NCBI RefSeq assembly: GCF_947366995.1
Contig: NZ_CANBCC010000006.1
Span: 28,208 to 92,207, forward strand
Length of the DNA stretch: 64,000 nucleotides
From: an uncultured Aquabacterium sp.
GTDB lineage: Bacteria > Pseudomonadota > Gammaproteobacteria > Burkholderiales > Burkholderiaceae_C
Reading direction: 5' to 3'
In this document: positions 1-64,000 of the stretch, piece after piece
Layout: each line of letters starts with the position of its first letter
How positions within the stretch are numbered: position 1 is the stretch's first letter
Made by a program: the position numbers and the translations under genes
Notes under the pieces: generated by a model
Told to the model about the DNA's origin: nothing
The model's input: only the letters and a program-made list of their open reading frames with translations
Databases searched by the model: none

Positions 1-2
1 CA

Positions 3-647
3 CTGGACCAGCTTGCCTCGCAAGGCGAATTCCGCCAGCTCGCCGAAGACCTGAGCGCCACGCTGGCCTACAAGCCGCAGGCTCCGGCAGAAGCGCTCGG
101 CATCACCGGCTTCGACGTGGGGGTGAGCCTGGGTGGCACGAACATCAAGAGCCACCGCGTCGTCGAGCGCGCCACCGGTTCCGACAACGTGCCGAGCACG
201 CTGCCCACCGTCACGCTGCGCGCTGACAAGGGCCTGCCCTTCGGCATCGATGTGGGCGGGTCCTACACCCTGATCCCTGGCACCTCGGTGCGCGCCCTGA
301 GCGGTAACGTGAAGTGGGCTTTCATCGAAGGCGGTGTGCTGACCCCGGCCGTGGCCGTGCGCGCCTTCTACACGCAGACCAGCGGCCTGGGCGACATGAA
401 CCTGCGCAGCCAGGGGGGCGACCTGTCGGTGTCCAAGGGCTTTGCCAACGTGACCCCGTACGGCGGCGTGGGCCTGGTGCAGAGTCGCGCCTCCGATGAT
501 GCCGGCCGCTGGGCCCGCGAGCGCTACACGCAGACCCGTCTGTTTGCCGGTGTCAGCGTCAACCTGCTGCTGGTGAACCTGGCCTTCGAAGCCGATCGCA
601 CCGGCGACGCCACCAGTGCCAGCATCAAGGCCGGTCTGCGCTTCTGA
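3..647 (+). CDS. outer-membrane beta-barrel protein, C-terminal part (5' end outside window)
   Basis: The reading frame is open from base 3, so the ORF-track start at 117 is an internal GTG and the true start lies upstream of the window. The visible 214 residues begin with a short helical-looking stretch (LDQLASQGEF). They continue as alternating hydrophobic/polar strands, rich in Gly and aromatic residues, and end in Leu-Arg-Phe. A terminal Phe on the last strand is the usual signal for BAM-dependent outer-membrane barrels. No specific substrate or family can be named. The repeated alternation (SVRALSGNVKWAFIEGG, PYGGVGLVQ) fits a small autotransporter-like or OmpW-like barrel, but this is inference. 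Confidence 0.6.
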   Translation: MDQLASQGEFRQLAEDLSATLAYKPQAPAEALGITGFDVGVSLGGTNIKSHRVVERATGSDNVPSTLPTVTLRADKGLPFGIDVGGSYTLIPGTSVRALSGNVKWAFIEGGVLTPAVAVRAFYTQTSGLGDMNLRSQGGDLSVSKGFANVTPYGGVGLVQSRASDDAGRWARERYTQTRLFAGVSVNLLLVNLAFEADRTGDATSASIKAGLRF

Positions 648-657
648 CCGGATCTGC

Positions 658-694
658 TGGCTCATTGAACGCGACGAACGCGGTCATTGAGCCA
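658..694. other. imperfect hairpin downstream of the barrel gene
   Basis: Arms TGGCTCA and TGAGCCA (658-664 and 688-694) enclose a GC-rich core with two ACGCG copies. There is no T-run, so it is at best a weak terminator for the barrel gene or a structure in the dps leader. Confidence 0.25.
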
Positions 695-804
695 ATTCAA
701 AGGCCACGCTGTGCGAGGGGCCGCGAGCGCGCTAAAGTGATCGGCAGATTGCTTCGGTCGCATTCACCGCGACGCCTTCTCATTCCATTCAGGAGTCACA
801 CCGC

Positions 805-1350
805 ATGGCCAAGTCCGACAAGAAGTCTTCTTCCAAAGCCGCCAAGGCGGTCCTGCTGCCCGTTTCTGCGGGCAGTGCGCCGATCGACATCGGCATCAGC
901 GCCGAGCACCGCGCGGCCATTGCCAAGGGCCTCAATGGCCTGCTGGCCGACACCTTCACGCTCTACCTGACCACGCACAACTTCCACTGGAACGTGACGG
1001 GGCCGATGTTCAACACCCTGCACACCATGTTCATGGCGCAGTACACCGAGTTGTGGAACGCGGTGGACCCGATCGCCGAGCGCATCCGCGCGCTGGGCTT
1101 CCCGGCCATGGGCTCGTTCGCCGATTTCGGTGGCATCAGCACCCTGCCGGATGCGCCGACCACGCCGCCCAAGGCCAAGGAGATGATCCGCATTCTGGTG
1201 GCCGGCCATGAAGCCGTGGCCCGCACGGCCCGCAGCCTCTATCCTCTGGTGGAGGAGGCTTCGGACGAGCCCACCGCCGACCTGCTGACGCAGCGCCTGG
1301 ACGTGCACGAGAAGGCCGCCTGGATGCTGCGCTCGATGCTGGAAGAGTGA
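805..1350 (+). CDS. dps: Dps family DNA-binding ferritin-like protein
   Basis: The 181-residue protein matches the Dps family, which forms dodecamers that oxidise and store iron with peroxide and coat DNA in stressed or stationary cells. The Lys/Ser-rich N-terminus (about residues 2-14) is the expected flexible DNA-binding tail. The signature HNFHWNVTGP is followed by a second helix ending in AERIRALG. Aligning HWN with E. coli Dps puts H61, H73, D88 and E92 at the ferroxidase positions H51, H63, D78 and E82. The position equivalent to D67, normally Asp or Glu, is Met77. An AGGAG ribosome site lies just upstream of the ATG. It is monocistronic and convergent with the response regulator gene. 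Confidence 0.93.
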   Translation: MAKSDKKSSSKAAKAVLLPVSAGSAPIDIGISAEHRAAIAKGLNGLLADTFTLYLTTHNFHWNVTGPMFNTLHTMFMAQYTELWNAVDPIAERIRALGFPAMGSFADFGGISTLPDAPTTPPKAKEMIRILVAGHEAVARTARSLYPLVEEASDEPTADLLTQRLDVHEKAAWMLRSMLEE

Positions 1351-1380
1351 GCCGTTGAACCCGCCGCAGCGGGCAGGGCG

Positions 1381-2010
1381 TCAGACCAGCCCGTTGCGGA
1401 TCGCGTAGACCGTCAGCTCGGAGTTGTTCGTCAGCCCGAGCTTTTCGAGCACGCGGGCCCGGTAGACGCTGACGGTCTTCGGGCTCAGCAGCAGCTGTTC
1501 GGCGATGTCGGACAGGCGCTTGCCCGAGGCGATCATCACCAGCGTCTGCAGTTCGCGATCGGACAGCTTCTGGTGCAGGTCTTCCTGCGCCGGCGTGGTG
1601 AGGTTGTCGACCAGCATCTGCGCCATCTCGGGCGTCACGTACTTCTTGCCCTGAGCCACCGTGCGCACGGCCGCCACGATCTGCGCGGCATCGCTGCCCT
1701 TGTTCAGGTAGCCCGAGGCGCCGGCCTTGAGCGCCCGCATGGCGTACTGGTCTTCCGGGTACATCGACACCACCAGCACCTTCAGCGTGCTGCCTTCTTC
1801 CTTGAGCACGTGCAGCACGTCCAGGCCACTGCGGCCGGGCAGGTTGATGTCGAGCACCAGCACATCGCAATTCTTGTCACGCAGCAGCGCGCGCAGCTCG
1901 CCGTAATCGGCAGCCTCGCCCACGACCTCGATGTCGGCGGCATCGGCCAGCGTGTCGCGGATGCCGCGCCGGATCAGCGCGTGGTCGTCACAGAGTATGA
2001 CTTTGATCAT
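1381..2010 (-). CDS. NarL/FixJ-type two-component response regulator
   Basis: The ORF track extends upstream, but the receiver domain begins at MIKVILCDDHALIRRG, so the ATG at 2010 is chosen (209 residues). The receiver has the acidic pair DD near the N-terminus, the phospho-acceptor Asp in VLVLDINLPGRSG and the Lys in YLNKGSD. The C-terminal LuxR-type helix-turn-helix reads LSDRELQTLVMIASGK...SPKTVSVYRARVLEKLG. It lies 4 bp after the stop of the histidine kinase gene and is surely co-transcribed with it. The likely role is a transcription factor phosphorylated by that kinase; target genes cannot be told from the sequence. Confidence 0.9.
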   Translation of the reverse strand: MIKVILCDDHALIRRGIRDTLADAADIEVVGEAADYGELRALLRDKNCDVLVLDINLPGRSGLDVLHVLKEEGSTLKVLVVSMYPEDQYAMRALKAGASGYLNKGSDAAQIVAAVRTVAQGKKYVTPEMAQMLVDNLTTPAQEDLHQKLSDRELQTLVMIASGKRLSDIAEQLLLSPKTVSVYRARVLEKLGLTNNSELTVYAIRNGLV

Positions 2011-2014
2011 GTGC

Positions 2015-3232
2015 TCAGCCCCATACCGTGGGATCGTCGGGGTCCGTGTCGCTGGCCGGGGCGTCCGCGTCCAGGTTCGTGAACAGTTGGTCGATGAAGC
2101 CATTTTCCGGCCCTGACAACGGGACGGAGAGGATCAGCGTGGTGCCGCCGGGGTTGCTGCTGATGTCGACCCAGCCGCCTACCGTCTCCGCGCGTTCGTG
2201 CAGGCCGCGGATGCCGAACGACCTCGCCTTGGCCAGATCGTCGGCACTCAGCCCCCGGCCATTGTCGGTGACTTCGATGGACAGCACGCCGCCGGCCTGG
2301 GTGACATCGACGCTGACCTGGGTGGCCTGTGCGTGTTTGGAGACATTGGTAAGCGCCTCCTGCGCGAATCGGTACGCCACGAGGGGCACGCCGGCGGGCA
2401 GTTCGAGCTGTTCCTGGCTGGTTCGAAAACGCGCCTGCAGGCCGGTCCGCTTGCCGAAGCGGTCGGTCATCCATTGCAGTGCGGGCACCAGCCCCTGCTC
2501 GAGGATGGCAGGCCGCAGGTTGTGCATGATGCGCTGGCTGGCCTCGTGCGCATGGTTCACGGCTTCCAGTGCCTGTTGCACGCGGTCGGCAATCTGGGGA
2601 TTCGGTGCATGGCGGGCCATCCACGCCAGATCGAACTTGATCGCCGTCAGCGCGCCACCCACGTCGTCGTGGATCTCGCGCGCGATGGCGGCCCGCTCCT
2701 GCTCGATGCTGGTCTGCAGGTGCTGGGCCAGCTCGCGCAATTGCTGCCGCGAACGGCTCAGGGCCAGGTCGGCCCGCTGCTTGGCGATCCGGATGCGATT
2801 GGCCTCGATGGCCAGCAGGGCGGCCGGCGCCAGCCGTGTCAGGTTGCTCTTGAGCAGGTAGTCGTTGGCGCCGTTGCGCATGGCCTGCACGGCGATGTCC
2901 TCGCCGATCTCGCCCGAGACGAGGATGAAGGGCACCAGCTTGCCCAGCGCGCGGATCTTGTCCAGCGCGGCCAGGCCGGAGTAGCCGGGCAGGTTGTAGT
3001 CCGACAGGATCAGGTCCCAGTCCTCATGCAGGGCATCGGACAGGGCCACCTCGGTGTCGATGCGGTGGATGTCTGCATTGATGCCGCCGCGGTGCAGGTG
3101 GATGGCGACCAGCGCCGCGTCCTCCTCGTTGTCCTCGATGTGCAGGACCTTCAGTCGCACCGGCGGGAGGCCGTCTGAACCCGGGGATGGCGCTACGGCG
3201 TCAACAGGGGGCTGGGGTGTGAAATCGGACAC
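2015..3232 (-). CDS. sensor kinase with N-terminal receiver domain and HisKA_3/HATPase core
   Basis: The chosen start is the GTG at 3232 with GAAGG upstream; the ORF-track start at 3319 adds an unconvincing leader. The 405-residue protein has a receiver domain first (VLHIEDNEEDAALVAIHLH, phospho-Asp in LILSDYNLPGYSG). A coiled region follows, then the HisKA_3 motif AIAREIHDDVGGALTAIKFD (phospho-His near residue 185) and a HATPase_c domain with the N-box-like VSKHAQA, VTDNGRGL and GIRGLHERAETVGG. No membrane helix is visible, so it should be cytoplasmic and receive its input through the receiver domain from another kinase. Its own output partner is the adjacent LuxR-type regulator. The input signal is unknown. 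Confidence 0.88.
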   Translation of the reverse strand: MSDFTPQPPVDAVAPSPGSDGLPPVRLKVLHIEDNEEDAALVAIHLHRGGINADIHRIDTEVALSDALHEDWDLILSDYNLPGYSGLAALDKIRALGKLVPFILVSGEIGEDIAVQAMRNGANDYLLKSNLTRLAPAALLAIEANRIRIAKQRADLALSRSRQQLRELAQHLQTSIEQERAAIAREIHDDVGGALTAIKFDLAWMARHAPNPQIADRVQQALEAVNHAHEASQRIMHNLRPAILEQGLVPALQWMTDRFGKRTGLQARFRTSQEQLELPAGVPLVAYRFAQEALTNVSKHAQATQVSVDVTQAGGVLSIEVTDNGRGLSADDLAKARSFGIRGLHERAETVGGWVDISSNPGGTTLILSVPLSGPENGFIDQLFTNLDADAPASDTDPDDPTVWG

Positions 3233-3438
3233 GCGCTGCCTTCGATCCGTGGATGAGTGCCTGGAATTGCCACGTGATTGTGAACAACTGGCGCCTTGAA
3301 ATGCGAAAAATTCTAACAACCGGTTTAAGCCGGGGCCTCACTGTGCCGATGACAGGGGGATCCTGGGTGTGCCGGCACATCCTTCATCGCGTCTCCCCTC
3401 GGATGGCGCGACATACAAACTGGTTGAGTGGAGCCACG

Positions 3439-3888
3439 ATGAGTTACGACGAACCGGTCGCCAACCCCCCTGCGGAGATGCCCCTCCTCCTCGCAGCGGA
3501 GTTGCAGGACCACCTGATGACGGCGTCCAACGATCTGGAGCGCCTGCAGCGGCTTCTGGACGACGCTTGTGTCGTGCTCATGGAAGGTTTCCACGGGACG
3601 GCCGGGCAGCTCAGTGACGTGATTGACCAGGGGCACGCCGTCACGCCGCACCTGGAAGAGGTGCGGCAGACCCTGTACCGCACGGTCACGGCCCTGCAGT
3701 TCCAGGACATGGCGACCCAGCTGATCGCCCACACCAACAACCGATTGCGGAACTGTGCCGACCAGATCGCGCGCGACGCACTGGGCGACGACGACCCGGA
3801 CGGCGCGGCGGTGGTGGCGGATGCCCCGATGAAACCCAACCCGGTGACCCAGGACGAGATGGACGCCGGGTCGGTCGAGTTGTTCTAA
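3439..3888 (+). CDS. cheZ: CheZ-like chemotaxis phosphatase
   Basis: The ATG at 3439 (MSYDEPVANP) is preferred to the ORF-track start, which adds 62 residues of non-coding-looking sequence reaching into the divergent kinase leader. The 149-residue, mostly helical protein contains QFQDMATQ, with D90 and Q94 spaced as the catalytic Asp143/Gln147 of E. coli CheZ (QDLTGQ). The C-terminus is acidic with a hydrophobic end (VTQDEMDAGSVELF), resembling the CheY-binding tail of CheZ. It is much shorter than E. coli CheZ (214 residues). Its position 96 bp before cheY supports a role in dephosphorylating CheY-P. The symbol is given by motif and context, not overall similarity. Confidence 0.7.
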   Translation: MSYDEPVANPPAEMPLLLAAELQDHLMTASNDLERLQRLLDDACVVLMEGFHGTAGQLSDVIDQGHAVTPHLEEVRQTLYRTVTALQFQDMATQLIAHTNNRLRNCADQIARDALGDDDPDGAAVVADAPMKPNPVTQDEMDAGSVELF

Positions 3889-3984
3889 AGATTCCGTCCC
3901 ATCTGTCGAAATCCCGTCAAGCGACTGGTTTCATTTTTTCCAGACAGCCGATCTGTCCAGCTATTTCAAGTACCGGAGAGCGAC

Positions 3985-4347
3985 ATGCATTCGATCCTTG
4001 CCGTCGACGATTCTGCGTCCATGCGCCAAATGGTTTCCTTTACCCTCAAGAGCGCCGGCTACAACGTCGTCGAGGCCGTGGACGGTCAGGATGCCTACGA
4101 GAAGGCCGGCGGCCGCAGCTTTGATCTGGTGCTGACCGATCAGAACATGCCCCGCATGGACGGCATCAGCCTGACCAAGAAGCTGCGTGAGAACCCCCAG
4201 TTCAAGACCACGCCCATCCTCATCCTGACGACCGAGTCGAGCGATCAGATGAAGCAGGCGGGGCGCGCGGCTGGCGCGACGGGCTGGCTGGTCAAGCCCT
4301 TCGACCCGAACAAGCTCATCGAGGTGATCCAGAAGGTCATCCGCTGA
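3985..4347 (+). CDS. cheY: chemotaxis response regulator CheY
   Basis: This is a single-domain receiver of 120 residues. It has the acidic pair in ILAVDDSASMRQMV, the phospho-acceptor Asp in LVLTDQNMPRMDG, the Thr in ILTTES and the Lys in LVKPFDPNKL. Length and motifs fit CheY, which carries phosphate from CheA to the flagellar motor or another target. A GGAG-type ribosome site precedes the ATG. It sits between the CheZ-like phosphatase and cheA in one orientation, so the four genes probably form an operon. Confidence 0.92.
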   Translation: MHSILAVDDSASMRQMVSFTLKSAGYNVVEAVDGQDAYEKAGGRSFDLVLTDQNMPRMDGISLTKKLRENPQFKTTPILILTTESSDQMKQAGRAAGATGWLVKPFDPNKLIEVIQKVIR

Positions 4348-4403
4348 CCTGACGTCGGGGCACATGGGCCCGCGCAGCGCACGACAATCTCCAGGAGCCT
4401 GAC

Positions 4404-6581
4404 ATGGCAGAGACCAGCACGGACAACAGCACTTCATCGGCCGGCATCGACCTGAGCCAGTTCTACCAGGTCTTCTTCGAAGAAGCCGGCGAGAACCTCG
4501 AGAACATGGAACAGCTCCTGCTGGAGCTGGACATCACCGCCGCCGATGACGAAGAGCTCAATGCGATCTTCCGTTGCGCCCACTCGATCAAGGGTGGCGC
4601 CGCGACCTTCGGCTTCAGTGACGTGGCCGAACTGACCCACCAGATGGAGACGCTGCTGGACAAGCTGCGCCGCCACGAGCTCGCGCCGACGGCCCCGATG
4701 GTCGACGTGCTGCTGCAGTCGGGCGATGCGCTCAAGGCCATGCTGGCACGTCACCAGGGCTCGGGCGGCGGCGAAGTCGACACGACGGAACTGCTGTTCC
4801 ACATCCGTGCGATGGCGTCGGGCGAAGCACCGGCCGCCGTGGCGGCGGCTCCGGCGGTTGCCGCGCCGGCCCCATCCGCACCGGCACCTGCACCCGCCGA
4901 GGCAGCGCCTGCTTCTGCAACGGCCGCGCCGACCTCGGGCCAGCGCACCGTCGAACTGCGCGTCGGGCCCCTGGCCGACCCTTCGCAGGCCGACAACCTG
5001 GTGGACCTGTTCAAGGAAATCACCGACCTCGGCACGATCGAGCCGCTGCCCGATGATGCGGCGCTGGCCGGTCTGCGCCGCTTCAAGGTCAGCACCGCCA
5101 CCGCCGAATCCGAACTGCTGGATCTGTTCACCTTCCATGTCGCCCGCGAACAAGTGAGCTTTGTCGCCCTGGCAGACGCCGGTGCCGTGGCCGCCCCGGC
5201 GGTCGATCCGGGCTATGGCTTCTTCGACGAGCCTGCACCGGTGGCGGCGGCGCCCGCTGCGCCGGCGGCCGAAAAGGGCTATGGCTTCTTCGACAACGCG
5301 CCGGGCGCCCCCGAAGCGCCGGCACCTGCACCGGTCGCGGTGGAAGCGGCCAAGCCGGCACCGGCCCCCAAGCCTGCGCCCGTGGCGGCCAAGGCCGAGA
5401 AGCCGCACGCCGGCCTCGAAGCCTCGACCATCCGCGTGTCCGTCGAAAAGGTCGACCAGCTCATCAACCTGGTGGGCGAGCTCGTCATCACCCAGGCCAT
5501 GCTGGCCCAGAACAGCCGCGGCCTGGACCCGGTCGTCTACCAGCAACTGGTGTCTGGCCTGACCGATCTGGACCGCAACACCCGCGACCTGCAAGAGGCC
5601 GTGATGTCGATCCGGATGATTCCGATGTCGACGGTGTTCAGCCGCTTCCCGCGCATGCTGCGCGACCTGGCCAACAAGCTGGGCAAGAAGGTCGAGCTGG
5701 TCACGCAGGGTGAAGCCACCGAACTGGACAAGGGCCTGGTCGAGAAGATCACCGACCCGCTGACCCACCTGGTACGCAACAGCTGCGACCACGGCATCGA
5801 AATGCCCGACGTGCGTCTGGCCAACGGCAAGCCGGAGGTCGGCACCATCACGCTGGCGGCCTCGCACCAGGGCGGCTCCATCGTGATCGAGGTGCGCGAC
5901 GATGGCCGCGGCCTGTCGCGCGAGAAGCTGCTGAAGAAAGCCCGTGAGAAGGGCATCGACGCACCGGACACTCTGACCGACCAGGAAGTGTGGAACCTGA
6001 TCTTCGCGCCCGGCTTCTCGACGGCCGAAGAGGTGACCGATGTGTCCGGCCGCGGTGTCGGCATGGACGTGGTCAAGAAGAACATCACCTCGCTGGGCGG
6101 CACGGTCGAAATCGACTCGGCCGAAGGCTACGGCATGCGGGTGGCGGTGCGCCTGCCGCTGACCCTGGCCATCATGGACGGCATGAGCGTGGGTGTGGGC
6201 GAAGAGGTCTACATCCTGCCGCTGTCGTCGGTGGTCGAGTCCTTCCAGGTCAGCCCCGAGATGGTCAAGACGATCGGCGGCTCCGGCCGCGTGGTCGAGG
6301 TCCGCGAGGAATACATGCCGGTGATCGAACTGGAGAAGGTGTTCCAGGTGCCCCGTTTCGACTGGGAGCACAACAGCGGGATCATGGTGGTGGTGGAAGC
6401 CGAGAGCGGGCGCGTGGCCCTGCTGGTCGACGAGTTGCTCGGCCAGCAGCAGGTCGTGGTCAAGAACCTCGAATCGAACTACCGCAAGGTCAATGACGTG
6501 TCGGGCGCCACCATCATGGGTGACGGCCGCGTGGCTCTGATTCTGGACGTGGGCAGCCTCGTGCGCCGCTCGCGTCACTGA
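4404..6581 (+). CDS. cheA: chemotaxis histidine kinase CheA
   Basis: The 725-residue protein has the full CheA order. An Hpt domain carries phospho-His60 in [15 protein letters not shown]. An Ala/Pro-rich linker follows (about 145-175), then a regulatory-domain-like segment (about 180-255) and a second long Ala/Pro linker with two copies of GYGFFD. Next come the dimerisation domain from about residue 340 ([20 protein letters not shown]), the HATPase with [19 protein letters not shown] and GRGVGMDVV, and a C-terminal CheW-like domain from about 590. It autophosphorylates and passes phosphate to CheY. It is followed by cheW after 29 bp. Receptor, cheR and cheB genes are not in this window. Confidence 0.96.
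5211..5294 (+). repeat. two in-frame 18-bp repeats encoding GYGFFD in the CheA linker
   Basis: The sequence ggctatggcttcttcgac occurs at 5211-5228 and again at 5277-5294, exactly 22 codons apart. Each copy encodes GYGFFD, embedded in Ala/Pro-rich linker. These are the only aromatic clusters in an otherwise low-complexity region, which suggests a short binding motif. Confidence 0.85.
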
Positions 6582-6610
6582 TCCGGGCTTGCAGAGAAGG
6601 AGACATACCC

Positions 6611-7087
6611 ATGGGCATGATGGAAAAACTGGACGTGCAGACCGATCTGGCACGTGAGTACCTGACCTTCCGCCTCGGTGACGAGGAGTACGGGATCGAC
6701 ATCCTGAAGGTGCAGGAGATCCGCGGTTACGAGAACCCCACCCGCATCGCCAATGCGCCGCACTTTCTCAAGGGCGTGGTGAACCTGCGCGGCACCATCG
6801 TGCCGATCGTGGACCTGCGCCTGCGATTCGGTTGTAGCTCGGCCGAGTACAACGCCTTCACGGTGTCGATCGTGCTGCACATCGGGCAGCGCACCATCGG
6901 CACGGTGGTCGACTCGGTGAGCGACGTGATGGAGATTCCGGCCGAGGCCATCCGTCCGGCGCCCGAGATGAGTTCGGCCATTGACGCCACCTACATCAAG
7001 GGCCTGGCCCAGGTGGGCGAGCGCATGGTGATCCTGCTCGACATCGAAAGCATGCTGATGAGCGAGGACATGGGGCTCGTGGACTGA
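6611..7087 (+). CDS. cheW: chemotaxis coupling protein CheW
   Basis: The 158-residue protein is a single CheW domain. It opens with [21 protein letters not shown], followed by [17 protein letters not shown] and [12 protein letters not shown]. CheW bridges membrane receptors to the CheA kinase at the inner membrane. A GAAGGAG ribosome site precedes the ATG at 6611; a second ATG two codons on is possible. It is the last gene of the cheZ-like/cheY/cheA/cheW run and is followed by a strong hairpin terminator. Confidence 0.95.
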
Positions 7088-7110
7088 GCCAGTCAGGCGC
7101 ACCGCAGCAA

Positions 7111-7141
7111 AAAAAGAGGCCCGGTTGATCCGGGCCTTTTT
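7111..7141. terminator. bidirectional rho-independent terminator between cheW and the HIT gene
   Basis: The arms AGGCCCGG (7117-7124) and CCGGGCCT (7130-7137) flank a small loop. A T-run follows on the plus strand and an A-run precedes it, so it can stop both the che operon and the leftward HIT/oxidoreductase operon. Confidence 0.9.
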
Positions 7142-7173
7142 GCATGTGTTTCAGTGCGATGCTGGCGGCAGGA

Positions 7174-7632
7174 TCATGCTGCCAGATCCAGCTCGCGCAC
7201 CGCCTCGGCCACCAGCCGGTCCAGCGCCGACAGCGGCACCGCCAGTCGGGCCTCCGCATCCGGCACGCTCTCGCGCAGCGGCGCCCAGACCGGGGCAGGC
7301 CAGCGGCCGTCCCAGTCGAAGCGGGCAATCACATGCCAGTGCAGATGCGGCACCACATTGCCGAGCGAAGCCAGGTTCACCTTGGTGGGGTGCAGGTGTT
7401 CACGCAGCACCGTTTCCACCTTGGCCACGGCCTGCATGATGTGGCTGCGGTCTGCCGGCGGCAGGTCCGTCCACTCAGCCACGTGGTCGTTCCAGACCAC
7501 GCGGTAGAAGGCCGGATGTTCGGGCTCGGTGGCCCGGATCACCCGCAGCTTCACGCCACGGTGAACCAGCAGCCCACCGTCCTGCATGCACAGTTCGCAG
7601 CCGACGAGTCGGCCCGGATCACGCTGCCCCAT
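7174..7632 (-). CDS. HIT family nucleotide-binding protein
   Basis: The 152-residue protein has the histidine-triad signature HLHWHVIAR in the second half, the catalytic motif of nucleoside phosphoramidase/hydrolase enzymes. An N-terminal CELC motif could bind zinc, as in several HIT branches. HIT proteins cleave nucleoside phosphoramidates or dinucleotides in the cytoplasm; the substrate here is not determinable. Its start is 2 bp after the stop of the large FAD/Fe-S oxidoreductase on the same strand, so the two are translated from one message. Confidence 0.87.
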   Translation of the reverse strand: MGQRDPGRLVGCELCMQDGGLLVHRGVKLRVIRATEPEHPAFYRVVWNDHVAEWTDLPPADRSHIMQAVAKVETVLREHLHPTKVNLASLGNVVPHLHWHVIARFDWDGRWPAPVWAPLRESVPDAEARLAVPLSALDRLVAEAVRELDLAA

Positions 7633-7634
7633 GG

Positions 7635-10600
7635 TCAGACCAGCACGCGCTCGATGCCGCCGGCGTTGGCCCGGTCGACGTACTCACGCATCCAGTTCTC
7701 GCCCAGGATCTGCTTGGCCATCTCGACCACGATGTAGTCGGCTTCCAGCAACCCGTTCTGCGTGTCTTCCCCGTAGCGGTTCAGCCCCTGCAGGCACGAC
7801 GGGCACGAAGTCAGGATCTTGACGTTGTCCTTCGGGCCCACCAGGCCCTGGTCGCGCAGCGCAGCCTCGCCCTTGCGCACTTCCTCGGTCTTGCGGAAGC
7901 GCACCTGGGTGGAGATGTCCGGCCGGTTCACCGCGAAGGTGCCTGACTCGCCACAGCAGCGCTCGGACTTGATCACGCCATCGCCCACCAGCGCCTTGAC
8001 CGTCTTCATCGGGTCCTGGAGCTTCATCGGTGTGTGGCAGGGGTCGTGGTACAGGAACGCGCCCTTGCCCTGCAGCGTGACACCCTTTTCCAGCAGGTAC
8101 TCGTGGATGTCGATGATGCGGCAGCCCGGGAAGATCTTGTCGAACTGGTAGCCCTGCAACTGGTCATAGCAGGTGCCGCAGCTCACCACCACCGTCTTGA
8201 TGTCGAGGTAGTTCAGCGTATTGGCCACGCGGTGGAACAGCACCCGGTTGTCGGTGATCATCTTCTCGGCGGTGTCGGCCTGGCCGGCCCCGCGCTGCGG
8301 GTAGCCGCAGCACAGGTAGCCCGGGGGCAGCACCGTCTGCACGCCCGCATGCCACAGCATGGCCTGCGTGGCCAGGCCCACCTGGCTGAACAGGCGCTCC
8401 GAGCCGCAGCCCGGGAAGTAGAACACCGCCTCGGTGTCGGCCGTGGTCTGCTTCGGGTCGCGGATGATCGGAACGTAGTTCTTGTCCTCGATGTCCAGCA
8501 GCGCACGCGCGGTCTTCTTGGGCAGGCCGCCCGGCATCTTCTTGTTGATGAAGTGGATGACCTCTTCCTTCAACGGGGCCTTGCCGTGCGTGGCCGGCGG
8601 CGCGCTCGTCTGCTTGCGCGCGGCGAGCTTGAGCACGTCGTTGGCCATGCGCTGCAGCGGCATGGCCACGTCGACCACGGCGCTGCGCACGAACTTGATG
8701 GTTTGCGGGTTCGTGGCATTGAGCATCAGCATGCCGGCCGCCGCGGCGGGCCGGAAGCTCTTCTTGCCCATCTTGGTCAGCAGGCTGCGCATCGCCATCG
8801 ACACGTCGCCGAAGTCGATGTTGACCGGGCAGGGCGTCACGCACTTGTGGCAGACCGTGCAGTGGTCGGACACGTCCTCGAACTCGGCCCAGTGCTTGAT
8901 CGACACGCCGCGGCGTGTCTGCTCTTCGTACAGGAAGGCCTCGATCAGCAGCGAGGTGGCCAGGATCTTGTTGCGCGGGCTGTAGAGCAGGTTGGCGCGC
9001 GGCACGTGGGTCGCGCACACCGGCTTGCACTTGCCGCAGCGCAGGCAGTTCTTGAAGCTCTCGGCGATGTTGCCGATGTCGCTCTGCTGCATGATCAGCG
9101 ACTCGTGGCCCATCAGCCCGAACGACGGCGTGTAGGCCTCGGTCAGGTCGGCGGCATGCACGTCGTCGCCCAGCGCACGCAGCGCCTGGCCGCGCAGCAG
9201 CTTGCCCTTGTTGAAGCGGCCTTCCGGGTCGACCTTCTGCTTGTAGGCCGTGAAGTTGGCCATCTCGTCGTCGGTCAGGAACTCGAGCTTGGTGATGCCG
9301 ATGCCGTGTTCGCCCGAGATGACCCCGTCCAGCGAGCGGGCCAGCTCCATGATGCGCGCCACGGCCTCGTGCGCCGTCTGCAGCATCTCGTAGTTGTCGC
9401 TGTTGACCGGGATGTTGGTGTGCACGTTGCCGTCGCCGGCGTGCATGTGCAGGGCCACCCACACGCGGCCGCGCAGCACCTGCTTGTGGATGCGCTTGAG
9501 CTCGTCGACCACGCCGCCGAGCACCATGCCGTTGAACACCTTGGCCAGCTCGTCGCGCACTTCGCGCTTCCAGCTCACGCGCACCGACCACGTCTGCAGC
9601 AGGTTGAAGATGGTGTCGCCAGGCTGCGGTACGTAGCGGCCATCGCGGTGCTGGGTGTAGCCCAGCGCGGCCAGGCGGTCGTCCACCTCGGCCAGCGGCG
9701 CGTCGAGCTGGTCGTGCAGGAAGGTCCAGCGTGCGCGCACCTCGGCCAGATGAGCCTGGGCGGCGGCGATCTTCTCTTCCAGCTGCTCTGCGCTTGGCAG
9801 TTCGATCGGGTCTTCGGCCTTGCGCAGCGCGGCGGCCACAGTCAGGCGGCCACTGCCGAAGAAGGCGTCGATGGCATCCAGCAGCGCGAGCTTGTTGCGC
9901 AGGCTCAGTTCGATGTTGATGCGCTCGATGCCCAGCGTGTACTCGCCCATGCGCGGCAGCGGGATCACGACGTCTTCGTTCACCTTGAAGGCGTTTGTGT
10001 GCTTGGCGATGGCGGCGGTGCGCTTGCGGTCGGCCCAGAACTTCTTGCGAGCGTCGGCGCTGACGGCCACGAAGCCTTCACCCGAGCGGCCGTTGGCCAG
10101 GCGGATGACTTCGCTGGTGGCGCGGGCCACGCGGTCTTCGTCGTCACCGACGATGTCGCCGATCAGGACCATCTTGGGCAGGCCCGAGCCGCCCACATTG
10201 CGCTTGCTCTTGGTGGCGTAGCCCACGGCGCGCAGGTAACGGTCGTCGAGGTGCTCCAGCCCGGCCAGGATGGCGCCGCCCGGCTGCTTCATCTCCTCGA
10301 ACATGAAGTCCTTGATGTCGACGATCGACGGCACGCATTCCGTCGGGTTGCCGAAGAACTCCAGGCACACCGTGCGCACGTGCTTGGGCATGCGGTGCAC
10401 GACCCAGCGCGCGCTGGTGATCAGGCCGTCGCAGCCTTCCTTCTGGATACCGGGCAGGCCGGCCAGGAACTTGTCGGTGACGTCCTTGCCCAGGCCTTCC
10501 TTGCGGAAGACACTGCCGGGGATGACCAGCGTTTCGGTGCGCAGCGGCGTCTTGCCATCGGCGGCAAAGTAGCGCAGCTCGAAGCGCGCCTCGGCCACAT

Positions 10601-11642
10601 CGTGGATCTTGCCCAGGTTGTGGTCCATGCGGACCACGTCCAGCCACTCGGCATCGGGCGTGACCATGCGCCACGAGGCGAGGTTGTCCAGCGCGGTGCC
10701 CCACAGCACGGCCTTCTTGCCGCCCGCGTTCATCGCGATGTTGCCGCCGATGCAGCTGGCCTCGGCCGAGGTCGGGTCGACCGCGAAGACGTAGCCGCCA
10801 CGCTCGGCCGCATCGGCCACGCGCTGCGTGACGACGCCGGCGCCGGTCCAGATGGTGGGCACCTTGTGCTGCACGCCCGGCAGGTCGACCAGCTCGACCT
10901 CGGTCATCTGTTCGAGCTTTTCGGTGTTGATGACCGCGCTCTTCCAGGTCAGCGGCACGGCGCCACCGGTGTAGCCGGTGCCACCCCCGCGCGGGATGAT
11001 GGTGAGCCCGAGTTCGACGCAGCCCTTGACCAGCGCGGCCATTTCGGCCTCGGTGTCCGGCGTGAGCACGACGAAGGGGTACTCGACGCGCCAGTCGGTG
11101 GCGTCCGTCACGTGCGAGACGCGGCTCAGCGCGTCGAACTTGATGTTGTCGTGCCGCGTGACCTTGCGCAGAACACGGGTGGCGCGTTCGCGCAGGGCGG
11201 CCATGTCATCGAAGGCGCGCGCAAAGCGGTCCACGGTGACCCGGGCGGCATCCAGCAATTCGGCCACGAGCTTGTCGCGCGAGGCGTCGGCGCTGGGCGT
11301 GCGGCGCTTGTCGACCTCGCCGAGGCGGTGGTGCAGGGCGTCGATCAGCTGGCCGCGGCGCTTGGGATTGTCCAGCAGGTCGTCCTGCAGATAGGGGTTG
11401 CGCTGCACCACCCAGATGTCGCCCAGCACCTCGTAGAGCATGCGGGCCGAGCGGCCCGTCTGGCGCTCGGTGCGCAACTGGCTCAGAACCTCCCAGGCGC
11501 GCTGACCCAGCAGGCGCTGGACAATTTCGCGATCCGAGAAGGAAGTGTAGTTGTAGGGGATCTCGCGCAGGCGGGGCTGGCCGGCGGCGTGAGCGTCGGC
11601 GGCCTGGGCGGTCATGTGGGTCAGCTCGGTCAGTGCGTTCAT
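7635..11642 (-). CDS. large FAD-binding and 4Fe-4S oxidoreductase (GlcD/GlcF-like fusion, DUF3683 type)
   Basis: The 1718-residue track ORF reads back through the divergent glpQ-like gene. The plausible start is the ATG at 11642 ([13 protein letters not shown]), giving 1335 residues. Order: N-terminal region of the DUF3683 type; FAD_binding_4 domain with [17 protein letters not shown] near residue 215; FAD-oxidase C-terminal domain ending in GEHGIGITK; two ferredoxin motifs, [11 protein letters not shown] (about 862) and [12 protein letters not shown] (about 927); then two CCG-type cysteine motifs, CCGYPQRG (about 1110) and CCGESGTF (about 1229). This fuses the parts that are separate subunits in glycolate or D-lactate dehydrogenases. 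The substrate is probably a 2-hydroxy acid, by family inference. Confidence 0.88.
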
Positions 11643-11927
11643 GCGGGCGCCAGGTGCGAAGTGCCTGATACAGAAAAGATGAACGCGCCTGGGGCCGGGG
11701 ATGCACCCAGGCACGTTGTCCAGTGGGGGTGGTTTTCGCGCCTGAGGCGAGATGGTACCGCACCCCCATCCCCCATGCGCCAGAAATGGGCACTCCTCAC
11801 GGCCTTGTGGCGGGCTTTGCCCCGGGCGCAGAATGGCTATCCTGACTGTCATGCGATGTTTCTCTCCGGCGGCCGCGGCTGGTGGCGAAGGGGCATCCCC
11901 GTTCCACCGGTCTCTTATCAAGCAGTC

Positions 11928-12743
11928 ATGAGCCCTTCTTCCCGTTCGACCCCTGCCTGGCCCTATCCCTGCTGGATCGCCCACCGTGGCGCCGGCAAGC
12001 TGGCGCCGGAAAACACCCTCGCGGCCTTCCGCATGGGGGCCGAGCACGGGTTTGCCATGTTCGAGTGCGATGTGAAGCTCAGCGCCGACGGTGAGCCCTT
12101 TCTGCTGCACGACGCAGAACTCGATCGCACCACGAACGGGCGCGGCGTGGCCGGTGCGCACTCGTGGGATGCGCTGTCCCGCCTGGACGCCGGCAGCTGG
12201 CACGGCCGCATGTACGCTGGCGAGCCGCTGCTGCGCCTGGAGGCCCTCTCGCGCTGGCTGCAGTCGCTGGGGCTGCTGGTCAACCTCGAGATCAAGCCCA
12301 CGCCGGGCGACGAACAGCGCACGGGCCGCGTCGTGGCTGAACATGTGGCGCGGTTGTGGGCCCATGCGCATGTGAAGCCTTTGTTGAGCTCCTTCAGCGT
12401 CGAGGCCTTGCGGGCGGTGCAGCGCACCTGCCCCGATCTGCCGCGCGCGCTCCTGCTCGAGCGCTGGGCGGTCGACGGCGTCAAGCTCGCGCTCGACCTG
12501 GGTTGCCAGGCGATTGTCGTGCACCACCCCGAACTGGACCGTGAGCGCATCCGCGCCGCGCAGGCGGCTGGCCTGAAAGTGCTGACCTACACCGTCAACG
12601 AACCGGGGCAGGCCGCGGCGCTGTGGTTGTCGGGGCTGGATGGACTGATCACCGACCGCGTGGACACCTTCGAGCCGCAGGCGCGCCTGGGTGCCAACCC
12701 GGCCCGTCTGATGACGCTGGCGGCCGACGCGCTGGCCGTCTGA
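11928..12743 (+). CDS. ugpQ: glycerophosphodiester phosphodiesterase
   Basis: The start is taken at ATG 11928 ([14 protein letters not shown]), giving 271 residues; the 1569-residue track ORF is an antisense extension over the neighbouring gene. The GDPD signature is complete: [18 protein letters not shown], then [27 protein letters not shown], a central LLVNLEIKP and a C-terminal [10 protein letters not shown]. The enzyme hydrolyses glycerophosphodiesters to glycerol-3-phosphate and an alcohol. No signal peptide is seen, so it fits the cytoplasmic UgpQ type. It is single, divergent from the oxidoreductase and ends at a strong terminator. Confidence 0.9.
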
Positions 12744-12774
12744 TCGGCATCCCTGGCGCGATGCGCCGAAAGTC

Positions 12775-12804
12775 AAACGGCGACCCCGCAAGGTCGCCGT
12801 TTTT
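12775..12804. terminator. rho-independent terminator between ugpQ and mpl
   Basis: A perfect 11-bp inverted repeat (AAACGGCGACC and GGTCGCCGTTT) with a 6-base loop is followed by a T-run on the plus strand. The three A bases at its left give a weaker stop for the leftward mpl message. Confidence 0.92.
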
Positions 12805-12824
12805 GTTGGTGCCTGCGCTGAGCG

Positions 12825-14201
12825 TCAGGCCAGTGCGGCCAGCAGCTTGTCGTGGATGCCGCCGAAGCCGCCGTTGCTCATGCACAGGATCTGGTCGCCC
12901 GGACGCGCCACCTTGGCCACCTTGGCCACCAGCACGTCGATGGTGTCGGCCACCACGGCGCGTGCGCCCATCTCGGCCAGTGCTTCGTGGGCGTCCCAGC
13001 CGAGGCCGCCACTGTGGCAGAAGGCCAGGTCGGCCTCTTCCAGCGACCAAGGCAGCAGCGCCTTCATCGTGCCGAGCTTCATGGTGTTGGAACGCGGCTC
13101 GAACACGGCCAGGATGCGCGCGTCCGGGCCCACCTTGCGACGCAGACCGTCCACCGTGGTGCGGATCGCGGTGGGGTGGTGGGCGAAATCGTCGTACACG
13201 GTGATGCCGCGCACCTCGCCGCGGAGTTCAAGGCGGCGTTTCACGTTGGCGAACTGCCCCAGGGCCTCGCACGCCTGCTGCGGCGCCACACCCACGTGCT
13301 CAGCGGCGGCGATGGCGGCCAGCGCGTTCATCTGATTGTGCTCGCCCAGCAGCGCCCACTCCACGCGGCCCACCAGCACGCCGGCCTTCAGCACGTCAAA
13401 GGCGTGGGGCTCACCGCGTGCGCGGAAGCCCGGCGTGTCACCGCGCACACCGAAGCGCGCGACATCGCTCCAGCAACCGCGGTCCAGCACGCGCTGCAGC
13501 GCTTCTTCGCGCGCATTGACCACCAGGCGGCCACTGGCCGGCACGGTGCGCACCAGGTGGTGGAACTGCGTCTCGATCGCCGCCAGGTCGGCAAAGATGT
13601 CGGCGTGGTCGAACTCGAGGTTGTTGAGCACCGCCGTGCGGGGACGGTAGTGCACGAACTTGCTGCGCTTGTCGAAGAAGGCCGTGTCGTACTCGTCGGC
13701 TTCGATGACGAAGGGGTGGCCGCTGGCCGGGCGCGTCTCGGCGCGGGTGTCGCCCAACCGGGCCGACACGCCGAAATTCTGCGGCACGCCGCCCACCAGA
13801 AAGCCGGGCTGCTTGCCGGCGTGTTCCAGAATCCAGGTCAGCATCGACGTCGTGGTCGTCTTGCCGTGCGTGCCGGCCACGGCCAGCACATGGCGTCCCT
13901 GGAGCACGTTTTCGCTCAGCCACTGCGGGCCGCTGGTGTACGGCAGGCCACCGTCCAGAATGGCTTCCATCAACGGGTTGCCCCGGCTGACGACGTTGCC
14001 GATCACGAACAGGTCGGGCTTCAGTGCGAGCTGGTCCACCGTGTAGCCTTCGATCAGCTCGATGCCCAGGGCGCGCAGCTGGTCGCTCATCGGCGGATAG
14101 ACGCCGGCGTCGCAGCCGGTCACACGGTGGCCCGCCTCACGGGCCAGAGCGGCCACGCCACCCATGAAGGTGCCGCAGATGCCAAGGATGTGGATGTGCA
14201 T
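12825..14201 (-). CDS. mpl: UDP-N-acetylmuramate:L-alanyl-gamma-D-glutamyl-meso-diaminopimelate ligase
   Basis: The chosen start ATG 14201 gives MHIHILGICGTFMGG at the N-terminus, the typical first strand of Mpl, and 458 residues. The Mur ligase ATP-binding motif is AVAGTHGKTTTTSML, followed by VIEADEYDTAFFDKRSKF and the C-terminal YDDFAHHPTAI and EPRSNTMKLG. The GTFMGG form separates Mpl from MurC. Mpl reattaches recycled tripeptide to UDP-MurNAc in peptidoglycan recycling. It is apparently monocistronic, convergent with ugpQ. Confidence 0.94.
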   Translation of the reverse strand: MHIHILGICGTFMGGVAALAREAGHRVTGCDAGVYPPMSDQLRALGIELIEGYTVDQLALKPDLFVIGNVVSRGNPLMEAILDGGLPYTSGPQWLSENVLQGRHVLAVAGTHGKTTTTSMLTWILEHAGKQPGFLVGGVPQNFGVSARLGDTRAETRPASGHPFVIEADEYDTAFFDKRSKFVHYRPRTAVLNNLEFDHADIFADLAAIETQFHHLVRTVPASGRLVVNAREEALQRVLDRGCWSDVARFGVRGDTPGFRARGEPHAFDVLKAGVLVGRVEWALLGEHNQMNALAAIAAAEHVGVAPQQACEALGQFANVKRRLELRGEVRGITVYDDFAHHPTAIRTTVDGLRRKVGPDARILAVFEPRSNTMKLGTMKALLPWSLEEADLAFCHSGGLGWDAHEALAEMGARAVVADTIDVLVAKVAKVARPGDQILCMSNGGFGGIHDKLLAALA

Positions 14202-14250
14202 GGCGCGCATTGTAGGCAGCGCACCGGCACGTTCTTGTGCTTCCGAATGC

Positions 14251-14275
14251 AAAGGCCACCCGCTGAGGGGTGGCT
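14251..14275 (-). terminator. probable terminator of the thiD-hemL operon
   Basis: On the minus strand GCCACCC and GGGTGGC pair around a short loop and are followed by CCTTTGC, a short T-run. It lies about 40 bp beyond the hemL stop. Confidence 0.6.
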
Positions 14276-14315
14276 GGGCTGAAAGGACGAGGGCCGGAGA
14301 GGCCTTGATCCGAGT

Positions 14316-15608
14316 TCAGAGCTGGCGGAAGGCGTTGGCGGCGGCTGCCACCGTGTCGGCGATGTCCTGCTCGGTGTGCGCCGCGCTGACAAATCCGGCT
14401 TCGTACATGGCCGGGGCCAGGTACACGCCCTGGTCCAGCATCAGGTGGAAGAAGCGGTTGAACGTGTCGGTGCCACGCGCCATCACGGCCTGGTAGTGCT
14501 GAGGCAGTTCCGGCGCGAAGAAGAAGCCGAACATGCCGCCCTGGCTGTCGGTGCAGAAGTCGATGCCGGCGGCCCGGGCGGCGCCGTCCAGGCCGGACAT
14601 CAGGCTGCGGGTGCGTTCGCCCAGCATGTCGAAGAAGCCCGGCTGGCTGATGAGCTTGAGTGTGGTCAGGCCGCAGGCCGTGGCGACCGGGTTGCCCGAC
14701 AGCGTGCCGGCCTGGTAGACCGGGCCCAGCGGCGCCAGCTTGGACATGATGGCGCGGGTGCTGGCAAACGCGGCCAGCGGCATGCCGCCGCCGATCACCT
14801 TGCCGAACACGCTGATGTCCGGGCGGAAGCCGGGGATGGCCTGCGCGTACAGGCTCTGCGCGCTGCCCAGGGCCACGCGGAAGCCGCTCATCACCTCGTC
14901 GAACACGAACAGCGCGCCGTGCTGGTCGCACAACTCGCGAATGCGCTTCACGAAGGGCACGCTGGCGCGCACGAAGTTCATGTTGCCGGCGATCGGCTCG
15001 ATCATCACGCAGGCGATCTCGTCGCCCTGCGTGGCAAACGCGTGCTCGATCTGCTCGATGTTGTTGTACTCGAGCACCAGCGTGTGCTGCACCACCTCAG
15101 GGGGCACGCCGGCGCTGGTGGGGTGGCCGAAGGTGGCCAGACCCGAGCCGGCCTTGACCAGCAGGGCGTCGGCATGGCCGTGGTAGCAGCCCTCGAACTT
15201 GATCAGCTTGCTGCGGCCGGTCACGCCGCGCGCCAGGCGGATGGCGCTCATGCCGGCTTCGGTGCCCGAACTGACCAGGCGCACCTGTTCGGCGCTGGGC
15301 ACGTGGGCCAGGATGGCCTCGGCCAGTTCGACCTCGCGCTCGGTGGGGGCGCCGAACGAGAAGCCGTCGACGGCCGCCTTCTGCACCGCCTCGAGCACCT
15401 CGGGGTGGCCGTGACCCAGGATCATCGGACCCCACGAGCCGATGTAGTCGATGTAGCGGGTGCCTTCGGCGTCCCACATGTAGGCGCCTTGGGCGCGCTG
15501 AATGAAGCGGGGCGTGCCGCCGACGGCGCGGAAAGCGCGCACGGGCGAGTTCACGCCGCCCGGGATGACGCGCTGGGCGCGCTCGAACAACTGGGTGTTA
15601 GTGGACAT
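14316..15608 (-). CDS. hemL: glutamate-1-semialdehyde 2,1-aminomutase
   Basis: The ATG at 15608 ([26 protein letters not shown]) gives 430 residues, the usual HemL length; the track ORF adds a spurious leader. Class III aminotransferase features are present: [44 protein letters not shown] and the PLP-lysine region [16 protein letters not shown] (Lys near 267). The enzyme makes 5-aminolevulinate for haem from glutamate-1-semialdehyde, the C5 route of betaproteobacteria. Its start overlaps the end of the thiD-like gene by 11 bp, so translation is coupled. Confidence 0.96.
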
Positions 15609-16545
15609 GGCGGGAAGATGGCGGGGACGTGGTGTCATCGAGCGTGGGACCCTGCTCCGGGGCGGCTTCGCCCTCGGCGGGTTGCTCGCCGGGCGGCAGG
15701 GCCCAGAAGAATCGGTCAGGGACGACGCCGCCCATGCCGGGGCGGAAGCCGGCGTCCAGCGCCTGGTCAAGGAAGCTCAGCGCCTCGGACACGGCGACGT
15801 CGAGCTCGGTGCCCGACGAAAGGATGGCAGCCAGCGCGGCCGAGAGCGTGTCGCCCGCGCCCACGAAGGCGGTGTCGAAGCGCTCGAAGCGCTCGCCGCA
15901 CAGGGCACCCTGGGGGGAGGCCAGCACGTTGTCGATGAACTGGTCGGGCAGCTGGATGCCGGTGACGAGCACATAGTCTGAACCGAGTTCGCCGGCGGCC
16001 ACAGCCAGCTCGCGTGCAGAAGGCTGGCGCTCGGCGTCCCACTCGGGCAGCAGGAAGTCGGTGAGCGTCTTGTGGCTGCCGACCAACACCCGCGTGGCGG
16101 GCAGGATCAGTTCGCGGAAGGCATCCAGGTAGGCCATCTGCGGGTCTTCGTCCATCCACGACAGGTTGGGGAGGAAGGACACGAGCGGCACGTCCGAGTA
16201 ATCCGACAGGATCTCCGCCACCGCGCTGACGCCCTCGGCGCTGCCCAGGAAGCCCACCTTCCAGGCGGCAATCGTGCAGTCTTCGAGGATGGATCGCGCT
16301 TGATCGACCACGGCGTCCGGGTCGATCTCATGAGACTCGAACACTTCGGCGGTGTCGCGGATCAGCAGGCTGGTGACCACGGGCAGGGCATGCGCGCCCA
16401 TGGCGGCAATCGTGGCGATGTCGGCGCCGATGCCGGATGCGCCGCTCGGGTCATTGGCATTGAAGCTCAGGACGCATGCCGGCGCACCGGAATCCTGTTC
16501 GCCGGCAACCGGGGCGGTTTCAGCGCTGTTCTGGGGTGAATTCAT
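15598..16545 (-). CDS. thiD: hydroxymethylpyrimidine/phosphomethylpyrimidine kinase (ThiD family)
   Basis: The 315-residue protein belongs to the ribokinase-like ThiD family. It has the substrate-loop motif [22 protein letters not shown] near the N-terminus and the anion-hole motif [14 protein letters not shown] late in the chain. Family members phosphorylate HMP and HMP-P for thiamine synthesis, and some also phosphorylate pyridoxal. The sequence departs from classic ThiD in the region between these motifs, and the last 30 residues are a low-complexity acidic/Pro tail. Its stop overlaps hemL, a PLP enzyme. The precise substrate is therefore open. Confidence 0.78.
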
Positions 16546-16653
16546 GCGTTCAACGGTATCTCAGATGGGCGAGCCGTGCCCACAAACCCTGGGATTTTCC
16601 GGGGCGGGGGGTGGCTACAATCGGCCCATTGTATTCAAGCTGAACTTGCAGAC

Positions 16654-16827
16654 GTGACCGAATTCCGAACCTGGATGTGCCTGATCTGTGGCTGGATTTA
16701 TGACGAGGCCGCCGGCGTACCGGAAGAGGGCATTCCCGCCGGAACCCGCTGGGAAGACGTGCCGATGAACTGGGTGTGCCCGGAATGTGGCGCCCGCAAG
16801 GAAGACTTTGAGATGGTTCAGGTCTGA
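16654..16827 (+). CDS. rubA: rubredoxin
   Basis: The start is set at GTG 16654, giving 57 residues (VTEFRTWMCLICG...); the ATG at 16675 is too close to the first Cys ligand and the track ORF start adds unrelated sequence. Both iron-binding CxxC knuckles are present: CLICGWIYDEAAG and CPECGARKEDF. Rubredoxins are one-iron electron carriers in the cytoplasm. The gene is divergent from thiD-hemL and precedes pilG after a hairpin. Confidence 0.93.
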   Translation: MTEFRTWMCLICGWIYDEAAGVPEEGIPAGTRWEDVPMNWVCPECGARKEDFEMVQV

Positions 16828-16860
16828 CGACCTCCGGCCGATATAAGCTGTGACCACGGC

Positions 16861-16881
16861 GACCCGCCCACGATGCGGGTC
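16861..16881. other. hairpin between rubredoxin and pilG
   Basis: Perfect 7-bp arms GACCCGC and GCGGGTC with a 7-base loop lie 9 bp before the pilG ribosome site. There is no T-run. It may be a weak terminator for rubA or a structure near the pilG leader. Confidence 0.45.
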
Positions 16882-16904
16882 TCGAAGTTTGGAGGAGCGG
16901 GTCC

Positions 16905-17291
16905 GTGTCTGAAATGGAAAACAGCGTCAGGAAGGTGCTCGTCATCGACGACAGCAACACCATCCGGCGCAGCGCCGAGATCTTCCTGAAGCAGGGTGGG
17001 TACGAGGTCGTGCTGGCCGAGGATGGCTTTGATGCCCTCTCGAAAGTGAACGACCACGCGCCGGATGTCATCTTCTGCGACATCCTGATGCCGCGGCTCG
17101 ATGGCTACCAGACCTGCGCCATCATCAAGCGCAATCCGCGTTTTGCGCGCACGCCTGTGATCATGCTGTCCTCGAAGGACGGCCTGTTCGACAAGGCGCG
17201 TGGCCGCATGGTGGGGTCGCAGGACTACCTGACCAAGCCGTTCACGAAAGACCAGCTGCTGCAGGCCGTTTCCCAGTACATGGGAGCCTGA
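16905..17291 (+). CDS. pilG: twitching motility response regulator PilG
   Basis: The GTG at 16905 is preceded by GGAGGA at suitable spacing and gives 128 residues. The receiver domain has VLVIDDSNTIRRSAEIFLKQGGYEV, phospho-Asp in VIFCDILMPRLDGYQTC, MLSSKDGLFDKARGRMVG and YLTKPFTKDQLL. DSNTIRRSAE is characteristic of PilG, the regulator that drives pilus extension in the Pil-Chp pathway. It heads the pilG-pilH-pilI-pilJ-chpA run, all on the plus strand. Confidence 0.93.
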   Translation: MSEMENSVRKVLVIDDSNTIRRSAEIFLKQGGYEVVLAEDGFDALSKVNDHAPDVIFCDILMPRLDGYQTCAIIKRNPRFARTPVIMLSSKDGLFDKARGRMVGSQDYLTKPFTKDQLLQAVSQYMGA

Positions 17292-17388
17292 GGTGAGCGC
17301 GGCGTGTCGCCATCCGGCGCGCTGTTGATGTTTGGAAACATATGCGGCCACGACCTTGTGGCAGCCTGTGGTGTGTTGAGGTAATTGC

Positions 17389-17754
17389 ATGCCGATCCAG
17401 AAAATACTGCTTGTCGACGATTCCAAGACCGAATTGCACGTGCTGTCCGACCTGCTGACCAAAAAGGGTTACCAGGTCCGCACCGCAGAAAACGGCGAGG
17501 AGGCGCTGCGCCGCCTGCAGGAAGACAAGCCCGACCTGATCCTGATGGACGTCGTGATGCCCGGCCAGAACGGCTTCCAGCTCACGCGCACGATCACCCG
17601 AGATCCGCAGTACGCGTCGATCCCGGTGATCATCTGTTCCAGCAAGAACCAGGAAACCGACCGCGTCTGGGGCATGCGCCAGGGCGCGCGCGACTACGTG
17701 GTCAAGCCCGTGAACCCGGAAGAGCTGCTGTCGAAGATCAAGGCCTTCGGCTGA
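17389..17754 (+). CDS. pilH: twitching motility response regulator PilH
   Basis: This single receiver domain of 121 residues has ILLVDDSKTELHVLSDLL, phospho-Asp in LILMDVVMPGQNGFQLTR, ICSSKNQETDRVWGMRQGARDYVVKPV. The ETDRVWGMRQGA segment is typical of PilH, which acts with PilG downstream of the Chp kinase and tunes retraction or acts as a phosphate sink. It lies 97 bp after pilG and 13 bp before pilI. Confidence 0.93.
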   Translation: MPIQKILLVDDSKTELHVLSDLLTKKGYQVRTAENGEEALRRLQEDKPDLILMDVVMPGQNGFQLTRTITRDPQYASIPVIICSSKNQETDRVWGMRQGARDYVVKPVNPEELLSKIKAFG

Positions 17755-17767
17755 GAGGGCAGGGCAC

Positions 17768-18304
17768 ATGGCCAACAAGGAAGCCCTTCGGGAACTGCAG
17801 CAGCGCCTGGCCGACCGGCTGCAGAAGGTGCGTCAGCAGGCGCCCACGCGAAACTGGCTGGCCGTCGAGATGGCCGGACACGGGTTCCTGCTGCCGCTGG
17901 ACCAGGCCGGCGAGATCTTCCCGCTGGGCGCTGTCCAGACCGTGCCGCACAGCCAGCCCTGGTTTCTCGGCGTGGCCAACTTGCGCGGCCAGCTTCATGG
18001 CGTGGTTGACCTCAGCGGCTTCCTGGGGCTGAGCCGGCGCACACCGCGCCTGCCCACCGAGCCGCAGGCCCGCGATGCCGGACGGCTCATCGCCTTCAAC
18101 CAGGGCCTTCAGGTCAACGCCTGCCTCCTGGTGGATCGCCTGCTGGGTTTGCGCCAGGCCGGGGCGATGCACCCCACCGAGCGAGGCCGCAGCGCCCCCC
18201 ACTTCGTGGTCCAGGAGCTGGCCGACACCCAGGGCCGCGTCTGGTACGAGCTGGACCTGGCCGCGCTCGCGTCCGACGAAGCGTTTCTCAAGATCGATGC
18301 CTGA
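17768..18304 (+). CDS. pilI: twitching motility CheW-like coupling protein PilI
   Basis: The 178-residue protein carries a CheW domain from about residue 35 (NWLAVEMAGHGFLLPLDQAGEIFPLG, then VANLRGQLHGVVDLSGFLG). A helical N-terminus precedes it. Place and length fit PilI, which couples the receptor PilJ to the ChpA kinase at the cell pole. It starts 13 bp after pilH and is followed 51 bp later by pilJ. Confidence 0.9.
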   Translation: MANKEALRELQQRLADRLQKVRQQAPTRNWLAVEMAGHGFLLPLDQAGEIFPLGAVQTVPHSQPWFLGVANLRGQLHGVVDLSGFLGLSRRTPRLPTEPQARDAGRLIAFNQGLQVNACLLVDRLLGLRQAGAMHPTERGRSAPHFVVQELADTQGRVWYELDLAALASDEAFLKIDA

Positions 18305-18355
18305 GCGGCACCCCACGCCGCAGGCACACCCGTAGTCAGTTTGGAGCAAGTTCAC

Positions 18356-20686
18356 ATGAGTTTCCTGAGTCGTATCAAGGAGCTGGGCAAGCCACGTGAA
18401 GAGGACGAAGTCCAGCCCGAGGCCCTCAGCGCCGACAGGCTGGTGGTGGCGTCTGGCGTCCAGACGGTGGACACGCAGTCGGCGCAGTCGACGCTCCAGC
18501 CTGGCGGCACCACAGCGGACTCGGTGATTTCCGAGGCCGCACCGTCGGAGTTTCCGGCGGACTACCTCGACAACCGCCGTCGCGACGACGCCATGGACGG
18601 CGCCAGTCTGGAGCCACAGTCGGGGCTGCCCCTGGTGGGCCACCTCCGCCTGGACCGCCAGCAGCGCGTGCTCGGTGGCGCGCTGGCCGTCGGCGTGCTG
18701 GGCTTGATGCTCAGCGCGTTTCTGTCGGTGAACTCTGCCGACCGCCGTGCCGCACAGACGGGGGCCACCGGCCAGGCGCTGATGCAATCCCAGCGGCTGG
18801 CGAAGTCGGTGTCCCAGGCGCTGGTGGGTCGCGCCCAGGCCTTCTCGGAAGTGTCCGAGAGCGCCAAGGTGCTGGCCGCGAACGTGCGCGGTCTGGCCAA
18901 GGGAGACAGCACGCTGGGCCTCAGTGAGGTGTCCGGCGGTGCCCGCGAGGCGCTGACGCCCCTGCTGCAGCTGGTCGACCGTGCCGAGAAGAACGCCAAC
19001 TTCGTGCTGTCGCAGAAGCAGACGCTGACGCAGGTGAGCCAGGCGCTGCGCGAGGTCAACGCCCAGTCTTCTGAGCTGCTGGACCTGGCCGAAGGCATCG
19101 CCACCGCGCGCCTCGAAAAGGGCGGCGTGCCCCCCGCTGAATCGCTGGCGCTGAACCAGCTCGTGATGCTGACGCAGCGCATCGGCAAGTCGGCCAACGA
19201 ATTCCTGACGGTGGAAGGCGTGTCGACCGAGGCCGTGTTCCTGCTGGGCAAGGACCTCAATGCCTTCAAGGAACTTGGCGAAGGCCTGCTGTCGGGCAAC
19301 GCCGAGCTGCAACTGAGCGCCGCGCGCGACCCGGCGCTGCGCGAGCAGCTGGAAGCGCTGCTGAAGATCTTCGAACGCACCCGCACGCAGTCGACCTTCA
19401 TCCTGGGTTCGCTGCAGGGCCTGGTGGCTGCCCGTGATGCACAGGTGGCCGTCATCGACGACTCCGAGCCGCTGCGCAAGGGCCTGGAAGAGGTGCAGAA
19501 GCGCCTGAACGACGGAGCCGGCATCGGTGGCCTGAACGTCGCGATGATTCTGGTCTTCCTGCTGGCCACGGCGGCCTCCGCCTGGGGCCTGCTGCGCGTC
19601 TTCTTGACCGACCAGCGCCACCGCGCCCGCATTGCCGAATTCCAGCGCCAGGAGGCCGAGCGCCAGGAGCGTGAAGCCAAGCGCGTGAACGACGCCAACC
19701 AGGCGGCCATTCTGCGGCTGATGAACGAACTGCAGATGGTGGCCGAAGGTGACCTGACACAGCAGGCCACCGTGACCGAAGACATCACGGGCGCCATCGC
19801 CGACTCGGTGAACTTCACGGTGGAAGAGCTGCGCACGCTGGTGGCGCAGGTGCAGGGCACGGTGCAACGGGTGACCGAAACGACTGTGCAGGTGGATGCG
19901 ACGTCGACCGAACTGCTGGCCGCCTCCGACGAGCAGCTGCGCGAGATCCGCGAAACAGGTGAATCGGTGCTGCAGATGGCTGGGCGAATCAACGAGGTGT
20001 CGGCTCAGGCACAGCATTCCGCTGAAGTGGCGCGCCAGTCGCTGGACGCTGCCGACCAGGGCCTGCAGGCCGTGCAGAACGCCATCGGCGGTATGGACAC
20101 CATTCGCGAGCAGATCCAGGAAACCTCCAAGCGCATCAAGCGACTGGGTGAATCGTCGCAGGAGATCGGTGAAATCACCGAGCTGATCTCGGACATTACC
20201 GAACAGACCAACGTGCTGGCGCTGAACGCCGCCATCCAGGCGGCCTCGGCCGGTGAAGCCGGTCGCGGTTTCTCGGTGGTGGCCGAAGAAGTGCAGCGTC
20301 TGGCCGAACGCTCGGCCGACGCGACCCGCGAAATTGCCGCGCTGGTGCGTACCATTCAGACCGACACCCAGGACGCCGTGGCCGCCATGGAGCGCTCCAC
20401 GCAAGGGGTGGTGGAAGGGGCCCGGCTGTCTGACGCCGCCGGTTCCGCACTGGGTGACATCGACCGCGTGTCCCGCCGACTCGCTGAACTGATTGAGCAG
20501 ATCTCGGCGCAGGCGTTGAGAGAGGCCGAGTCCGCCAATGTGGTGGTGGCCAACATCCAGCACATCTTCGCGGTGACGGAGCAGACCGGTGAAGGCACGC
20601 GGTCGACCACGCAGCTCGTGCGCGAGCTGTCCAAGACCGCTGAAGAACTGCAGCAATCGGTGGCCCGATTCAAGATCGCTCCCTGA
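18356..20686 (+). CDS. pilJ: twitching motility methyl-accepting chemotaxis protein PilJ
   Basis: The start at ATG 18356 ([11 protein letters not shown]) has GGAG upstream and is preferred to the TTG five codons earlier; the protein is 776 residues. A cytoplasmic N-terminus of about 100 residues is followed by a membrane helix ([18 protein letters not shown]) and a long periplasmic helical domain. A second helix (near 395) and a HAMP-like linker precede the signalling domain, whose tip reads [32 protein letters not shown]. The Gln in place of the usual Glu in AAIQAA is common in PilJ. It is the receptor of the Pil-Chp system. Confidence 0.95.
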
Positions 20687-20704
20687 CCCGACCCGGGATG
20701 ACGC

Positions 20705-23700
20705 ATGGACAACCTGCACGAAGACGCCCCGCTTGCCTCGGATGACCTGAGTGCCCTGGCCTGGGTGCATGAGGAGCTCCGCAAGTCGCTGGATGCGGCG
20801 CACAAGGCGCTGCACCGTGTGCTGAAGGATTCGGCTGCCGCGGGGCTGTCCGACCTCGACGCGCTCGACCCGGCTGTGCTGCGCACGGCGCGCCAGCAGA
20901 TTCACCAGGGCGTCGGGGCGCTGGAGCTGGCCGGGCTGTCCGCGGGCGCCACGCTACTGCGCGCCAGCGAGGCGGTGGTGCAGAAGTTCGTGAACCGGCC
21001 GCAGGCCATCACCGAAGACGCGGTGCGCGACGTTGAAAAGGGCTCGTTCGCCCTGCTGGACTACATCGGCCGCAAGCTGGCGGGCAAGCCCGTGTCGGCG
21101 CTGGCGCTGTTCCCGCAATACGAGGCGCTGGCCACCCGGGCGGGCGGGCCGCTGCCGCGGCCGACCGATCTGTGGAGCCAGGACTGGCCCACGGTGTCCC
21201 TCGAAGCGCCGCTGGCGCCGCCGGACGACGTGTCGCCGCGCCAGGCCGATCAGGTCACCATCGGCGACTTCGAGATGGGGTTGCTGTCGCTGCTCAAGCG
21301 TAACCAGCCGGCCGACGCTGTGGCCCTGGCTGAACTCTGCACGGCACTGGCCAGCGGAGCCGCCGAGCGCCATGCCCACCGGGAGTCTGCCACCTGGCTG
21401 TTGGCGAGCGGCTTTCTCGAAGGCGTGGCCGAGCAGCATGTGCCCTTGAACGTGCATGCCAAACGGGTGCTGTCCTCGCTGCTGAGCCAGCTGCGTAGCC
21501 TTGCAAAGGGGCAGGGCGTGCCGTCGGACCGGCTGGCCAGCGAATTGCTGTTCTTCTGTGCCCAGGCGGGGCAGGCGCCAGCGTCCCCGCGTTCGGTGCT
21601 GGCCCGCGTGCGCCAGACCTTCGGGCTGGAGCGCCACCAGCCGGTCGATCTGCAAGCGTCGCCGTTGGGCCGCTTCGATCCGTCCTGGATTGCACAGGCC
21701 ACCAAGCGTGTGGCCGGTGCCAAGGATGGCTGGTCGGCCGTGGCAGCCGGCGAGATGCTGCGCATGGCGGGTCTCAACGAGCAGTTCTCGTTGGTCGGGG
21801 ATTCGCTGCGTCGTCTTTTCCCGAGCGGCGACCGCCTGGCAGATGCCCTGGTCGATGCCGTGCAGCGCACGGTGCACTCGGCGCAGTCGCCCGAGCCCAG
21901 TCTGGCCATGGAAGTGGCCACCAGCCTGCTGTACCTGGAGGCGGCGCTGGAGGATGGCGAATTCGAGCATCCGGAGCAGGTACAGCGTGTGAGCCGCATG
22001 GCCGAGCGCATCCGCCATGTCAATGCGGGCCAGCCAGCCGAGCCTCTGGAGGGCTGGATGGAGGACCTGTATCGTCGGGTCTCCGATCGCCAGACCATGG
22101 GCAGCGTGGTGCAGGAGTTGCGCAGCACGCTGGGCGAGTGCGAGAAGCACATTGATGCCTTCTTCCGCGCCCCGGAGGACCGCACGCCGCTGGTCAACGT
22201 GCCGTCGCAGCTTCAGTCCATGCGAGGCGTGCTCGCCGTGCTGGGGCTGGATCAGGCCTCGCAGGCCGTCGTGCGCATGCGCGGCGACGTCGAACACCTG
22301 CTGCAACCCGACGCCGACCTGGATGAGGCGGCCCGTCAGGGCGTGTTCGACCGTCTGGCGAGCAACCTGGGCGCGCTCGGCTTTCTGATCGACATGATGG
22401 GCGTGCAGCCTGGGCTGGCCAAGAGCCTGTTCTCGCTGGACGAGGACTCGGGCGTGCTGTCACCGCTGATGGGCCGCGAGAAGAAGGGCCTGGGCGTGCA
22501 GCAGGAGGATCCGGTCGAAGCCGCGGCCCAGCATGTCGAGCAGGTGCACCGCGAGGAAGCCCAGGCGGTCGCCGAGGAAGTGGCGCAGGCGCTGGCACAG
22601 CCGGATGCGCCGATTGAAGACGTGAGCGAGCAACTGCAGAAGCTGGCCGAGACGCCGCACCTGCAGGTGCAGAGCGAGCTGGCCGACAACCTGGCTGCGG
22701 CACAGGCCGCGCTGGCCGAGGCGCAGGCACAGTCCGACGGCGCCGCGCTGGAGGCCGCGCGGGAGCAGGTGGCCCAGGTTCTGTCCGACCTGACGCCCGC
22801 CGAGCCGGAACTGGTCGAGCCCGAGGCGCCCGCCTTCCCGCCGCAGGCACCGCTGGCGCCCACGCCGGTGGCGGCTCCCCAGGCCACGGGCCTGGAAGAA
22901 GACGACGAGATGCGCGGCATCTTCCTGGAAGAGGCCGCCGAGGTCATTGCCGAAGCCAGACAGGCGTTGAGCGCCCTCCGGGACAACGCCGCCGATGTGC
23001 AGGCCATGACGGGCGTGCGCCGGGCGTTCCACACCCTCAAGGGCAGCTCGCGCATGGTCGGGCTGAAGGTGTACGGCGAGGCCGCGTGGGCTTGCGAGCA
23101 ACTCTACAACGCGGCGCTCGCGGCCCAGGAACCGGCGAGCGCCGACCTGCTGGGCCTGAGCGACGAACTGTTCGACCACTTTGCCGCCTGGACCGACGCG
23201 ATCGCCCGCCACAACGATGCCGCCTGGCAGGCCGAACCCGTGATCGCGGCGGCCGATGCGCTGCGCCTTCGCGGCGAGCGCATCGGGCTGATGACCCAGT
23301 CCGAGTCCGAGGTCGTGCCCGAGCTTGAGCTCGAGCACGACCCGGAGCCGGAGCCTGCTGCGGATCCGGGCCCACTGCCGTCACTGGATCTGGCACTTGA
23401 CCTGTCTGTGGTCGACCCGCTGCCGACGGTTGACGCCCCTGCCGACGTGCCCGTGCTCAATTGGGCCACGGACGAGGTGGTGAGCGAGGCCCTGGCCCGG
23501 CTGGCCGACGAGGGCCGCCTGCCTGGTGCACAGGACGCCATGGCGCCCGTCGCGCTGCTGGATGAGCCGGTTCCGGCCTCGCCCGAAGCCCTGGCGCATG
23601 CCCCGTTCGATTTCGAGCAGACCCTGCCTGGCGAAGACCTGACACTGGCTTCGGCGCCCGACACGCTGCCTCAGGCCGACTCGGGCGTGCCGGACGAGAC

Positions 23701-26700
23701 CGTGATCGAGCGCCTGAGCCTCGATCTCGACATGCGGGAGGACGATGGCCTGGGGGAGTTTCCCCCGGTGCCCGGGACCGACGCGGTTGACGCGGCACCG
23801 ACGCTCGAGTCCATCCCGGAGTCGCTCGACATCCCTCTGGATGACGAGACCACGGCGTCGGGAACCGAGGCCGGGGACGCGTTGCCCATGCCTGAGATGC
23901 ATTTGCTCGAGCCCTCGGACTTTGGTGACCTGTCGGAGGCCGCTGCCACGCAGCCGGACACCCTCCCGCCCGTGGAGGGCCCCGTGGAGTCGGATGTTGT
24001 GGCTCAGGCGGAAGTGCAGTCCGAGCCCGAGCCGGAAGCATCTGACGAGCAAGTGAAGGTGGTGGGGCCGCTGCGCATCAGCATCCCGCTGTTCAACATC
24101 TACCTCAACGAGGCAGACGAACAATCGCGCCGCTTGTGCACGCAACTCGGTGAATGGGCGCTCGAATTGCATCACCCCGTCAGCGACGACACCATCGCCC
24201 TCGCGCATTCCCTGGCGGGCAATTCGGCCACCGTGGGCTACACCGGGCTGTCCCAGCTGGCCCGCCTGCTGGAGCACGCGCTGATGCGCTCACAGGCGCT
24301 CGGCCCGGGCGACACCGATGCGGCCACGCTCTTCAACGAGGCGGCTGACGAGATCCGGCGCTTGCTGCACCAGTTCGCGGCCGGTTTCCTCAAGAGCCCG
24401 GACCCGGACCTGCTGGCCCGCCTGGCCGATTACGATCAGGCCGCGTCGCAGCAGCTCGAGGCGCGCAGCCTGCGCGGCGATCCCATCGAGTCGGGCGACG
24501 ACGACCTGGCGGCGCCTTCCGGCCGTGGTCACCTGCGGCTGGTGCATTCCGCCGATGAGCCAATCGCCACCGAGGTGGACGACACGGTCGCCGATGCCGA
24601 GGAGCCCAGCACGACGCCCCAGCCCTTGATGCCGCTGGACGAGCCGATGACGGAGACGGAGACGCAGGTCGGGATCGACATCGACCTTGATCTCGGCGAG
24701 CTCAACGAAGTCCAGGAAGCGCCTGCACTGGATGCTGCCGAAGCCGAAGCAGCGACCGCCAGTGACGCGCCCGCCACCAACGATGCGCCCGTTGACACGA
24801 TCACACCGGATGCCATGGCCCAGCCCGACGAGGTGATCGAGCTCGACGCGGCAGCCCCGGGCTACACGCAGCCCGCGCCCCTGGGCGTGCCCGAGTTCCG
24901 CGCGCTGGATGAGGTGCCCGTGCCTCAGCCAGGGCAGCTCCCTCCGTCTGCCGCCGCGCTCTCCAGCCAGGCCGACTGGGATGACGAGGCCGACGTCGAT
25001 GCGGAAGACCACGTCGACCCGGACCTGTTCCCCATTTTCGAGGAAGAGGCACAAGAGCTGCTGCCCCAGCTGGCCAACCAGATCCGCCAGTGGCTGGACA
25101 TGCCCGAGAACCCGGCAGCCGCCACTGCGTGCATGCGCACGCTCCACACTTTCAAGGGCGGCGCGCGCCTCGCGGGGGCCATGCGCCTCGGCGAACTCGC
25201 GCATCGGCTGGAGTCGCGCATCGAGCGCCTGCTGGCAGCCGAATCCGTCCAGCATGACGACGTCGCGCCGCTGGAGTCGCGTGTGGATCGCCTTGTGGAG
25301 TTGTTCGAAGGGCTGCGCCACAAGGAGTCGCAGGACCTGGTGCCGCCCTGGCCGGAGGCCTCCCCCGAGCCGTTCGCTGAGCCCGTGTCACCCGAACCGG
25401 TGGGCGACGGCGCGACCGAGCAGTCTCCGGACATGGATGCATCGCCGCATCCCGCGGCAGATGAGCCCGAAGGCGGACGACCTCGCACGGCGGACGGCGT
25501 GCCTCCCGGGGCCACGTCGGAAGAGCCAGGGGCATCGCTTCCCGAAACGGGCCAGGGCATCGACTGGACGCAACTGGATCGACCGGCCTCGGCGCCCGCC
25601 GTGCGCACGGCGCGTGACGCACCAGCCCAGCCTTCCCAGGCTGCGGTGCGCGTACGCCCCCAGCTGCTCGACCGCCTGGTGAACCACGCTGGCGAGGTGT
25701 CGATCACCCGCACCCGTTTGCAGTCGCAGGTGGGTCAGATCCGCGGGTCGCTGACCGATCTGACGGACAACCTGGATCGTCTGCGTCAGCAGCTGCGGGA
25801 CATCGAGCTGCAGGCCGAGACCCAGCTGAGCACCCGCATGGAAGCCGCCCGTGCGGCCGCCCAGAATTTCGATCCGCTCGAATTCGACCGCTACACCCGC
25901 TTCCAGGAGCTGACGCGGATGATGGCCGAGTCGGTCAACGACGTGGCCACGGTGCAGCGCACATTGCAGCGCAACCTCGAAACCGCAGAAGACCAGCTCG
26001 CCGCCCAGGCCCGCCTCACGCGCGACCTGCAAGACGACCTGCTGCGTACCCGCATGGTCGAGTTCGACAGCCTGTCCGATCGCCTCTACCGTGTCGTGCG
26101 GCAGGCGGCCAAGGAAACCGGCAAGCAGGTGCGCCTGGACGTGGTGGGCGGGCAGACCGAAGTCGACCGCGGCGTGCTGGAGCGCATGACCGGCGCATTC
26201 GAGCACCTGCTGCGCAACTGCATCACCCATGGCATCGAATCGCCGGAACAGCGTCAGGCTGCAGGCAAGGACGCCAGCGGCCAGATTACCGTGGCACTCA
26301 AGCAGGAAGGCAACGAAGTTGTCATCTCCTTCCGGGATGACGGCGCTGGACTCGACCTCCAGCGCATCGCCGCCCGGGCACGCGCGTCGGGGCTACTCGC
26401 CGCCGATGCCGAGCCCACCGAGGCCGAGTTGGCCCAGCTGATCTTCACGCCTGGGTTCTCGACAGCCGAGGTGGTGACGGAGCTGGCCGGCCGCGGGATC
26501 GGCATGGACGTGGTGCGATCGGAAGTCAACGCGATGGGCGGCCGCATTGAGACCGCTTCGGCCGCGGGCCAGGGCACGAGCTTCACGCTGGTGCTGCCCC
26601 TGACGACGGCCGTCACGAAGGTGGTGATGCTGCGCTTCGGCACGGCCACCGTGGCGGTGCCCACGCACCTGATCGAGATCGTGCGCCGCGCCCGACCGCA

Positions 26701-27526
26701 GGAAGTCGAGCAGGCCTACCGCGAGGGCCGCTTCCCCTTCGGCGACCACGTGCTGCCGTTCTACTGGCTGGGGGCCCTGCTGAGCGCGTCGCCACGGGGC
26801 AGCGAGGGCGGCCGCAGCCTGCCGGTGGTGGTGGTGCGCTCGGCGCAGCAGCGCGTGGCCCTGCACGTCGACGAAGTGCTGGGCAACCAGGAAGTGGTCG
26901 TGAAGCACCTCGGCCCCCAGCTGTCGCGCCTGCCCGGTCTGGCCGGCATGACGCTGCTGGCCTCCGGCGCCGTCTCGCTCATCTACAACCCGGTGGCCCT
27001 GGCCACGGTGTACGGCGATGCTGCGCGGGCGGCCACGGCGGCGTCGCTGCAGGCGCTGGGCGCATCGCCACAAGGCTGGCTGTCGCATGCCGCGCCGTCG
27101 ACCACGGTCGACCCTGATGTGCCCCCGGCGGCGTCCGAGACGGAGGCGCCGCTGGTGCTGGTGGTGGACGACTCGCTCACGGTGCGCAAGGTCACGCAGC
27201 GCCTGCTGGTGCGCGAAGGCTACCGCGTCATTCTGGCCAAGGACGGCCTGGAAGCCCTGGAGCGCCTCGCCCAGGAACGCCCGACCGTCGTCCTGTCCGA
27301 CATCGAGATGCCGCGCATGGACGGTTTCGACCTCCTGCGCAACGTCCGCGCCGACGGGCAGCTGGCCGATCTGCCGGTCATCATGATCACCTCCCGGATC
27401 GCGCAGAAGCACCGCGATGTCGCGATGGAGCTCGGCGCGAACCATTACCTTGGCAAGCCGTATGGCGAAGAAGAGCTGCTGGCGCTGGTTGCGCGTTATG
27501 CTCTGAAGCGACCGGAGCTGGTCTGA
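20705..27526 (+). CDS. chpA: Pil-Chp hybrid histidine kinase with multiple Hpt domains (ChpA/PilL)
   Basis: The 2273-residue protein is a giant CheA. The first 700 residues are helical and contain degenerate Hpt-like modules without a phospho-His. Three recognisable Hpt sites follow: H776 in RRAFHTLKGSSRMVG, H1168 in ALAHSLAGNSATVGY and H1481 in RTLHTFKGGARLAG. Long acidic Asp/Glu/Pro linkers separate them. Then come the dimerisation domain (LLDRLVNHAGEVSITR), the HATPase (HLLRNCITHGIESPEQ, GRGIGMDVV), a CheW-like domain and a receiver with phospho-Asp2199 in VVLSDIEMPRMDGFD. It phosphorylates PilG and PilH on pilus or surface signals. It begins 18 bp after pilJ. Confidence 0.95.
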   Translation: MDNLHEDAPLASDDLSALAWVHEELRKSLDAAHKALHRVLKDSAAAGLSDLDALDPAVLRTARQQIHQGVGALELAGLSAGATLLRASEAVVQKFVNRPQAITEDAVRDVEKGSFALLDYIGRKLAGKPVSALALFPQYEALATRAGGPLPRPTDLWSQDWPTVSLEAPLAPPDDVSPRQADQVTIGDFEMGLLSLLKRNQPADAVALAELCTALASGAAERHAHRESATWLLASGFLEGVAEQHVPLNVHAKRVLSSLLSQLRSLAKGQGVPSDRLASELLFFCAQAGQAPASPRSVLARVRQTFGLERHQPVDLQASPLGRFDPSWIAQATKRVAGAKDGWSAVAAGEMLRMAGLNEQFSLVGDSLRRLFPSGDRLADALVDAVQRTVHSAQSPEPSLAMEVATSLLYLEAALEDGEFEHPEQVQRVSRMAERIRHVNAGQPAEPLEGWMEDLYRRVSDRQTMGSVVQELRSTLGECEKHIDAFFRAPEDRTPLVNVPSQLQSMRGVLAVLGLDQASQAVVRMRGDVEHLLQPDADLDEAARQGVFDRLASNLGALGFLIDMMGVQPGLAKSLFSLDEDSGVLSPLMGREKKGLGVQQEDPVEAAAQHVEQVHREEAQAVAEEVAQALAQPDAPIEDVSEQLQKLAETPHLQVQSELADNLAAAQAALAEAQAQSDGAALEAAREQVAQVLSDLTPAEPELVEPEAPAFPPQAPLAPTPVAAPQATGLEEDDEMRGIFLEEAAEVIAEARQALSALRDNAADVQAMTGVRRAFHTLKGSSRMVGLKVYGEAAWACEQLYNAALAAQEPASADLLGLSDELFDHFAAWTDAIARHNDAAWQAEPVIAAADALRLRGERIGLMTQSESEVVPELELEHDPEPEPAADPGPLPSLDLALDLSVVDPLPTVDAPADVPVLNWATDEVVSEALARLADEGRLPGAQDAMAPVALLDEPVPASPEALAHAPFDFEQTLPGEDLTLASAPDTLPQADSGVPDETVIERLSLDLDMREDDGLGEFPPVPGTDAVDAAPTLESIPESLDIPLDDETTASGTEAGDALPMPEMHLLEPSDFGDLSEAAATQPDTLPPVEGPVESDVVAQAEVQSEPEPEASDEQVKVVGPLRISIPLFNIYLNEADEQSRRLCTQLGEWALELHHPVSDDTIALAHSLAGNSATVGYTGLSQLARLLEHALMRSQALGPGDTDAATLFNEAADEIRRLLHQFAAGFLKSPDPDLLARLADYDQAASQQLEARSLRGDPIESGDDDLAAPSGRGHLRLVHSADEPIATEVDDTVADAEEPSTTPQPLMPLDEPMTETETQVGIDIDLDLGELNEVQEAPALDAAEAEAATASDAPATNDAPVDTITPDAMAQPDEVIELDAAAPGYTQPAPLGVPEFRALDEVPVPQPGQLPPSAAALSSQADWDDEADVDAEDHVDPDLFPIFEEEAQELLPQLANQIRQWLDMPENPAAATACMRTLHTFKGGARLAGAMRLGELAHRLESRIERLLAAESVQHDDVAPLESRVDRLVELFEGLRHKESQDLVPPWPEASPEPFAEPVSPEPVGDGATEQSPDMDASPHPAADEPEGGRPRTADGVPPGATSEEPGASLPETGQGIDWTQLDRPASAPAVRTARDAPAQPSQAAVRVRPQLLDRLVNHAGEVSITRTRLQSQVGQIRGSLTDLTDNLDRLRQQLRDIELQAETQLSTRMEAARAAAQNFDPLEFDRYTRFQELTRMMAESVNDVATVQRTLQRNLETAEDQLAAQARLTRDLQDDLLRTRMVEFDSLSDRLYRVVRQAAKETGKQVRLDVVGGQTEVDRGVLERMTGAFEHLLRNCITHGIESPEQRQAAGKDASGQITVALKQEGNEVVISFRDDGAGLDLQRIAARARASGLLAADAEPTEAELAQLIFTPGFSTAEVVTELAGRGIGMDVVRSEVNAMGGRIETASAAGQGTSFTLVLPLTTAVTKVVMLRFGTATVAVPTHLIEIVRRARPQEVEQAYREGRFPFGDHVLPFYWLGALLSASPRGSEGGRSLPVVVVRSAQQRVALHVDEVLGNQEVVVKHLGPQLSRLPGLAGMTLLASGAVSLIYNPVALATVYGDAARAATAASLQALGASPQGWLSHAAPSTTVDPDVPPAASETEAPLVLVVDDSLTVRKVTQRLLVREGYRVILAKDGLEALERLAQERPTVVLSDIEMPRMDGFDLLRNVRADGQLADLPVIMITSRIAQKHRDVAMELGANHYLGKPYGEEELLALVARYALKRPELV

Positions 27527-27537
27527 CTGCCCACTTT

Positions 27538-28656
27538 GTGAACGCCTCTCACCGTCCCTCTCACCCCGCCCCGGCGCCCTTCTCGTCGGGGGAGCCGCTG
27601 GCAGACGACGCGATCTCGCACCTGGCCTCCCTCACGGCCCAGCGCGATCGCGAGTTGCTGGACGTCTCCCTCGCACAAGGGGTGCTGGAGTTGCTGGGGG
27701 CCGCGAGTGTGGGGGTGTACCGCCTCGTGGGGCCGGAAGAGGAAGCGCGGCACTGGCTGTGCAGCGGCCTGGCTCGGCGCGGTCAGCTCACCGTGAGCGA
27801 TCCGGTGTGGGCCGACATGGACGCCTTGCCGAGCGAAAGCCATTTCCCCTTGCGGCAACAGGCGGTGGGCAATCGGGCCATCGCCCAGGCCGAGTTGCCT
27901 GCGTCGGCCGGCCCGGAAACCGAAGGGCGATTCGTCTGCGTGCTGCCCCTGCTGGTCGAAATCGGCTCGCCCGGGGTGCTCGAAGTGCGTTCGGAGCGCC
28001 CGCTCACCCCGGCCGCGCTGCGCCCGATTCAGACGCTGCTGCGCGTGTTCGCCAATTTCCAGAGCCTGCTGGAGTCCAGCCAGCGCGATGCCCTGACCGG
28101 CCTGCTGAACCGCCAGACCTTCGACGCCACCTTTCTGCGGGCCTCGATGCCTTCCGAGCGGGGTGGCGTGCCAGTCGAGCCTGAGCGCCGCGTGGGCGGC
28201 ACCACCGGCTACTGGCTTGGCGTCATCGACATTGACCATTTCAAGAAAGTCAACGACGGCTACGGCCACCTGATCGGTGACGAGGTGCTGGTGCTGCTGG
28301 CCCGCATCATGCGTCAAACCTTTCGCCACTCCGACCGGCTCTACCGCTTCGGCGGTGAAGAGTTCGTGGTGTTGCTGCGCGGCGGCACCGAGGCCGATGC
28401 CTTCGGCGCCTTCGAGCGTTTCCGCGAACTGGTCGAGGGTTACGCCTTCCCGCAGGTTGGCCGGGTCACGGTCAGCATCGGTTTCACCGAGGTGCAACTG
28501 CAGGACACGCCCAACGCCGCGTTCTCGCGCGCCGACCAGTCGGTCTATCTCGCCAAGCACCAGGGGCGCAACCGGGTAGTGGGCTTCGAGTCGCTGGTGC
28601 GCTCGGGCCTGCTGACGGACAACGGGCAGCACATCGGCGACGTCGAGCTGTTCTGA
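27538..28656 (+). CDS. GAF-like/GGDEF diguanylate cyclase
   Basis: The 372-residue protein starts at GTG 27538, 11 bp after the chpA stop; no ATG is better placed. Residues about 35-180 look like a GAF-type sensory domain. The GGDEF domain starts at DALTGLLNRQTF, has IDIDHFKKVNDGYGHLIGDE, the active-site variant GGEEF at about residue 272 and the inhibitory I-site RHSD exactly five residues before it. It should therefore make c-di-GMP and be product-inhibited. About 25 extra residues lie between the first helix and the metal-binding strand. The C-terminus ends in GDVELF. Its position suggests control by the Chp pathway. Confidence 0.92.
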   Translation: MNASHRPSHPAPAPFSSGEPLADDAISHLASLTAQRDRELLDVSLAQGVLELLGAASVGVYRLVGPEEEARHWLCSGLARRGQLTVSDPVWADMDALPSESHFPLRQQAVGNRAIAQAELPASAGPETEGRFVCVLPLLVEIGSPGVLEVRSERPLTPAALRPIQTLLRVFANFQSLLESSQRDALTGLLNRQTFDATFLRASMPSERGGVPVEPERRVGGTTGYWLGVIDIDHFKKVNDGYGHLIGDEVLVLLARIMRQTFRHSDRLYRFGGEEFVVLLRGGTEADAFGAFERFRELVEGYAFPQVGRVTVSIGFTEVQLQDTPNAAFSRADQSVYLAKHQGRNRVVGFESLVRSGLLTDNGQHIGDVELF

Positions 28657-28683
28657 CCGGCCACGGCTGCCTGTGCGCCGGGC

Positions 28684-30243
28684 TCACTTCGCGCGTTTGC
28701 GCGCCGGGGTCTTGCGGGCGCCGGCGCGGCCGGGCTCCGTTCCTTCCTTCACCACCGCGTAACGCGCCAGCGTCTCGGCACGAGCTTCGTCATGCTGCAC
28801 GATGGGGTGCGGGTAGTCGCGTCCCAGCACCACGTCCTGGGCAGCGGCCAGATCGGCCGGGCGCGCCAGCCACGGGGCGTGCAGGGCTGCGTCCGGGAGG
28901 GCGGCCAGCTCGGGCACGTAGCGGCGGATGAAGCGCGCCTGCGGATCGAACTTCTCGCTCTGGCTGATGGGGTTGAAGATGCGGAAGTAGGGCTGGGCGT
29001 CGCAGCCGGTGGAGGCCGCCCATTGCCAGCCGCCGTTGTTGGCTGCCAGGTCGAAATCCAGCAGCTTCTCGGCAAAGTAAGCTTCGCCGCGCCGCCAGTC
29101 GATGCCCAGGTCCTTGACGAGGAAACTGGCCGTCACCATCCGCAGGCGGTTGTGCATGTAGCCCGTCTGGTTGAGTTGGCGCATGGCCGCGTCCACCAGC
29201 GGGTAGCCCGTGCGGCCGCCGCACCAGGCCTGAAAGTGGGCTTCTGCCTTCGCCCCGTGCGCCCACTTGATGCGGTCGTACTCGCGCTTGTAGGCATGGC
29301 CGACCACATGCGGGTGGTGGTGCAGGATCTGGTGATAGAAATCGCGCCAGATCAGTTCCGACAGCCACGTCTGCGCGCCAGCCGAGCCGGCCTGCATGCG
29401 CTCCCAGGCCAGGCCCGCGAGCTGCCGGACCGACACGGTGCCGAAGCGCAGGTGGGTCGACAGGTAGCTCGGGCCCTTGACGCCGGGGAAGTCGCGCGTC
29501 TCGTCGTAGCGGTCGATGCGGCTCAGGAAGTCGTCGAGCAGGGCCTGGGCACCGCTCATGCCGGGCGGCACCTTGAGCTCGCCCGGGTCTTCGAAGCCGA
29601 TCTCGCCCAGCGTGGGCACCCGGGGCGCGCCGATGGGGCTCACGGCCGGTGGGATCGGCGCCAGTCGCCCGGCATGGGGGGCGATGGGGTAGGGCTTGAC
29701 GTAGAACGGGTCGAGCTTCTTCAACCACGCGTTCTTGTACGGGGTGAAGACGCCATAAGGCGAATCGTTGCCCGTCAGAACCTCGTTGCGCTCGAAGACC
29801 ACGTGGTCCTTCGAGGTGTAGAGCGCCACCCCGAGGTCGCTGAGTTTGCCCCGCACGCGGGCATCGCGGGCCAGGGCGTCGGGCTCGTCGTCGTGGTTGG
29901 CGTACACCGCCTGTACGCCCAGCTGGGCCGCCAGCGCGGGAATGAGTTGCACCGGGTTGCCGTGGCGCACGATCAGCCCGGCGTGCTGTCCGCTTGTGGC
30001 CGCATGGGCGGGCAGTGCAGGCGCCGCCAGTCCGGCCAGTGCGGCATCCAGTTCCACCAGGCTCTCCCGGATGAAGGCGACCCGCCGATCCGCCCGGGGC
30101 AGCGGCGCCAGGATGGTGTCATCGAAGACAAAGACGCACCACACCTTGCGCGCTGCTTTCAGCGCATGAAACAGGGCGGCGTGGTCATGGCTGCGCAAAT
30201 CGCGGCGGAACCAGACGAGGGCGGACTCCAGGTGTTCACTCAT
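28684..30243 (-). CDS. phrB: deoxyribodipyrimidine photolyase
   Basis: The ATG at 30243 gives MSEHLESALVWFRRDLRSHDHAAL, the standard photolyase N-terminus, and 519 residues. The N-terminal antenna domain is followed by the FAD-binding half with PSYLSTHLRFGTVSVRQL, WLSELIWRDFYHQIL, CGGRTGYPLVDAAMRQL and NNGGWQWAASTGCDAQPYFRIFNP. These motifs mark a class I CPD photolyase that repairs UV dimers with light. A Lys/Arg/Ala tail ends the protein. It is convergent with the cyclase gene and divergent from yqgE. Confidence 0.94.
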   Translation of the reverse strand: MSEHLESALVWFRRDLRSHDHAALFHALKAARKVWCVFVFDDTILAPLPRADRRVAFIRESLVELDAALAGLAAPALPAHAATSGQHAGLIVRHGNPVQLIPALAAQLGVQAVYANHDDEPDALARDARVRGKLSDLGVALYTSKDHVVFERNEVLTGNDSPYGVFTPYKNAWLKKLDPFYVKPYPIAPHAGRLAPIPPAVSPIGAPRVPTLGEIGFEDPGELKVPPGMSGAQALLDDFLSRIDRYDETRDFPGVKGPSYLSTHLRFGTVSVRQLAGLAWERMQAGSAGAQTWLSELIWRDFYHQILHHHPHVVGHAYKREYDRIKWAHGAKAEAHFQAWCGGRTGYPLVDAAMRQLNQTGYMHNRLRMVTASFLVKDLGIDWRRGEAYFAEKLLDFDLAANNGGWQWAASTGCDAQPYFRIFNPISQSEKFDPQARFIRRYVPELAALPDAALHAPWLARPADLAAAQDVVLGRDYPHPIVQHDEARAETLARYAVVKEGTEPGRAGARKTPARKRAK

Positions 30244-30347
30244 GAGACGGCGAGGGCGGCATGACGGATGCAGCACTGTGACACGCCGGCAGGCCCATTT
30301 CATCGACGATGGGGCACCGTGACCTCGGGACGACTAAAATCGCAAGC

Positions 30348-30935
30348 ATGTCTCAAGACCCCGCGCGCCAGATCGACCTGTCCAACCAGTTCCTCATTGC
30401 CATGCCCGGCATGATGGACGGGCATTTCGCCGGGGCGGTGGTGTACCTGTGCGAGCACACGGAGAAGGGCGCCCTCGGCCTGGTGATCAACCGGCCGATC
30501 GAGATCGATCTCCGCCACCTGTTCGAGAAGGTCGACCTCAACCTTGATCGCGATGACCTTGCGAGCACGCCGGTCTACTTCGGTGGCCCGGTGCAGACCG
30601 AACGCGGCTTCGTGCTGCATGAGAGCCTGGACGAGGAGGGCGGGCATTACAGCTCGACCATGAAGATCGCCGGAGGGCTGGAGATGACCACCTCGCGCGA
30701 CGTGCTCGAAGCCATATCCAACGGCGCCGGGCCGCGCAAGGTCTTCATCACGCTCGGCTACGCCGGTTGGAGCGCCGGACAACTGGAAGACGAGATCTCC
30801 CGAAACGGCTGGCTCACCGTGCCGGCCGACCCGGACATCATCTTCAACACCCCGGTGGAGGCGCGCTACGACCGCGCCCTGTCGCTGCTCGGGGTGGACC
30901 GTCACTTCCTGATGGGCGAGGCCGGGCACGCATGA
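30348..30935 (+). CDS. yqgE: YqgE/AlgH family protein
   Basis: The start at ATG 30348 (MSQDPARQIDLSNQFLIAMPGM) gives 195 residues; the track start 39 bp earlier lacks support. Family motifs are FLIAMPGMMDGHFAGAVVYLCEH, GALGLVINRP and VYFGGPVQTERGFVLH. The molecular function of this family is unsettled; AlgH was linked to alginate regulation in Pseudomonas. It overlaps ruvX by 4 bp (ATGA), the common yqgE-yqgF arrangement. Confidence 0.92.
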   Translation: MSQDPARQIDLSNQFLIAMPGMMDGHFAGAVVYLCEHTEKGALGLVINRPIEIDLRHLFEKVDLNLDRDDLASTPVYFGGPVQTERGFVLHESLDEEGGHYSSTMKIAGGLEMTTSRDVLEAISNGAGPRKVFITLGYAGWSAGQLEDEISRNGWLTVPADPDIIFNTPVEARYDRALSLLGVDRHFLMGEAGHA

Positions 30936-31390
30936 CCGGTCTGGCAGCAGGCCCCGGGAAGGGCCGGGTGGGCGTCGCCACGGGCAGCGTCCTGACTTTC
31001 CTCGCGTTCGACTACGGGCTCAGGCGCGTGGGCGTCGCCACGGGCAATTCCTACACCCGCCAGGCCCAGCCGCTGCGCACGATTGCGGCCGAAGGCGCGG
31101 CCCGTTTCGAGCAGATTGCGGCGTTGGTGGCCGAGTGGCAGCCTCACGCGCTCGTCATCGGCGTGCCCTACCATCCGGATGGCGCGGAGCATGACAATAC
31201 CGTGCGTGCGCGCAAGTTCGGTCGCCAGCTCAGCGGGCGCTTCCACCTGCCGGTGCACGAGGTCGACGAGCGCTATTCGACGGCCGAGGCCATTGCTGGC
31301 GGCGCGCGCGACCTGGATGCTGCCTCGGCCGCGATCCTGTTGCAGCAGTTCTTCAACGACCTCTCTTCCAGCACGGAGCAGCCCACGTGA
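30932..31390 (+). CDS. ruvX: putative pre-16S rRNA nuclease / Holliday-junction-resolvase-like protein YqgF
   Basis: The start ATG 30932 overlaps the yqgE stop (ATGA) and gives 152 residues. The RNase H-like core starts at LTFLAFDYGLRRVGVATGNS, with the catalytic Asp in FDYG, and continues with ALVIGVPYHPDG, VHEVDERYSTAEA and the C-terminal DLDAASAAILLQQFF. YqgF matures the 5' end of 16S rRNA. About 20 extra N-terminal residues contain RVGVATG, an in-frame copy of the motif that follows the active-site strand. This comes from a 19-bp direct repeat, so the true start may be farther in than annotated. Confidence 0.92.
   Translation: MTGLAAGPGKGRVGVATGSVLTFLAFDYGLRRVGVATGNSYTRQAQPLRTIAAEGAARFEQIAALVAEWQPHALVIGVPYHPDGAEHDNTVRARKFGRQLSGRFHLPVHEVDERYSTAEAIAGGARDLDAASAAILLQQFFNDLSSSTEQPT
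30968..31046 (+). repeat. 19-bp direct repeat inside the 5' end of ruvX
   Basis: The sequence gtgggcgtcgccacgggca occurs at 30968-30986 and 31028-31046, exactly 60 bp (20 codons) apart. The second copy encodes the conserved VGVATG after the active-site strand; the first adds the same residues upstream of the domain. Confidence 0.9.
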
Positions 31391-31899
31391 GCGCCACCAC
31401 CTCGTCCCTGACCCTCGACGCCGAGGCCCTGTACACCAGCCTGCTGACCGGCGTCCGCCGCCTCGTCACAGCCGACACGGTGCTGGTGGGCGTGTGGTCG
31501 GGCGGGGCCTGGCTGGCCGAGCGCCTGCAGAAGGACCTGGGCCTGGCCACGCCGCATGGTGTGATCTCGTCGGCCCTGCACCGCGATGACTTCGGCTCGC
31601 GCGGCATGGCCCTCGGCAAGGATGCCACCCACCTGCCGTTCGAGGTCGAGGGTCGCCACATCCTGCTGATCGACGACGTGATCTACACCGGTCGCACCAC
31701 CCGCGCCGTGATCAACGAGCTGTTCGACTTCGGCCGCCCCGCCAGCGTGACGCTGGCCGTGCTGGTCGACCGCGGAGGGCGCCAGCTGCCCTTCGAGCCG
31801 GCGCTGTCTGCCGCCCGCATCACGCTGCCCGACAGCGAGCGCGTCGCCCTGGTCCGCGACGACAACGGCCGCTTCCAATTCCATTTCGAGAGGGTTTGA
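31387..31899 (+). CDS. pyrR: PyrR bifunctional protein / uracil phosphoribosyltransferase-like
   Basis: The GTG start at 31387 overlaps the ruvX stop (GTGA) and gives 170 residues. The PRPP-binding motif is [22 protein letters not shown], and [13 protein letters not shown] near the C-terminus is characteristic of PyrR. In Gram-positives PyrR is an RNA-binding attenuation protein and a weak uracil phosphoribosyltransferase; in proteobacteria its regulatory role is less clear. It precedes pyrB with a TGATG overlap, as in Pseudomonas pyrRBC'. Confidence 0.93.
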
Positions 31900-32870
31900 T
31901 GACCATCCGTAGACCCCAACGCAACCCGCAGCTCAACAGCAACGGGGAGCTGATCCACCTGCTGTCGACCGAAGGCCTGCCCAAGGCCATCATCCACCAG
32001 ATCCTGGACACGGCCGAGCAGTTCCTGAGCGTCAACGACCGCGAGGTCAAAAAGGTGCCGCTGCTGCGCGGCAAGAGCGTGTTCAACCTGTTCTTCGAGA
32101 ACAGCACCCGCACCCGCACCACCTTCGAGATCGCGGCCAAGCGCCTGAGCGCCGACGTCATCAACCTCGACATCGCGCGTTCGTCGGCGTCGAAGGGCGA
32201 GAGCCTGCTCGACACCATCGCCAACCTGAGCGCCATGGCCGCCGACATGTTCGTCGTTCGCCATGCCGAATCCGGTGCGCCCTACCTGATCGCCCAGCAC
32301 GTGGCGCCCCATGTGCACGTGGTCAACGCCGGCGACGGCCGCCATGCGCACCCCACGCAGGCGCTGCTGGACATGTACACGATCCGGCACTACAAGAAGG
32401 ACTTCACCAACCTCACCGTGGCCATCGTCGGCGACATCGTGCACTCGCGCGTGGCCCGTTCCAACATCCACGCGCTGACCACGCTGGGCGTGCCCGAGGT
32501 GCGTGTGGTCGGCCCGCGCACGCTGGTGCCCGGTGACCTGCGCGAGATGGGCGTGCGCGTGTGCCACAGCATGGAAGAAGGCATCAAGGATGCCGACGTC
32601 GTCATCATGCTGCGCCTGCAGAACGAGCGCATGAATGGCGGCATGCTGCCCAGCTCCGGCGAGTTCTTCAAGGAGTTCGGCCTGACCGAGGCGAAGCTGG
32701 CGCTGGCCAAGCCCGACGCCATCGTGATGCACCCCGGCCCCATCAACCGTGGCGTCGAAATCGACTCCGCCGTGGCCGACGGCAAGCAGAGCGTGATCCT
32801 GCCCCAGGTCACCTTCGGCATCGCCGTGCGCATGGCCGTGATGTCCATCTTGGCTGGAAACGAAGCATGA
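31899..32870 (+). CDS. pyrB: aspartate carbamoyltransferase catalytic subunit
   Basis: The ATG at 31899 overlaps the pyrR stop and gives 323 residues; the track start is the TTG one codon earlier. Signatures are [19 protein letters not shown] for carbamoyl phosphate binding, [35 protein letters not shown] and [13 protein letters not shown]. The enzyme makes carbamoyl-aspartate in pyrimidine synthesis. The N-terminus is slightly extended, as in class A ATCases that associate with a DHOase-like partner, and that partner gene overlaps its stop by 4 bp. Confidence 0.97.
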
Positions 32871-34207
32871 GCAAGATCCTGATCAAGAACGGCCGCCTGG
32901 TCGACCCCGCCTCCGGCCTGGACCAGGTCGGTGACCTCGCCATCACCTCAGGCCGCATCACCGCCATCGGTCAGGTCAACGCCGACTTCGCCCCCGACCG
33001 CACCATCGACGCCACCGGGCTGATCGTGGCCCCCGGCCTGGTGGACCTGGCTGCCCGCCTGCGCGAGCCCGGCCACGAGCACGAAGGCATGCTGGAGAGC
33101 GAACTGGCGGCCGCCGCAGCCGGTGGCGTCACCAGCGTGGTCTGCCTGCCGGACACCGACCCCGCGCTCGACGAGCCCGGCCTGGTCGAGATGCTCAAAC
33201 TGCGCGCGCGCAAGCTGAGCCGCTGCCGCCTGTTCCCGCTGGGCGCGCTCACCCGCGGCCTGAAGGGCGAGAACCTGACCGAGATGGCCGAGCTGCACGA
33301 GGCCGGCTGCGTCGGCTATTCGCAGGCCGAGGTGCCCATCCAGAACACCCAGGTGCTGCAGCGCGCGCTGCAGTACGCCGCCACCTTCGGCTACACCGTG
33401 TGGCTGCGCCCGAATGACGCCTGGCTGGGCAAGGGCGTGGCCGCCAGCGGCCCCGTGGCCACACGCCTCGGCCTGTCCGGCGTGCCGGTGGCCGCCGAAA
33501 CCATCGCACTCCACACCATCATCGAGCTGGCCCGCGCCACGGGCGCCCGGGTGCACCTGTGCCGGCTGTCCAGCGCGGCCGGCGTCGAGCTGGTGCGCCG
33601 GGCCAAAGCCCAGGGCCTGCCGATCACGGCCGACGTGAGCATCAACTCCCTGATGCTGACCGACCTGGACATCGGCTATTTCAACCCGGCGATGCGCGTC
33701 AGCCCGCCACTGCGCCAGGGCCGTGACCGCGATGCCTTGCGCGCCGCGCTGGCCGATGGCACGCTGGACGCGCTGGTGTCCGACCACACGCCCGTCAGCG
33801 AAGACGAGAAGATGCTGCCTTTCGGCGAAGCCGAGCCCGGCGCCACAGGCCTTGAGCTGCTGCTCAGCCTCGCGCTCAAGTGGGCCGGTGCCGACGAGCA
33901 GGACCAGCCCGACTCCGAGCGCCTGCGTCGGGCGCTCGCGGCCGTCACCCTGGGGCCCGTGAAGGTGCTGGGCGACGCCATCGGCTCGCTGTCCAGCAGT
34001 GCAGGGCAACTGGTTGCGGGAGGGGTGGCCGACGTGGTGGTGTTCGACCCAACCGCACGCTGGACCGTGACGCCCGAGGCACTCGTCAGCCAGGGCAAGC
34101 ACACGCCGTTTGCGTTCAAGGACACCGGCTTCCAGATGGCCGGGCGAGTGCGCCTCACGCTGGTGGCCGGGCAGGTGGCACACGAGGCCGAGGCGGCGTC
34201 AGCCTGA
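32867..34207 (+). CDS. pyrC': dihydroorotase-like protein, predicted inactive (PyrC' type)
   Basis: The ATG at 32867 overlaps the pyrB stop (ATGA) and gives 446 residues with the amidohydrolase fold. The metal-binding HxH of active enzymes (DxHxHLREPG) reads [10 protein letters not shown], so both His are replaced. The later PHH position reads INS, and the usual HVCHxS reads HLCRLS. The Asp in SDHTP is kept but the following His is Val. This is the pattern of Pseudomonas PyrC', an inactive DHOase required to assemble the ATCase dodecamer. A true dihydroorotase should be encoded elsewhere. Confidence 0.9.
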
Positions 34208-34208
34208 G

Positions 34209-35003
34209 ATGAGCCTCTCCGCGCGCCCGCTGTCCCCTGTCTCGGCCCCTCGCCTCACCGTGTTGGGGGTGGCGCTCGCGCCGTGGCGCCTGTTGTGCGT
34301 GGCAGCCCACGTCCTGCGGGCGCTCGCGCTGGCCTACACGTGGTGGCCCGGCTACGACGCGGCACGTCGACGTGCCTTTACCATCGCGTGGTCGGGCCGC
34401 CTGTTGAAGCTGCTCGGCATCACGGTGAAGGTCACGGGCACGGCGCGGCCGGGCGGCAAGCTCATCGTGGCCAACCACATTTCGTGGCTCGACATCGTGG
34501 CCATCAATGCCACCGAGCCCGCCCGCTTCATCTCCAAGGCCGAGGTGGGAGACTGGCCCCTGCTCGGGCGCCTCGTCACCGCGGCGGGGACGCTGTATCT
34601 GGTGCGCGAGCGGCGACGCGATGCCATGCGGGTGCTCGGCGTGATGTCGAAAGCCCTGCACAGCGGCGACACCGTGGCGGTGTTCCCCGAAGGCACCACA
34701 GGCACGGGCCATGGCGTGCTGCCATTTCACCCCAATCTCTTTCAGGCCGCGATCGATGCCGATGTGCCGGTGCAGCCCATCGTGCTGCGCTACAGCGACC
34801 CGCATCACGCGGTGAGCCCTTCCACGGCCTATGTCGGCAGCACCACTCTGCTGCAGTCGCTGTGGTGGGTGGTCACGGCGCGCGGTCTGACGGTTCATGT
34901 GGAAGTGCTGCCCCCGATGCGGGCCACGCACGCCGACCGACGCGCCCTGGCGGAGCACGTCCAGAATCTGGCTGAAGCTGCTTTGACACGTCAGCTCGCC
35001 TGA
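34209..35003 (+). CDS. plsC: 1-acyl-sn-glycerol-3-phosphate acyltransferase
   Basis: The ATG at 34209 lies immediately after the pyrC' stop and gives 264 residues. The acyltransferase motifs are NHISWLD (NHxxxxD), FISKAEVGDWPLLGRLVTAAGTLYLVRERRRD, and FPEGTTGTG. A hydrophobic N-terminal stretch (VALAPWRLLCVAAHVLRALALAY) probably anchors it in the inner membrane. It acylates lysophosphatidate in phospholipid synthesis, or a related lyso-lipid. It is the last gene of the yqgE-to-plsC overlapped chain. Confidence 0.9.
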   Translation: MSLSARPLSPVSAPRLTVLGVALAPWRLLCVAAHVLRALALAYTWWPGYDAARRRAFTIAWSGRLLKLLGITVKVTGTARPGGKLIVANHISWLDIVAINATEPARFISKAEVGDWPLLGRLVTAAGTLYLVRERRRDAMRVLGVMSKALHSGDTVAVFPEGTTGTGHGVLPFHPNLFQAAIDADVPVQPIVLRYSDPHHAVSPSTAYVGSTTLLQSLWWVVTARGLTVHVEVLPPMRATHADRRALAEHVQNLAEAALTRQLA

Positions 35004-35010
35004 ATTAAAA

Positions 35011-35031
35011 CGAACGACCGTTCGAAACGGT
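35011..35031. promoter_or_regulatory. two overlapping inverted repeats upstream of the porin gene
   Basis: CGAACG-AC-CGTTCG (35011-35024) overlaps ACCGTT-CGA-AACGGT (35017-35031). Both dyads are perfect. The AACGACCGTT-type core resembles TetR-family operators. No regulator gene is adjacent, and the 190-bp gap between plsC and the porin gene shows nothing else clear. Confidence 0.5.
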
Positions 35032-35193
35032 GGCATTTGTCACGCCTATTCGGACTTTCACATCTCAAGATTCGCTCCAGAGTGGCGATACGAAGGTCAC
35101 GTCTTGTTTCAGAAGAAAAACAAGCGGCACCTTTGTCCGGGCGGCGCACGCCGCTGGGTAGATCCACCCACCTCTCGTCACTGAGGAGCTTTC

Positions 35194-36495
35194 ATGACTC
35201 AATTCAGGTTTGTCCGTCTGCCGGTCACCCTGGCCGTGCTCGCGGCCTGTGCCACCGCGCACGCCGACTACACCTCGCCCGATGGCCAGTTCCGTCTTTC
35301 CGGCTTCGGCACGCTCGGCGTGTCGCGGACGTCGACCAATGATGCGCTGTTCAACTACCCGGGGCAGGGCGGTGGTGCAGACAAGAAGGCCAGCCTGAAT
35401 CCCGACAGCAAGATCGCGCTGCAGGGCTCGTACAAGTTCACTCCCACGCTGTCGGCCACGACCCAGCTGATGATGAAGTACGACGCCGATGGCGAGTACG
35501 TGCCCAACCCGGAATGGGTCTTTGCCAAGTGGCAGCCCACCTCGGCGCTGAGCGTGCGTGGCGGCCGCATGGGCGCGCCGTTCTTCATGGTCTCCGACTT
35601 CCGTGATGTCGGTTACGCCAACACCACCGTGCGCCCGAACCTGGACGTGTACGGCCAGGTGCCCGTGAGCTATTTCGATGGCGCCGACGCCGCCTACCAG
35701 CTCGACGTGGGCAGTGTCACGCTGACCTCGACCCTGTGGGCCGGTAACGCCAAATCCGACTTCTCCAGCGCACTGCGCCGCAGCGGTGCTGCCGTGCCGC
35801 CGACCGAAGTGCGCATCGACCACGCCGTGGGCCTCAACGTGCTGGCCGAGTTCTCGTCGGGCTACGCCCTGCGCGTGGGCCACATGCAGGGCAAGCTGAC
35901 CACCAAGTCAGCCCTGGCGCAACAACTGATCAACGGCGTGAGCCCCGCCCTGGCTGCCGGCGGCGCGACCGCCATTGCCGCCCAGCAGGTGATTGATGCC
36001 GTCACGACCGACGACACCAAGGCCACCTTCAGCGGCATTGGCTTCACGGTCGACCGCGACAACGTCGTGGCGGCGGCCGAGTTCACCAGGCGCAAGGTGA
36101 ACAAGGGCTACATCGCCGACACCACGGGCTGGTATGTCCTGGGTGGTTACCGCATCGGCTCCGTGCTGCCGTACGTCTCGTTCTCGAAACTGAAAGTGGA
36201 CGATCCGAACGCCGCCATGCCGGCTGGTGCGCCTGGTTTCGGCGCCGCCGTGGTCGGTGGCGTGCAAGGCATCCTCAACACCCAGAAGATCAGCCAGCGC
36301 ACCACCAGCGTCGGCGTCCGCTGGGATGTTGTGCGCAACGTGGCCCTCAAGGCCCAGTACGACCGCGTGAGCAAGCCGGCCAACTCCAACGGCCTGTTCC
36401 TGGTGGCAGATCCGGCGACGGCATCGGCACAGTCCTTCCTGGCCAACAAGAAGGACATCAATGTGTTCACCGTCTCGATGGACTTTGTGTTCTAA
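35194..36495 (+). CDS. outer-membrane porin-like protein
   Basis: The 433-residue protein has a signal peptide (RLPVTLAVLAACATAHA, cleavage before DYTSP). The mature chain has amphipathic strands throughout (FRLSGFGTLGVSRTS, KIALQGSYKFTPTLSATTQLMMKYD) and a C-terminal strand ending in DFVF, the expected outer-membrane barrel signature. The start of the mature chain, SGFGTLGVS, is common in a group of betaproteobacterial porin-like proteins of unknown substrate. An AGGAG site precedes the ATG. It is followed 18 bp later by a small periplasmic binding-like protein gene, which suggests a joint uptake role. Confidence 0.8.
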   Translation: MTQFRFVRLPVTLAVLAACATAHADYTSPDGQFRLSGFGTLGVSRTSTNDALFNYPGQGGGADKKASLNPDSKIALQGSYKFTPTLSATTQLMMKYDADGEYVPNPEWVFAKWQPTSALSVRGGRMGAPFFMVSDFRDVGYANTTVRPNLDVYGQVPVSYFDGADAAYQLDVGSVTLTSTLWAGNAKSDFSSALRRSGAAVPPTEVRIDHAVGLNVLAEFSSGYALRVGHMQGKLTTKSALAQQLINGVSPALAAGGATAIAAQQVIDAVTTDDTKATFSGIGFTVDRDNVVAAAEFTRRKVNKGYIADTTGWYVLGGYRIGSVLPYVSFSKLKVDDPNAAMPAGAPGFGAAVVGGVQGILNTQKISQRTTSVGVRWDVVRNVALKAQYDRVSKPANSNGLFLVADPATASAQSFLANKKDINVFTVSMDFVF

Positions 36496-36513
36496 GCCGA
36501 AGGGAGCAATCAC

Positions 36514-36945
36514 ATGAAAACCAAGTTCACCCTTCAGACCCTGCTGGTCGCTGGTCTGCTGAGCGCCGCCCAGTTCGCCGCCGCTGAAGTGGCCATCATC
36601 GTCAACCCGAAGAGCCCGCTGGCGTCCATGACGGCGGACCAGGTTTCGGCCATCTTCCTCGGCAAGAGCGCCACGCTGCCGTCCGGCGGCACTGCCGTGC
36701 CCACCGATCTGCCCGAATCCAGCGCCGTGCGTGAACAGTTCTACAGCAAGGCCGCCGGCAAGACCTCCGCACAGGTCAAGGCCACCTGGGCGCGCTTGAC
36801 TTTCTCCGGAAAGGCCACACCTCCGAAGGAACTGGGCAGCGCGGCCGAGGTCAAGAAGTTCGTCGCTTCCAACCCGGACGCCATCGGCTACATCGAGAAG
36901 TCGGCTGTCGACGGTTCCGTCAAGGTCGTGCTGACGGTCGACTGA
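36514..36945 (+). CDS. small periplasmic phosphate-binding-like protein
   Basis: The 143-residue protein has a signal peptide (LLVAGLLSAAQFAAA, cleavage before EVAIIVN). The mature part begins with IIVNPKSPLASMTADQVSAIFLGKS, the pattern of PstS-like (PBP-like_2) domains, and ends with PDAIGYIEKSAVDG, which matches the family's GAIGYV-type motif. It is less than half the length of PstS, so it would form only one lobe. Such short members are often annotated as phosphate ABC transporter substrate-binding protein, but no transporter genes are nearby. Co-transcription with the porin gene is likely. Confidence 0.75.
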   Translation: MKTKFTLQTLLVAGLLSAAQFAAAEVAIIVNPKSPLASMTADQVSAIFLGKSATLPSGGTAVPTDLPESSAVREQFYSKAAGKTSAQVKATWARLTFSGKATPPKELGSAAEVKKFVASNPDAIGYIEKSAVDGSVKVVLTVD

Positions 36946-36958
36946 CCCCCGGCACACC

Positions 36959-36991
36959 CCGCCACCCGGCCTTCCCCTGGTCGGGTGGCGG
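36959..36991 (+). terminator. probable terminator after the small binding protein gene
   Basis: Arms CCGCCACCCG and CGGGTGGCGG form a 10-bp stem with a 13-base loop, followed by CTTCTTGTGTT, which is T-rich but interrupted. Confidence 0.65.
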
Positions 36992-37063
36992 CTTCTTGTG
37001 TTGAGACAGGGCCGGTCATGCAGGGGCGCCTACAATCTTCGGTCCCGCTGAAAGGTCCCCCTG

Positions 37064-38290
37064 ATGTCCGATTCCCTGATTTCCGGCTCGCTGCACGATG
37101 GCCTCGTGCAATGGGCCATCCAAGGCCTGCTCGACGCGAGCTGGTGGCAGATCGTGCTGTTCACGCTGCTGGTGACGCACGTCACCATCGCATCGGTCAC
37201 GATCTTCCTGCACCGTGCTCAGGCGCATCGGTCGCTGGACCTGCATGCCATCCCTTCGCACTTCTTCCGCTTCTGGCTGTGGCTCACCACCAGCACCGTC
37301 ACCAAGCAATGGGTGGCCGTGCACCGCAAGCACCACGCCAAGTGTGAAACCGCCGAAGACCCCCACAGCCCCGTGGCCCACGGCATCAAGAAGGTGCTGC
37401 TCGAAGGCCGTGAGCTGTACCGGGACGAGGCCATGAAGGCCGAGACGCTCAAGAAGTACGGCCACAACACGCCGGACGACTGGCTGGAGCGCAACCTCTA
37501 CACCCCTCGCAACAACTGGGGTCCGATCGCCATGCTGCTGATTGACGTGGCGCTGTTCGGCGCCATCGGCATCACGGTCTGGGCTGTGCAGATGGCCTGG
37601 ATCCCGATCACGGCGGCCGGCATCATCAACGGGCTGGGCCACTGGTGGGGCTACCGCAACTTCGAGGCGCCGGACGCTTCCACCAACATCTCGCCGTGGG
37701 GCCTGATCATCGGCGGCGAGGAACTGCACAACAACCACCACACCTACCCGACCTCGGCCAAGTTGTCGGTCAAGCCCTACGAGTTCGACATCGGTTGGGG
37801 CTACATCCGCGGGCTGGAAATGCTGGGTCTGGCCAAGGTGCGCAAGACGCCGCCGCGACTGCAGCTGGGTGACATCAAGCCCGTGGCCGATGCCAAGACG
37901 CTGGAAGCCATCGTGGCCAACCGCTACGAGCTCATGGCCGGCTACGCCCGCGAAGTGCGTCTGGCCTGCCGTGCGGAGCTGACGCGTCTGAAGGCCGCAG
38001 GCGAAGAATCGGCAGCCATCCAGCTGCAGCGCGTGCGCCATTGGATGCACCGCGACGAAAACCAGATGCCGGAAGGAATGTCGGCCCAGGTGGCCGAAGC
38101 CCGCGCCGCGAACCCCAGCCTGGACAAGCTGATCGCCATGCGCGAAGAACTGCGCGCACTCTGGACCCGCACAAACGTGTCTGCCGAGCAACTGGTGGCC
38201 GATCTGCAGAACTGGTGCCATCGTGCCGAAGAGAGCGGCATCCAGGCCCTGCAGGACTTCTCGCGCAAGCTCCGCGCTGCCCACGCCTGA
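37064..38290 (+). CDS. acyl-lipid/acyl-CoA fatty acid desaturase
   Basis: The 408-residue membrane enzyme has the three histidine boxes of the delta-9 type: HRAQAH, HRKHH and HNNHH. Membrane segments are visible near the N-terminus (IVLFTLLVTHVTIASVTIFL) and in the middle (IAMLLIDVALFGAIGITVWAV). The extra C-terminal 130 residues are helical and soluble. The enzyme inserts a double bond in fatty acyl chains with oxygen and reducing power, typically to keep membranes fluid. It is monocistronic and ends at a strong terminator. Confidence 0.92.
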   Translation: MSDSLISGSLHDGLVQWAIQGLLDASWWQIVLFTLLVTHVTIASVTIFLHRAQAHRSLDLHAIPSHFFRFWLWLTTSTVTKQWVAVHRKHHAKCETAEDPHSPVAHGIKKVLLEGRELYRDEAMKAETLKKYGHNTPDDWLERNLYTPRNNWGPIAMLLIDVALFGAIGITVWAVQMAWIPITAAGIINGLGHWWGYRNFEAPDASTNISPWGLIIGGEELHNNHHTYPTSAKLSVKPYEFDIGWGYIRGLEMLGLAKVRKTPPRLQLGDIKPVADAKTLEAIVANRYELMAGYAREVRLACRAELTRLKAAGEESAAIQLQRVRHWMHRDENQMPEGMSAQVAEARAANPSLDKLIAMREELRALWTRTNVSAEQLVADLQNWCHRAEESGIQALQDFSRKLRAAHA

Positions 38291-38330
38291 TCGGCGCCGA
38301 CGCCGCGGCCACGCTCTCACCACTCACACC

Positions 38331-38356
38331 AGCCCCGCCTCGGCGGGGCTTTTTCT
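38331..38356 (+). terminator. rho-independent terminator of the desaturase gene
   Basis: AGCCCCGCC and GGCGGGGCT form a 9-bp stem with a minimal loop, followed by TTTTTCTT. Confidence 0.92.
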
Positions 38357-38479
38357 TGGGTGTTCCGTTCTGGCCGCACACGGCACGGGCCACGTCGGCC
38401 CGCGTTGCAGATCGTGGCCGGGAGGGGTCTCGCGAGTGCCACCGCAGTGTGCGGCTTGGCGCTACCTGATCGCCCATGG

Positions 38480-38514
38480 AAAAAACCCACCGAGGCTTTC
38501 GCCAGGGTGGGTTC
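38480..38514 (-). terminator. rho-independent terminator of rpmB-rpmG
   Basis: On the minus strand AACCCACC and GGTGGGTT pair around a 14-base loop and are followed by a run of T. It lies just beyond the rpmG stop. Confidence 0.88.
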
Positions 38515-38538
38515 TTGAAGCAGGTGCCTCGCGCTGAA

Positions 38539-38709
38539 TTACTTCAGCTTCACTTCCTTGTACAGGACGTGCTTGCGGGCCTTGGGGTCGAACTTCATGA
38601 ATTCCAGCTTTTCGGGCGTGGTCTTCTTGTTCTTGGCCGTGGTGTAGAAGTGGCCGGTACCCGCAGTGGATTCCAGCTTGATCTTTTCGCGTCCGCCTTT
38701 AGCAGCCAT
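38539..38709 (-). CDS. rpmG: 50S ribosomal protein L33
   Basis: This 56-residue ORF is below the track's length limit. It reads [20 protein letters not shown] and then [20 protein letters not shown] before a basic end, [14 protein letters not shown]. This is bacterial L33 of the cysteine-free type, so it needs no zinc. It starts 14 bp after the rpmB stop on the same strand. Confidence 0.97.
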
Positions 38710-38723
38710 GGTTCAGTCTCCGA

Positions 38724-38957
38724 TCACAGTTCGCCACGGGCGCGCAGGTCAACCAAGACCTGATCGATACCCACCTTGTCCACCAGACGCAGGCCGGCGG
38801 CGCTGATGCGCAGACGCACCCAGCGGTTCTCGCTTTCGACCCAGAAGCGGCGGTACTGCAGGTTGGGCAGGAAACGACGCTTGGTTTTGTTGTTGGCGTG
38901 GGAAACATTGTTCCCGACCATCGGGCCCTTGCCCGTGACTTGACAGACGCGTGCCAT
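38724..38957 (-). CDS. rpmB: 50S ribosomal protein L28
   Basis: The ATG at 38957 gives 77 residues beginning [20 protein letters not shown], the L28 signature, then [20 protein letters not shown]. The longer track ORF reads into the leader. It is followed by rpmG in the usual rpmBG pair. The 207 bp upstream, shared with the trxB end, should hold the promoter; no unambiguous boxes were picked. Confidence 0.97.
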
Positions 38958-39164
38958 GACGCTTCTCCGTTCGCTGTATGCGCTTGTGTTGCGATTCGGT
39001 GACCAGAGCAGGGCCGGCTGCTTCGGGGCTGCAGGCCTTGGTGGTTCACCCTTCCGACGTCGCCGCTCACCTGAACTGTCTTGCAACAGCATCGGCGCCC
39101 GGTCGTTTCGGGACGAAATTGGCAAAACCGAGATTATAGCCAGATTCCGCCGGCTTGGCAAAGG

Positions 39165-40199
<1,035 letters not shown>

Positions 40200-40341
40200 T
40201 CATAAAGTGCTAAAAACTGCCGTACACGTGCCGAAAATTGTAGAGACGGTTGTATGTCACAGGCACGCACAGGTGATTTCGACCTTTTCCGACCTTTTTC
40301 CTTGACAGGCCTTCGTCGTCTTAAACCCAAGAGGAGCCGCC

Positions 40342-41013
40342 ATGGCCATGTTGTCCAATCTTGATCTGATCCGGCGTGTCCCGCTGTTCTCGATGCTGAC
40401 CCCGGCGCAGGCCGAGTCCATCGCGGAAGGCGTGGTCAAGCGCCGCTATCGCCGTGGCGAACTCATCGTCGAGCGCGGTCGCAAGACCAATTCGCTGTTC
40501 ATTCTGCTCAACGGCCGCGCGCGCGTCGTGGCAGCCGATGAACGCGGCCGTGAGGTGATCCTGGCTGTCCTGGAAGCCGGCGACTACCTGGGCGAGATGA
40601 GTCTGATCGACAACGAGCCGCACTCGGCCACCGTGCGTGCCGAGGTCCAGACCGACGTGCTGGTGCTGGGCCGTGCGGAATTTGCCCGCTGTCTGCCCGA
40701 GAACTCCTCGCTGTCCTACGCCATCCTGCGCGGTCTGGTGCAGCGTCTGCGCAACGCCGACCGGCAGATCGAGTCGCTGGCGCTGCTCGATGTCTACGGC
40801 CGCGTGGCCCGCGCACTCCTCGACATGGCCGACGATGACGACGGCGCCAAGATCATCCGCGGCAAGGTCTCGCGTCAGGATCTGGCCAAGCACGTCGGGG
40901 CCTCGCGCGAGATGGTCAGCCGCGTGATGAAGGACCTCGAAGAGCGTGGCCTGATCGAGACGCAAGAAACCGGCAGCGTCGTGCTGAAGGACCGCCTGGC
41001 CGCCACCGCCTGA
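40342..41013 (+). CDS. Crp/Fnr family transcriptional regulator
   Basis: The 223-residue protein has a cyclic-nucleotide-binding fold (GELIVERGRKTNSLFILLNGRARVV, GDYLGEMSLIDNEPHSATV) and a C-terminal winged helix with KVSRQDLAKHVGASREMVSRVMKDLEERG. The four Fnr-type iron-sulfur cysteines are absent (only one Cys is seen), so it is not an oxygen-sensing Fnr. The ligand cannot be told; the fold resembles the Crp-like regulators often found beside trxB and ftsK in Burkholderiales. An AGGAG site precedes the ATG. Confidence 0.9.
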   Translation: MAMLSNLDLIRRVPLFSMLTPAQAESIAEGVVKRRYRRGELIVERGRKTNSLFILLNGRARVVAADERGREVILAVLEAGDYLGEMSLIDNEPHSATVRAEVQTDVLVLGRAEFARCLPENSSLSYAILRGLVQRLRNADRQIESLALLDVYGRVARALLDMADDDDGAKIIRGKVSRQDLAKHVGASREMVSRVMKDLEERGLIETQETGSVVLKDRLAATA

Positions 41014-41110
41014 GCGGGTGCGCCTCCGACGCGCACGGCGTGCGTGTAACGGTGTTTTCGTGCGCCTGCCTGCAGGCTGAAGCGCACTGAAATGCCGCCA
41101 CAATGCAGGG

Positions 41111-43579
41111 ATGACTTTTCCGCTGGGATCCCTCCGCACCGAGGGCGCTGCCACCCGTGGGGGCGAGCGCCGCAGTGAGCCGGGTGCCGCGCCGGCCCGT
41201 GCCTCCGGCCGCCTGCACCGCGCGCAGATGGCCGCTTCCCTGGCCCGCCCCCCCGAGTCCACCACCCCGCCCGAGCACACGCTCCGCTTTCAGGCCGCGT
41301 TGCTCATTGGCGCGGTCGTGTGGTTGCTGTTCCTGCTGGCGATGCTGAGCCACAACCGGCTCGATCCCGCCTTCACCACCTCCGGTCACCACACCGAGCC
41401 CACCAACTGGGCCGGGCAGTTGGGCGCCTACGCTTCCGACCTCGCGCAGTTCGTGCTGGGCCAATCGTCCTGGTGGCTGCTCCTGATCGGCGCCCGTGTG
41501 TGGCTGGGGGCGCTGGCGCGCTGGCTTCGCCGTGATGCGAGCGTCAGCGGCAGTGTCCCCGCCACCTCGTTTTCGCCGTGGCGTTTTGGCGCCGGTGTCG
41601 TGCTGTTGCTGGCAGCCAGCACGGCCCTCGAATGGTCGCGTCTGTACCGCCACGAAGATGTGCTCGCCGGCGCTCACGCGGGCGGCATCCTGGGCATGAC
41701 GCTGGGCCAGCTGGGCGAGCGCTGGCTGGGTTTCAACGGCTCGGGCGTGGTCTGGATTGCCCTGCTGGTGGCCGGCACGGCCATGGCCCTGCGCTTCTCC
41801 TGGCTGGACCTGGCCGAGCGCATCGGCGCGCTGTTCGACGGCCTGCGCCAGCAACGCGAGGCCCGCCGTGAAGAGGCCCGAGACATCCGCATCGGCGAGA
41901 AGGCCGCCATCGAGCGGGAGCGCGTGGTCGAAGAGGTGCGCCATGAGCTGCCCGCCGAGCCCATCCCCATCATCATCGAGCAGCCGGTGGTCGAGGTGCC
42001 CAAGTCCGACCGGGTGGCCAAGGAAAAGCAGAAGCCTCTGTTTGCCGAGATGGGCGACAACAAGCTGCCGCAGATCGACCTGCTCGACCCCACCGTGGGC
42101 CGCATCGAGACGGTGACGCCTGAGACGCTCGAGATGACCTCGCGCATGATCGAGAAGAAGTTGAAGGACTTCGGCGTTGAGGTGCGGGTGGTGGCGGCCT
42201 CGCCGGGCCCGGTCATCACGCGCTACGAAATCGAGCCGGCCACTGGCGTCAAGGGCTCGCAGATCGTGAACCTGGCCAAGGACCTGGCGCGCTCGCTGTC
42301 GCTGGTCAGCATCCGCGTGGTCGAGACCATTCCCGGCAAGAATCTGATGGCGCTGGAACTGCCCAACGCCAAGCGCCAGATGATCCGCCTCACCGAGATC
42401 CTCGGCTCGCAGGTCTACCATGAGGCCCAGTCCATGCTGACCATCGGCTTGGGCAAGGACATCGTGGGTGCACCCGTGGTGGCCGACCTGGCGAAGATGC
42501 CGCACTGCCTGGTGGCCGGCACCACCGGCTCAGGCAAATCGGTGGGCATCAACGCCACCATCCTGAGCCTGCTCTACAAGGCCGAAGCGCGCGATGTTCG
42601 TCTCATCCTGATCGACCCGAAGATGCTCGAAATGAGCGTCTACGAAGGCATCCCGCACCTGCTGTGCCCGGTCGTGACGGACATGAAGCTCGCCAGCAAT
42701 GCCCTGAACTGGGCGGTGGGCGAGATGGAGCGGCGCTACAAGCTCATGTCCAAGATGGGCGTGCGTAACCTGGCGGGCTACAACAAGAAGATGGAAGACG
42801 CCAAGGCCCGTGGCGAGCTGATTCCGAACCCGTTCAGCCTGACGCCCGACGAGCCGGAACCACTCGACCGCCTGCCGCACATCGTCATCGTCATCGACGA
42901 ACTGGCCGACCTGATGATGGTCGTGGGCAAGAAAATCGAAGAGCTGATTGCGCGTCTGGCCCAGAAGGCCCGCGCGGCCGGCATCCACCTGATCTTGGCG
43001 ACACAGCGCCCCTCGGTCGACGTGATCACCGGCCTCATCAAGGCCAACATCCCGACGCGCATCTCGTTCCAAGTCAGCAGCAAGATCGACAGCCGCACCA
43101 TCCTCGACCAGATGGGCGCGGAAGCGTTGCTGGGGCAGGGCGACATGCTGTACCTGCCCTCGGGCACCGGCCTGCCGATCCGCGTGCATGGCGCCTTTGT
43201 CAGCGACGACGAAGTGCACCGTGTCGTCGAGTACCTCAAGACGCAGGGCGAGCCCAATTACATCGAGGGCATCCTCGAAGGCGGCACACTCAGCGACGAG
43301 GGCAGCAACCTCGACGGTTCGCCCGCAGGCGGCGGCGATGGCGAGCAGGACCCGATGTACGACAACGCCGTGTCCGTGGTGCTGCAGCATCGCAAGGCGT
43401 CGATTTCGCTGGTGCAGCGGCACCTGCGCATCGGCTACAACCGGGCGGCCCGCCTGCTGGAGCAGATGGAAAAGTCGGGTCTGGTCTCGTCGATGTCAAC
43501 CAACGGCAACCGCGAAATCATCACGCCGGCGCGCGGCGGTGAAGGCGGCGCCACCTCGGCGCCGTGGGACGAGGCCTGA
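41111..43579 (+). CDS. ftsK: DNA translocase FtsK
   Basis: The 822-residue protein starts at ATG 41111; an ATG at 41228 is an alternative nearer the first helix. The N-terminus has four membrane helices ([17 protein letters not shown] onward). A charged linker follows, then the motor domain with Walker [13 protein letters not shown] and Walker [16 protein letters not shown], and a C-terminal gamma winged-helix domain ([24 protein letters not shown]) that reads KOPS sites. FtsK clears and resolves chromosome termini at the division septum. Its stop overlaps the lolA start (TGATG), a common ftsK-lolA pair. Confidence 0.97.
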
Positions 43580-44295
43580 TGGCCACCACCAGAGAGACGC
43601 ACATGATGCACCTTGCCCCGATGTCCATGACCCGTATGCTGACCATCGGTGCCGTGGCGGCCGCCAGCCTCATGCTGAGCCAGCCGGCCCGGGCCGATGC
43701 CGTGGCGGCCCTGCGCGCCTTCGTGAAGGACGTGGACGCCGGACGCGGCAGCTTCGTGCAGACCGTGACCTCGCCGGATGGCAAGAAGAGCCGACAGTCG
43801 CGCGGCACGCTGGAGTTCCAGCGCCCGAACCGCTTCCGCTTCAGCTACACCGCGCCCACCGAGCAGCTCATCGTGGGCGATGGCAAGCAAGTATGGCTGT
43901 ACGACACCGACCTCAACCAGGTCACGGTGCGTCCGATGAGCCAGGCCTTGGGGGCCACGCCAGCGGCCTTGCTGGCCGGTGCGTCGCTGGACAAGGACTT
44001 CACCCTCAAGAACGTTGCTGCTTCCTCGTCGGGTGCGGCGACCGCGACCCCGACGCCTCAACAGGCAACGAACTCGATGGAATGGGTGGAGGCCTTGCCG
44101 CGCCACAAAGAGGGGCAATTCCAATCCGTGCGCGTCGGATTCCGGGGCGGTCAGTTGACGGCCCTGGAGATCCTGGATGCCTTCGGGCAGCGCTCGAGAC
44201 TGGACTTCACGCAGTTCGATTCGAAGCCGACCCTGGCGGCCGGCCGTTTCCAGTTCACACCGCCAGCGGGCGCCGACGTGCTGAACCAGCCTTGA
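43579..44295 (+). CDS. lolA: outer-membrane lipoprotein carrier protein LolA
   Basis: The start at ATG 43579 overlaps the ftsK stop; a start at ATG 43603 with AGAGAG upstream is also possible. A signal peptide ends in SQPARA before DAVAAL. The mature protein has the LolA pattern GSFVQTVTSPDGKKSRQSRGTLEFQRPNRFRF, IVGDGKQVWLYDTDLNQVTV and the C-terminal FTPPAGADVL. LolA carries lipoproteins across the periplasm from LolCDE to LolB. A Ala/Thr/Pro-rich insert (SSSGAATATPTPQQA) interrupts the middle. Confidence 0.93.
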   Translation: MATTRETHMMHLAPMSMTRMLTIGAVAAASLMLSQPARADAVAALRAFVKDVDAGRGSFVQTVTSPDGKKSRQSRGTLEFQRPNRFRFSYTAPTEQLIVGDGKQVWLYDTDLNQVTVRPMSQALGATPAALLAGASLDKDFTLKNVAASSSGAATATPTPQQATNSMEWVEALPRHKEGQFQSVRVGFRGGQLTALEILDAFGQRSRLDFTQFDSKPTLAAGRFQFTPPAGADVLNQP

Positions 44296-44390
44296 ACGAG
44301 CGGGCAGGGCGGGCCCACGTGGGGCCGGGCCTCTGTCCGTCATGACGCGTCAAGGGCGCGCCACTCCTTGAATCTTTGTATGTTGTTGAA

Positions 44391-44436
44391 CCAGCCCTCA
44401 TTGTGGCTGGTCAGAGGCTCACAGCGTGAGCCTCTG
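44391..44436. other. two hairpins between lolA and the DEAD-box helicase gene
   Basis: CCAGCC and GGCTGG pair at 44391-44410. CAGAGGCTCAC and GTGAGCCTCTG form a perfect 11-bp stem with a 3-base loop at 44412-44436. No T-run follows on either strand. They lie between convergent genes and are the best candidates for transcription stops there. Confidence 0.55.
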
Positions 44437-44449
44437 CAAGGCACTTCAA

Positions 44450-45150
44450 TCAGCCTTCGCGCTTGACGAAACCGGGGCGCTTGCCGCCGAAGCCCGGCTT
44501 CGGGCCCGACTTGAAGCCACCCGGCTTGCCGCCGAACGAGGGCTTGTCACCGAACTTGCCGTGACCGGGCTTGCCACCGAAAGGCTTGTCGCCAAACGGG
44601 CGGCCTTCACCGCGCGCTTCGAAGCGATCGCCACCGAAGCCGGGCTTGCCGCCGAACGGCTTGCCTTGCGGACGGTCACCAAACGGACGGTCACCAAACG
44701 GACGGTCGCCGCCCTGGCGGTCGCCAAACGGATCAGCACCGCGCTCACGGCGATCGGCAAACGGTCGGTCCGTACGGGGGCGGTCGCCACCAAAGGCAGG
44801 ACGATCACCGCCGAACTTGCGTTCGCCGCCACCGAAGCCACCACGGTCACCCTGCGGGCGGTCGCCGAAAGGCTTGCGCTCGCCACGGAAGCCACCGCGG
44901 TCGCCCGAGCGATCGCCGCCGAAACCACGCGGGCCGTCTTCACGCGGTGCAAAGCGTGCTTCGCGGTTCGGGCTGAAGCCCTCTTCACGCGGCGCAAACT
45001 CGCGGCGCTCGCCGCCATGACGCTCCTCACGCGGAGCGCCGAAGCCGCGGGGCTCGCCCCAGCCGCCTTCACGCTTGCCGCCAAAGCGGGGGCCGCGGTC
45101 ATCGCGACGGCCGTGGCCGGGCATCGGCTTGTCGCGACGAGGGCCGCCGC
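44450..45150 (-). repeat. repetitive coding region for the helicase Gly/Arg/Phe tail
   Basis: The segment encodes many near-copies of FGGDR, FGDRP, PFGGKP and RGGFGG. The DNA itself is repetitive (multiple ggcggtcgccaaacgg-like units on the plus strand), so slippage and length variation between strains are likely. Confidence 0.8.
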
Positions 45151-46450
45151 GGTCGGCGTGCATCTTCGTCGTCGGCTCCAGACCCTCGATCACCGATTCA
45201 GGGATGCGCTGGGTGGTAAAGCGTTCGATGCGGCGCACCATCGGGATGTCGCGGCGCTCGGCGAGCGTCACGGCCAGACCGGAGCGACCGGCACGACCCG
45301 TACGGCCGATGCGGTGCACGTAGTCTTCCGGCTTCATCGGCATGCCGTAGTTGATCACGTGGGTGATCGTGGGCACGTCGATGCCACGGGCAGCCACGTC
45401 GGTGGCCACCAGCACGCGCAGTTGGCGCGAACGCAGTGCCTGCAGCACGCGGTTGCGGCGGCCTTGCGGCATGCCGCCGTGCAGTGCGGCGACGGCGTGG
45501 CCCATGTCGGCCAGGCGGTCGGCCAGGATGTCGGCGTCGCGCTGGGTGCTCGTGAAGATCACGGCCTGGTCCACTTCGCGGGCGGTCAGCAGCTTGTCCA
45601 GCAGGTCGTTCTTGTGGTGCAGCGAGTCGGCCAGGTGCAGACGCTGTTCGATGTTGTCGTGGCTGTCGGTGTGCGAGGCCACTTCGATGCTCAGGGCATC
45701 GCGCGTCAGGCGCTGTGCCAGCTGACCCACGTGACCGGCAAAGGTCGCCGAGAACATCAGCGTCTGGCGCTCCGCCGGGGTGGCGGCGGCGATCTGCTCG
45801 ATGTCCTCGATGAAGCCCATGTCCAGCATGCGGTCGGCTTCGTCCAGCACCAGCACTTCCAGATTGGACAGGATGGCGGCGCCGGTGCCCAGGTGGTCCA
45901 GCAGACGGCCGGGGGTGGCAATCAACACATCCAGCGGCCCCTTCAAGGCCTTGAGCTGAGCGCCGTACGGCACGCCGCCCACCACCGTGGCCACACGCAG
46001 GCCTTGCAGGTGGCGGCCATAGGTCGTGGCGGCCTTGGCCACTTGCAGGGCCAGTTCGCGGGTCGGGGCGAGCACCAGCACGCGCGGGCCGTGGACCTTG
46101 CCCTTTTCGCGGCGCTTGGCGTTGTCGCCACGGGCGGCCACGATGCGCTCCAGCGCCGGCAGCATGAAGGCGGCGGTCTTGCCCGAGCCGGTGCTCGAAG
46201 CCACACGCAGGTCGGCACCGTTCAGGGCGGCCGGAATGGCCTGCACCTGCACACTGGTCGGCTGGGTGTAGCCCGAATCGGCCAGGGCGTGCACCAGGTG
46301 CGCGCTCAGGCCGAGGTCGGCAAAGGTCGGGCCTTCGGGCGTCTCGACGGCGTCAGCCTGCGGCTCGACGCCGAAATCGCTTTCGATGCGGCGAACGAGG
46401 GCTTCGAGCTGCGAGTCGACGCTGTTCTGGTTTGTTTGATCTTGGGACAT
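44450..46450 (-). CDS. DEAD-box RNA helicase with long Gly/Arg-rich tail
   Basis: The ATG at 46450 (MSQDQTNQNS) gives 666 residues; the track start is 7 codons upstream. The helicase core has the Q motif and FADLGLS, Walker A ASSTGSGKTAAF, PTRELALQ, the DEAD box VLVLDEADRMLDMGF, the SAT motif and HRIGRTGRAGR. From about residue 440 to the end the chain is a disordered basic tail full of FGGDRP, FGDRP and FGGKP repeats. The core is RhlE-like; the tail probably binds RNA or drives condensates. The upstream leader is unusually long, which fits cold-inducible helicases. Confidence 0.92.
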   Translation of the reverse strand: MSQDQTNQNSVDSQLEALVRRIESDFGVEPQADAVETPEGPTFADLGLSAHLVHALADSGYTQPTSVQVQAIPAALNGADLRVASSTGSGKTAAFMLPALERIVAARGDNAKRREKGKVHGPRVLVLAPTRELALQVAKAATTYGRHLQGLRVATVVGGVPYGAQLKALKGPLDVLIATPGRLLDHLGTGAAILSNLEVLVLDEADRMLDMGFIEDIEQIAAATPAERQTLMFSATFAGHVGQLAQRLTRDALSIEVASHTDSHDNIEQRLHLADSLHHKNDLLDKLLTAREVDQAVIFTSTQRDADILADRLADMGHAVAALHGGMPQGRRNRVLQALRSRQLRVLVATDVAARGIDVPTITHVINYGMPMKPEDYVHRIGRTGRAGRSGLAVTLAERRDIPMVRRIERFTTQRIPESVIEGLEPTTKMHADRGGPRRDKPMPGHGRRDDRGPRFGGKREGGWGEPRGFGAPREERHGGERREFAPREEGFSPNREARFAPREDGPRGFGGDRSGDRGGFRGERKPFGDRPQGDRGGFGGGERKFGGDRPAFGGDRPRTDRPFADRRERGADPFGDRQGGDRPFGDRPFGDRPQGKPFGGKPGFGGDRFEARGEGRPFGDKPFGGKPGHGKFGDKPSFGGKPGGFKSGPKPGFGGKRPGFVKREG

Positions 46451-46929
46451 GTGTTCTTTCAAGCAATGCAAGGCACAACCTGCGGCCCGATGGGCAGCAT
46501 GTCGCGCAAGCCAGGACGCGACCCGATTGCGGGTCGACGGGCCTGGCCCGGGGTGGGTCGCTGGGATTCGTGTCCGTACTTCGTGACAGGCGCATGCAGC
46601 GCGTGACGGGTCACGGTGAGTCGGTTTGAAAGCGACGGCATCGCCGCCAACCGGAACTCAAGACACGTGTGCTGAAGCTGTGGTCCGTGCACTCCGTAGA
46701 GTGGTCGCTTCTGGTGAAGCAGACGTCGCACGACCCGGCTACCTTGACTGGCAGACACCCGACGGTGTGTGCCCGGCTTGAAAAAGGTCAGAGGGGATGT
46801 ACTCAGATTCCTCATCGGCCGCCCATAAAGGGCTGGCACAGCGAAGAATCATCTATTGTGGCACCGCACCGAGGGTTTGTCCAGTCCCCCTCCTGTCAGC
46901 ACGGTGGGGCGGCCTGCGACAATTCCGTC
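46451..46929. promoter_or_regulatory. 479-bp divergent intergenic region with several hairpins
   Basis: No gene is supported here. It holds CGACCCG-ATTG-CGGGTCG (46519-46536) nested within CCAGG/CCTGG arms and a perfect CGTGAC-GG-GTCACG (46602-46615). Most of it should be the leader of the leftward helicase and the promoter of rarA. A minus-strand ORF (46459-46839) lacks coding character. Confidence 0.5.
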
Positions 46930-48321
46930 ATGCAAGAGAGCCTCTCACTTGATCTGCCGGATCCCGGTGGCCAGGGCCGTCCTGCTGCCATCCCGGCGCC
47001 GGATACCGCGGCCGCGCCGACGCACGCGGTCGGCACGCCGTTGGCCGAGCGCCTGCGTCCCCAATCCATCGACGACGTGGTCGGGCAGGATCACCTGCTC
47101 GGCCCCGGCCAGCCTCTGCGCGTGGCCTTCGAGTCAGGCCAGCCGCACTCCATGATCTTGTGGGGCCCGCCCGGGGTGGGCAAGACGACGCTCGCGCGTT
47201 TGATGGCGCGTGCGTTCGATGCGCAGTTCCTCGCCATCTCGGCGGTCCTCGGCGGGGTGAAGGACATCCGCGAGGCGGTGGAACAGGCGCAGGCCGTGCG
47301 TCACCTTGGCCGGCGCACGATCGTGTTCGTGGATGAGGTGCATCGCTTCAACAAGGCGCAGCAGGACGCCTTCCTGCCTCACGTCGAGTCGGGCCTGTTC
47401 ACCTTCATTGGCGCCACGACCGAGAACCCGTCTTTCGAGGTCAACGCTGCGCTGCTGTCGCGCGCCACGGTGCACGTGCTGCGGGCCATGGATGAGGGCG
47501 CCATGCTGACCCTGCTGGACAAGGGCCAGGCTGCGCTGGCAGGGCCAAGGCTGACCCCGGCCGCCCGCACTCGCCTCATCGCCTATGCCGACGGCGACGC
47601 CCGCCGTGTGCTCAACACCTACGAGACGCTGACTGCCATGCTGAGGGGCGTCGAGGAAATCGATGAACCCCAGCTCGAAAAGGCCCTGGGCGAACAGCTG
47701 CGTCGCTATGACAAGGGCGGCGACCAGTTCTACGACACGATCTCGGCACTGCACAAATCGGTGCGGGGCTCTGACCCCGACGCGGCGTTGTACTGGTTCG
47801 TGCGCATGGTGGACGGTGGGGTCGACCCGCGCTACATCGTGCGGCGGCTCATCCGCATGGCGAGCGAGGACATCGGTCTGGCCGACCCCCGGGCCCTGCG
47901 GATGGCGCTGGATGCTGCCGAGACCTACGAGCGACTGGGTTCACCGGAAGGCGAACTGACGCTGGCTCAATGCGTGATCTACCTTGCCATCGCGCCCAAG
48001 AGCAATGCGGCCTACGCGGCGTACAAGGCCGTGCGCGCGTGGGTCAAGCAAGACACCACCCGTCCCGTGCCCATGCACCTGCGCAATGCGCCCACCAAGC
48101 TGATGAAGCAGCTGGGCCATGGAGACGGCTACCGCTATGCCCATGACGAGCCCGAAGGCGTGGCCGCGGGCGAGCGTTACTTCCCGGATGGCATGGCCCC
48201 TCAGGCCTTCTACCAGCCCGTGAACCGCGGGCTGGAGATCAAGATTGGCGACCGGCTGAACCAGTTGCGCGCCATGCTGGGAGATGGCCGCGCCGGCACC
48301 GACACCGACCCTGCGGACTGA
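46930..48321 (+). CDS. rarA: replication-associated recombination protein A
   Basis: The start at ATG 46930 (MQESLSLDLPDPGGQ) gives 463 residues; the track ORF adds 87 residues of intergenic translation. It is an AAA+ ATPase with PLAERLRPQSIDDVVGQDHLLGPG, Walker A GPPGVGKTTLARL, Walker B IVFVDEVHRFNKAQQD, sensor 1 GATTENPSFEVN, and the C-terminal SDPDAALYWFVRMVDGGVDPRYI. RarA (MgsA) acts at stalled replication forks. It is convergent with the T6SS gene tssL. Confidence 0.95.
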   Translation: MQESLSLDLPDPGGQGRPAAIPAPDTAAAPTHAVGTPLAERLRPQSIDDVVGQDHLLGPGQPLRVAFESGQPHSMILWGPPGVGKTTLARLMARAFDAQFLAISAVLGGVKDIREAVEQAQAVRHLGRRTIVFVDEVHRFNKAQQDAFLPHVESGLFTFIGATTENPSFEVNAALLSRATVHVLRAMDEGAMLTLLDKGQAALAGPRLTPAARTRLIAYADGDARRVLNTYETLTAMLRGVEEIDEPQLEKALGEQLRRYDKGGDQFYDTISALHKSVRGSDPDAALYWFVRMVDGGVDPRYIVRRLIRMASEDIGLADPRALRMALDAAETYERLGSPEGELTLAQCVIYLAIAPKSNAAYAAYKAVRAWVKQDTTRPVPMHLRNAPTKLMKQLGHGDGYRYAHDEPEGVAAGERYFPDGMAPQAFYQPVNRGLEIKIGDRLNQLRAMLGDGRAGTDTDPAD

Positions 48322-48327
48322 CCGGTC

Positions 48328-49113
48328 TCAGGGCAGCGTGACCGTGATGTGCGCCACCTGGGGCGCCATTTGCACGATGTGATGTTGCTGGCCGAGCTGC
48401 TGCTTCGTCTGCTCGGTCAGCTGCCATCGCAGGCCCAGAAAGCCAGCCAGGGCCATCACCCCGAACACCGAACCGACCACCCAGAGCGGGACCTCGTTCT
48501 TCAGCTGGTTCTGCACCTTGTCGGGTGCCGCCCAGTGCGGCGCGAAAGCCGCGCCCTGGCCCTTCATGCGGGCGATTTCGTCACCCAGGCGCGCGGTCAG
48601 GTAGTTCAGCTTCTCCGTGCCTTCGAGCAGGTACTTGCCCTGGAAGCCCAGCAGCAGGCACATGTGGAACACTTCCAGTGCCTGCACGCGCGGTGCGCCT
48701 TCGCGTCGCAAGGTCTCAAGTCGCTCGAAGAACTGCTCGCCGGCCAGCTGCTCACCGAAGAACTGCAGTTGCAGAGGCAGCCGCTGCCAGGCATCGCGCA
48801 CCTTGAAGCCGGACATCAGGACCACTTCGTCCACCGTGGCACAGAAAGCGTACTTGCAGGCGTACACGTCCTCGGCATCGGCCTGCATGCGCGTGGCGCC
48901 GCGCTCGAAGGCCGTAAGGAACTGCTTGATGCGCTCGCGGAAGGAGTCGGCGTCCAGCGGTGCATGCTTGGCCTTCAGCAGAAACAGCAGGTAGAAGCCG
49001 TCGTACATCAGGTCGAGCAGGCAGGTCGCCTCGCTCGATGTGCCCGCCTCATGGCGCGGGGAGGGCGCCCGGGCGCCATCGAACAGGGTGGGCATGGCAG
49101 AAGAAGGCGACAT
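48328..49113 (-). CDS. tssL: type VI secretion protein TssL (DotU/IcmH family, short form)
   Basis: The 261-residue protein has the DotU-family helical domain (LLDLMYDGFYLLFLLKAK, EDVYACKYAFCATVDEVVLMS, FFERLETL, CLLLGFQGKY) and one C-terminal membrane helix, VPLWVVGSVFGVMALAGFLGL (about 208-230). There is no peptidoglycan-binding OmpA-like extension. TssL is an inner-membrane part of the T6SS membrane complex with TssM and TssJ. The ATG six codons later is an alternative start. It is last of the leftward tssJ-tssK-tssL arm, and tssM does not follow it. Confidence 0.93.
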   Translation of the reverse strand: MSPSSAMPTLFDGARAPSPRHEAGTSSEATCLLDLMYDGFYLLFLLKAKHAPLDADSFRERIKQFLTAFERGATRMQADAEDVYACKYAFCATVDEVVLMSGFKVRDAWQRLPLQLQFFGEQLAGEQFFERLETLRREGAPRVQALEVFHMCLLLGFQGKYLLEGTEKLNYLTARLGDEIARMKGQGAAFAPHWAAPDKVQNQLKNEVPLWVVGSVFGVMALAGFLGLRWQLTEQTKQQLGQQHHIVQMAPQVAHITVTLP

Positions 49114-49129
49114 GGTGCGGTTCCCCAGG

Positions 49130-50491
49130 TCAGGCGTTGACCGCCACCAGCTCCAGCTTCAGATCCTGGATGCCGGCGGGCACATAGATGGTGAGGGCCT
49201 GGGCCCGCAGCATGCGCTCGTAGAGCATGCCGCGCGGTTCCAGCGTGAAGTAGTAGCTTCCGGGGCGCACCGGCACGGCAGCGGGCACCTGGGGCGCATG
49301 CACCAGTCGCACGCCAGGCATGGCCGACAGCACGAGTTTTTCGACGTCGTCGGGTGCGCCGACCTTGAAGCGGTGCGGCACCACATCGACCAGTTCCGCT
49401 GGCGGCATGGCTGCCGACACACCAAGGTAGAACTGCGTCTGCTGTTGGATTTGCTCCGCGTCCAGGCGCCCCTGGTGGAACGAAGGCTGCACTTCGTTCA
49501 GGGCGATCGCGAAGTAGCGCGTGGAGATCACGGTCTCCAGCAGCTCGCGAACGATCTGGTCCAGTCGGTTGAACGCGGGGCCCGGATTGAGATGATCGTA
49601 CGCGGGCAGGTCGGCCAGCGTGTAACCCTTGGAAAAGGTCAGCAGGGCGCCGGCCAGCTCCAGGAGGCGTTCGAACAGCCGCTCGGGATGCAGGGCCGGG
49701 TGCCGCGCCAGGTGGGACAGGCTGGCAAAGGCCGCGCTCGCGGTGTGCAGCAGCCAGAACGAGGCGACGTCGCCCGAGCGGAACTCGATGATGTTCTTGC
49801 TCGGCTCCCGGTGCAGGCCGTAGAGCGCGTCCACCTTCGCCTGCAGCACGTCGAGCAATCGCCGCACATGCAGGAACAGCGCGGGTGAGGCCTGGATGCT
49901 GGCGCACGGCGGCATGAAGCGGCCGTCCAGTTCGAACCCGCCGGTCGAGGTCTTCTTGAGCCGAAGCAAGGGCAGGCTCACCAGATGAGCCCGCGGTGCC
50001 ACGTCGGGCAGCAGGCGTGCCGACTTGCGCAGCACCACCACCTCCGCTGAGACCGCGTCGGTGTAGGCGTCACCCACCTGCCGCCCCTCGCGGAAGTAGC
50101 GCACCGCTGTGTCGGCCTCGTCTCGGGATGCGGCCACATTGGTGCCCTGCGCACGCAGCGGCGCCATCGTCAGATGGAAGACAGCTTCGCCGGCCAGCGT
50201 GTCGGCTGCATCGCCCAGCGCGCTAAGGGCCACGGGCGGCGGGAGCTCGTCATCACCGGGCGCGTTGTACAGCTCGCCATCCGGCAGGATGGCGCGCACT
50301 TCGAGCAGGCGCAGCAGGCCAGTCTGCAGTGCATCCGGATCGACCTTGATGTGCTGGACACCCCAGGCATACGGATGCAGTGCACGCGTCATCTGCGCGA
50401 GACGCCACTCGTGGTAAGCGTCCTGTTGCTGGAAATGCTGCGGGCGCAGAAAGAGGCCTTCGCCCCACAGGATCTTCGGAGTCGGGATCAA
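49130..50491 (-). CDS. tssK: type VI secretion baseplate protein TssK
   Basis: The 453-residue protein opens with TPKILWGEGLFLRPQHFQQQDAYHEWRL, the TssK hallmark. Further family motifs are SKNIIEFRSGDVASFWLLHTAS and the C-terminal PAAVPVRPGSYYFTLEPRG. TssK trimers link the baseplate to the membrane complex. It starts 37 bp after the tssJ stop and its stop is 16 bp before tssL, so the three form one operon. Confidence 0.96.
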   Translation of the reverse strand: MIPTPKILWGEGLFLRPQHFQQQDAYHEWRLAQMTRALHPYAWGVQHIKVDPDALQTGLLRLLEVRAILPDGELYNAPGDDELPPPVALSALGDAADTLAGEAVFHLTMAPLRAQGTNVAASRDEADTAVRYFREGRQVGDAYTDAVSAEVVVLRKSARLLPDVAPRAHLVSLPLLRLKKTSTGGFELDGRFMPPCASIQASPALFLHVRRLLDVLQAKVDALYGLHREPSKNIIEFRSGDVASFWLLHTASAAFASLSHLARHPALHPERLFERLLELAGALLTFSKGYTLADLPAYDHLNPGPAFNRLDQIVRELLETVISTRYFAIALNEVQPSFHQGRLDAEQIQQQTQFYLGVSAAMPPAELVDVVPHRFKVGAPDDVEKLVLSAMPGVRLVHAPQVPAAVPVRPGSYYFTLEPRGMLYERMLRAQALTIYVPAGIQDLKLELVAVNA

Positions 50492-50528
50492 GACGCGGTT
50501 CCTTTCGGTTCGTATCGATGGGGCGCCG

Positions 50529-51236
50529 TCATGGGCAGGGGACGGCGACCGAGCGCGCGGCAGGGGCAGATGTGCCGAGGGGCTCGCCGACCTGCACGCT
50601 CATGGCGCAGGCATGCACCCCGACATGCAGGCCGGACCATGCCGCCTTCGGTGTGCTGAACGCATAGCGCCAACGGCCCTCGGCCGGCTTGCGGAACAGC
50701 GCCACGACGCCAAGGAAGCGGCCATCCCGCGCCACCTTTTCGGTGGAGGCGTGACGCTGGCCCGGCACGAGCTGGATCTCTCGTGCACCGAGCAGGTCTT
50801 CGCCGAACGCTTCCTTCTCCTTGCCCGCGTCGCCAAACACACCGAGCGGTGCCTGCAGGAAGGCATCGGGGCTTTTCAGTCGGTAGACGCGCACCAGCAC
50901 GGCCAGCGACTGTCCGCTCGGCGTCACGTTCAAAGCGTCGCTCGCATGCAGCTTCAGACTGACGGGCCAGTCCGGTAGCGCGCTATCGGGCACCTGAGGC
51001 AATTCCGGCGGCGCTGGCTGCTTGAGCCCCACGCTCTCGAGCGCCTTGTTGCCCAGGTTGCCGATGGCATCGAGCAGCCCGGCCTTGTCAGTCGATGGCA
51101 GCGCTTGAGCCTGTGCCGACTCCGGCGCGGCTGGCATGGCCGGTGCCTGCGGGGCAGAGTTGCAGGCGCCCAGCAGCGCGGATGTGACCAGCGCGGCGAC
51201 GCACCAGCCCGTCGTACGGCTTCTCCCTGTTGTCAT
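50529..51236 (-). CDS. tssJ: type VI secretion lipoprotein TssJ
   Basis: The start at ATG 51236 (MTTGRSRTTGWCVAALV) places a lipobox LLGAC at a normal position and gives 235 residues; the track ORF begins far upstream. A Pro/Ala linker follows, then the TssJ beta-sandwich (VSLKLHASDALNVTPSGQSLAVLVRVYRLK, FGEDLLGAREIQLVPGQ). It should be an outer-membrane lipoprotein that contacts TssM in the periplasm. It is divergent from the rightward T6SS arm across a 248-bp control region. Confidence 0.92.
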   Translation of the reverse strand: MTTGRSRTTGWCVAALVTSALLGACNSAPQAPAMPAAPESAQAQALPSTDKAGLLDAIGNLGNKALESVGLKQPAPPELPQVPDSALPDWPVSLKLHASDALNVTPSGQSLAVLVRVYRLKSPDAFLQAPLGVFGDAGKEKEAFGEDLLGAREIQLVPGQRHASTEKVARDGRFLGVVALFRKPAEGRWRYAFSTPKAAWSGLHVGVHACAMSVQVGEPLGTSAPAARSVAVPCP

Positions 51237-51309
51237 GACTTCTGTGGACGGAGCGACCAATGCCCTTCGCCGGGCGGTAGTGTAGAGAGCCCCGCCTTCG
51301 AGTCCGAGT

Positions 51310-51335
51310 CCACTCCCCCCACCAGGGGGCAGTGG
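51310..51335. other. hairpin in the T6SS divergent control region
   Basis: CCACT-CCCCC and GGGGG-C-AGTGG pair with a short loop and one unpaired base. It lies midway between tssJ and the TPR lipoprotein gene, so it may be a regulator site or a leader structure. No clear promoter boxes or sigma-54 elements were found here. Confidence 0.4.
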
Positions 51336-51484
51336 AGATGAAACGGATTGAAAGAGTCTGTAAACACCCCCCGGAAGAGGGCAGGCGCTCCAATCGAATT
51401 CGGCTCTAATCCGGCCAGCCATCAAGGCGCTGCCCAAGAGCAGGCCGGCACAGAAGTCAAGTCAAACGATTCAGGGAGCAAGGT

Positions 51485-52168
51485 GTGAAGCTGTACAGCA
51501 TTCGCCGCGGCATGGGCTGCGCGGTCGGGGTTCTCGTGTTGTCTGCCAGCCTGACGGGCTGCGGCACTGTCCGCAAGCAGGATGAGGCGAGTGCCCGTCT
51601 GGCCGTGCAGGAACAGGTCAACGAGAAGCTCGCTGCAGCCGAGAAGGCCCAGCAGCAAGGCCAGCCCGACAAGGCCATCGAGCACCTCGATGCGGCGATC
51701 AAGGCCGATCCGGCTGCCAAGGAGCCTTGGCTGAAGAAGGCCCAGATTCACTTCGAGGCTCGCCAGTACGGGCTGGCCATCACCGAAGCCCAGGAAGTGC
51801 TGCAACGCGATGTGAACGACCTCACCGCGAAGAGCATTGTCGCCGTCAGTGGCCTGCGTGTCAGTGCCGAGGCGCTCGAGCAACTGCGCAAGGCCAACGA
51901 GGTGACCGGCTCGACGCGCAGCGAAGCCGAAAGCGTCGCCCGCATCATCCGCGAGGCGCTGGGCGAACCCATTCTCCCGCCGGTCGCCGGCCCTGCTGAG
52001 CCCCCGGCCAAGCCGCGTGGCAATCGCTCTGCCTACCGCCCGCAGGCCGCCGTGATGAACCGTACTCAGGCGCCGGCAATGGGCGCAGCGCCCTCACCCG
52101 CCGGCGTGAAGCCTGCCGCCCCGCCTGCCGGTGGCGCGCGCAGCAACCCCTTTGGTGCCTTGCAGTAA
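51485..52168 (+). CDS. T6SS-associated TPR lipoprotein
   Basis: The GTG start at 51485 has AGGGAG upstream and gives 227 residues. The signal peptide ends in a lipobox, LTGC, so it should be a lipoprotein. Residues about 35-115 are helical with a TPR-like pair (GQPDKAIEHLDAAIKADPAAKEPWLKKAQIHFEARQYGLAITEAQEVLQ). The last 65 residues are a Pro/Ala/Arg-rich unstructured tail. Its role is unknown. It heads the rightward arm 23 bp before tssB, so it is probably co-expressed with the sheath genes. Confidence 0.85.
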   Translation: MKLYSIRRGMGCAVGVLVLSASLTGCGTVRKQDEASARLAVQEQVNEKLAAAEKAQQQGQPDKAIEHLDAAIKADPAAKEPWLKKAQIHFEARQYGLAITEAQEVLQRDVNDLTAKSIVAVSGLRVSAEALEQLRKANEVTGSTRSEAESVARIIREALGEPILPPVAGPAEPPAKPRGNRSAYRPQAAVMNRTQAPAMGAAPSPAGVKPAAPPAGGARSNPFGALQ

Positions 52169-52191
52169 ACAGACCAGGAAGGAGCCTTGTC

Positions 52192-52707
52192 ATGGCCAAG
52201 AAAGACAGTGTGCAGGACCGTCTCGGACGTGTCCGTGCCCCCCGCGTGCAACTGCGCTACGACGTCGAAATCGGTGACGCCACCGAGCAGAAGGAGTTGC
52301 CGTTCGTCATGGGCGTGATGGGCGACTTCACGGGTCAGCCCGACCCTGACAAGCCGCAGGTCCGTCTGAAGGACCGCAAGTTCGTCAACGTCGATCTGGA
52401 CAACTTCGACGAGGTGATGGCTGGCATGGCGCCGCGCGCCAGCTACCGTGTGAAGAACAAGCTTGGCCCCGATGGCGGCGAGTTCGCCGTGAACCTCGAG
52501 TTCAAGAAGATGGACGATTTCCGGCCTGAAGCCGTGGTCGAGCAGGTCGAGCCGCTGCGCAAGCTGCTGGAGGCACGCAGCAAGCTGTCAGACCTGCGAA
52601 ACAAGCTGGCTGGCAACGACAAGCTGGAAGACGTGCTCGGGGAGGTGCTCAACAACACCGAGAAGCTCAAGCAACTGGGCGAAGAAACCCAGCAGGGCGG
52701 GGAGTGA
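52192..52707 (+). CDS. tssB: type VI secretion contractile sheath small subunit TssB
   Basis: The 171-residue protein begins MAKKDSVQDRLGRVRAPRVQLRYDVE, followed by LPFVMGVMGDFTG, RKFVNVDLDNFDEVM and a helical C-terminus. These are TssB (VipA) features; it forms the contractile sheath with TssC. It is followed 4 bp later by tssC with a GGAG site inside the tssB end. Confidence 0.97.
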   Translation: MAKKDSVQDRLGRVRAPRVQLRYDVEIGDATEQKELPFVMGVMGDFTGQPDPDKPQVRLKDRKFVNVDLDNFDEVMAGMAPRASYRVKNKLGPDGGEFAVNLEFKKMDDFRPEAVVEQVEPLRKLLEARSKLSDLRNKLAGNDKLEDVLGEVLNNTEKLKQLGEETQQGGE

Positions 52708-52711
52708 CATC

Positions 52712-54190
52712 ATGAGCGCACAACTGCAGGCACAGACCGGTGCCGTGGTCGAGTCGACCAGTCTGCTCGACGACATCGTCGCCAAGAGCAAGGTGGCCAA
52801 GACCACCACCGAGCACGCCCGTGCGAAGGACCTGATTGCCGAGCTGGTCAAGGAAGTCATGCAGGGCACGGTCACGGTGTCCGACAACCTCTCGGCCACC
52901 ATCGATGCACGCATCGCCGAGCTTGACCAGCTGATCTCGATGCAGCTCAGCGAGGTCATGCACGCCCCCGAGTTCCAGAAGTTGGAGTCCTCGTGGACGG
53001 GCCTGCACTATCTGTGCAAGCAGACCTCGACGGGCGAGATGCTGAAGATCAAGGTCTTCAACGCCACCAAGAAGGAGCTTGTCAAAGACTTCAAGACGGC
53101 CATCGACTTCGACCAGTCGGCGCTGTTCAAGAAGGTCTATGAAGAAGAGTTCGGCACCTTCGGTGGTGCGCCGTTTGCCAGCCTGATTGGCGATTTCGAA
53201 ATCGGCCGTGGCGCGGAGGACATGTACTTCCTCGAGCAGATGTCGCACGTGGCAGCCGCCTCGCATGCACCCTTCGTATCGGCCGCATCGCCGGAGCTGT
53301 TCGGTCTGGAGACCTACACGGACCTGGGCAAGCCCCGTGATCTGGCCAAGGTGTTCGACACGGTGGAATACGCCAAGTGGAAGTCCTTCCGTGACGCCGA
53401 AGATGCCCGCTACGTAGGGCTGACACTGCCGCGCTTTCTGGGGCGTCAGCCATTTGATCCGAAGGACGGTGTGACCTGTGAAGGCTTCAACTTCGTCGAG
53501 CGCACTGATGGCACCGACCACGAGCGTTATCTGTGGGTGAACGCCGCGTACGCGTTTGCGGCTCGCCTGACCAATGCCTTTGAGAGCTACGGGTGGTGTG
53601 CTGCCATCCGTGGTGTCGAAGGCGGCGGTCTGGTGGAGGACTTGCCCACCCACACCTTCCGGACCGACGATGGTGAAGTGGCACTCAAGTGCCCCACGGA
53701 GATCTCGATCACCGACCGCCGTGAGAAGGAGCTGAGCGACCTCGGCTTCATCCCCCTGGTGCACTGCAAGAACACCGATTACGCCGCGTTCTTCGGAGCG
53801 CAGTCGGTGCAGAAGGTCAAGAAGTACGACTCGGATGCCGCCAGCGCCAACGCCGTGCTGTCGGCCCAGTTGCAGTACATGTTTGCGGTCTGCCGCATTG
53901 CGCACTACATGAAGTCCATGATGCGCGACAAGATTGGCAGCTTTGCCTCGCCGGGCGAGATCGAGGCCTACCTGACCGGCTGGCTGCAGCAGTACGTGAC
54001 GACAGACCAGGCCGCCTCGCAGGAAACCAAGGCGCGCTATCCGCTGGCCGAGGCCGCAGTGCAGGTTTCAGAAGTACCCGGACGTCCGGGGGTGTACAGG
54101 GCGGTTTCGTTTGTTCGTCCGCACTTCCAGCTGGACGAGCTGTCCATCTCGTTGCGCCTGGTCGCCCAGCTGCCCGGCTCCAACGGTTAA
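52712..54190 (+). CDS. tssC: type VI secretion contractile sheath large subunit TssC
   Basis: The 492-residue protein has the TssC (VipB) signatures: ISMQLSEVMHAPEFQKLESSWTGLHYL, GGAPFASLIGDFEIGRGAEDMYFL, FLGRQPFDP, HERYLWVNAAYAFAARL and the C-terminal VPGRPGVYRAVSFVRPHFQLDEL. It assembles with TssB into the sheath that drives the Hcp tube. It is flanked by tssB and hcp in one operon. Confidence 0.98.
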   Translation: MSAQLQAQTGAVVESTSLLDDIVAKSKVAKTTTEHARAKDLIAELVKEVMQGTVTVSDNLSATIDARIAELDQLISMQLSEVMHAPEFQKLESSWTGLHYLCKQTSTGEMLKIKVFNATKKELVKDFKTAIDFDQSALFKKVYEEEFGTFGGAPFASLIGDFEIGRGAEDMYFLEQMSHVAAASHAPFVSAASPELFGLETYTDLGKPRDLAKVFDTVEYAKWKSFRDAEDARYVGLTLPRFLGRQPFDPKDGVTCEGFNFVERTDGTDHERYLWVNAAYAFAARLTNAFESYGWCAAIRGVEGGGLVEDLPTHTFRTDDGEVALKCPTEISITDRREKELSDLGFIPLVHCKNTDYAAFFGAQSVQKVKKYDSDAASANAVLSAQLQYMFAVCRIAHYMKSMMRDKIGSFASPGEIEAYLTGWLQQYVTTDQAASQETKARYPLAEAAVQVSEVPGRPGVYRAVSFVRPHFQLDELSISLRLVAQLPGSNG

Positions 54191-54212
54191 TCAAACACAG
54201 GAGGAATGAGGA

Positions 54213-54782
54213 ATGGCAAAGGACATCTTTGTCGAGTTCGTGGGCTCGGACGTCATCGGTGACGTCCGTGACAAGGACCACGGCTCAGCATCGCCCACCG
54301 CGAAGAACACCAAGCCGACGCTCGAGGTGAGCTCGTGGACGCAGACCGTGCGCCAGCCCAAGTCGGCGACGTCATCGACGGCCGGTGGTCACTCGGCCGA
54401 GCGCTGCGAGCACGCCGACATGGTGTTCACCAAGGACATCGATGCTGCCACGCCGAAGCTGCTGCAGGCCTGCTCGGCCGGCACCATCTTCAAAGAAGTC
54501 AAGGTCTACTTCTACCGTGCGATCTCCAGCACGGCAAACCAGGCCGGGCAGCACAACGGCGGCCTGCAGCGCAAGCGCTACCTGCTGATCGAAATGAAGA
54601 ACGTGCTGGTGTCCAGCGTCACGCCGCAGGTTGGCGGTGAAGGCCTGCCGACCGAGACGTTCTCGCTGCGTTACTCGGCCATCCGCTGGTCGTACGACGA
54701 GGTGAAGATCGACGGCACCGTCGGTCACACCAACGTGTCGTGCGCCTGGAACCTGGCCACCAACACCACCACCTACTCCTGA
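54213..54782 (+). CDS. hcp: type VI secretion tube protein Hcp
   Basis: The 189-residue protein starts MAKDIFVEFVGSDVIGDVRDKDH and has the Hcp pattern VSSWTQTVRQP...CEHADMVFTKDIDAATPKLLQACSAG and FSLRYSAIRWSYDE. Hcp hexamers stack into the tube that is pushed out. A strong AGGAGGAATGAGGA site precedes the ATG, which fits the high expression expected of a tube protein. Its stop overlaps tssE (TGATG). Confidence 0.95.
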   Translation: MAKDIFVEFVGSDVIGDVRDKDHGSASPTAKNTKPTLEVSSWTQTVRQPKSATSSTAGGHSAERCEHADMVFTKDIDAATPKLLQACSAGTIFKEVKVYFYRAISSTANQAGQHNGGLQRKRYLLIEMKNVLVSSVTPQVGGEGLPTETFSLRYSAIRWSYDEVKIDGTVGHTNVSCAWNLATNTTTYS

Positions 54783-55285
54783 TGGAGTCCGGGGGCGCAG
54801 CCCCCGTCTTGTCCATGCCTGACCAGTTCCCGCCCAGCATCTGGGATCGCCTCTTGGCCGCCGAGGGCGAACATCGGCCGGGCGGGCTGGTCGGCATCGA
54901 CAAGATCAAGGCCCAGGTGGCGCGCGATGTCGAGAACATCCTGAACGCCCGACAGGCGCTGTTCCTTGCCGGCGCCCAGTACAGCCTTGCTGCCCGTTCA
55001 GTCATAGGCTTCGGCCTCACGGACTTCGCACACGTGACCACCTACGGAACGCACGAGATGGACGAGGTCTGCCGCAGCATCGAGCGCGCCATCCTGGCCC
55101 ACGAGCACCGGCTGCGTCATGTGCAGGTGCGGTTCCGGGGTACATCGCTGATTGCCGGGCGCTGGGGCTTCGACGTCGTGGCCGAACTCCGTGTCGGCGA
55201 TGCGCGCGAGCCGATCAGTTTCGAAGCCGTCATGGATTCGTCCAAACAGAATTTCAGCGTGCAACAGGGCGCCGGACCCGCATGA
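54782..55285 (+). CDS. tssE: type VI secretion baseplate protein TssE
   Basis: The ATG at 54782 overlaps the hcp stop and gives 167 residues. The gp25-like features include SIWDRLL, VARDVENILNAR, SVIGFGLTDF and the C-terminal RWGFDVVAELRVGDAREPISF. TssE is the wedge component that starts sheath assembly. It overlaps tssF by 4 bp (ATGA). A later ATG (SMPDQF) could be the true start. Confidence 0.92.
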   Translation: MESGGAAPVLSMPDQFPPSIWDRLLAAEGEHRPGGLVGIDKIKAQVARDVENILNARQALFLAGAQYSLAARSVIGFGLTDFAHVTTYGTHEMDEVCRSIERAILAHEHRLRHVQVRFRGTSLIAGRWGFDVVAELRVGDAREPISFEAVMDSSKQNFSVQQGAGPA

Positions 55286-57153
55286 AGAGCCTTGTCCCCC
55301 ATTTCGAACGTGAGCTGACCTTTCTGCGCGAAAGGGCGTCGGGGTTCGCGCGCGCCTATCCGAAGATCGCTGCCAGGCTCGAGCTGAGTGACGGCGTCTC
55401 AAGTGACCCGCATGCGGAGCGCATGATCGAGTCGTTCGCCTTGTTGGCCGCCCGCATCCACAAGCGGTTGGACGACGACTTCTCGCTGTTCACCGAGTCC
55501 ATGCTTGAGGTGCTGTACCCCCACTACCTCCGGCCGTTCCCTTCGTGCTCGGTGGCGCGCTTCGATCAAGGCGCGGCGGCCGGGCAGCTCACCCGAGCGA
55601 TCACGGTGGGGCGAGGCACCAGCCTGCAGAGCCGTCCCGTCAAGGGCGTGGCGTGCCGGTTTCGCACCACCAAGGACGTCACCCTGCTGCCGCTGGTGGT
55701 CCAGTCGGCGATCTATCGCAATGCGGTGAAGGCGCCGCCCGGCACGCCCCTGCCAGCCGGCGTCACGTCCGTGCTCTCGGTACGTCTGTCCTTGTCGTCA
55801 CCTCAGGCGGCCTGGCCCGATGTCCTGACGCGACCGTTGCGTTTCTATCTCGACGGTGAGCCTTCGCTGGTGGTCGCCTTGCGCGAGGCCCTGTGTCGGA
55901 ACGTCGCGAGCATGATGGTGCAATGGGGTGACCATGGTGTGTGGCAGCCGATGGCATCGGACGCCCGACCACAGCAGGCGGGGTTCGATCCGGACGAACC
56001 GCTTGTGGCGTTCGACTCGCGAACGCACGACGCCTATCGGCTGCTCACCGAGTACTTTGTCTTTCCCGAGAAGTTCAACTTCGTCGACCTGCCGGTGTCG
56101 TCCCCTGCTGGCGCTGTCTCCGGTGCTGGCGAGTCCGACGCGCGGAGCTTGACCGTCCATCTGCTGATGAAAGGCATTCGCAGCGACTCGGATGCATCGC
56201 GCTTGCTCGAGATGAGTTCGGAGCGCAACCTCTTGCTGGGCTGCACGCCGGTCGTCAACCTGTTCGAGCAGCACGCCGATCCCATCCGCATCACGCAGCA
56301 GACGGTGTCCTATCCGGTCGTGGTGGACAGTCGGCGCGCTTTTGCCTATGAGGTTCACACCATCCGCAAGGTGTTCCGGGTCAGGAAAACGGCGGAAGGG
56401 GAGGCGGTCGAGGCCTTCGGGCCGATGTTCTCGTTCCGCCACGGCGACGACGAGGCCGATGATGAGGGCGCTCCCCGGTGTTATTGGCATGTCCGTCGCG
56501 ACGAGGACCTGGCTGAGCAGAGCCCGGGTTACGAGACGGAGCTGACGTTGGTGGATCAGGCCTTCAATCCCGCCGCGCCGCAGATCGATACGCTTTCGCT
56601 GACGGTGCTGGCGACCAACCGCGATCTGCCATCGCTCTTGCCTTTCGGCCTGCAGGGGGGCGACCTGTTCATGGAAGGGGGCGGTCCGGCGCGCGAGATC
56701 CGCCTGCTGCGCAAGCCGACGGCCAGCGTGCGGCTGCATCGGCATGGCGGGATGTTGTGGCGCTTGATCTCGCATCTGTCCCTCAACCATCTGTCGCTGG
56801 CGTCCGGGGGCGCCGAAGGCCTGCGTGAGATGCTGGGCCTCTATGACTTCGCCCGCGCATCGGGTGTGCGGGGCATGATCGATGGCCTCGAAGACCTCCG
56901 GTGTCGCGATGCGACGGCCTGGCTCCCGGGCGAGCCATTTGCCTCGTTCGTGAAGGGCACGGAAGTCCAGCTGTTTGTCGATGAGGAGCGTTTCGTCGGG
57001 GCGGGACTTGGCCTGTTTGCTGAAGTCCTGGATCGGTTCTTCGGGCTGTATGCCCACGCCAACAGTTTCACCCAGCTCACCGTGCTGGCCGCGCGTACCC
57101 AGGAAGTTCTGGTGTCATGTCCTCCCCGCAGCGGCGCTCAACGTCTGGTGTGA
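55282..57153 (+). CDS. tssF: type VI secretion baseplate protein TssF
   Basis: The 623-residue protein begins PHFERELTFLRERASGFARAYPKIAARLEL, the TssF hallmark, then LTESMLEVLYPHYLRPFPS and RFRTTKDVTLLPL. TssF is the large baseplate wedge protein that binds TssG. It starts on an ATGA overlap with tssE, and tssG begins 37 bp before its stop. Confidence 0.96.
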   Translation: MKSLVPHFERELTFLRERASGFARAYPKIAARLELSDGVSSDPHAERMIESFALLAARIHKRLDDDFSLFTESMLEVLYPHYLRPFPSCSVARFDQGAAAGQLTRAITVGRGTSLQSRPVKGVACRFRTTKDVTLLPLVVQSAIYRNAVKAPPGTPLPAGVTSVLSVRLSLSSPQAAWPDVLTRPLRFYLDGEPSLVVALREALCRNVASMMVQWGDHGVWQPMASDARPQQAGFDPDEPLVAFDSRTHDAYRLLTEYFVFPEKFNFVDLPVSSPAGAVSGAGESDARSLTVHLLMKGIRSDSDASRLLEMSSERNLLLGCTPVVNLFEQHADPIRITQQTVSYPVVVDSRRAFAYEVHTIRKVFRVRKTAEGEAVEAFGPMFSFRHGDDEADDEGAPRCYWHVRRDEDLAEQSPGYETELTLVDQAFNPAAPQIDTLSLTVLATNRDLPSLLPFGLQGGDLFMEGGGPAREIRLLRKPTASVRLHRHGGMLWRLISHLSLNHLSLASGGAEGLREMLGLYDFARASGVRGMIDGLEDLRCRDATAWLPGEPFASFVKGTEVQLFVDEERFVGAGLGLFAEVLDRFFGLYAHANSFTQLTVLAARTQEVLVSCPPRSGAQRLV

Positions 57154-58211
57154 TCCACCAACTGCTGCAGCAGCCGCAGCAGTTCGATTTCCTGCAGGCC
57201 GTGCGGTTGCTGGACCGTTGGCTGGACGGCGGGTTCCCAGCGGGGCGCGGGTTGGCGCGGGTTCGCTTCCGCAATGCCGTTTCGCTGTCGTTCCCAGCGA
57301 GCGACATCGAGGCGCTGGTGGTGCACGCTCGCGAGGACAACTTCGCCGACCTGGGTGCGATCCCGGCCACCGCCATTGACCGGGTCGAGGTCACGCCTGC
57401 CTTCATGGGACTGCTGGGCGTGAGTGGCGCCTTGCCGCTGTGCTACACCGAGGCCATCGGGCAGCGTGAGCTGTACCAGAAGGACACCGCAGCCCGCGCG
57501 TTCCTCGATGTGTTCACGCACCGCTCGGTCGTGCTGTTCTACGACGCGTGGCGAAAGCACCGCTTGCCCATCGATCTGGAGCTGACGGCGCCACGTCGCT
57601 TCCGGCGAATGATCCTGTCGCTGGGTGGGCTGAATGCCGTGGGGGAGCGGCCACGGGGCGGAGCGGAGCGAGTACCTGCGATTTCGGCCCAGGCACTCGC
57701 GTATTACGGCGGGGCGTTGCGGCACCAGCGGTGGTCGGCTGTGCAGGCCCAGCGCGTGCTCGCTGAGTACTTCGGTTTGCCGGTGCACATCGAACAGTTC
57801 GTGGGCCGCTGGTACGCCTTGCCCGAGCTCGCCCGAGCGCGGCTCGGCGTGCAGGTGGCTGGACAACGCACCCAGGGCGTGCTGGGGAAGTCCGCGCTGC
57901 TGGGCGAGCGGGTCTGGCAGCGCAACCTGTGCCTGCGCGTGGAGTTGGGCCCTTTGCCGCACGCCCGCCTGCAGGGGTTTCTGCCGGAGAGCCGCGGAGC
58001 GCGCGCGCTGTCACAGTGGCTGACGCTGTGCTTCGGGACCGGGCTGACCTTCGAGGTGCGCCTGCGACTGGACCGCGCGCACATCGAGCCGACCGTGCTG
58101 CACTCGGGCCGCGACAGCACGCGCAGCCGCCTCGGCTGGGACACGTTTCTGCAGACCCGCCCATCCACTGCAGACCGCGGGGACATCCGCTATGAGCTTC
58201 ATCCCGCTTGA
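57117..58211 (+). CDS. tssG: type VI secretion baseplate protein TssG
   Basis: The 364-residue protein has the TssG features QQPQQFDFLQAVRLLDRWL near the N-terminus, VTPAFMGLLGVSGALPLCYTEAI, FLDVFTHRSVVLFYDAWRKHR and the C-terminal SRLGWDTFLQTRP. It forms the wedge with TssE and TssF. Its first 12 codons overlap the end of tssF, so the two are translationally coupled. Confidence 0.94.
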   Translation: MSSPQRRSTSGVIHQLLQQPQQFDFLQAVRLLDRWLDGGFPAGRGLARVRFRNAVSLSFPASDIEALVVHAREDNFADLGAIPATAIDRVEVTPAFMGLLGVSGALPLCYTEAIGQRELYQKDTAARAFLDVFTHRSVVLFYDAWRKHRLPIDLELTAPRRFRRMILSLGGLNAVGERPRGGAERVPAISAQALAYYGGALRHQRWSAVQAQRVLAEYFGLPVHIEQFVGRWYALPELARARLGVQVAGQRTQGVLGKSALLGERVWQRNLCLRVELGPLPHARLQGFLPESRGARALSQWLTLCFGTGLTFEVRLRLDRAHIEPTVLHSGRDSTRSRLGWDTFLQTRPSTADRGDIRYELHPA

Positions 58212-58270
58212 GCCAGGCGGGATGCATCAGAACAAAGAACACACAAGGACCAGGGAAGGACCCCGTTGCC

Positions 58271-61057
58271 ATGAGCCAGAACCTCAAGACCCTCATCTCG
58301 AAATTGAACGACGCCACGCGCCAGGCGGCCGAGCGGGCCGCCAGTCTGTGCATGGGCCGCGGACACTACGAAGTGGACATCGAACACCTGCTGCTGGCCT
58401 TGCTGGAGAAGCCGGGCAACGACCTCGCGGTGCTCGCTCAGCGGGCCAGTGTGTCGCTCACCGAGTTGCAGCGTGACATCGAGGCCGAGCTGGCTGGCTT
58501 CAAGACGGGGAACACGCGCACGCCTGTGTTCTCGGCGCACCTGCCGGTGCTGCTGGAGCACGCCTGGTTGATCGCGTCGCTTGAATCAGCTGTTGCCCGC
58601 ATCCGCAGTGCGCATCTGCTGTTGGCGCTGCTGACCGAGCCCACGCTGAGCCAGTTGGCGCACCGCACGTCGCGGTTGTTCGCGCGCTTTCCGCTGGAGG
58701 ACCTGAAGCACCGACTGGCCGAGGTGACCCGCGGCTCGACGGAGGCGGTGACACCGGCCGCATCCCGCTCGGCGCAGCAGGACGACAGGGAGGGGGGTGC
58801 CGAGGAGGCGGATGCTACCGATGCCCTCAGCGGCAAGACCCCCGCCCTCGACCAGTTCACCACCAACCTCACGGAGCGCGCGCGCGAAGGCAAGGTGGAC
58901 CCGGTGATCGGTCGCGACGCCGAGATTCGACAGGCCATCGACATCCTGATGCGCCGGCGCCAGAACAACCCCATCCTGACGGGTGAGGCGGGCGTCGGCA
59001 AGACGGCGGTGGTGGAAGGGCTGGCCCTCCGTGTGGCCGAGGGCGACGTGCCGCCGCCGCTGCAAGGGGTCGCCATCCATGTGCTCGACATGGGCCTGCT
59101 GCAGGCGGGCGCGTCGGTCAAGGGCGAGTTCGAGAACCGCCTCAAGAACGTGATCGACGAGGTCAAGCGCAGCGCGCATCCGATCATCCTGTTCATTGAC
59201 GAGGCGCACACCATGATCGGTGCGGGCGGCCAGGCGGGGCAGAACGATGCAGCGAACCTGCTGAAGCCTGCCCTGGCGCGCGGTGAATTGCGCACGATCG
59301 CGGCGACGACCTGGGGTGAGTACAAGAAGTACTTCGAGAAGGATGCAGCGCTGGCGCGGCGCTTCCAGGTGATCAAAGTGGAGGAGCCGTCCGAGGAGCT
59401 TGCCTGCGCGATGCTGCGCGGCATGGCACCCTTGATGGAAAAGCACTTCGGCGTGCGCTTGCTGGACGGCGCGATTCGGGAGGCGGTGCGCCTGTCGGCG
59501 CGCTACATCAGCGGTCGGCAGCTGCCGGACAAGGCCGTGAGCGTGCTGGACACTGCGTGCGCCAAGGTCGCGCTGGGCCAGAGCGCCACGCCGGCCCGCA
59601 TCGAGGAGGCGCGCAAGCGTCTGGAACGTCTGGACGCGGAGGCGGCGGCCTTGCTGCGCGAGGCCACGATCGGGGCCCGGCATGGTGATCGCCTCGACGC
59701 CTTGAAGGCCGAGCGCAACGCCATCGTGCAACAGTTGCAGGCCGACGAGGCCCGCTGGAGCCATGAGCAGCAGCTGGTGACCGACATTCAGGCGCTGCGC
59801 GCGAAGCTGGAGCAGCAGGCCGGTGGCCTGTCGTCCGCCGAAGCGGGCCTGGCCACGACCGCTGCAGAGGCCACCGTGCCCGAGGGCACGAGCAAGGCCG
59901 CAAAGTCGCGCAAGAAGGAGGCGAGCCCGGCGTCGCCCGACCATGAGTTGCTGGCCGGCAAGCAGGCCGAGCTGGCCGCGCTGCAGGGCGAGGCGCCGTT
60001 GGTGCCGATGCAGGTGGATGGTCACGTGGTCGCCGAGATCGTGGCGGCCTGGACAGGCATCCCGCTGGGCAAGATGGTCAAGGACGAGATTCGCACGGTG
60101 CGCAATCTGCAGGGGACGCTGCAGGAGCGCGTCATCGGCCAGGACCACGCGCTGGCTGCGATCGCGCAGCGTGTGCGCACGGCCCGCGCCGGGCTCGAGG
60201 ACCCGAACAAGCCCAAGGGTGTGTTCCTGTTCGTGGGGCCCAGCGGCGTCGGCAAGACGGAGACCGCACTGGCGCTGGCCGACATCCTCTATGGCGGCGA
60301 GCGCAACCTCATCACCATCAACATGAGCGAGTATCAGGAGGCGCACAGCGTCAGCGGCCTGAAGGGCTCGCCGCCCGGCTATGTGGGCTATGGCGAGGGC
60401 GGCGTGCTGACCGAGGCCGTGCGCCGCAAGCCCTACAGCGTGGTGCTGCTCGACGAGGTCGAGAAGGCGCACCCGGATGTGCTGGAGATGTTCTTCCAGG
60501 TGTTCGACAAGGGCGTGATGGACGATGCAGAGGGGCGCGAGATCGACTTCCGCAACACGGTGATCATCCTCACCTCGAACGCGGGCTCACAGCAGATCAT
60601 GAACGCGTGCTTCCGGCAGGACGAGGAACTGGGTGGCCCGGTGATGCGGTCGGTCGACGAGATGCCGGCTGCAGACGAACTGGCGGAGACACTGCGCCCG
60701 GTGCTCTACAAGACCTTCAAGCCGGCCTTCATCGGGCGGACCAAGGTGGTGCCCTATTACCCGCTGAACGACGAAGTGCTGGTCGACGTGATCAAGCTCA
60801 AGCTGGATCGGATTGCGGCCCGCGTGGCGGCCAACCACCAGGCCGAATTGAGCTACGACGACGCGCTGGTGGAGTCGGTGCTGGCGCGGTGCACCGAGGT
60901 GGACACGGGCGCCCGGGCGGTGGACCACATTCTCAATGGCAGCCTGCTGCCCGAAGTGGCGGAAAGCGTGCTGGCTCGCATGGCCGAGGGGCAGCCCATC
61001 CAGCGCATCAAGGTGAGCGCGGCCAAGGACGGTGCCTTCCGCTTCAAGGTGGCGTGA
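58271..61057 (+). CDS. tssH: type VI secretion AAA+ ATPase TssH (ClpV)
   Basis: The start at ATG 58271 (MSQNLKTLISKLND) gives 928 residues; the track ORF adds 21. It has a Clp N-domain, then two AAA+ modules with Walker A GEAGVGKTAVVEG and GPSGVGKTETAL and Walker B ILFIDEAHTMIG and VLLDEVEKAHPD. The region between them has the ClpB-type middle helices but with a Ala/Lys-rich insert (GTSKAAKSRKKEASPAS). ClpV disassembles contracted sheaths. It is last in the rightward arm. Confidence 0.95.
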   Translation: MSQNLKTLISKLNDATRQAAERAASLCMGRGHYEVDIEHLLLALLEKPGNDLAVLAQRASVSLTELQRDIEAELAGFKTGNTRTPVFSAHLPVLLEHAWLIASLESAVARIRSAHLLLALLTEPTLSQLAHRTSRLFARFPLEDLKHRLAEVTRGSTEAVTPAASRSAQQDDREGGAEEADATDALSGKTPALDQFTTNLTERAREGKVDPVIGRDAEIRQAIDILMRRRQNNPILTGEAGVGKTAVVEGLALRVAEGDVPPPLQGVAIHVLDMGLLQAGASVKGEFENRLKNVIDEVKRSAHPIILFIDEAHTMIGAGGQAGQNDAANLLKPALARGELRTIAATTWGEYKKYFEKDAALARRFQVIKVEEPSEELACAMLRGMAPLMEKHFGVRLLDGAIREAVRLSARYISGRQLPDKAVSVLDTACAKVALGQSATPARIEEARKRLERLDAEAAALLREATIGARHGDRLDALKAERNAIVQQLQADEARWSHEQQLVTDIQALRAKLEQQAGGLSSAEAGLATTAAEATVPEGTSKAAKSRKKEASPASPDHELLAGKQAELAALQGEAPLVPMQVDGHVVAEIVAAWTGIPLGKMVKDEIRTVRNLQGTLQERVIGQDHALAAIAQRVRTARAGLEDPNKPKGVFLFVGPSGVGKTETALALADILYGGERNLITINMSEYQEAHSVSGLKGSPPGYVGYGEGGVLTEAVRRKPYSVVLLDEVEKAHPDVLEMFFQVFDKGVMDDAEGREIDFRNTVIILTSNAGSQQIMNACFRQDEELGGPVMRSVDEMPAADELAETLRPVLYKTFKPAFIGRTKVVPYYPLNDEVLVDVIKLKLDRIAARVAANHQAELSYDDALVESVLARCTEVDTGARAVDHILNGSLLPEVAESVLARMAEGQPIQRIKVSAAKDGAFRFKVA

Positions 61058-61089
61058 TGGCGGGCCGGGGTGACGGGGTTCGGCCCTGC

Positions 61090-61299
61090 TCAGTCGCTGA
61101 GCACGAGCATGGCCTCGTCGCACCAGTCGTTGGCGGCGGTGTAGAAGCCTTCCCAGACGCAGCCGTTGCAGCCACGGCCGCAGCAGGTGGTGGGCTCGGG
61201 GGGCGGTTCGCGCAGGGTGACGCCCTTCTGGGCGGCCTGGCGCTGGAAGTGGGCGAACATGGCCTGGGCCGATTCGCGGTCGGTGAGCTGGAAGTCCAT
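61090..61299 (-). CDS. small oxidoreductase-like domain protein, Cys-rich
   Basis: The start at ATG 61299 (MDFQLTDRESAQAMF) gives 69 residues; the track ORF reads on into antisense of the next gene. The cysteine pattern CCGRGCNGCVWEGFY is that of the oxidoreductase-like domain (PF09791-type), found in small bacterial proteins and at the ends of some larger ones. It could bind iron-sulfur or zinc; no function is established. It is convergent with tssH and divergent from the two unknown membrane proteins. Confidence 0.75.
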   Translation of the reverse strand: MDFQLTDRESAQAMFAHFQRQAAQKGVTLREPPPEPTTCCGRGCNGCVWEGFYTAANDWCDEAMLVLSD

Positions 61300-61400
61300 G
61301 GTCACGCGGCGTGCAGGGCGCCGTCTGGCTGAGGGAACATCGCGCGGACACGGTGCGCGAGGCGTGCGGATGATACCGGCATGCGTGGCATAGTGTCCGC

Positions 61401-62204
61401 GTGCAGCCCGATGTGTCCCGTGATCCCGTGCCCGCGTCGCCGTCGCCTTCTGGCGACCCGGCGGCGGGTGGTCGTGTGGTGACATGGCGGGCGCTGATCC
61501 TGACGTCGATCGTGCTGGTGCTGGCCATGACGGCCGTGGCGGTCGGCGTGGCAGCGTATGCGTGGCACCACCTGGCCGCCCGTGTCACGCTGCGCGAACA
61601 GCAGGCCGACGTGCTGCTGCCCGAGTCGCTCGCTGTACGGGCCACCGTGGCCGAGGGCGTGACGGTGCGCATCGACCAGACGCTGCCGGTGCGCGTGCCC
61701 ATCCAGCAGGCACTGTCCATTCCGATCGACGACGAGATTCCGCTGGTGGTGAGCCTGGACACGACGGTGCCCATCGCGCTGGACGTGCCGGTAAAGACCG
61801 TGATCCGGCTGGACCAGTCCGTGGACGTGGACACCCGCGTGCAGACCCGGGTGCTGGGCATGACGCTGAACCTACCCATCCGGGGCCGTGTGCCCATCCA
61901 GGCCGATGTGCCGATCGACGTGATCGTGCCGGTGCGCGAACGGTTGCCCGTGGTGCTGCAGGCGCCGGCGCGGGTGAGCCTGCCCGAACCCATCCGCACC
62001 CGCATAGACACCGTGATCGAAGCCCGTGTGCCGGTGCGCGAGGTGCTGCATCTGCCGCTGTCGCGCCCGGTGGAGGCGAGTTTGCGCTTTCCTCAGCAGA
62101 CGGTGCGCGCCGGGCTGGCCGAGCTGGATCTGACCCTGCCGTTCCAGGCCCTGAGCATTGGCAGCTTGAAAGGGCCGGAGCCCACCGGTGCCCCTGTGCC
62201 ATGA
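61401..62204 (+). CDS. unknown membrane-anchored repeat protein, first of two paralogues
   Basis: The family is not recognised. The 267-residue protein starts at GTG 61401. A 30-residue hydrophilic N-terminus precedes one membrane helix (ALILTSIVLVLAMTAVAVGVAAYAW, 31-55). The rest is probably periplasmic: from residue 62 to 230 it is a succession of short hydrophobic strands broken by polar turns and Pro, such as TLPVRVPI, LSIPIDDEIPLVVSL, VPIALDVPV and VPIQADVPI, repeating every 9-12 residues. This suggests a solenoid or extended beta structure. Its stop overlaps the next gene (ATGA), whose product resembles it. Confidence 0.8.
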   Translation: MQPDVSRDPVPASPSPSGDPAAGGRVVTWRALILTSIVLVLAMTAVAVGVAAYAWHHLAARVTLREQQADVLLPESLAVRATVAEGVTVRIDQTLPVRVPIQQALSIPIDDEIPLVVSLDTTVPIALDVPVKTVIRLDQSVDVDTRVQTRVLGMTLNLPIRGRVPIQADVPIDVIVPVRERLPVVLQAPARVSLPEPIRTRIDTVIEARVPVREVLHLPLSRPVEASLRFPQQTVRAGLAELDLTLPFQALSIGSLKGPEPTGAPVP

Positions 62205-62935
62205 CGGGCCACACAGGGGCGCCATCGGGCTGGCATCGTGTGGTGACACGTCCTCAGATGGTGGTGGTGGCGCTGCTGGTGCTGACCGTTTGGCTGGCCC
62301 TGATGGCCATGGGTGCGTGGTTGTTCTGGCGGCATGCCGAAGTGCGGCTCGCGCTGCGGGATCAGCCGCTCACGCTCACGTTGCCAGCCGGTCTGCAGGC
62401 CGCGGCGACAGTGAATCGCCCATTGACGTCGCGCCTGAAGGCGTCGCCCCGGGTGCCGCTGGAGGTGGATCAGCGGGTGCGGGTGCGCTTCGAGGATGCA
62501 CTGTCGGCCCGTGTCGCGTTGAAGACGGTGCTGCCTGTGCACACAGTGGTGCAGGTGGACCAGCAGGTCCGCGTGTCGGCGCCGGTGTCGCTGGATGTGC
62601 CGGTGGTTCGGTGGTTGCCGCCCTTCAAGGTGACGGTGCCGGTTCAGCTGGTGTTGCCGGTGCAGTTCAAGGTGCCAGTCGACACGCAGGTGCCACTGGA
62701 CCTCGACGTGCTGGTGAGTGGTCGCTGGCCGGAGGACCTGATCGTTCCCCTGAAGGCCAGCTGGAGCCTGCGGCCCGAACTGGACGCGCCGCTGCGAGCC
62801 GCATTGACGCGAGAGACGCTGTTCACCCTGCAGGGGCCGGTGGCGCCGCTCGCACTGCGCATCCCGGCGATGGACTTGCGCATGCCGGTAAGCTGGATGG
62901 CGCTGGTGGCGGCACCACCCCCGTTGACACGGTGA
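62201..62935 (+). CDS. unknown membrane-anchored repeat protein, second of two paralogues
   Basis: The ATG at 62201 overlaps the previous stop and gives 244 residues. The layout is the same as its neighbour: a 19-residue N-terminus, a membrane helix (MVVVALLVLTVWLALMAMGAWLF, 20-42), then strand-like Val/Pro repeats (RVPLEVDQRVRVRF, VSAPVSLDVPVVRWLPP, KVTVPVQLVLPVQFKVPV). The junction after the helix aligns with the first protein (VRLALRDQPLTLTLPAGL against ARVTLREQQADVLLPESL), so the two arose by tandem duplication. The C-terminal 60 residues lose the repeat. No function can be assigned. The 61484 track start is antisense-free overlap and is rejected. Confidence 0.8.
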   Translation: MTGHTGAPSGWHRVVTRPQMVVVALLVLTVWLALMAMGAWLFWRHAEVRLALRDQPLTLTLPAGLQAAATVNRPLTSRLKASPRVPLEVDQRVRVRFEDALSARVALKTVLPVHTVVQVDQQVRVSAPVSLDVPVVRWLPPFKVTVPVQLVLPVQFKVPVDTQVPLDLDVLVSGRWPEDLIVPLKASWSLRPELDAPLRAALTRETLFTLQGPVAPLALRIPAMDLRMPVSWMALVAAPPPLTR

Positions 62936-62954
62936 GCGGGCGCGCAGGCGCGCG

Positions 62955-63494
62955 TCAGGCCGTCTGCTGCAGCACGCCGAGGGCCTCTTCGCACCAATTG
63001 GCCCAGCTGGCCTCGTACATGATCCCGGTCTTGAGGATGAGATGCTGGATGCGCTTTTCCCGCGTGGCGGGGTGGCCGGGCGGGAAGTCGCGCGCTTCGA
63101 TGGCCCGGTAAGCGGCCAGGCGGGTCTGGTGCAGCTGCATGCGGCGGCGCAGCTCGTCTTCCAGGCCCAACGGGCCGATGGCGGCGTCGGCGCGCAGGCG
63201 CACCATCAGCTCGTCGCGCAGGTCGGTGGGCTCGGTGGGTTCGCGCACCCAGGCGCGCAGCGCGGCTTCGCCGGCGGGCAGCACCTGGTAGAGGCGCTTG
63301 CGGGTCTTGCCGCCGTCCGGCGCGGCGTCGGAAGCGATCCACCCGGCCTGTTCCATGCGGGCCAGCTCGCGGTAGATCTGCTGGTGGGTGGCGTGCCAGA
63401 AGAAGCCGATGGACTTGTCGAAGCGGCGGGCGAGGTCGTAGCCCGAGGACGGTTTTTCCAGCAACGAGGTCAGCAGGGCATGGGCGAGCGACAT
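62955..63494 (-). CDS. PadR family transcriptional repressor
   Basis: The 179-residue protein begins with a PadR winged helix: LAHALLTSLLEKPSSGYDLARRFDKSIGFFWHATHQQIYRELARMEQAGWI, then KTRKRLYQVLPAGEAALRAWV. The C-terminal helical half (Vir_C type) carries the dimer interface and effector site. It is divergent from fadH, and two identical-in-reverse palindromes lie between the genes, so it probably represses fadH and itself. The ligand could be an acyl-CoA or phenolic compound; this is inference. Confidence 0.92.
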   Translation of the reverse strand: MSLAHALLTSLLEKPSSGYDLARRFDKSIGFFWHATHQQIYRELARMEQAGWIASDAAPDGGKTRKRLYQVLPAGEAALRAWVREPTEPTDLRDELMVRLRADAAIGPLGLEDELRRRMQLHQTRLAAYRAIEARDFPPGHPATREKRIQHLILKTGIMYEASWANWCEEALGVLQQTA

Positions 63495-63522
63495 GCGGCC
63501 AGTGTAGCGGGCCGGTGCGGGT

Positions 63523-63532
63523 ATGCAACCAG

Positions 63533-63538
<6 letters not shown>
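63523..63538. promoter_or_regulatory. probable PadR operator 1
   Basis: ATGCAAC-CA-GTTGCAT, a perfect dyad with 7-bp arms, overlaps the likely -35 box of fadH. It is the reverse complement of operator 2. Confidence 0.8.

Positions 63539-64000
<462 letters not shown>

Follow-up and report, generated by a model that had tools for sequence, protein, structure and literature searches.

The window analysed here is a 64,000-nucleotide stretch of DNA, in which the following features, belonging to a GGDEF diguanylate cyclase, a Che system, and a Chp system, are relevant to this analysis.

27538–28656, + strand: GGDEF diguanylate cyclase gene (372 aa)
Cyclase residues 182–346: GGDEF domain (PF00990 at 2.2e-30), signature GGEEF
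28636–28653, + strand: cyclase tail GDVELF; the C-terminus reads GQHIGDVELF
3439–3888, + strand: CheZ*, a CheZ-like protein (149 aa) with motifs ALQFQ and DMATQ
3835–3885, + strand: conserved C-terminal block of CheZ* (PNPVTQDEMDAGSVELF) with the shared tail GSVELF; 52/52 distinct orthologues end [IV][ED]LF
3985–4347, + strand: CheY, single-domain receiver adjoining CheZ* (PF00072 at 1.4e-29); candidate partner in the Che system
4404–6581, + strand: CheA kinase of the Che system (Hpt, H-kinase_dim, HATPase_c, and CheW domains)
6611–7087, + strand: CheW coupling protein, after cheA; 70% identity to the gene in the same place in relatives
16905–17291, + strand: PilG-type receiver of the Chp system, from the gene order receiver-receiver-CheW-PilJ-ChpA; candidate partner of the cyclase tail
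17389–17754, + strand: PilH-type receiver (PF00072 at 4.1e-32, and position)
20705–27526, + strand: ChpA kinase (2273 aa) with a C-terminal receiver (Hpt, HATPase_c, CheW, and Response_reg domains)

The cyclase gene begins with GTG, and chpA lies directly upstream, its stop codon 11 bp away. The encoded protein carries GGEEF, a form of the GG[DE]EF signature, and is predicted to synthesize c-di-GMP. An RxxD motif stands five residues ahead of the signature (RHSD-RLYRF-GGEEF); as read from the sequence, RHSD is a possible I-site. From N- to C-terminus, the protein is laid out as an N-terminal domain, the GGDEF domain, a flexible linker, and the tail, with no Pfam match in the N-terminal ~160 residues. 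An AlphaFold2 model based on an alignment of 34 sequences had a mean pLDDT of 87, and a structure search with this model matched solved diguanylate cyclases. Low confidence was confined to the N-terminus, one loop, and the tail, where pLDDT values below 50 at residues 367–372 predict disorder.

The original prediction held that this cyclase and the CheZ-like protein end in the same VELF, and both tails were verified in the sequence. In the cyclase, VELF is encoded by GTC GAG CTG TTC (28642–28653) and followed by the stop codon TGA (28654–28656); in CheZ*, whose C-terminus reads QDEMDAGSVELF (longer stretch, VTQDEMDAGSVELF) and ends GSVELF, VELF occupies 3874–3885, followed by TAA (3886–3888). 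The certain common part is limited to the last four to six residues, a length that leaves room for chance identity, and a QDEMDA stretch is found in CheZ* alone. We listed C-termini by DNA pattern across the whole 4.02-Mb assembly, a count that had been proposed as a check. Exactly two proteins end in V-E-L-F-stop, the cyclase and CheZ*, both of them chemosensory; a third pattern match reads TGG and has no stop. Given that residue frequencies, with ~3,700 proteins assumed, lead to an expectation of ~0.08 such C-termini, with a probability of ~0.003 for two or more, chance is an extremely improbable explanation for the identity of the two tails.

Widening the pattern to [VI][DE]LF-stop added one more clear protein, a CheD (TGGSIDLF) on contig 80 (PF03975 at 2.7e-30; gene order cheR-cheD-cheB). 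With [LIVMF][DE][LF]F-stop, the further matches were this CheD, a glutamine synthetase (LEFF; named by eye), which we regard as a bystander, and a doubtful 45-aa frame (LDLF). CheD lies outside the window and thus could not be seen when the CheZ and cyclase tails were originally paired. That pairing stands insofar as the shared tail does exist, is conserved, and shows specificity for chemosensory proteins, but since CheD carries it too, the tail is a common tag and not the end of CheZ transferred to a cyclase.

Conservation of the tail was assessed for each of the three hosts; the homologue counts (125, 48, and 52) represent sequences linked by descent, not independent events. Among 125 distinct cyclase homologues, 105 end in [VIM][DE][LF]F, and the 20 that lack the tail count against the docking model developed below. 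Column entropies at the last four cyclase positions were 0.7, 1.2, 1.5, and 1.8 bits, compared with about 3.1–3.7 bits in the linker (positions -7 to -14). Phe372 is invariant in 34 aligned named homologues; it is one of 33 invariant columns, nearly all the others of which fall in the GGDEF domain. Tailed cyclase homologues also occur in Methylophaga, Marinospirillum, Thioalkalivibrio, and Pseudoalteromonas, and generic GGDEF proteins from the same homologue search do not carry the tail. Several genomes possess a second, diverged cyclase copy (L067, L086, L091, and others), and in some of these copies the tail is weaker and residues close to the C-terminal helix are changed.

All 52 distinct CheZ-like orthologues end in [IV][ED]LF, within a block that follows the pattern PNPVTQDEMDAGS[IV][ED]LF. 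The tail is present in 40/48 CheD proteins strictly and in 48/48 if as many as three additional residues are permitted. In some CheD proteins, one or two residues follow the tail Phe (e.g. ELFT, DLFQ, and ELFLK; L219, L221, L222, L225, L229, L231, L236, and L238), which also counts against the docking model and suggests that a free carboxylate on Phe is unnecessary. Loci L033–L040 are likewise listed for residues past the Phe, again together with L225 and L236. Because the tail is kept across orthologues while the linkers ahead of it vary in the cyclase and CheD, coincidence is ruled out: chance similarity of the two window tails is refuted by conservation in more than 100 cyclase homologues as well as in CheD and CheZ-like orthologues.

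Ten GC-rich genomes (the organism's own, five relatives, Roseateles, Rugamonas, Methyloversatilis, and Thioalkalivibrio) were scanned whole for [IVM][DE]LF-stop, with very short frames and TGG sites set aside by eye. The original prediction would have been undermined by a tail occurring in many unrelated proteins; in these genomes, all 31 coding matches (3 own + 14 + 14) are chemosensory, the hosts being CheZ-like proteins, CheD, the cyclase, and proteins resembling methyl-accepting chemotaxis proteins (MCPs) with a CheZ-type motif. In the five related genomes, 14/14 stop-terminated matches are CheZ-like, CheD, or cyclase, compared with one real protein, a thiolase, for the scrambled tail F[DE]L[VI]-stop. 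Coding matches in Roseateles, Rugamonas, Methyloversatilis, and Thioalkalivibrio are CheD, cyclase, CheZ-like, or a further CheZ-type class. The latter includes MCP-like proteins from Thioalkalivibrio and Methyloversatilis (L328, L347, and L394, with motifs QFEDIARQ, QFQDMTSQ, and QFEDMVNQ, respectively); Pfam confirmed MCPsignal in L328 and L347, and the MCP likeness of L394 was judged by eye. The Rugamonas CheZ-type protein (L332/L396) is a 197-aa frame with QFQDMTSQL and the tail ESGDIELF, directly upstream of cheY; it constitutes a second type of CheZ-like protein in the place held by CheZ* elsewhere.

In a 151-genome sample, 40 residual matches were examined, of which 14 were CheD and one was a cyclase remnant. 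The exceptions that appear to be coding were a metallophosphoesterase-like protein (AEAMELF), seen in two genomes, and a single protein of G082 (AAQVELF). All remaining matches look like non-coding frames. The AT-rich genomes (Pseudoalteromonas and Methylophaga) yield too many chance tail matches and were left out of the specificity counts; in Methylophaga, at least one protein ending LIDLF (L324) is seemingly unrelated to chemotaxis. Overall, the specificity of the tail for chemosensory proteins is strong in GC-rich genomes, though not absolute.

A C-terminus that is conserved but disordered is the usual sign of an intermolecular docking motif. Given that the tail is disordered in the AlphaFold model and yet its last Phe is invariant, it very probably serves as such a motif. 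Strong conservation by itself would also fit packing of the tail on its own protein, for folding or enzyme autoregulation, and we consider this highly unlikely: the tail is shared by four unrelated folds, and intramolecular docking was rejected on the basis of the disorder predicted for the cyclase. What the tail hosts have in common is a pathway, not a fold. Short C-terminal signals of comparable size are known for proteases, and the tail might conceivably mark its hosts for degradation or stability. Confinement to one pathway and tolerance of residues past the Phe in CheD speak against a signal of this kind, leaving it even less credible than intramolecular packing. Instead, the occurrence of one tag on a CheZ-like phosphatase, CheD, and a cyclase suggests a single common socket in the chemosensory machinery. 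We found no earlier description of the tail among the open-access papers searched.

The nature of CheZ* bears on what this socket might be. CheZ* gave no match to the Pfam CheZ profile (PF04344) up to E = 10, ruling it out as a Pfam-type CheZ, and ALQFQDMATQ fits the AXXFQ and DXXXQ active-site motifs as these are defined in the literature (PMC7750401). The only gene in the genome that passes the PF04344 cut-off is on contig 48; it encodes a classical E. coli-like CheZ ending NQSEVDDLLASLGF (SLGF), and its neighbours include a second CheY and a MotB-like gene (MotB assigned by eye). CheZ* is thus a second CheZ-type protein, with putative CheY-P phosphatase activity, and its orthologues are found in 93/151 genomes of the family. 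Judged by eye only, the ends of CheZ* (TQDEMDAGSVELF) and classical CheZ have a similar layout: each is the C-terminus of a CheZ-type protein, with Q-x-E-hydrophobic-D ahead of a hydrophobic end in Phe. In contrast to the classical SLGF end, the ELF tail also appears on CheD and the cyclase, where it comes without the QDEMDA part.

Genes around the relatives' loci were identified by homology. Two relatives examined in full have a single run, cheZ*-cheY-cheA-cheW-cheR-cheD-cheB, which in one of them is near the flagellar export gene fliR; in our genome, the window holds the cheA side of the run and contig 80 the cheR-cheD-cheB side. The single run in relatives places the tailed CheZ* and CheD in the same Che system. 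The window CheY is 82–83% identical in relatives that share its gene order. Divergent to cheZ*, at 1381–3319 (- strand), are a LuxR-type regulator and a receiver-histidine kinase whose place is kept in relatives (L352, L356). The CheA linker between the Hpt and dimerisation domains (CheA, 4404–6581) contains a repeated aromatic motif, possibly another docking motif. The cyclase and CheZ* co-occur: CheZ* is present in 72/77 genomes with the cyclase versus 21/74 without it (Fisher 2e-17, uncorrected for ancestry).

The cyclase had been described as Chp-linked. This holds locally: it adjoins chpA here and in many Burkholderiales, and chpA followed by the cyclase is the order in most close relatives. 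As a general description it fails, since the gene is sited elsewhere in many genomes with the tail kept; the Methylophaga cyclase, for example, adjoins a cheV gene. We therefore rejected the notion that the tail is limited to chpA-linked cyclases, and its partner should not be specific to the chpA operon.

Presence and absence of receivers narrows the choice further. Two genomes (G131 and G137) keep the cyclase tail and have PilG orthologues (78% and 83% identity) but lack any window CheY orthologue (best match 36%), which eliminates this CheY as the sole partner of the cyclase. A third genome, G044, likewise looked free of CheY, but it has a tailed CheD, is only 80% complete, and was excluded from these cases. 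Conversely, Pseudoalteromonas aurantia keeps the cyclase tail with a window CheY orthologue at 60% and no PilG orthologue found, and PilG as the sole partner is therefore not favoured. PilG orthologues at 60–88% identity occur in 8/9 genomes tested. Since the tail persists with PilG in the absence of CheY and vice versa, its partner must have counterparts in both systems. Receivers have such counterparts, as do CheA/ChpA, CheW/PilI, and CheR/CheB homologues; a polar hub would fit too.

Among these, a CheY/PilG receiver is our leading candidate, at somewhat less than even probability. By analogy, the tail on CheZ-type proteins sits where the C-terminal end of CheZ makes contact with CheY-P (PMC7750401), and the layout of the classical CheZ end in this genome is similar by eye. 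Diguanylate cyclases are bound by Shewanella CheY3, with the phospho-mimetic form binding SO4207 better (PMC7666153). Also in favour of a receiver, CheY-P controls CheD in Bacillus subtilis, through CheC (PMC3513319); CheC is the go-between in that system, whereas CheD here would bear its own docking tail. Counting against a receiver, classical CheZ ends LGF and not ELF, so that any homology to the CheY-binding end would be loose, and L329, an MCP that has no CheZ motif, bears the tail. Nor, to our knowledge, has direct binding of CheD to CheY been described.

Docking on an array component (CheR, CheB, CheA, CheW, or their Chp homologues) would gather accessory enzymes much as the chemoreceptor pentapeptide NWETF tethers the adaptation enzymes CheR and CheB. 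The tail shares with NWETF a short, acidic layout with a Phe end on a flexible linker, pentapeptides being mostly acidic (PMC7390727); every tail host works at arrays, and the hosts include the MCP L329 and the MCP-like CheZ-type proteins L328 and L347. However, pentapeptides of this class (xZxxZ, Z aromatic) need aromatics at positions 2 and 5 and are borne by receptors (PMC7390727). Position 2 of the tail is almost always Val, Ile, or Met, weakening the case for CheR/CheB-type recognition, and we rejected the tail as a CheR/CheB pentapeptide. Most hosts are enzymes and not receptors: in the window they are CheZ* and the cyclase, with one MCP elsewhere (L329). Array docking is consequently possible but rather unlikely. 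As a kind, the tail would be grouped with the C-terminal tether peptides of chemotaxis.

A polar landmark such as FimV/HubP, co-localising the enzymes at the pole, would serve both the Che and Chp systems. These landmarks bind GGDEF proteins (PMC9061725, PMC7033161), and the DgcP-FimV and PdeB-HubP pairs resemble the present case in that a c-di-GMP enzyme is recruited by a localised partner. The PdeB contact, though, is made by the GGDEF surface and involves no C-terminal tag, and the mapped docking face of FimV is negative and binds lysines of a GGDEF surface (PMC9061725), which would be unfavourable for an acidic tail. We regard this alternative as unlikely, more so than array docking.

Returning to the receiver as partner, we propose that G-[SDE]-[VI]-[DE]-L-F, the last five to six residues, is a short linear docking motif on chemosensory accessory enzymes, namely the CheZ-like phosphatase, the receptor deamidase CheD, the GGDEF cyclase, and those MCP-like proteins that contain a CheZ-type motif. 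The flexible linker would present the tail, which would plug into a common partner. A single-domain receiver is the most likely one, CheY for Che and PilG for Chp, and the contact would resemble that of the classical CheZ end with CheY-P. Through the tail, the receiver would recruit its own phosphatase, feed back on receptor adaptation via CheD, and position or activate c-di-GMP synthesis, placing the cyclase under chemosensory control. We put the chances of this model as a whole close to even. Regulation of the cyclase by receiver binding is less probable than the identification of the receiver itself. More tentatively, in beta- and gammaproteobacteria the tail may amount to a code for docking on single-domain receivers in their phosphorylated form, with one CheY-P/PilG-P surface recruiting phosphatase, CheD, and cyclase.

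Related systems offer partial precedents. In Shewanella oneidensis, a chemotaxis receiver, CheY3, contacts the diguanylate cyclases PdgA, PdgB, and SO4207 and controls biofilm; the portion of the report accessible to us describes no C-terminal tag (PMC7666153). Comamonas testosteroni, a related betaproteobacterium, has Che and Flm (Chp-type) pathways that cross-talk, with two CheYs, and neither a cyclase nor a C-terminal tag is mentioned in the accessible part of that study (PMC6391922).

The observation behind the original prediction was right and is more significant than it was taken to be, and its interpretation, in which docking of the tail on PilG or CheY could bring the cyclase under chemosensory control, is plausible once CheD is included. 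Beyond the E. coli model, it is an open question by what means receivers and arrays select the enzymes that assist them, and how c-di-GMP is linked to chemotaxis. With a tag of five residues that predicts partnership, both can be tested directly with peptides, and genome scans can bring additional network members to light. The tag also hints at a way of controlling CheD where CheZ-type phosphatases are in use. If the proposal is true, chemotaxis, CheC-free adaptation feedback, and c-di-GMP output would be wired through one interchangeable tag.

Follow-up and report, generated by a model that had tools for sequence, protein, structure and literature searches.

Two overlapping genes in a 64,000-nucleotide stretch of Aquabacterium sp. 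DNA (the window) raise the question of what two proteins with a single membrane helix and an unusually regular ectodomain do in the cell envelope. An earlier note on this DNA had placed them between a T6SS locus and a PadR/fadH pair, and the coordinates, the strand, the ATGA overlap, the single N-terminal hydrophobic helix and the Val/Pro strand pattern that it describes all agree with the sequence and its translations (Table 1). The two genes, here called A and B, stand alone as a unit; the flanking Oxidored-like (upstream) and PadR (downstream) genes are on the opposite strand. A search of the source genome returned one A-B pair and no further copy. In both proteins the membrane helix is followed by an ectodomain of about 190 residues, and A and B are homologous (BLASTP 27% identity, E=1e-8; profile-profile probability 99.8%, E=1e-29, 230 columns), which bears out their description as tandem paralogues.

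Table 1. Genes A and B, their parts and their neighbours (coordinates are those of the window; res, residues)
Feature	Coordinates	Strand	Description or basis
Gene A	61401..62204	+	GTG start, 267 aa; translation and homologues
Gene A protein parts			N-terminus 1-28, membrane helix ~29-57, ectodomain ~63-252
A ectodomain first half, res 63-151	61587..61853	+	hydrophobic at odd positions, with a polar break after every 8/10 residues (18-residue repeat)
A Leu152-Gly153	61854..61859	+	single phase slip of A
A ectodomain second half, res 154-250	61860..62150	+	hydrophobic at even positions; Pro hexad 159, 165, 171, 177, 183
ATGA overlap, A stop / B start	62201..62204	+	sequence
Gene B	62201..62935	+	244 aa; translation and homologues
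Gene B protein parts			N-terminus with GWxRxV motif, membrane helix ~17-45, ectodomain ~49-236
B ectodomain first half, res 49-137	62345..62611	+	
B WLPP, res 138-141	62612..62623	+	phase slip of B
B ectodomain second half, res 142-236	62624..62908	+	Pro hexad 147, 153, 159, 165
Outside pair: T6SS tssF, tssG, clpV	55282..61057	+	
Outside pair: small Oxidored-like protein, divergent	61090..61299	-	Pfam PF09791, E=7e-13
Outside pair: PadR-family regulator	62955..63494	-	Pfam

The alternation of hydrophobic and polar residues in A and B is far beyond chance. Hydrophobicity has a period of 2.02 in both ectodomains, with a Fourier power of 60039 for A and 55515 for B against 95% shuffle limits of 15114 and 11147, respectively, and the best 25 alternation scores among 294 background ORFs, taken from the window, related loci and E. 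coli regions, all belonged to family members. The alternation holds its phase over 90-160 residues and slips no more than once, at a conserved Leu-Gly in A or Trp-Leu-Pro in B. In A it runs from about residue 63 to 151, slips at Leu152-Gly153 and resumes from 154 to about 230, with an extra hydrophobic stretch at 242-248 near the end; Gly153 is invariant in alignment A2 and is retained in the aligned Moraxellaceae A rows and in a lone A-like protein from a further gammaproteobacterium (G348). B slips at Trp138-Leu-Pro, and the A. baumannii B protein keeps a single phase over some 166 residues. Judged from this residue pattern, each ectodomain has one continuous hydrophobic face and one polar, proline-studded face.

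The regular beta repeat of the earlier note stands, with a regularity beyond chance, although its 9-12-residue spacing is better put as an 18-residue repeat of 8+10 steps. Conserved polar positions break the hydrophobic face of A at 67, 75, 85, 93, 103, 111 and 121, and these steps of 8 and 10 define an 18-residue unit, four copies of which were aligned by eye (QQADVLLPESLAVRATVA / EGVTVRIDQTLPVRVPIQ / QALSIPIDDEIPLVVSLD / TTVPIALDVPVKTVIRLD). Lag 18 ranked first or tied-first in all four half-domains (z 2.3-3.7) against shuffles that preserve the alternation. Most conserved prolines belong to the polar face and, in the second half, follow a hexad spacing; glycine is rare in the ectodomains (1.6-2.9%). 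A hexapeptide left-handed helix was rejected, as by eye the VPxxxx hexad occupies only part of each second half and has no Gly/Ala position.

AlphaFold models of A and B, built from an alignment of 23 sequences, reached a pLDDT of 52-56 and a pTM of 0.21-0.35; a helix was placed at residues 29-66 of A (block pLDDT up to 91) and 17-45 of B (block pLDDT up to 96). This confidence is too low for a fold search or fold assignment, leaving an antiparallel groove, a sandwich and the solenoid, stalk or filament of the earlier note as candidates, and Foldseek with these models gave no match at E<=0.001. The A model draws 39-residue strands, which we disbelieve given its low confidence and the conserved polar breaks every 8/10 residues, which point to short strands.

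Neither window protein gave an above-cut-off match in Pfam, NCBIfam, PHROGs or PDB sequences, and the PDB matches from the profile search look spurious. We found no description of the pair in the published literature either. By sequence comparison, then, the pair appears to fit no described family that could be found, as the earlier note had it. That note had also named a confident family match, or homologues that lack the repeat or never occur as a pair, as grounds for abandoning its reading; both were looked for and neither was found. Weak phylum-wide HMM matches at five loci (L068-L072) look like low-complexity repeats rather than family members, and two further weak ones were recorded at L067 (G731; no ORF shown in the filter) and L073 (G051).

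The most frequent weak Pfam match was LEA_2 (PF03168), found in 5 of 20 Moraxellaceae members with a best E=0.0075 and a best printed score of 15.8 bits against a gathering score of 25.4 bits. Together with the single-helix-plus-ectodomain layout of TMEM106-type proteins, which A and B resemble, it could be taken to indicate a LEA_2 (WHy)-style two-subunit binding or sensing module, in which a beta-sandwich ectodomain on a single helix would protect or sense the envelope. We regard this as rather unlikely, since the matches inspected closely span just 50-66 residues, below the curated cut-off, and the repeats run continuously through 190 residues instead of forming one 100-residue domain.

Bactofilin (PF04519; gathering score 27.9 bits) was weakly matched in 3 of the 20 Moraxellaceae members (best E=1e-5, one A5 member), with no Pfam match to it in the window A and B proteins. 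This sub-threshold type of similarity, the very regular repeat with proline on one face and the absence of a conserved enzyme partner from the neighbourhoods would suit a structural envelope element, that is, a rigid spacer or a laterally polymerizing beta-solenoid scaffold that lies against the inner membrane on its periplasmic side and transports no cargo. Most members, however, lack the Bactofilin similarity, which may reflect alternation alone, the scarcity of glycine sits poorly with tight solenoid corners, and no dedicated outer-membrane or wall-binding domain is seen in A or B. A structural element is a doubtful candidate, but the main rival to the reading preferred below.

We then turn to where the family occurs. 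It is not a local oddity, since two distant lineages carry the pair and the genes around it differ widely from one context to another. Among the 37 Aquabacterium genomes searched (source genome counted), 33 have A and 32 have both genes; the single genome with A and without B is G028, where A sits near a contig end. Both genes were present in 22 of 22 Aquabacterium loci from the contig collection, and the family is absent from all other genomes among the 300 Burkholderiales searched. Matches were obtained in 84 of 299 Moraxellaceae genomes, several with one weak match only, and 73 of the 84 belong to one genus, which we take to be Acinetobacter, given the 99-100% identity of a member locus to the A. 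baumannii locus. There the pair lies between GAPDH and obgE-proB (order GAPDH-A-B-obgE-proB), and it is found in most Acinetobacter examined (about 70 genomes), usually fixed beside obgE. In other Moraxellaceae genera it adjoins prfA, uvrD, IMPDH/pyruvate dehydrogenase or DUF445 genes. The lone A-like gene of G348 begins 16 bp after a DAGK-type lipid kinase gene and is convergent to lptG/lptF, in a partly masked locus (L064:6642-8592). Overall, A and B occur together in both Aquabacterium and Moraxellaceae, a conserved pairing of the kind that the earlier note would have counted in favour of its reading.

Several loci depart from this arrangement. One Acinetobacter genome (G1170; L116, L117) has A beside GAPDH and B beside obgE with about 92 kb between them, so that the pair is split and both genes are kept. 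Another Moraxellaceae genome (G1069; L108, L109) carries two separate A-B pairs, one followed on the same strand by a DUF445 membrane-protein gene, and four Acinetobacter genomes (G1180, G1306, G1316, G1354) gave 4 to 6 matches each, suggesting extra copies of the pair. An A. baumannii homologue of A (CP040041.1, 509782-510516) is annotated 'MFS transporter', a label for which its single helix and repeat give no support. With regard to a viral origin, no viral contig with the family was found; two 'Acinetobacter phage' records with a 99% identical gene look like host sequence, and NZ_CP077849.1 (a 3.66 Mb 'plasmid') and CAKLQF020000007.1 (an 'Acinetobacter phage') appear to be mislabelled host sequence because they hold the chromosomal pair.

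Phylogenetic analysis resolved four supported groups, namely Aquabacterium A, Aquabacterium B, Moraxellaceae A and Moraxellaceae B. A tree separating all A from all B was not rejected against the free tree (p-AU 0.62), which allows, without proving, one old A/B duplication. The patchy spread of the family suggests that the pair moved between lineages by transfer.

T6SS genes lie directly upstream of the pair in 28 of 35 distinct Aquabacterium loci (L055 and L142 taken once, and L041 included though only a broken clpV is left there), which raises the possibility that A and B are a T6SS accessory part, such as a membrane anchor or immunity protein. We consider this very improbable. The pair is intact in two genomes at least 99% complete and without TssF (G023, G029), so it does not occur only with a T6SS, and in G029 it lies beside the broken clpV. 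Four loci (L049, L057, L130, L132) have the pair and no T6SS in flanks long enough to show one, G021 has a T6SS with no pair beside it, and the Acinetobacter pair sits at GAPDH-obgE, away from T6SS genes. The persistence of the pair where the T6SS has been lost indicates linkage rather than functional dependence, and the T6SS-free genomes largely rule out an accessory role. Three Aquabacterium loci are interrupted by a contig end. Among the neighbours of A in Aquabacterium, the small Oxidored-like gene is the one most often retained. The broken clpV (L041:6675-7648) consists of two overlapping fragments in different frames and adjoins an intact A-B. In G025 (L137, 9633-13715) tssF and tssG are beside the pair, with no clpV match between tssG and the Oxidored-like gene.

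What, then, might the pair do? Our preferred reading, to which we give a probability of roughly 40%, is that A and B assemble in the periplasm and that their continuous hydrophobic face makes a groove in which lipid or other hydrophobic cargo is carried. A and B would constitute a dedicated two-subunit envelope system, each with one inner-membrane helix, the N-terminus inside and the ectodomain in the periplasm. Lys/Arg are more frequent before than after the helix in 22 of 23 B, 16 of 23 Aquabacterium A and 13 of 20 Moraxellaceae rows, which lends this topology modest support, the bias for A being modest. Each ectodomain would comprise some ten 18-residue units in tandem, each made of two short strands with about three and four hydrophobic residues in a row on one face, probably arranged as an elongated beta structure. 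A long Val/Ile/Leu face is untenable in water and should be covered by a partner, by self-folding or by a hydrophobic ligand. Conserved pairing fits a partner and makes an A-B hetero-oligomer, as the earlier note had entertained, plausible; the TamB groove likeness and the one lipid-kinase neighbour fit a ligand. Most likely A and B would stand side by side or face to face, their hydrophobic faces lining a groove or narrow tube that may bind lipid or other hydrophobic cargo, or pass it into the periplasm from the inner membrane, in a mode like the TamB/YhdP beta-groove but smaller and made of two subunits. Some 20 strands spaced at 4.8 Å would extend about 10 nm if single-layered, less than the periplasm, so that A-B would have either to rely on a partner or to function locally, next to the inner membrane.

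The strict alternation and 18-residue repeat, the TamB best window scoring near A and B, the charge bias around the helix, the conserved pairing in both lineages with its four clean groups and an A/B duplication that the trees allow, the retention of both genes in G1170 despite the split and the G348 singleton beside a lipid kinase gene all favour the groove. Against it, profiles show no similarity to TamB, YhdP or YdbH, the models give no confident structure, the usual neighbours (GAPDH, obgE, proB, uvrD, prfA, IMPDH, T6SS) are uninformative on lipids, the lipid kinase is a single case, and the hydrophobic faces could merely pack against each other. Alternatively, A and B may face each other in a closed sandwich or barrel that presents only its polar outer face and serves as adaptor to some membrane enzyme or transporter whose gene lies elsewhere; a conserved pair with no fixed gene neighbour, and conserved prolines and Asp/Gln turns on the polar face, agree with this, but no candidate partner was identified and we judge it improbable.

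The Acinetobacter envelope is unusual and has many uncharacterised parts. Beyond the earlier note, the survey shows the pair in nearly all Aquabacterium genomes and in Moraxellaceae, with the T6SS dispensable. An envelope pair that is almost genus-wide in Acinetobacter, has an extreme repeat and lacks a family name offers a defined target for tests. As a lipid conduit, the pair would be a new kind of bridge or chaperone bearing on how lipids cross the periplasm; if a scaffold, A and B would still be a new repeat family. It is tempting, if speculative, to go further than a groove and propose a new hydrophobic conduit of two subunits in the periplasm, part of the core of both Acinetobacter and Aquabacterium. 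It would be based on a strictly alternating 18-residue beta repeat, unrelated in sequence to AsmA, MCE and Lpt, and its two genes would probably have been passed together between Moraxellaceae and Aquabacterium.

Among known systems, E. coli proteins were compared with the pair by their best 120-residue alternation window: A scored 5.49, TamB 5.36, B 5.18, YhdP 3.51, YdbH 2.84, LptC 2.15 and LptA 1.38. LptC has a single helix and a periplasmic beta ectodomain similar in size to those of A and B, but is without the alternation (2.15), has no paralogous partner of this kind and gives no sequence match. LEA_2/WHy shares the weak similarity of 5 of 20 Moraxellaceae members and differs in that this is sub-cut-off where scored and partial in coverage, the A/B repeat being continuous rather than one domain. 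Bactofilin shares an alternating beta repeat and weak similarity in 3 of 20 members, whereas the A/B ectodomains are glycine-poor and membrane-anchored and most members are unmatched. The closest likeness appears to be with TamB and the AsmA superfamily, which have a single N-terminal inner-membrane helix, long in-phase alternation with one hydrophobic face, and a periplasmic beta structure that in A and B is predicted; a solved TamB fragment is a hydrophobic-lined beta-taco (PMC6791001, PMC11014939). In contrast, TamB has 1259 aa against about 250 aa for A and B, which are a two-gene pair with an 18-residue proline-rich repeat. No scanned family member matched AsmA, TamB or chorein-N, which lies at the N-terminus of AsmA and TamB (PMC6791001), in Pfam, and hhalign of the family profile against TamB, YhdP and YdbH gave probabilities below 1%. 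While homology with them is unsupported, A and B may work in the manner of TamB and the AsmA proteins.
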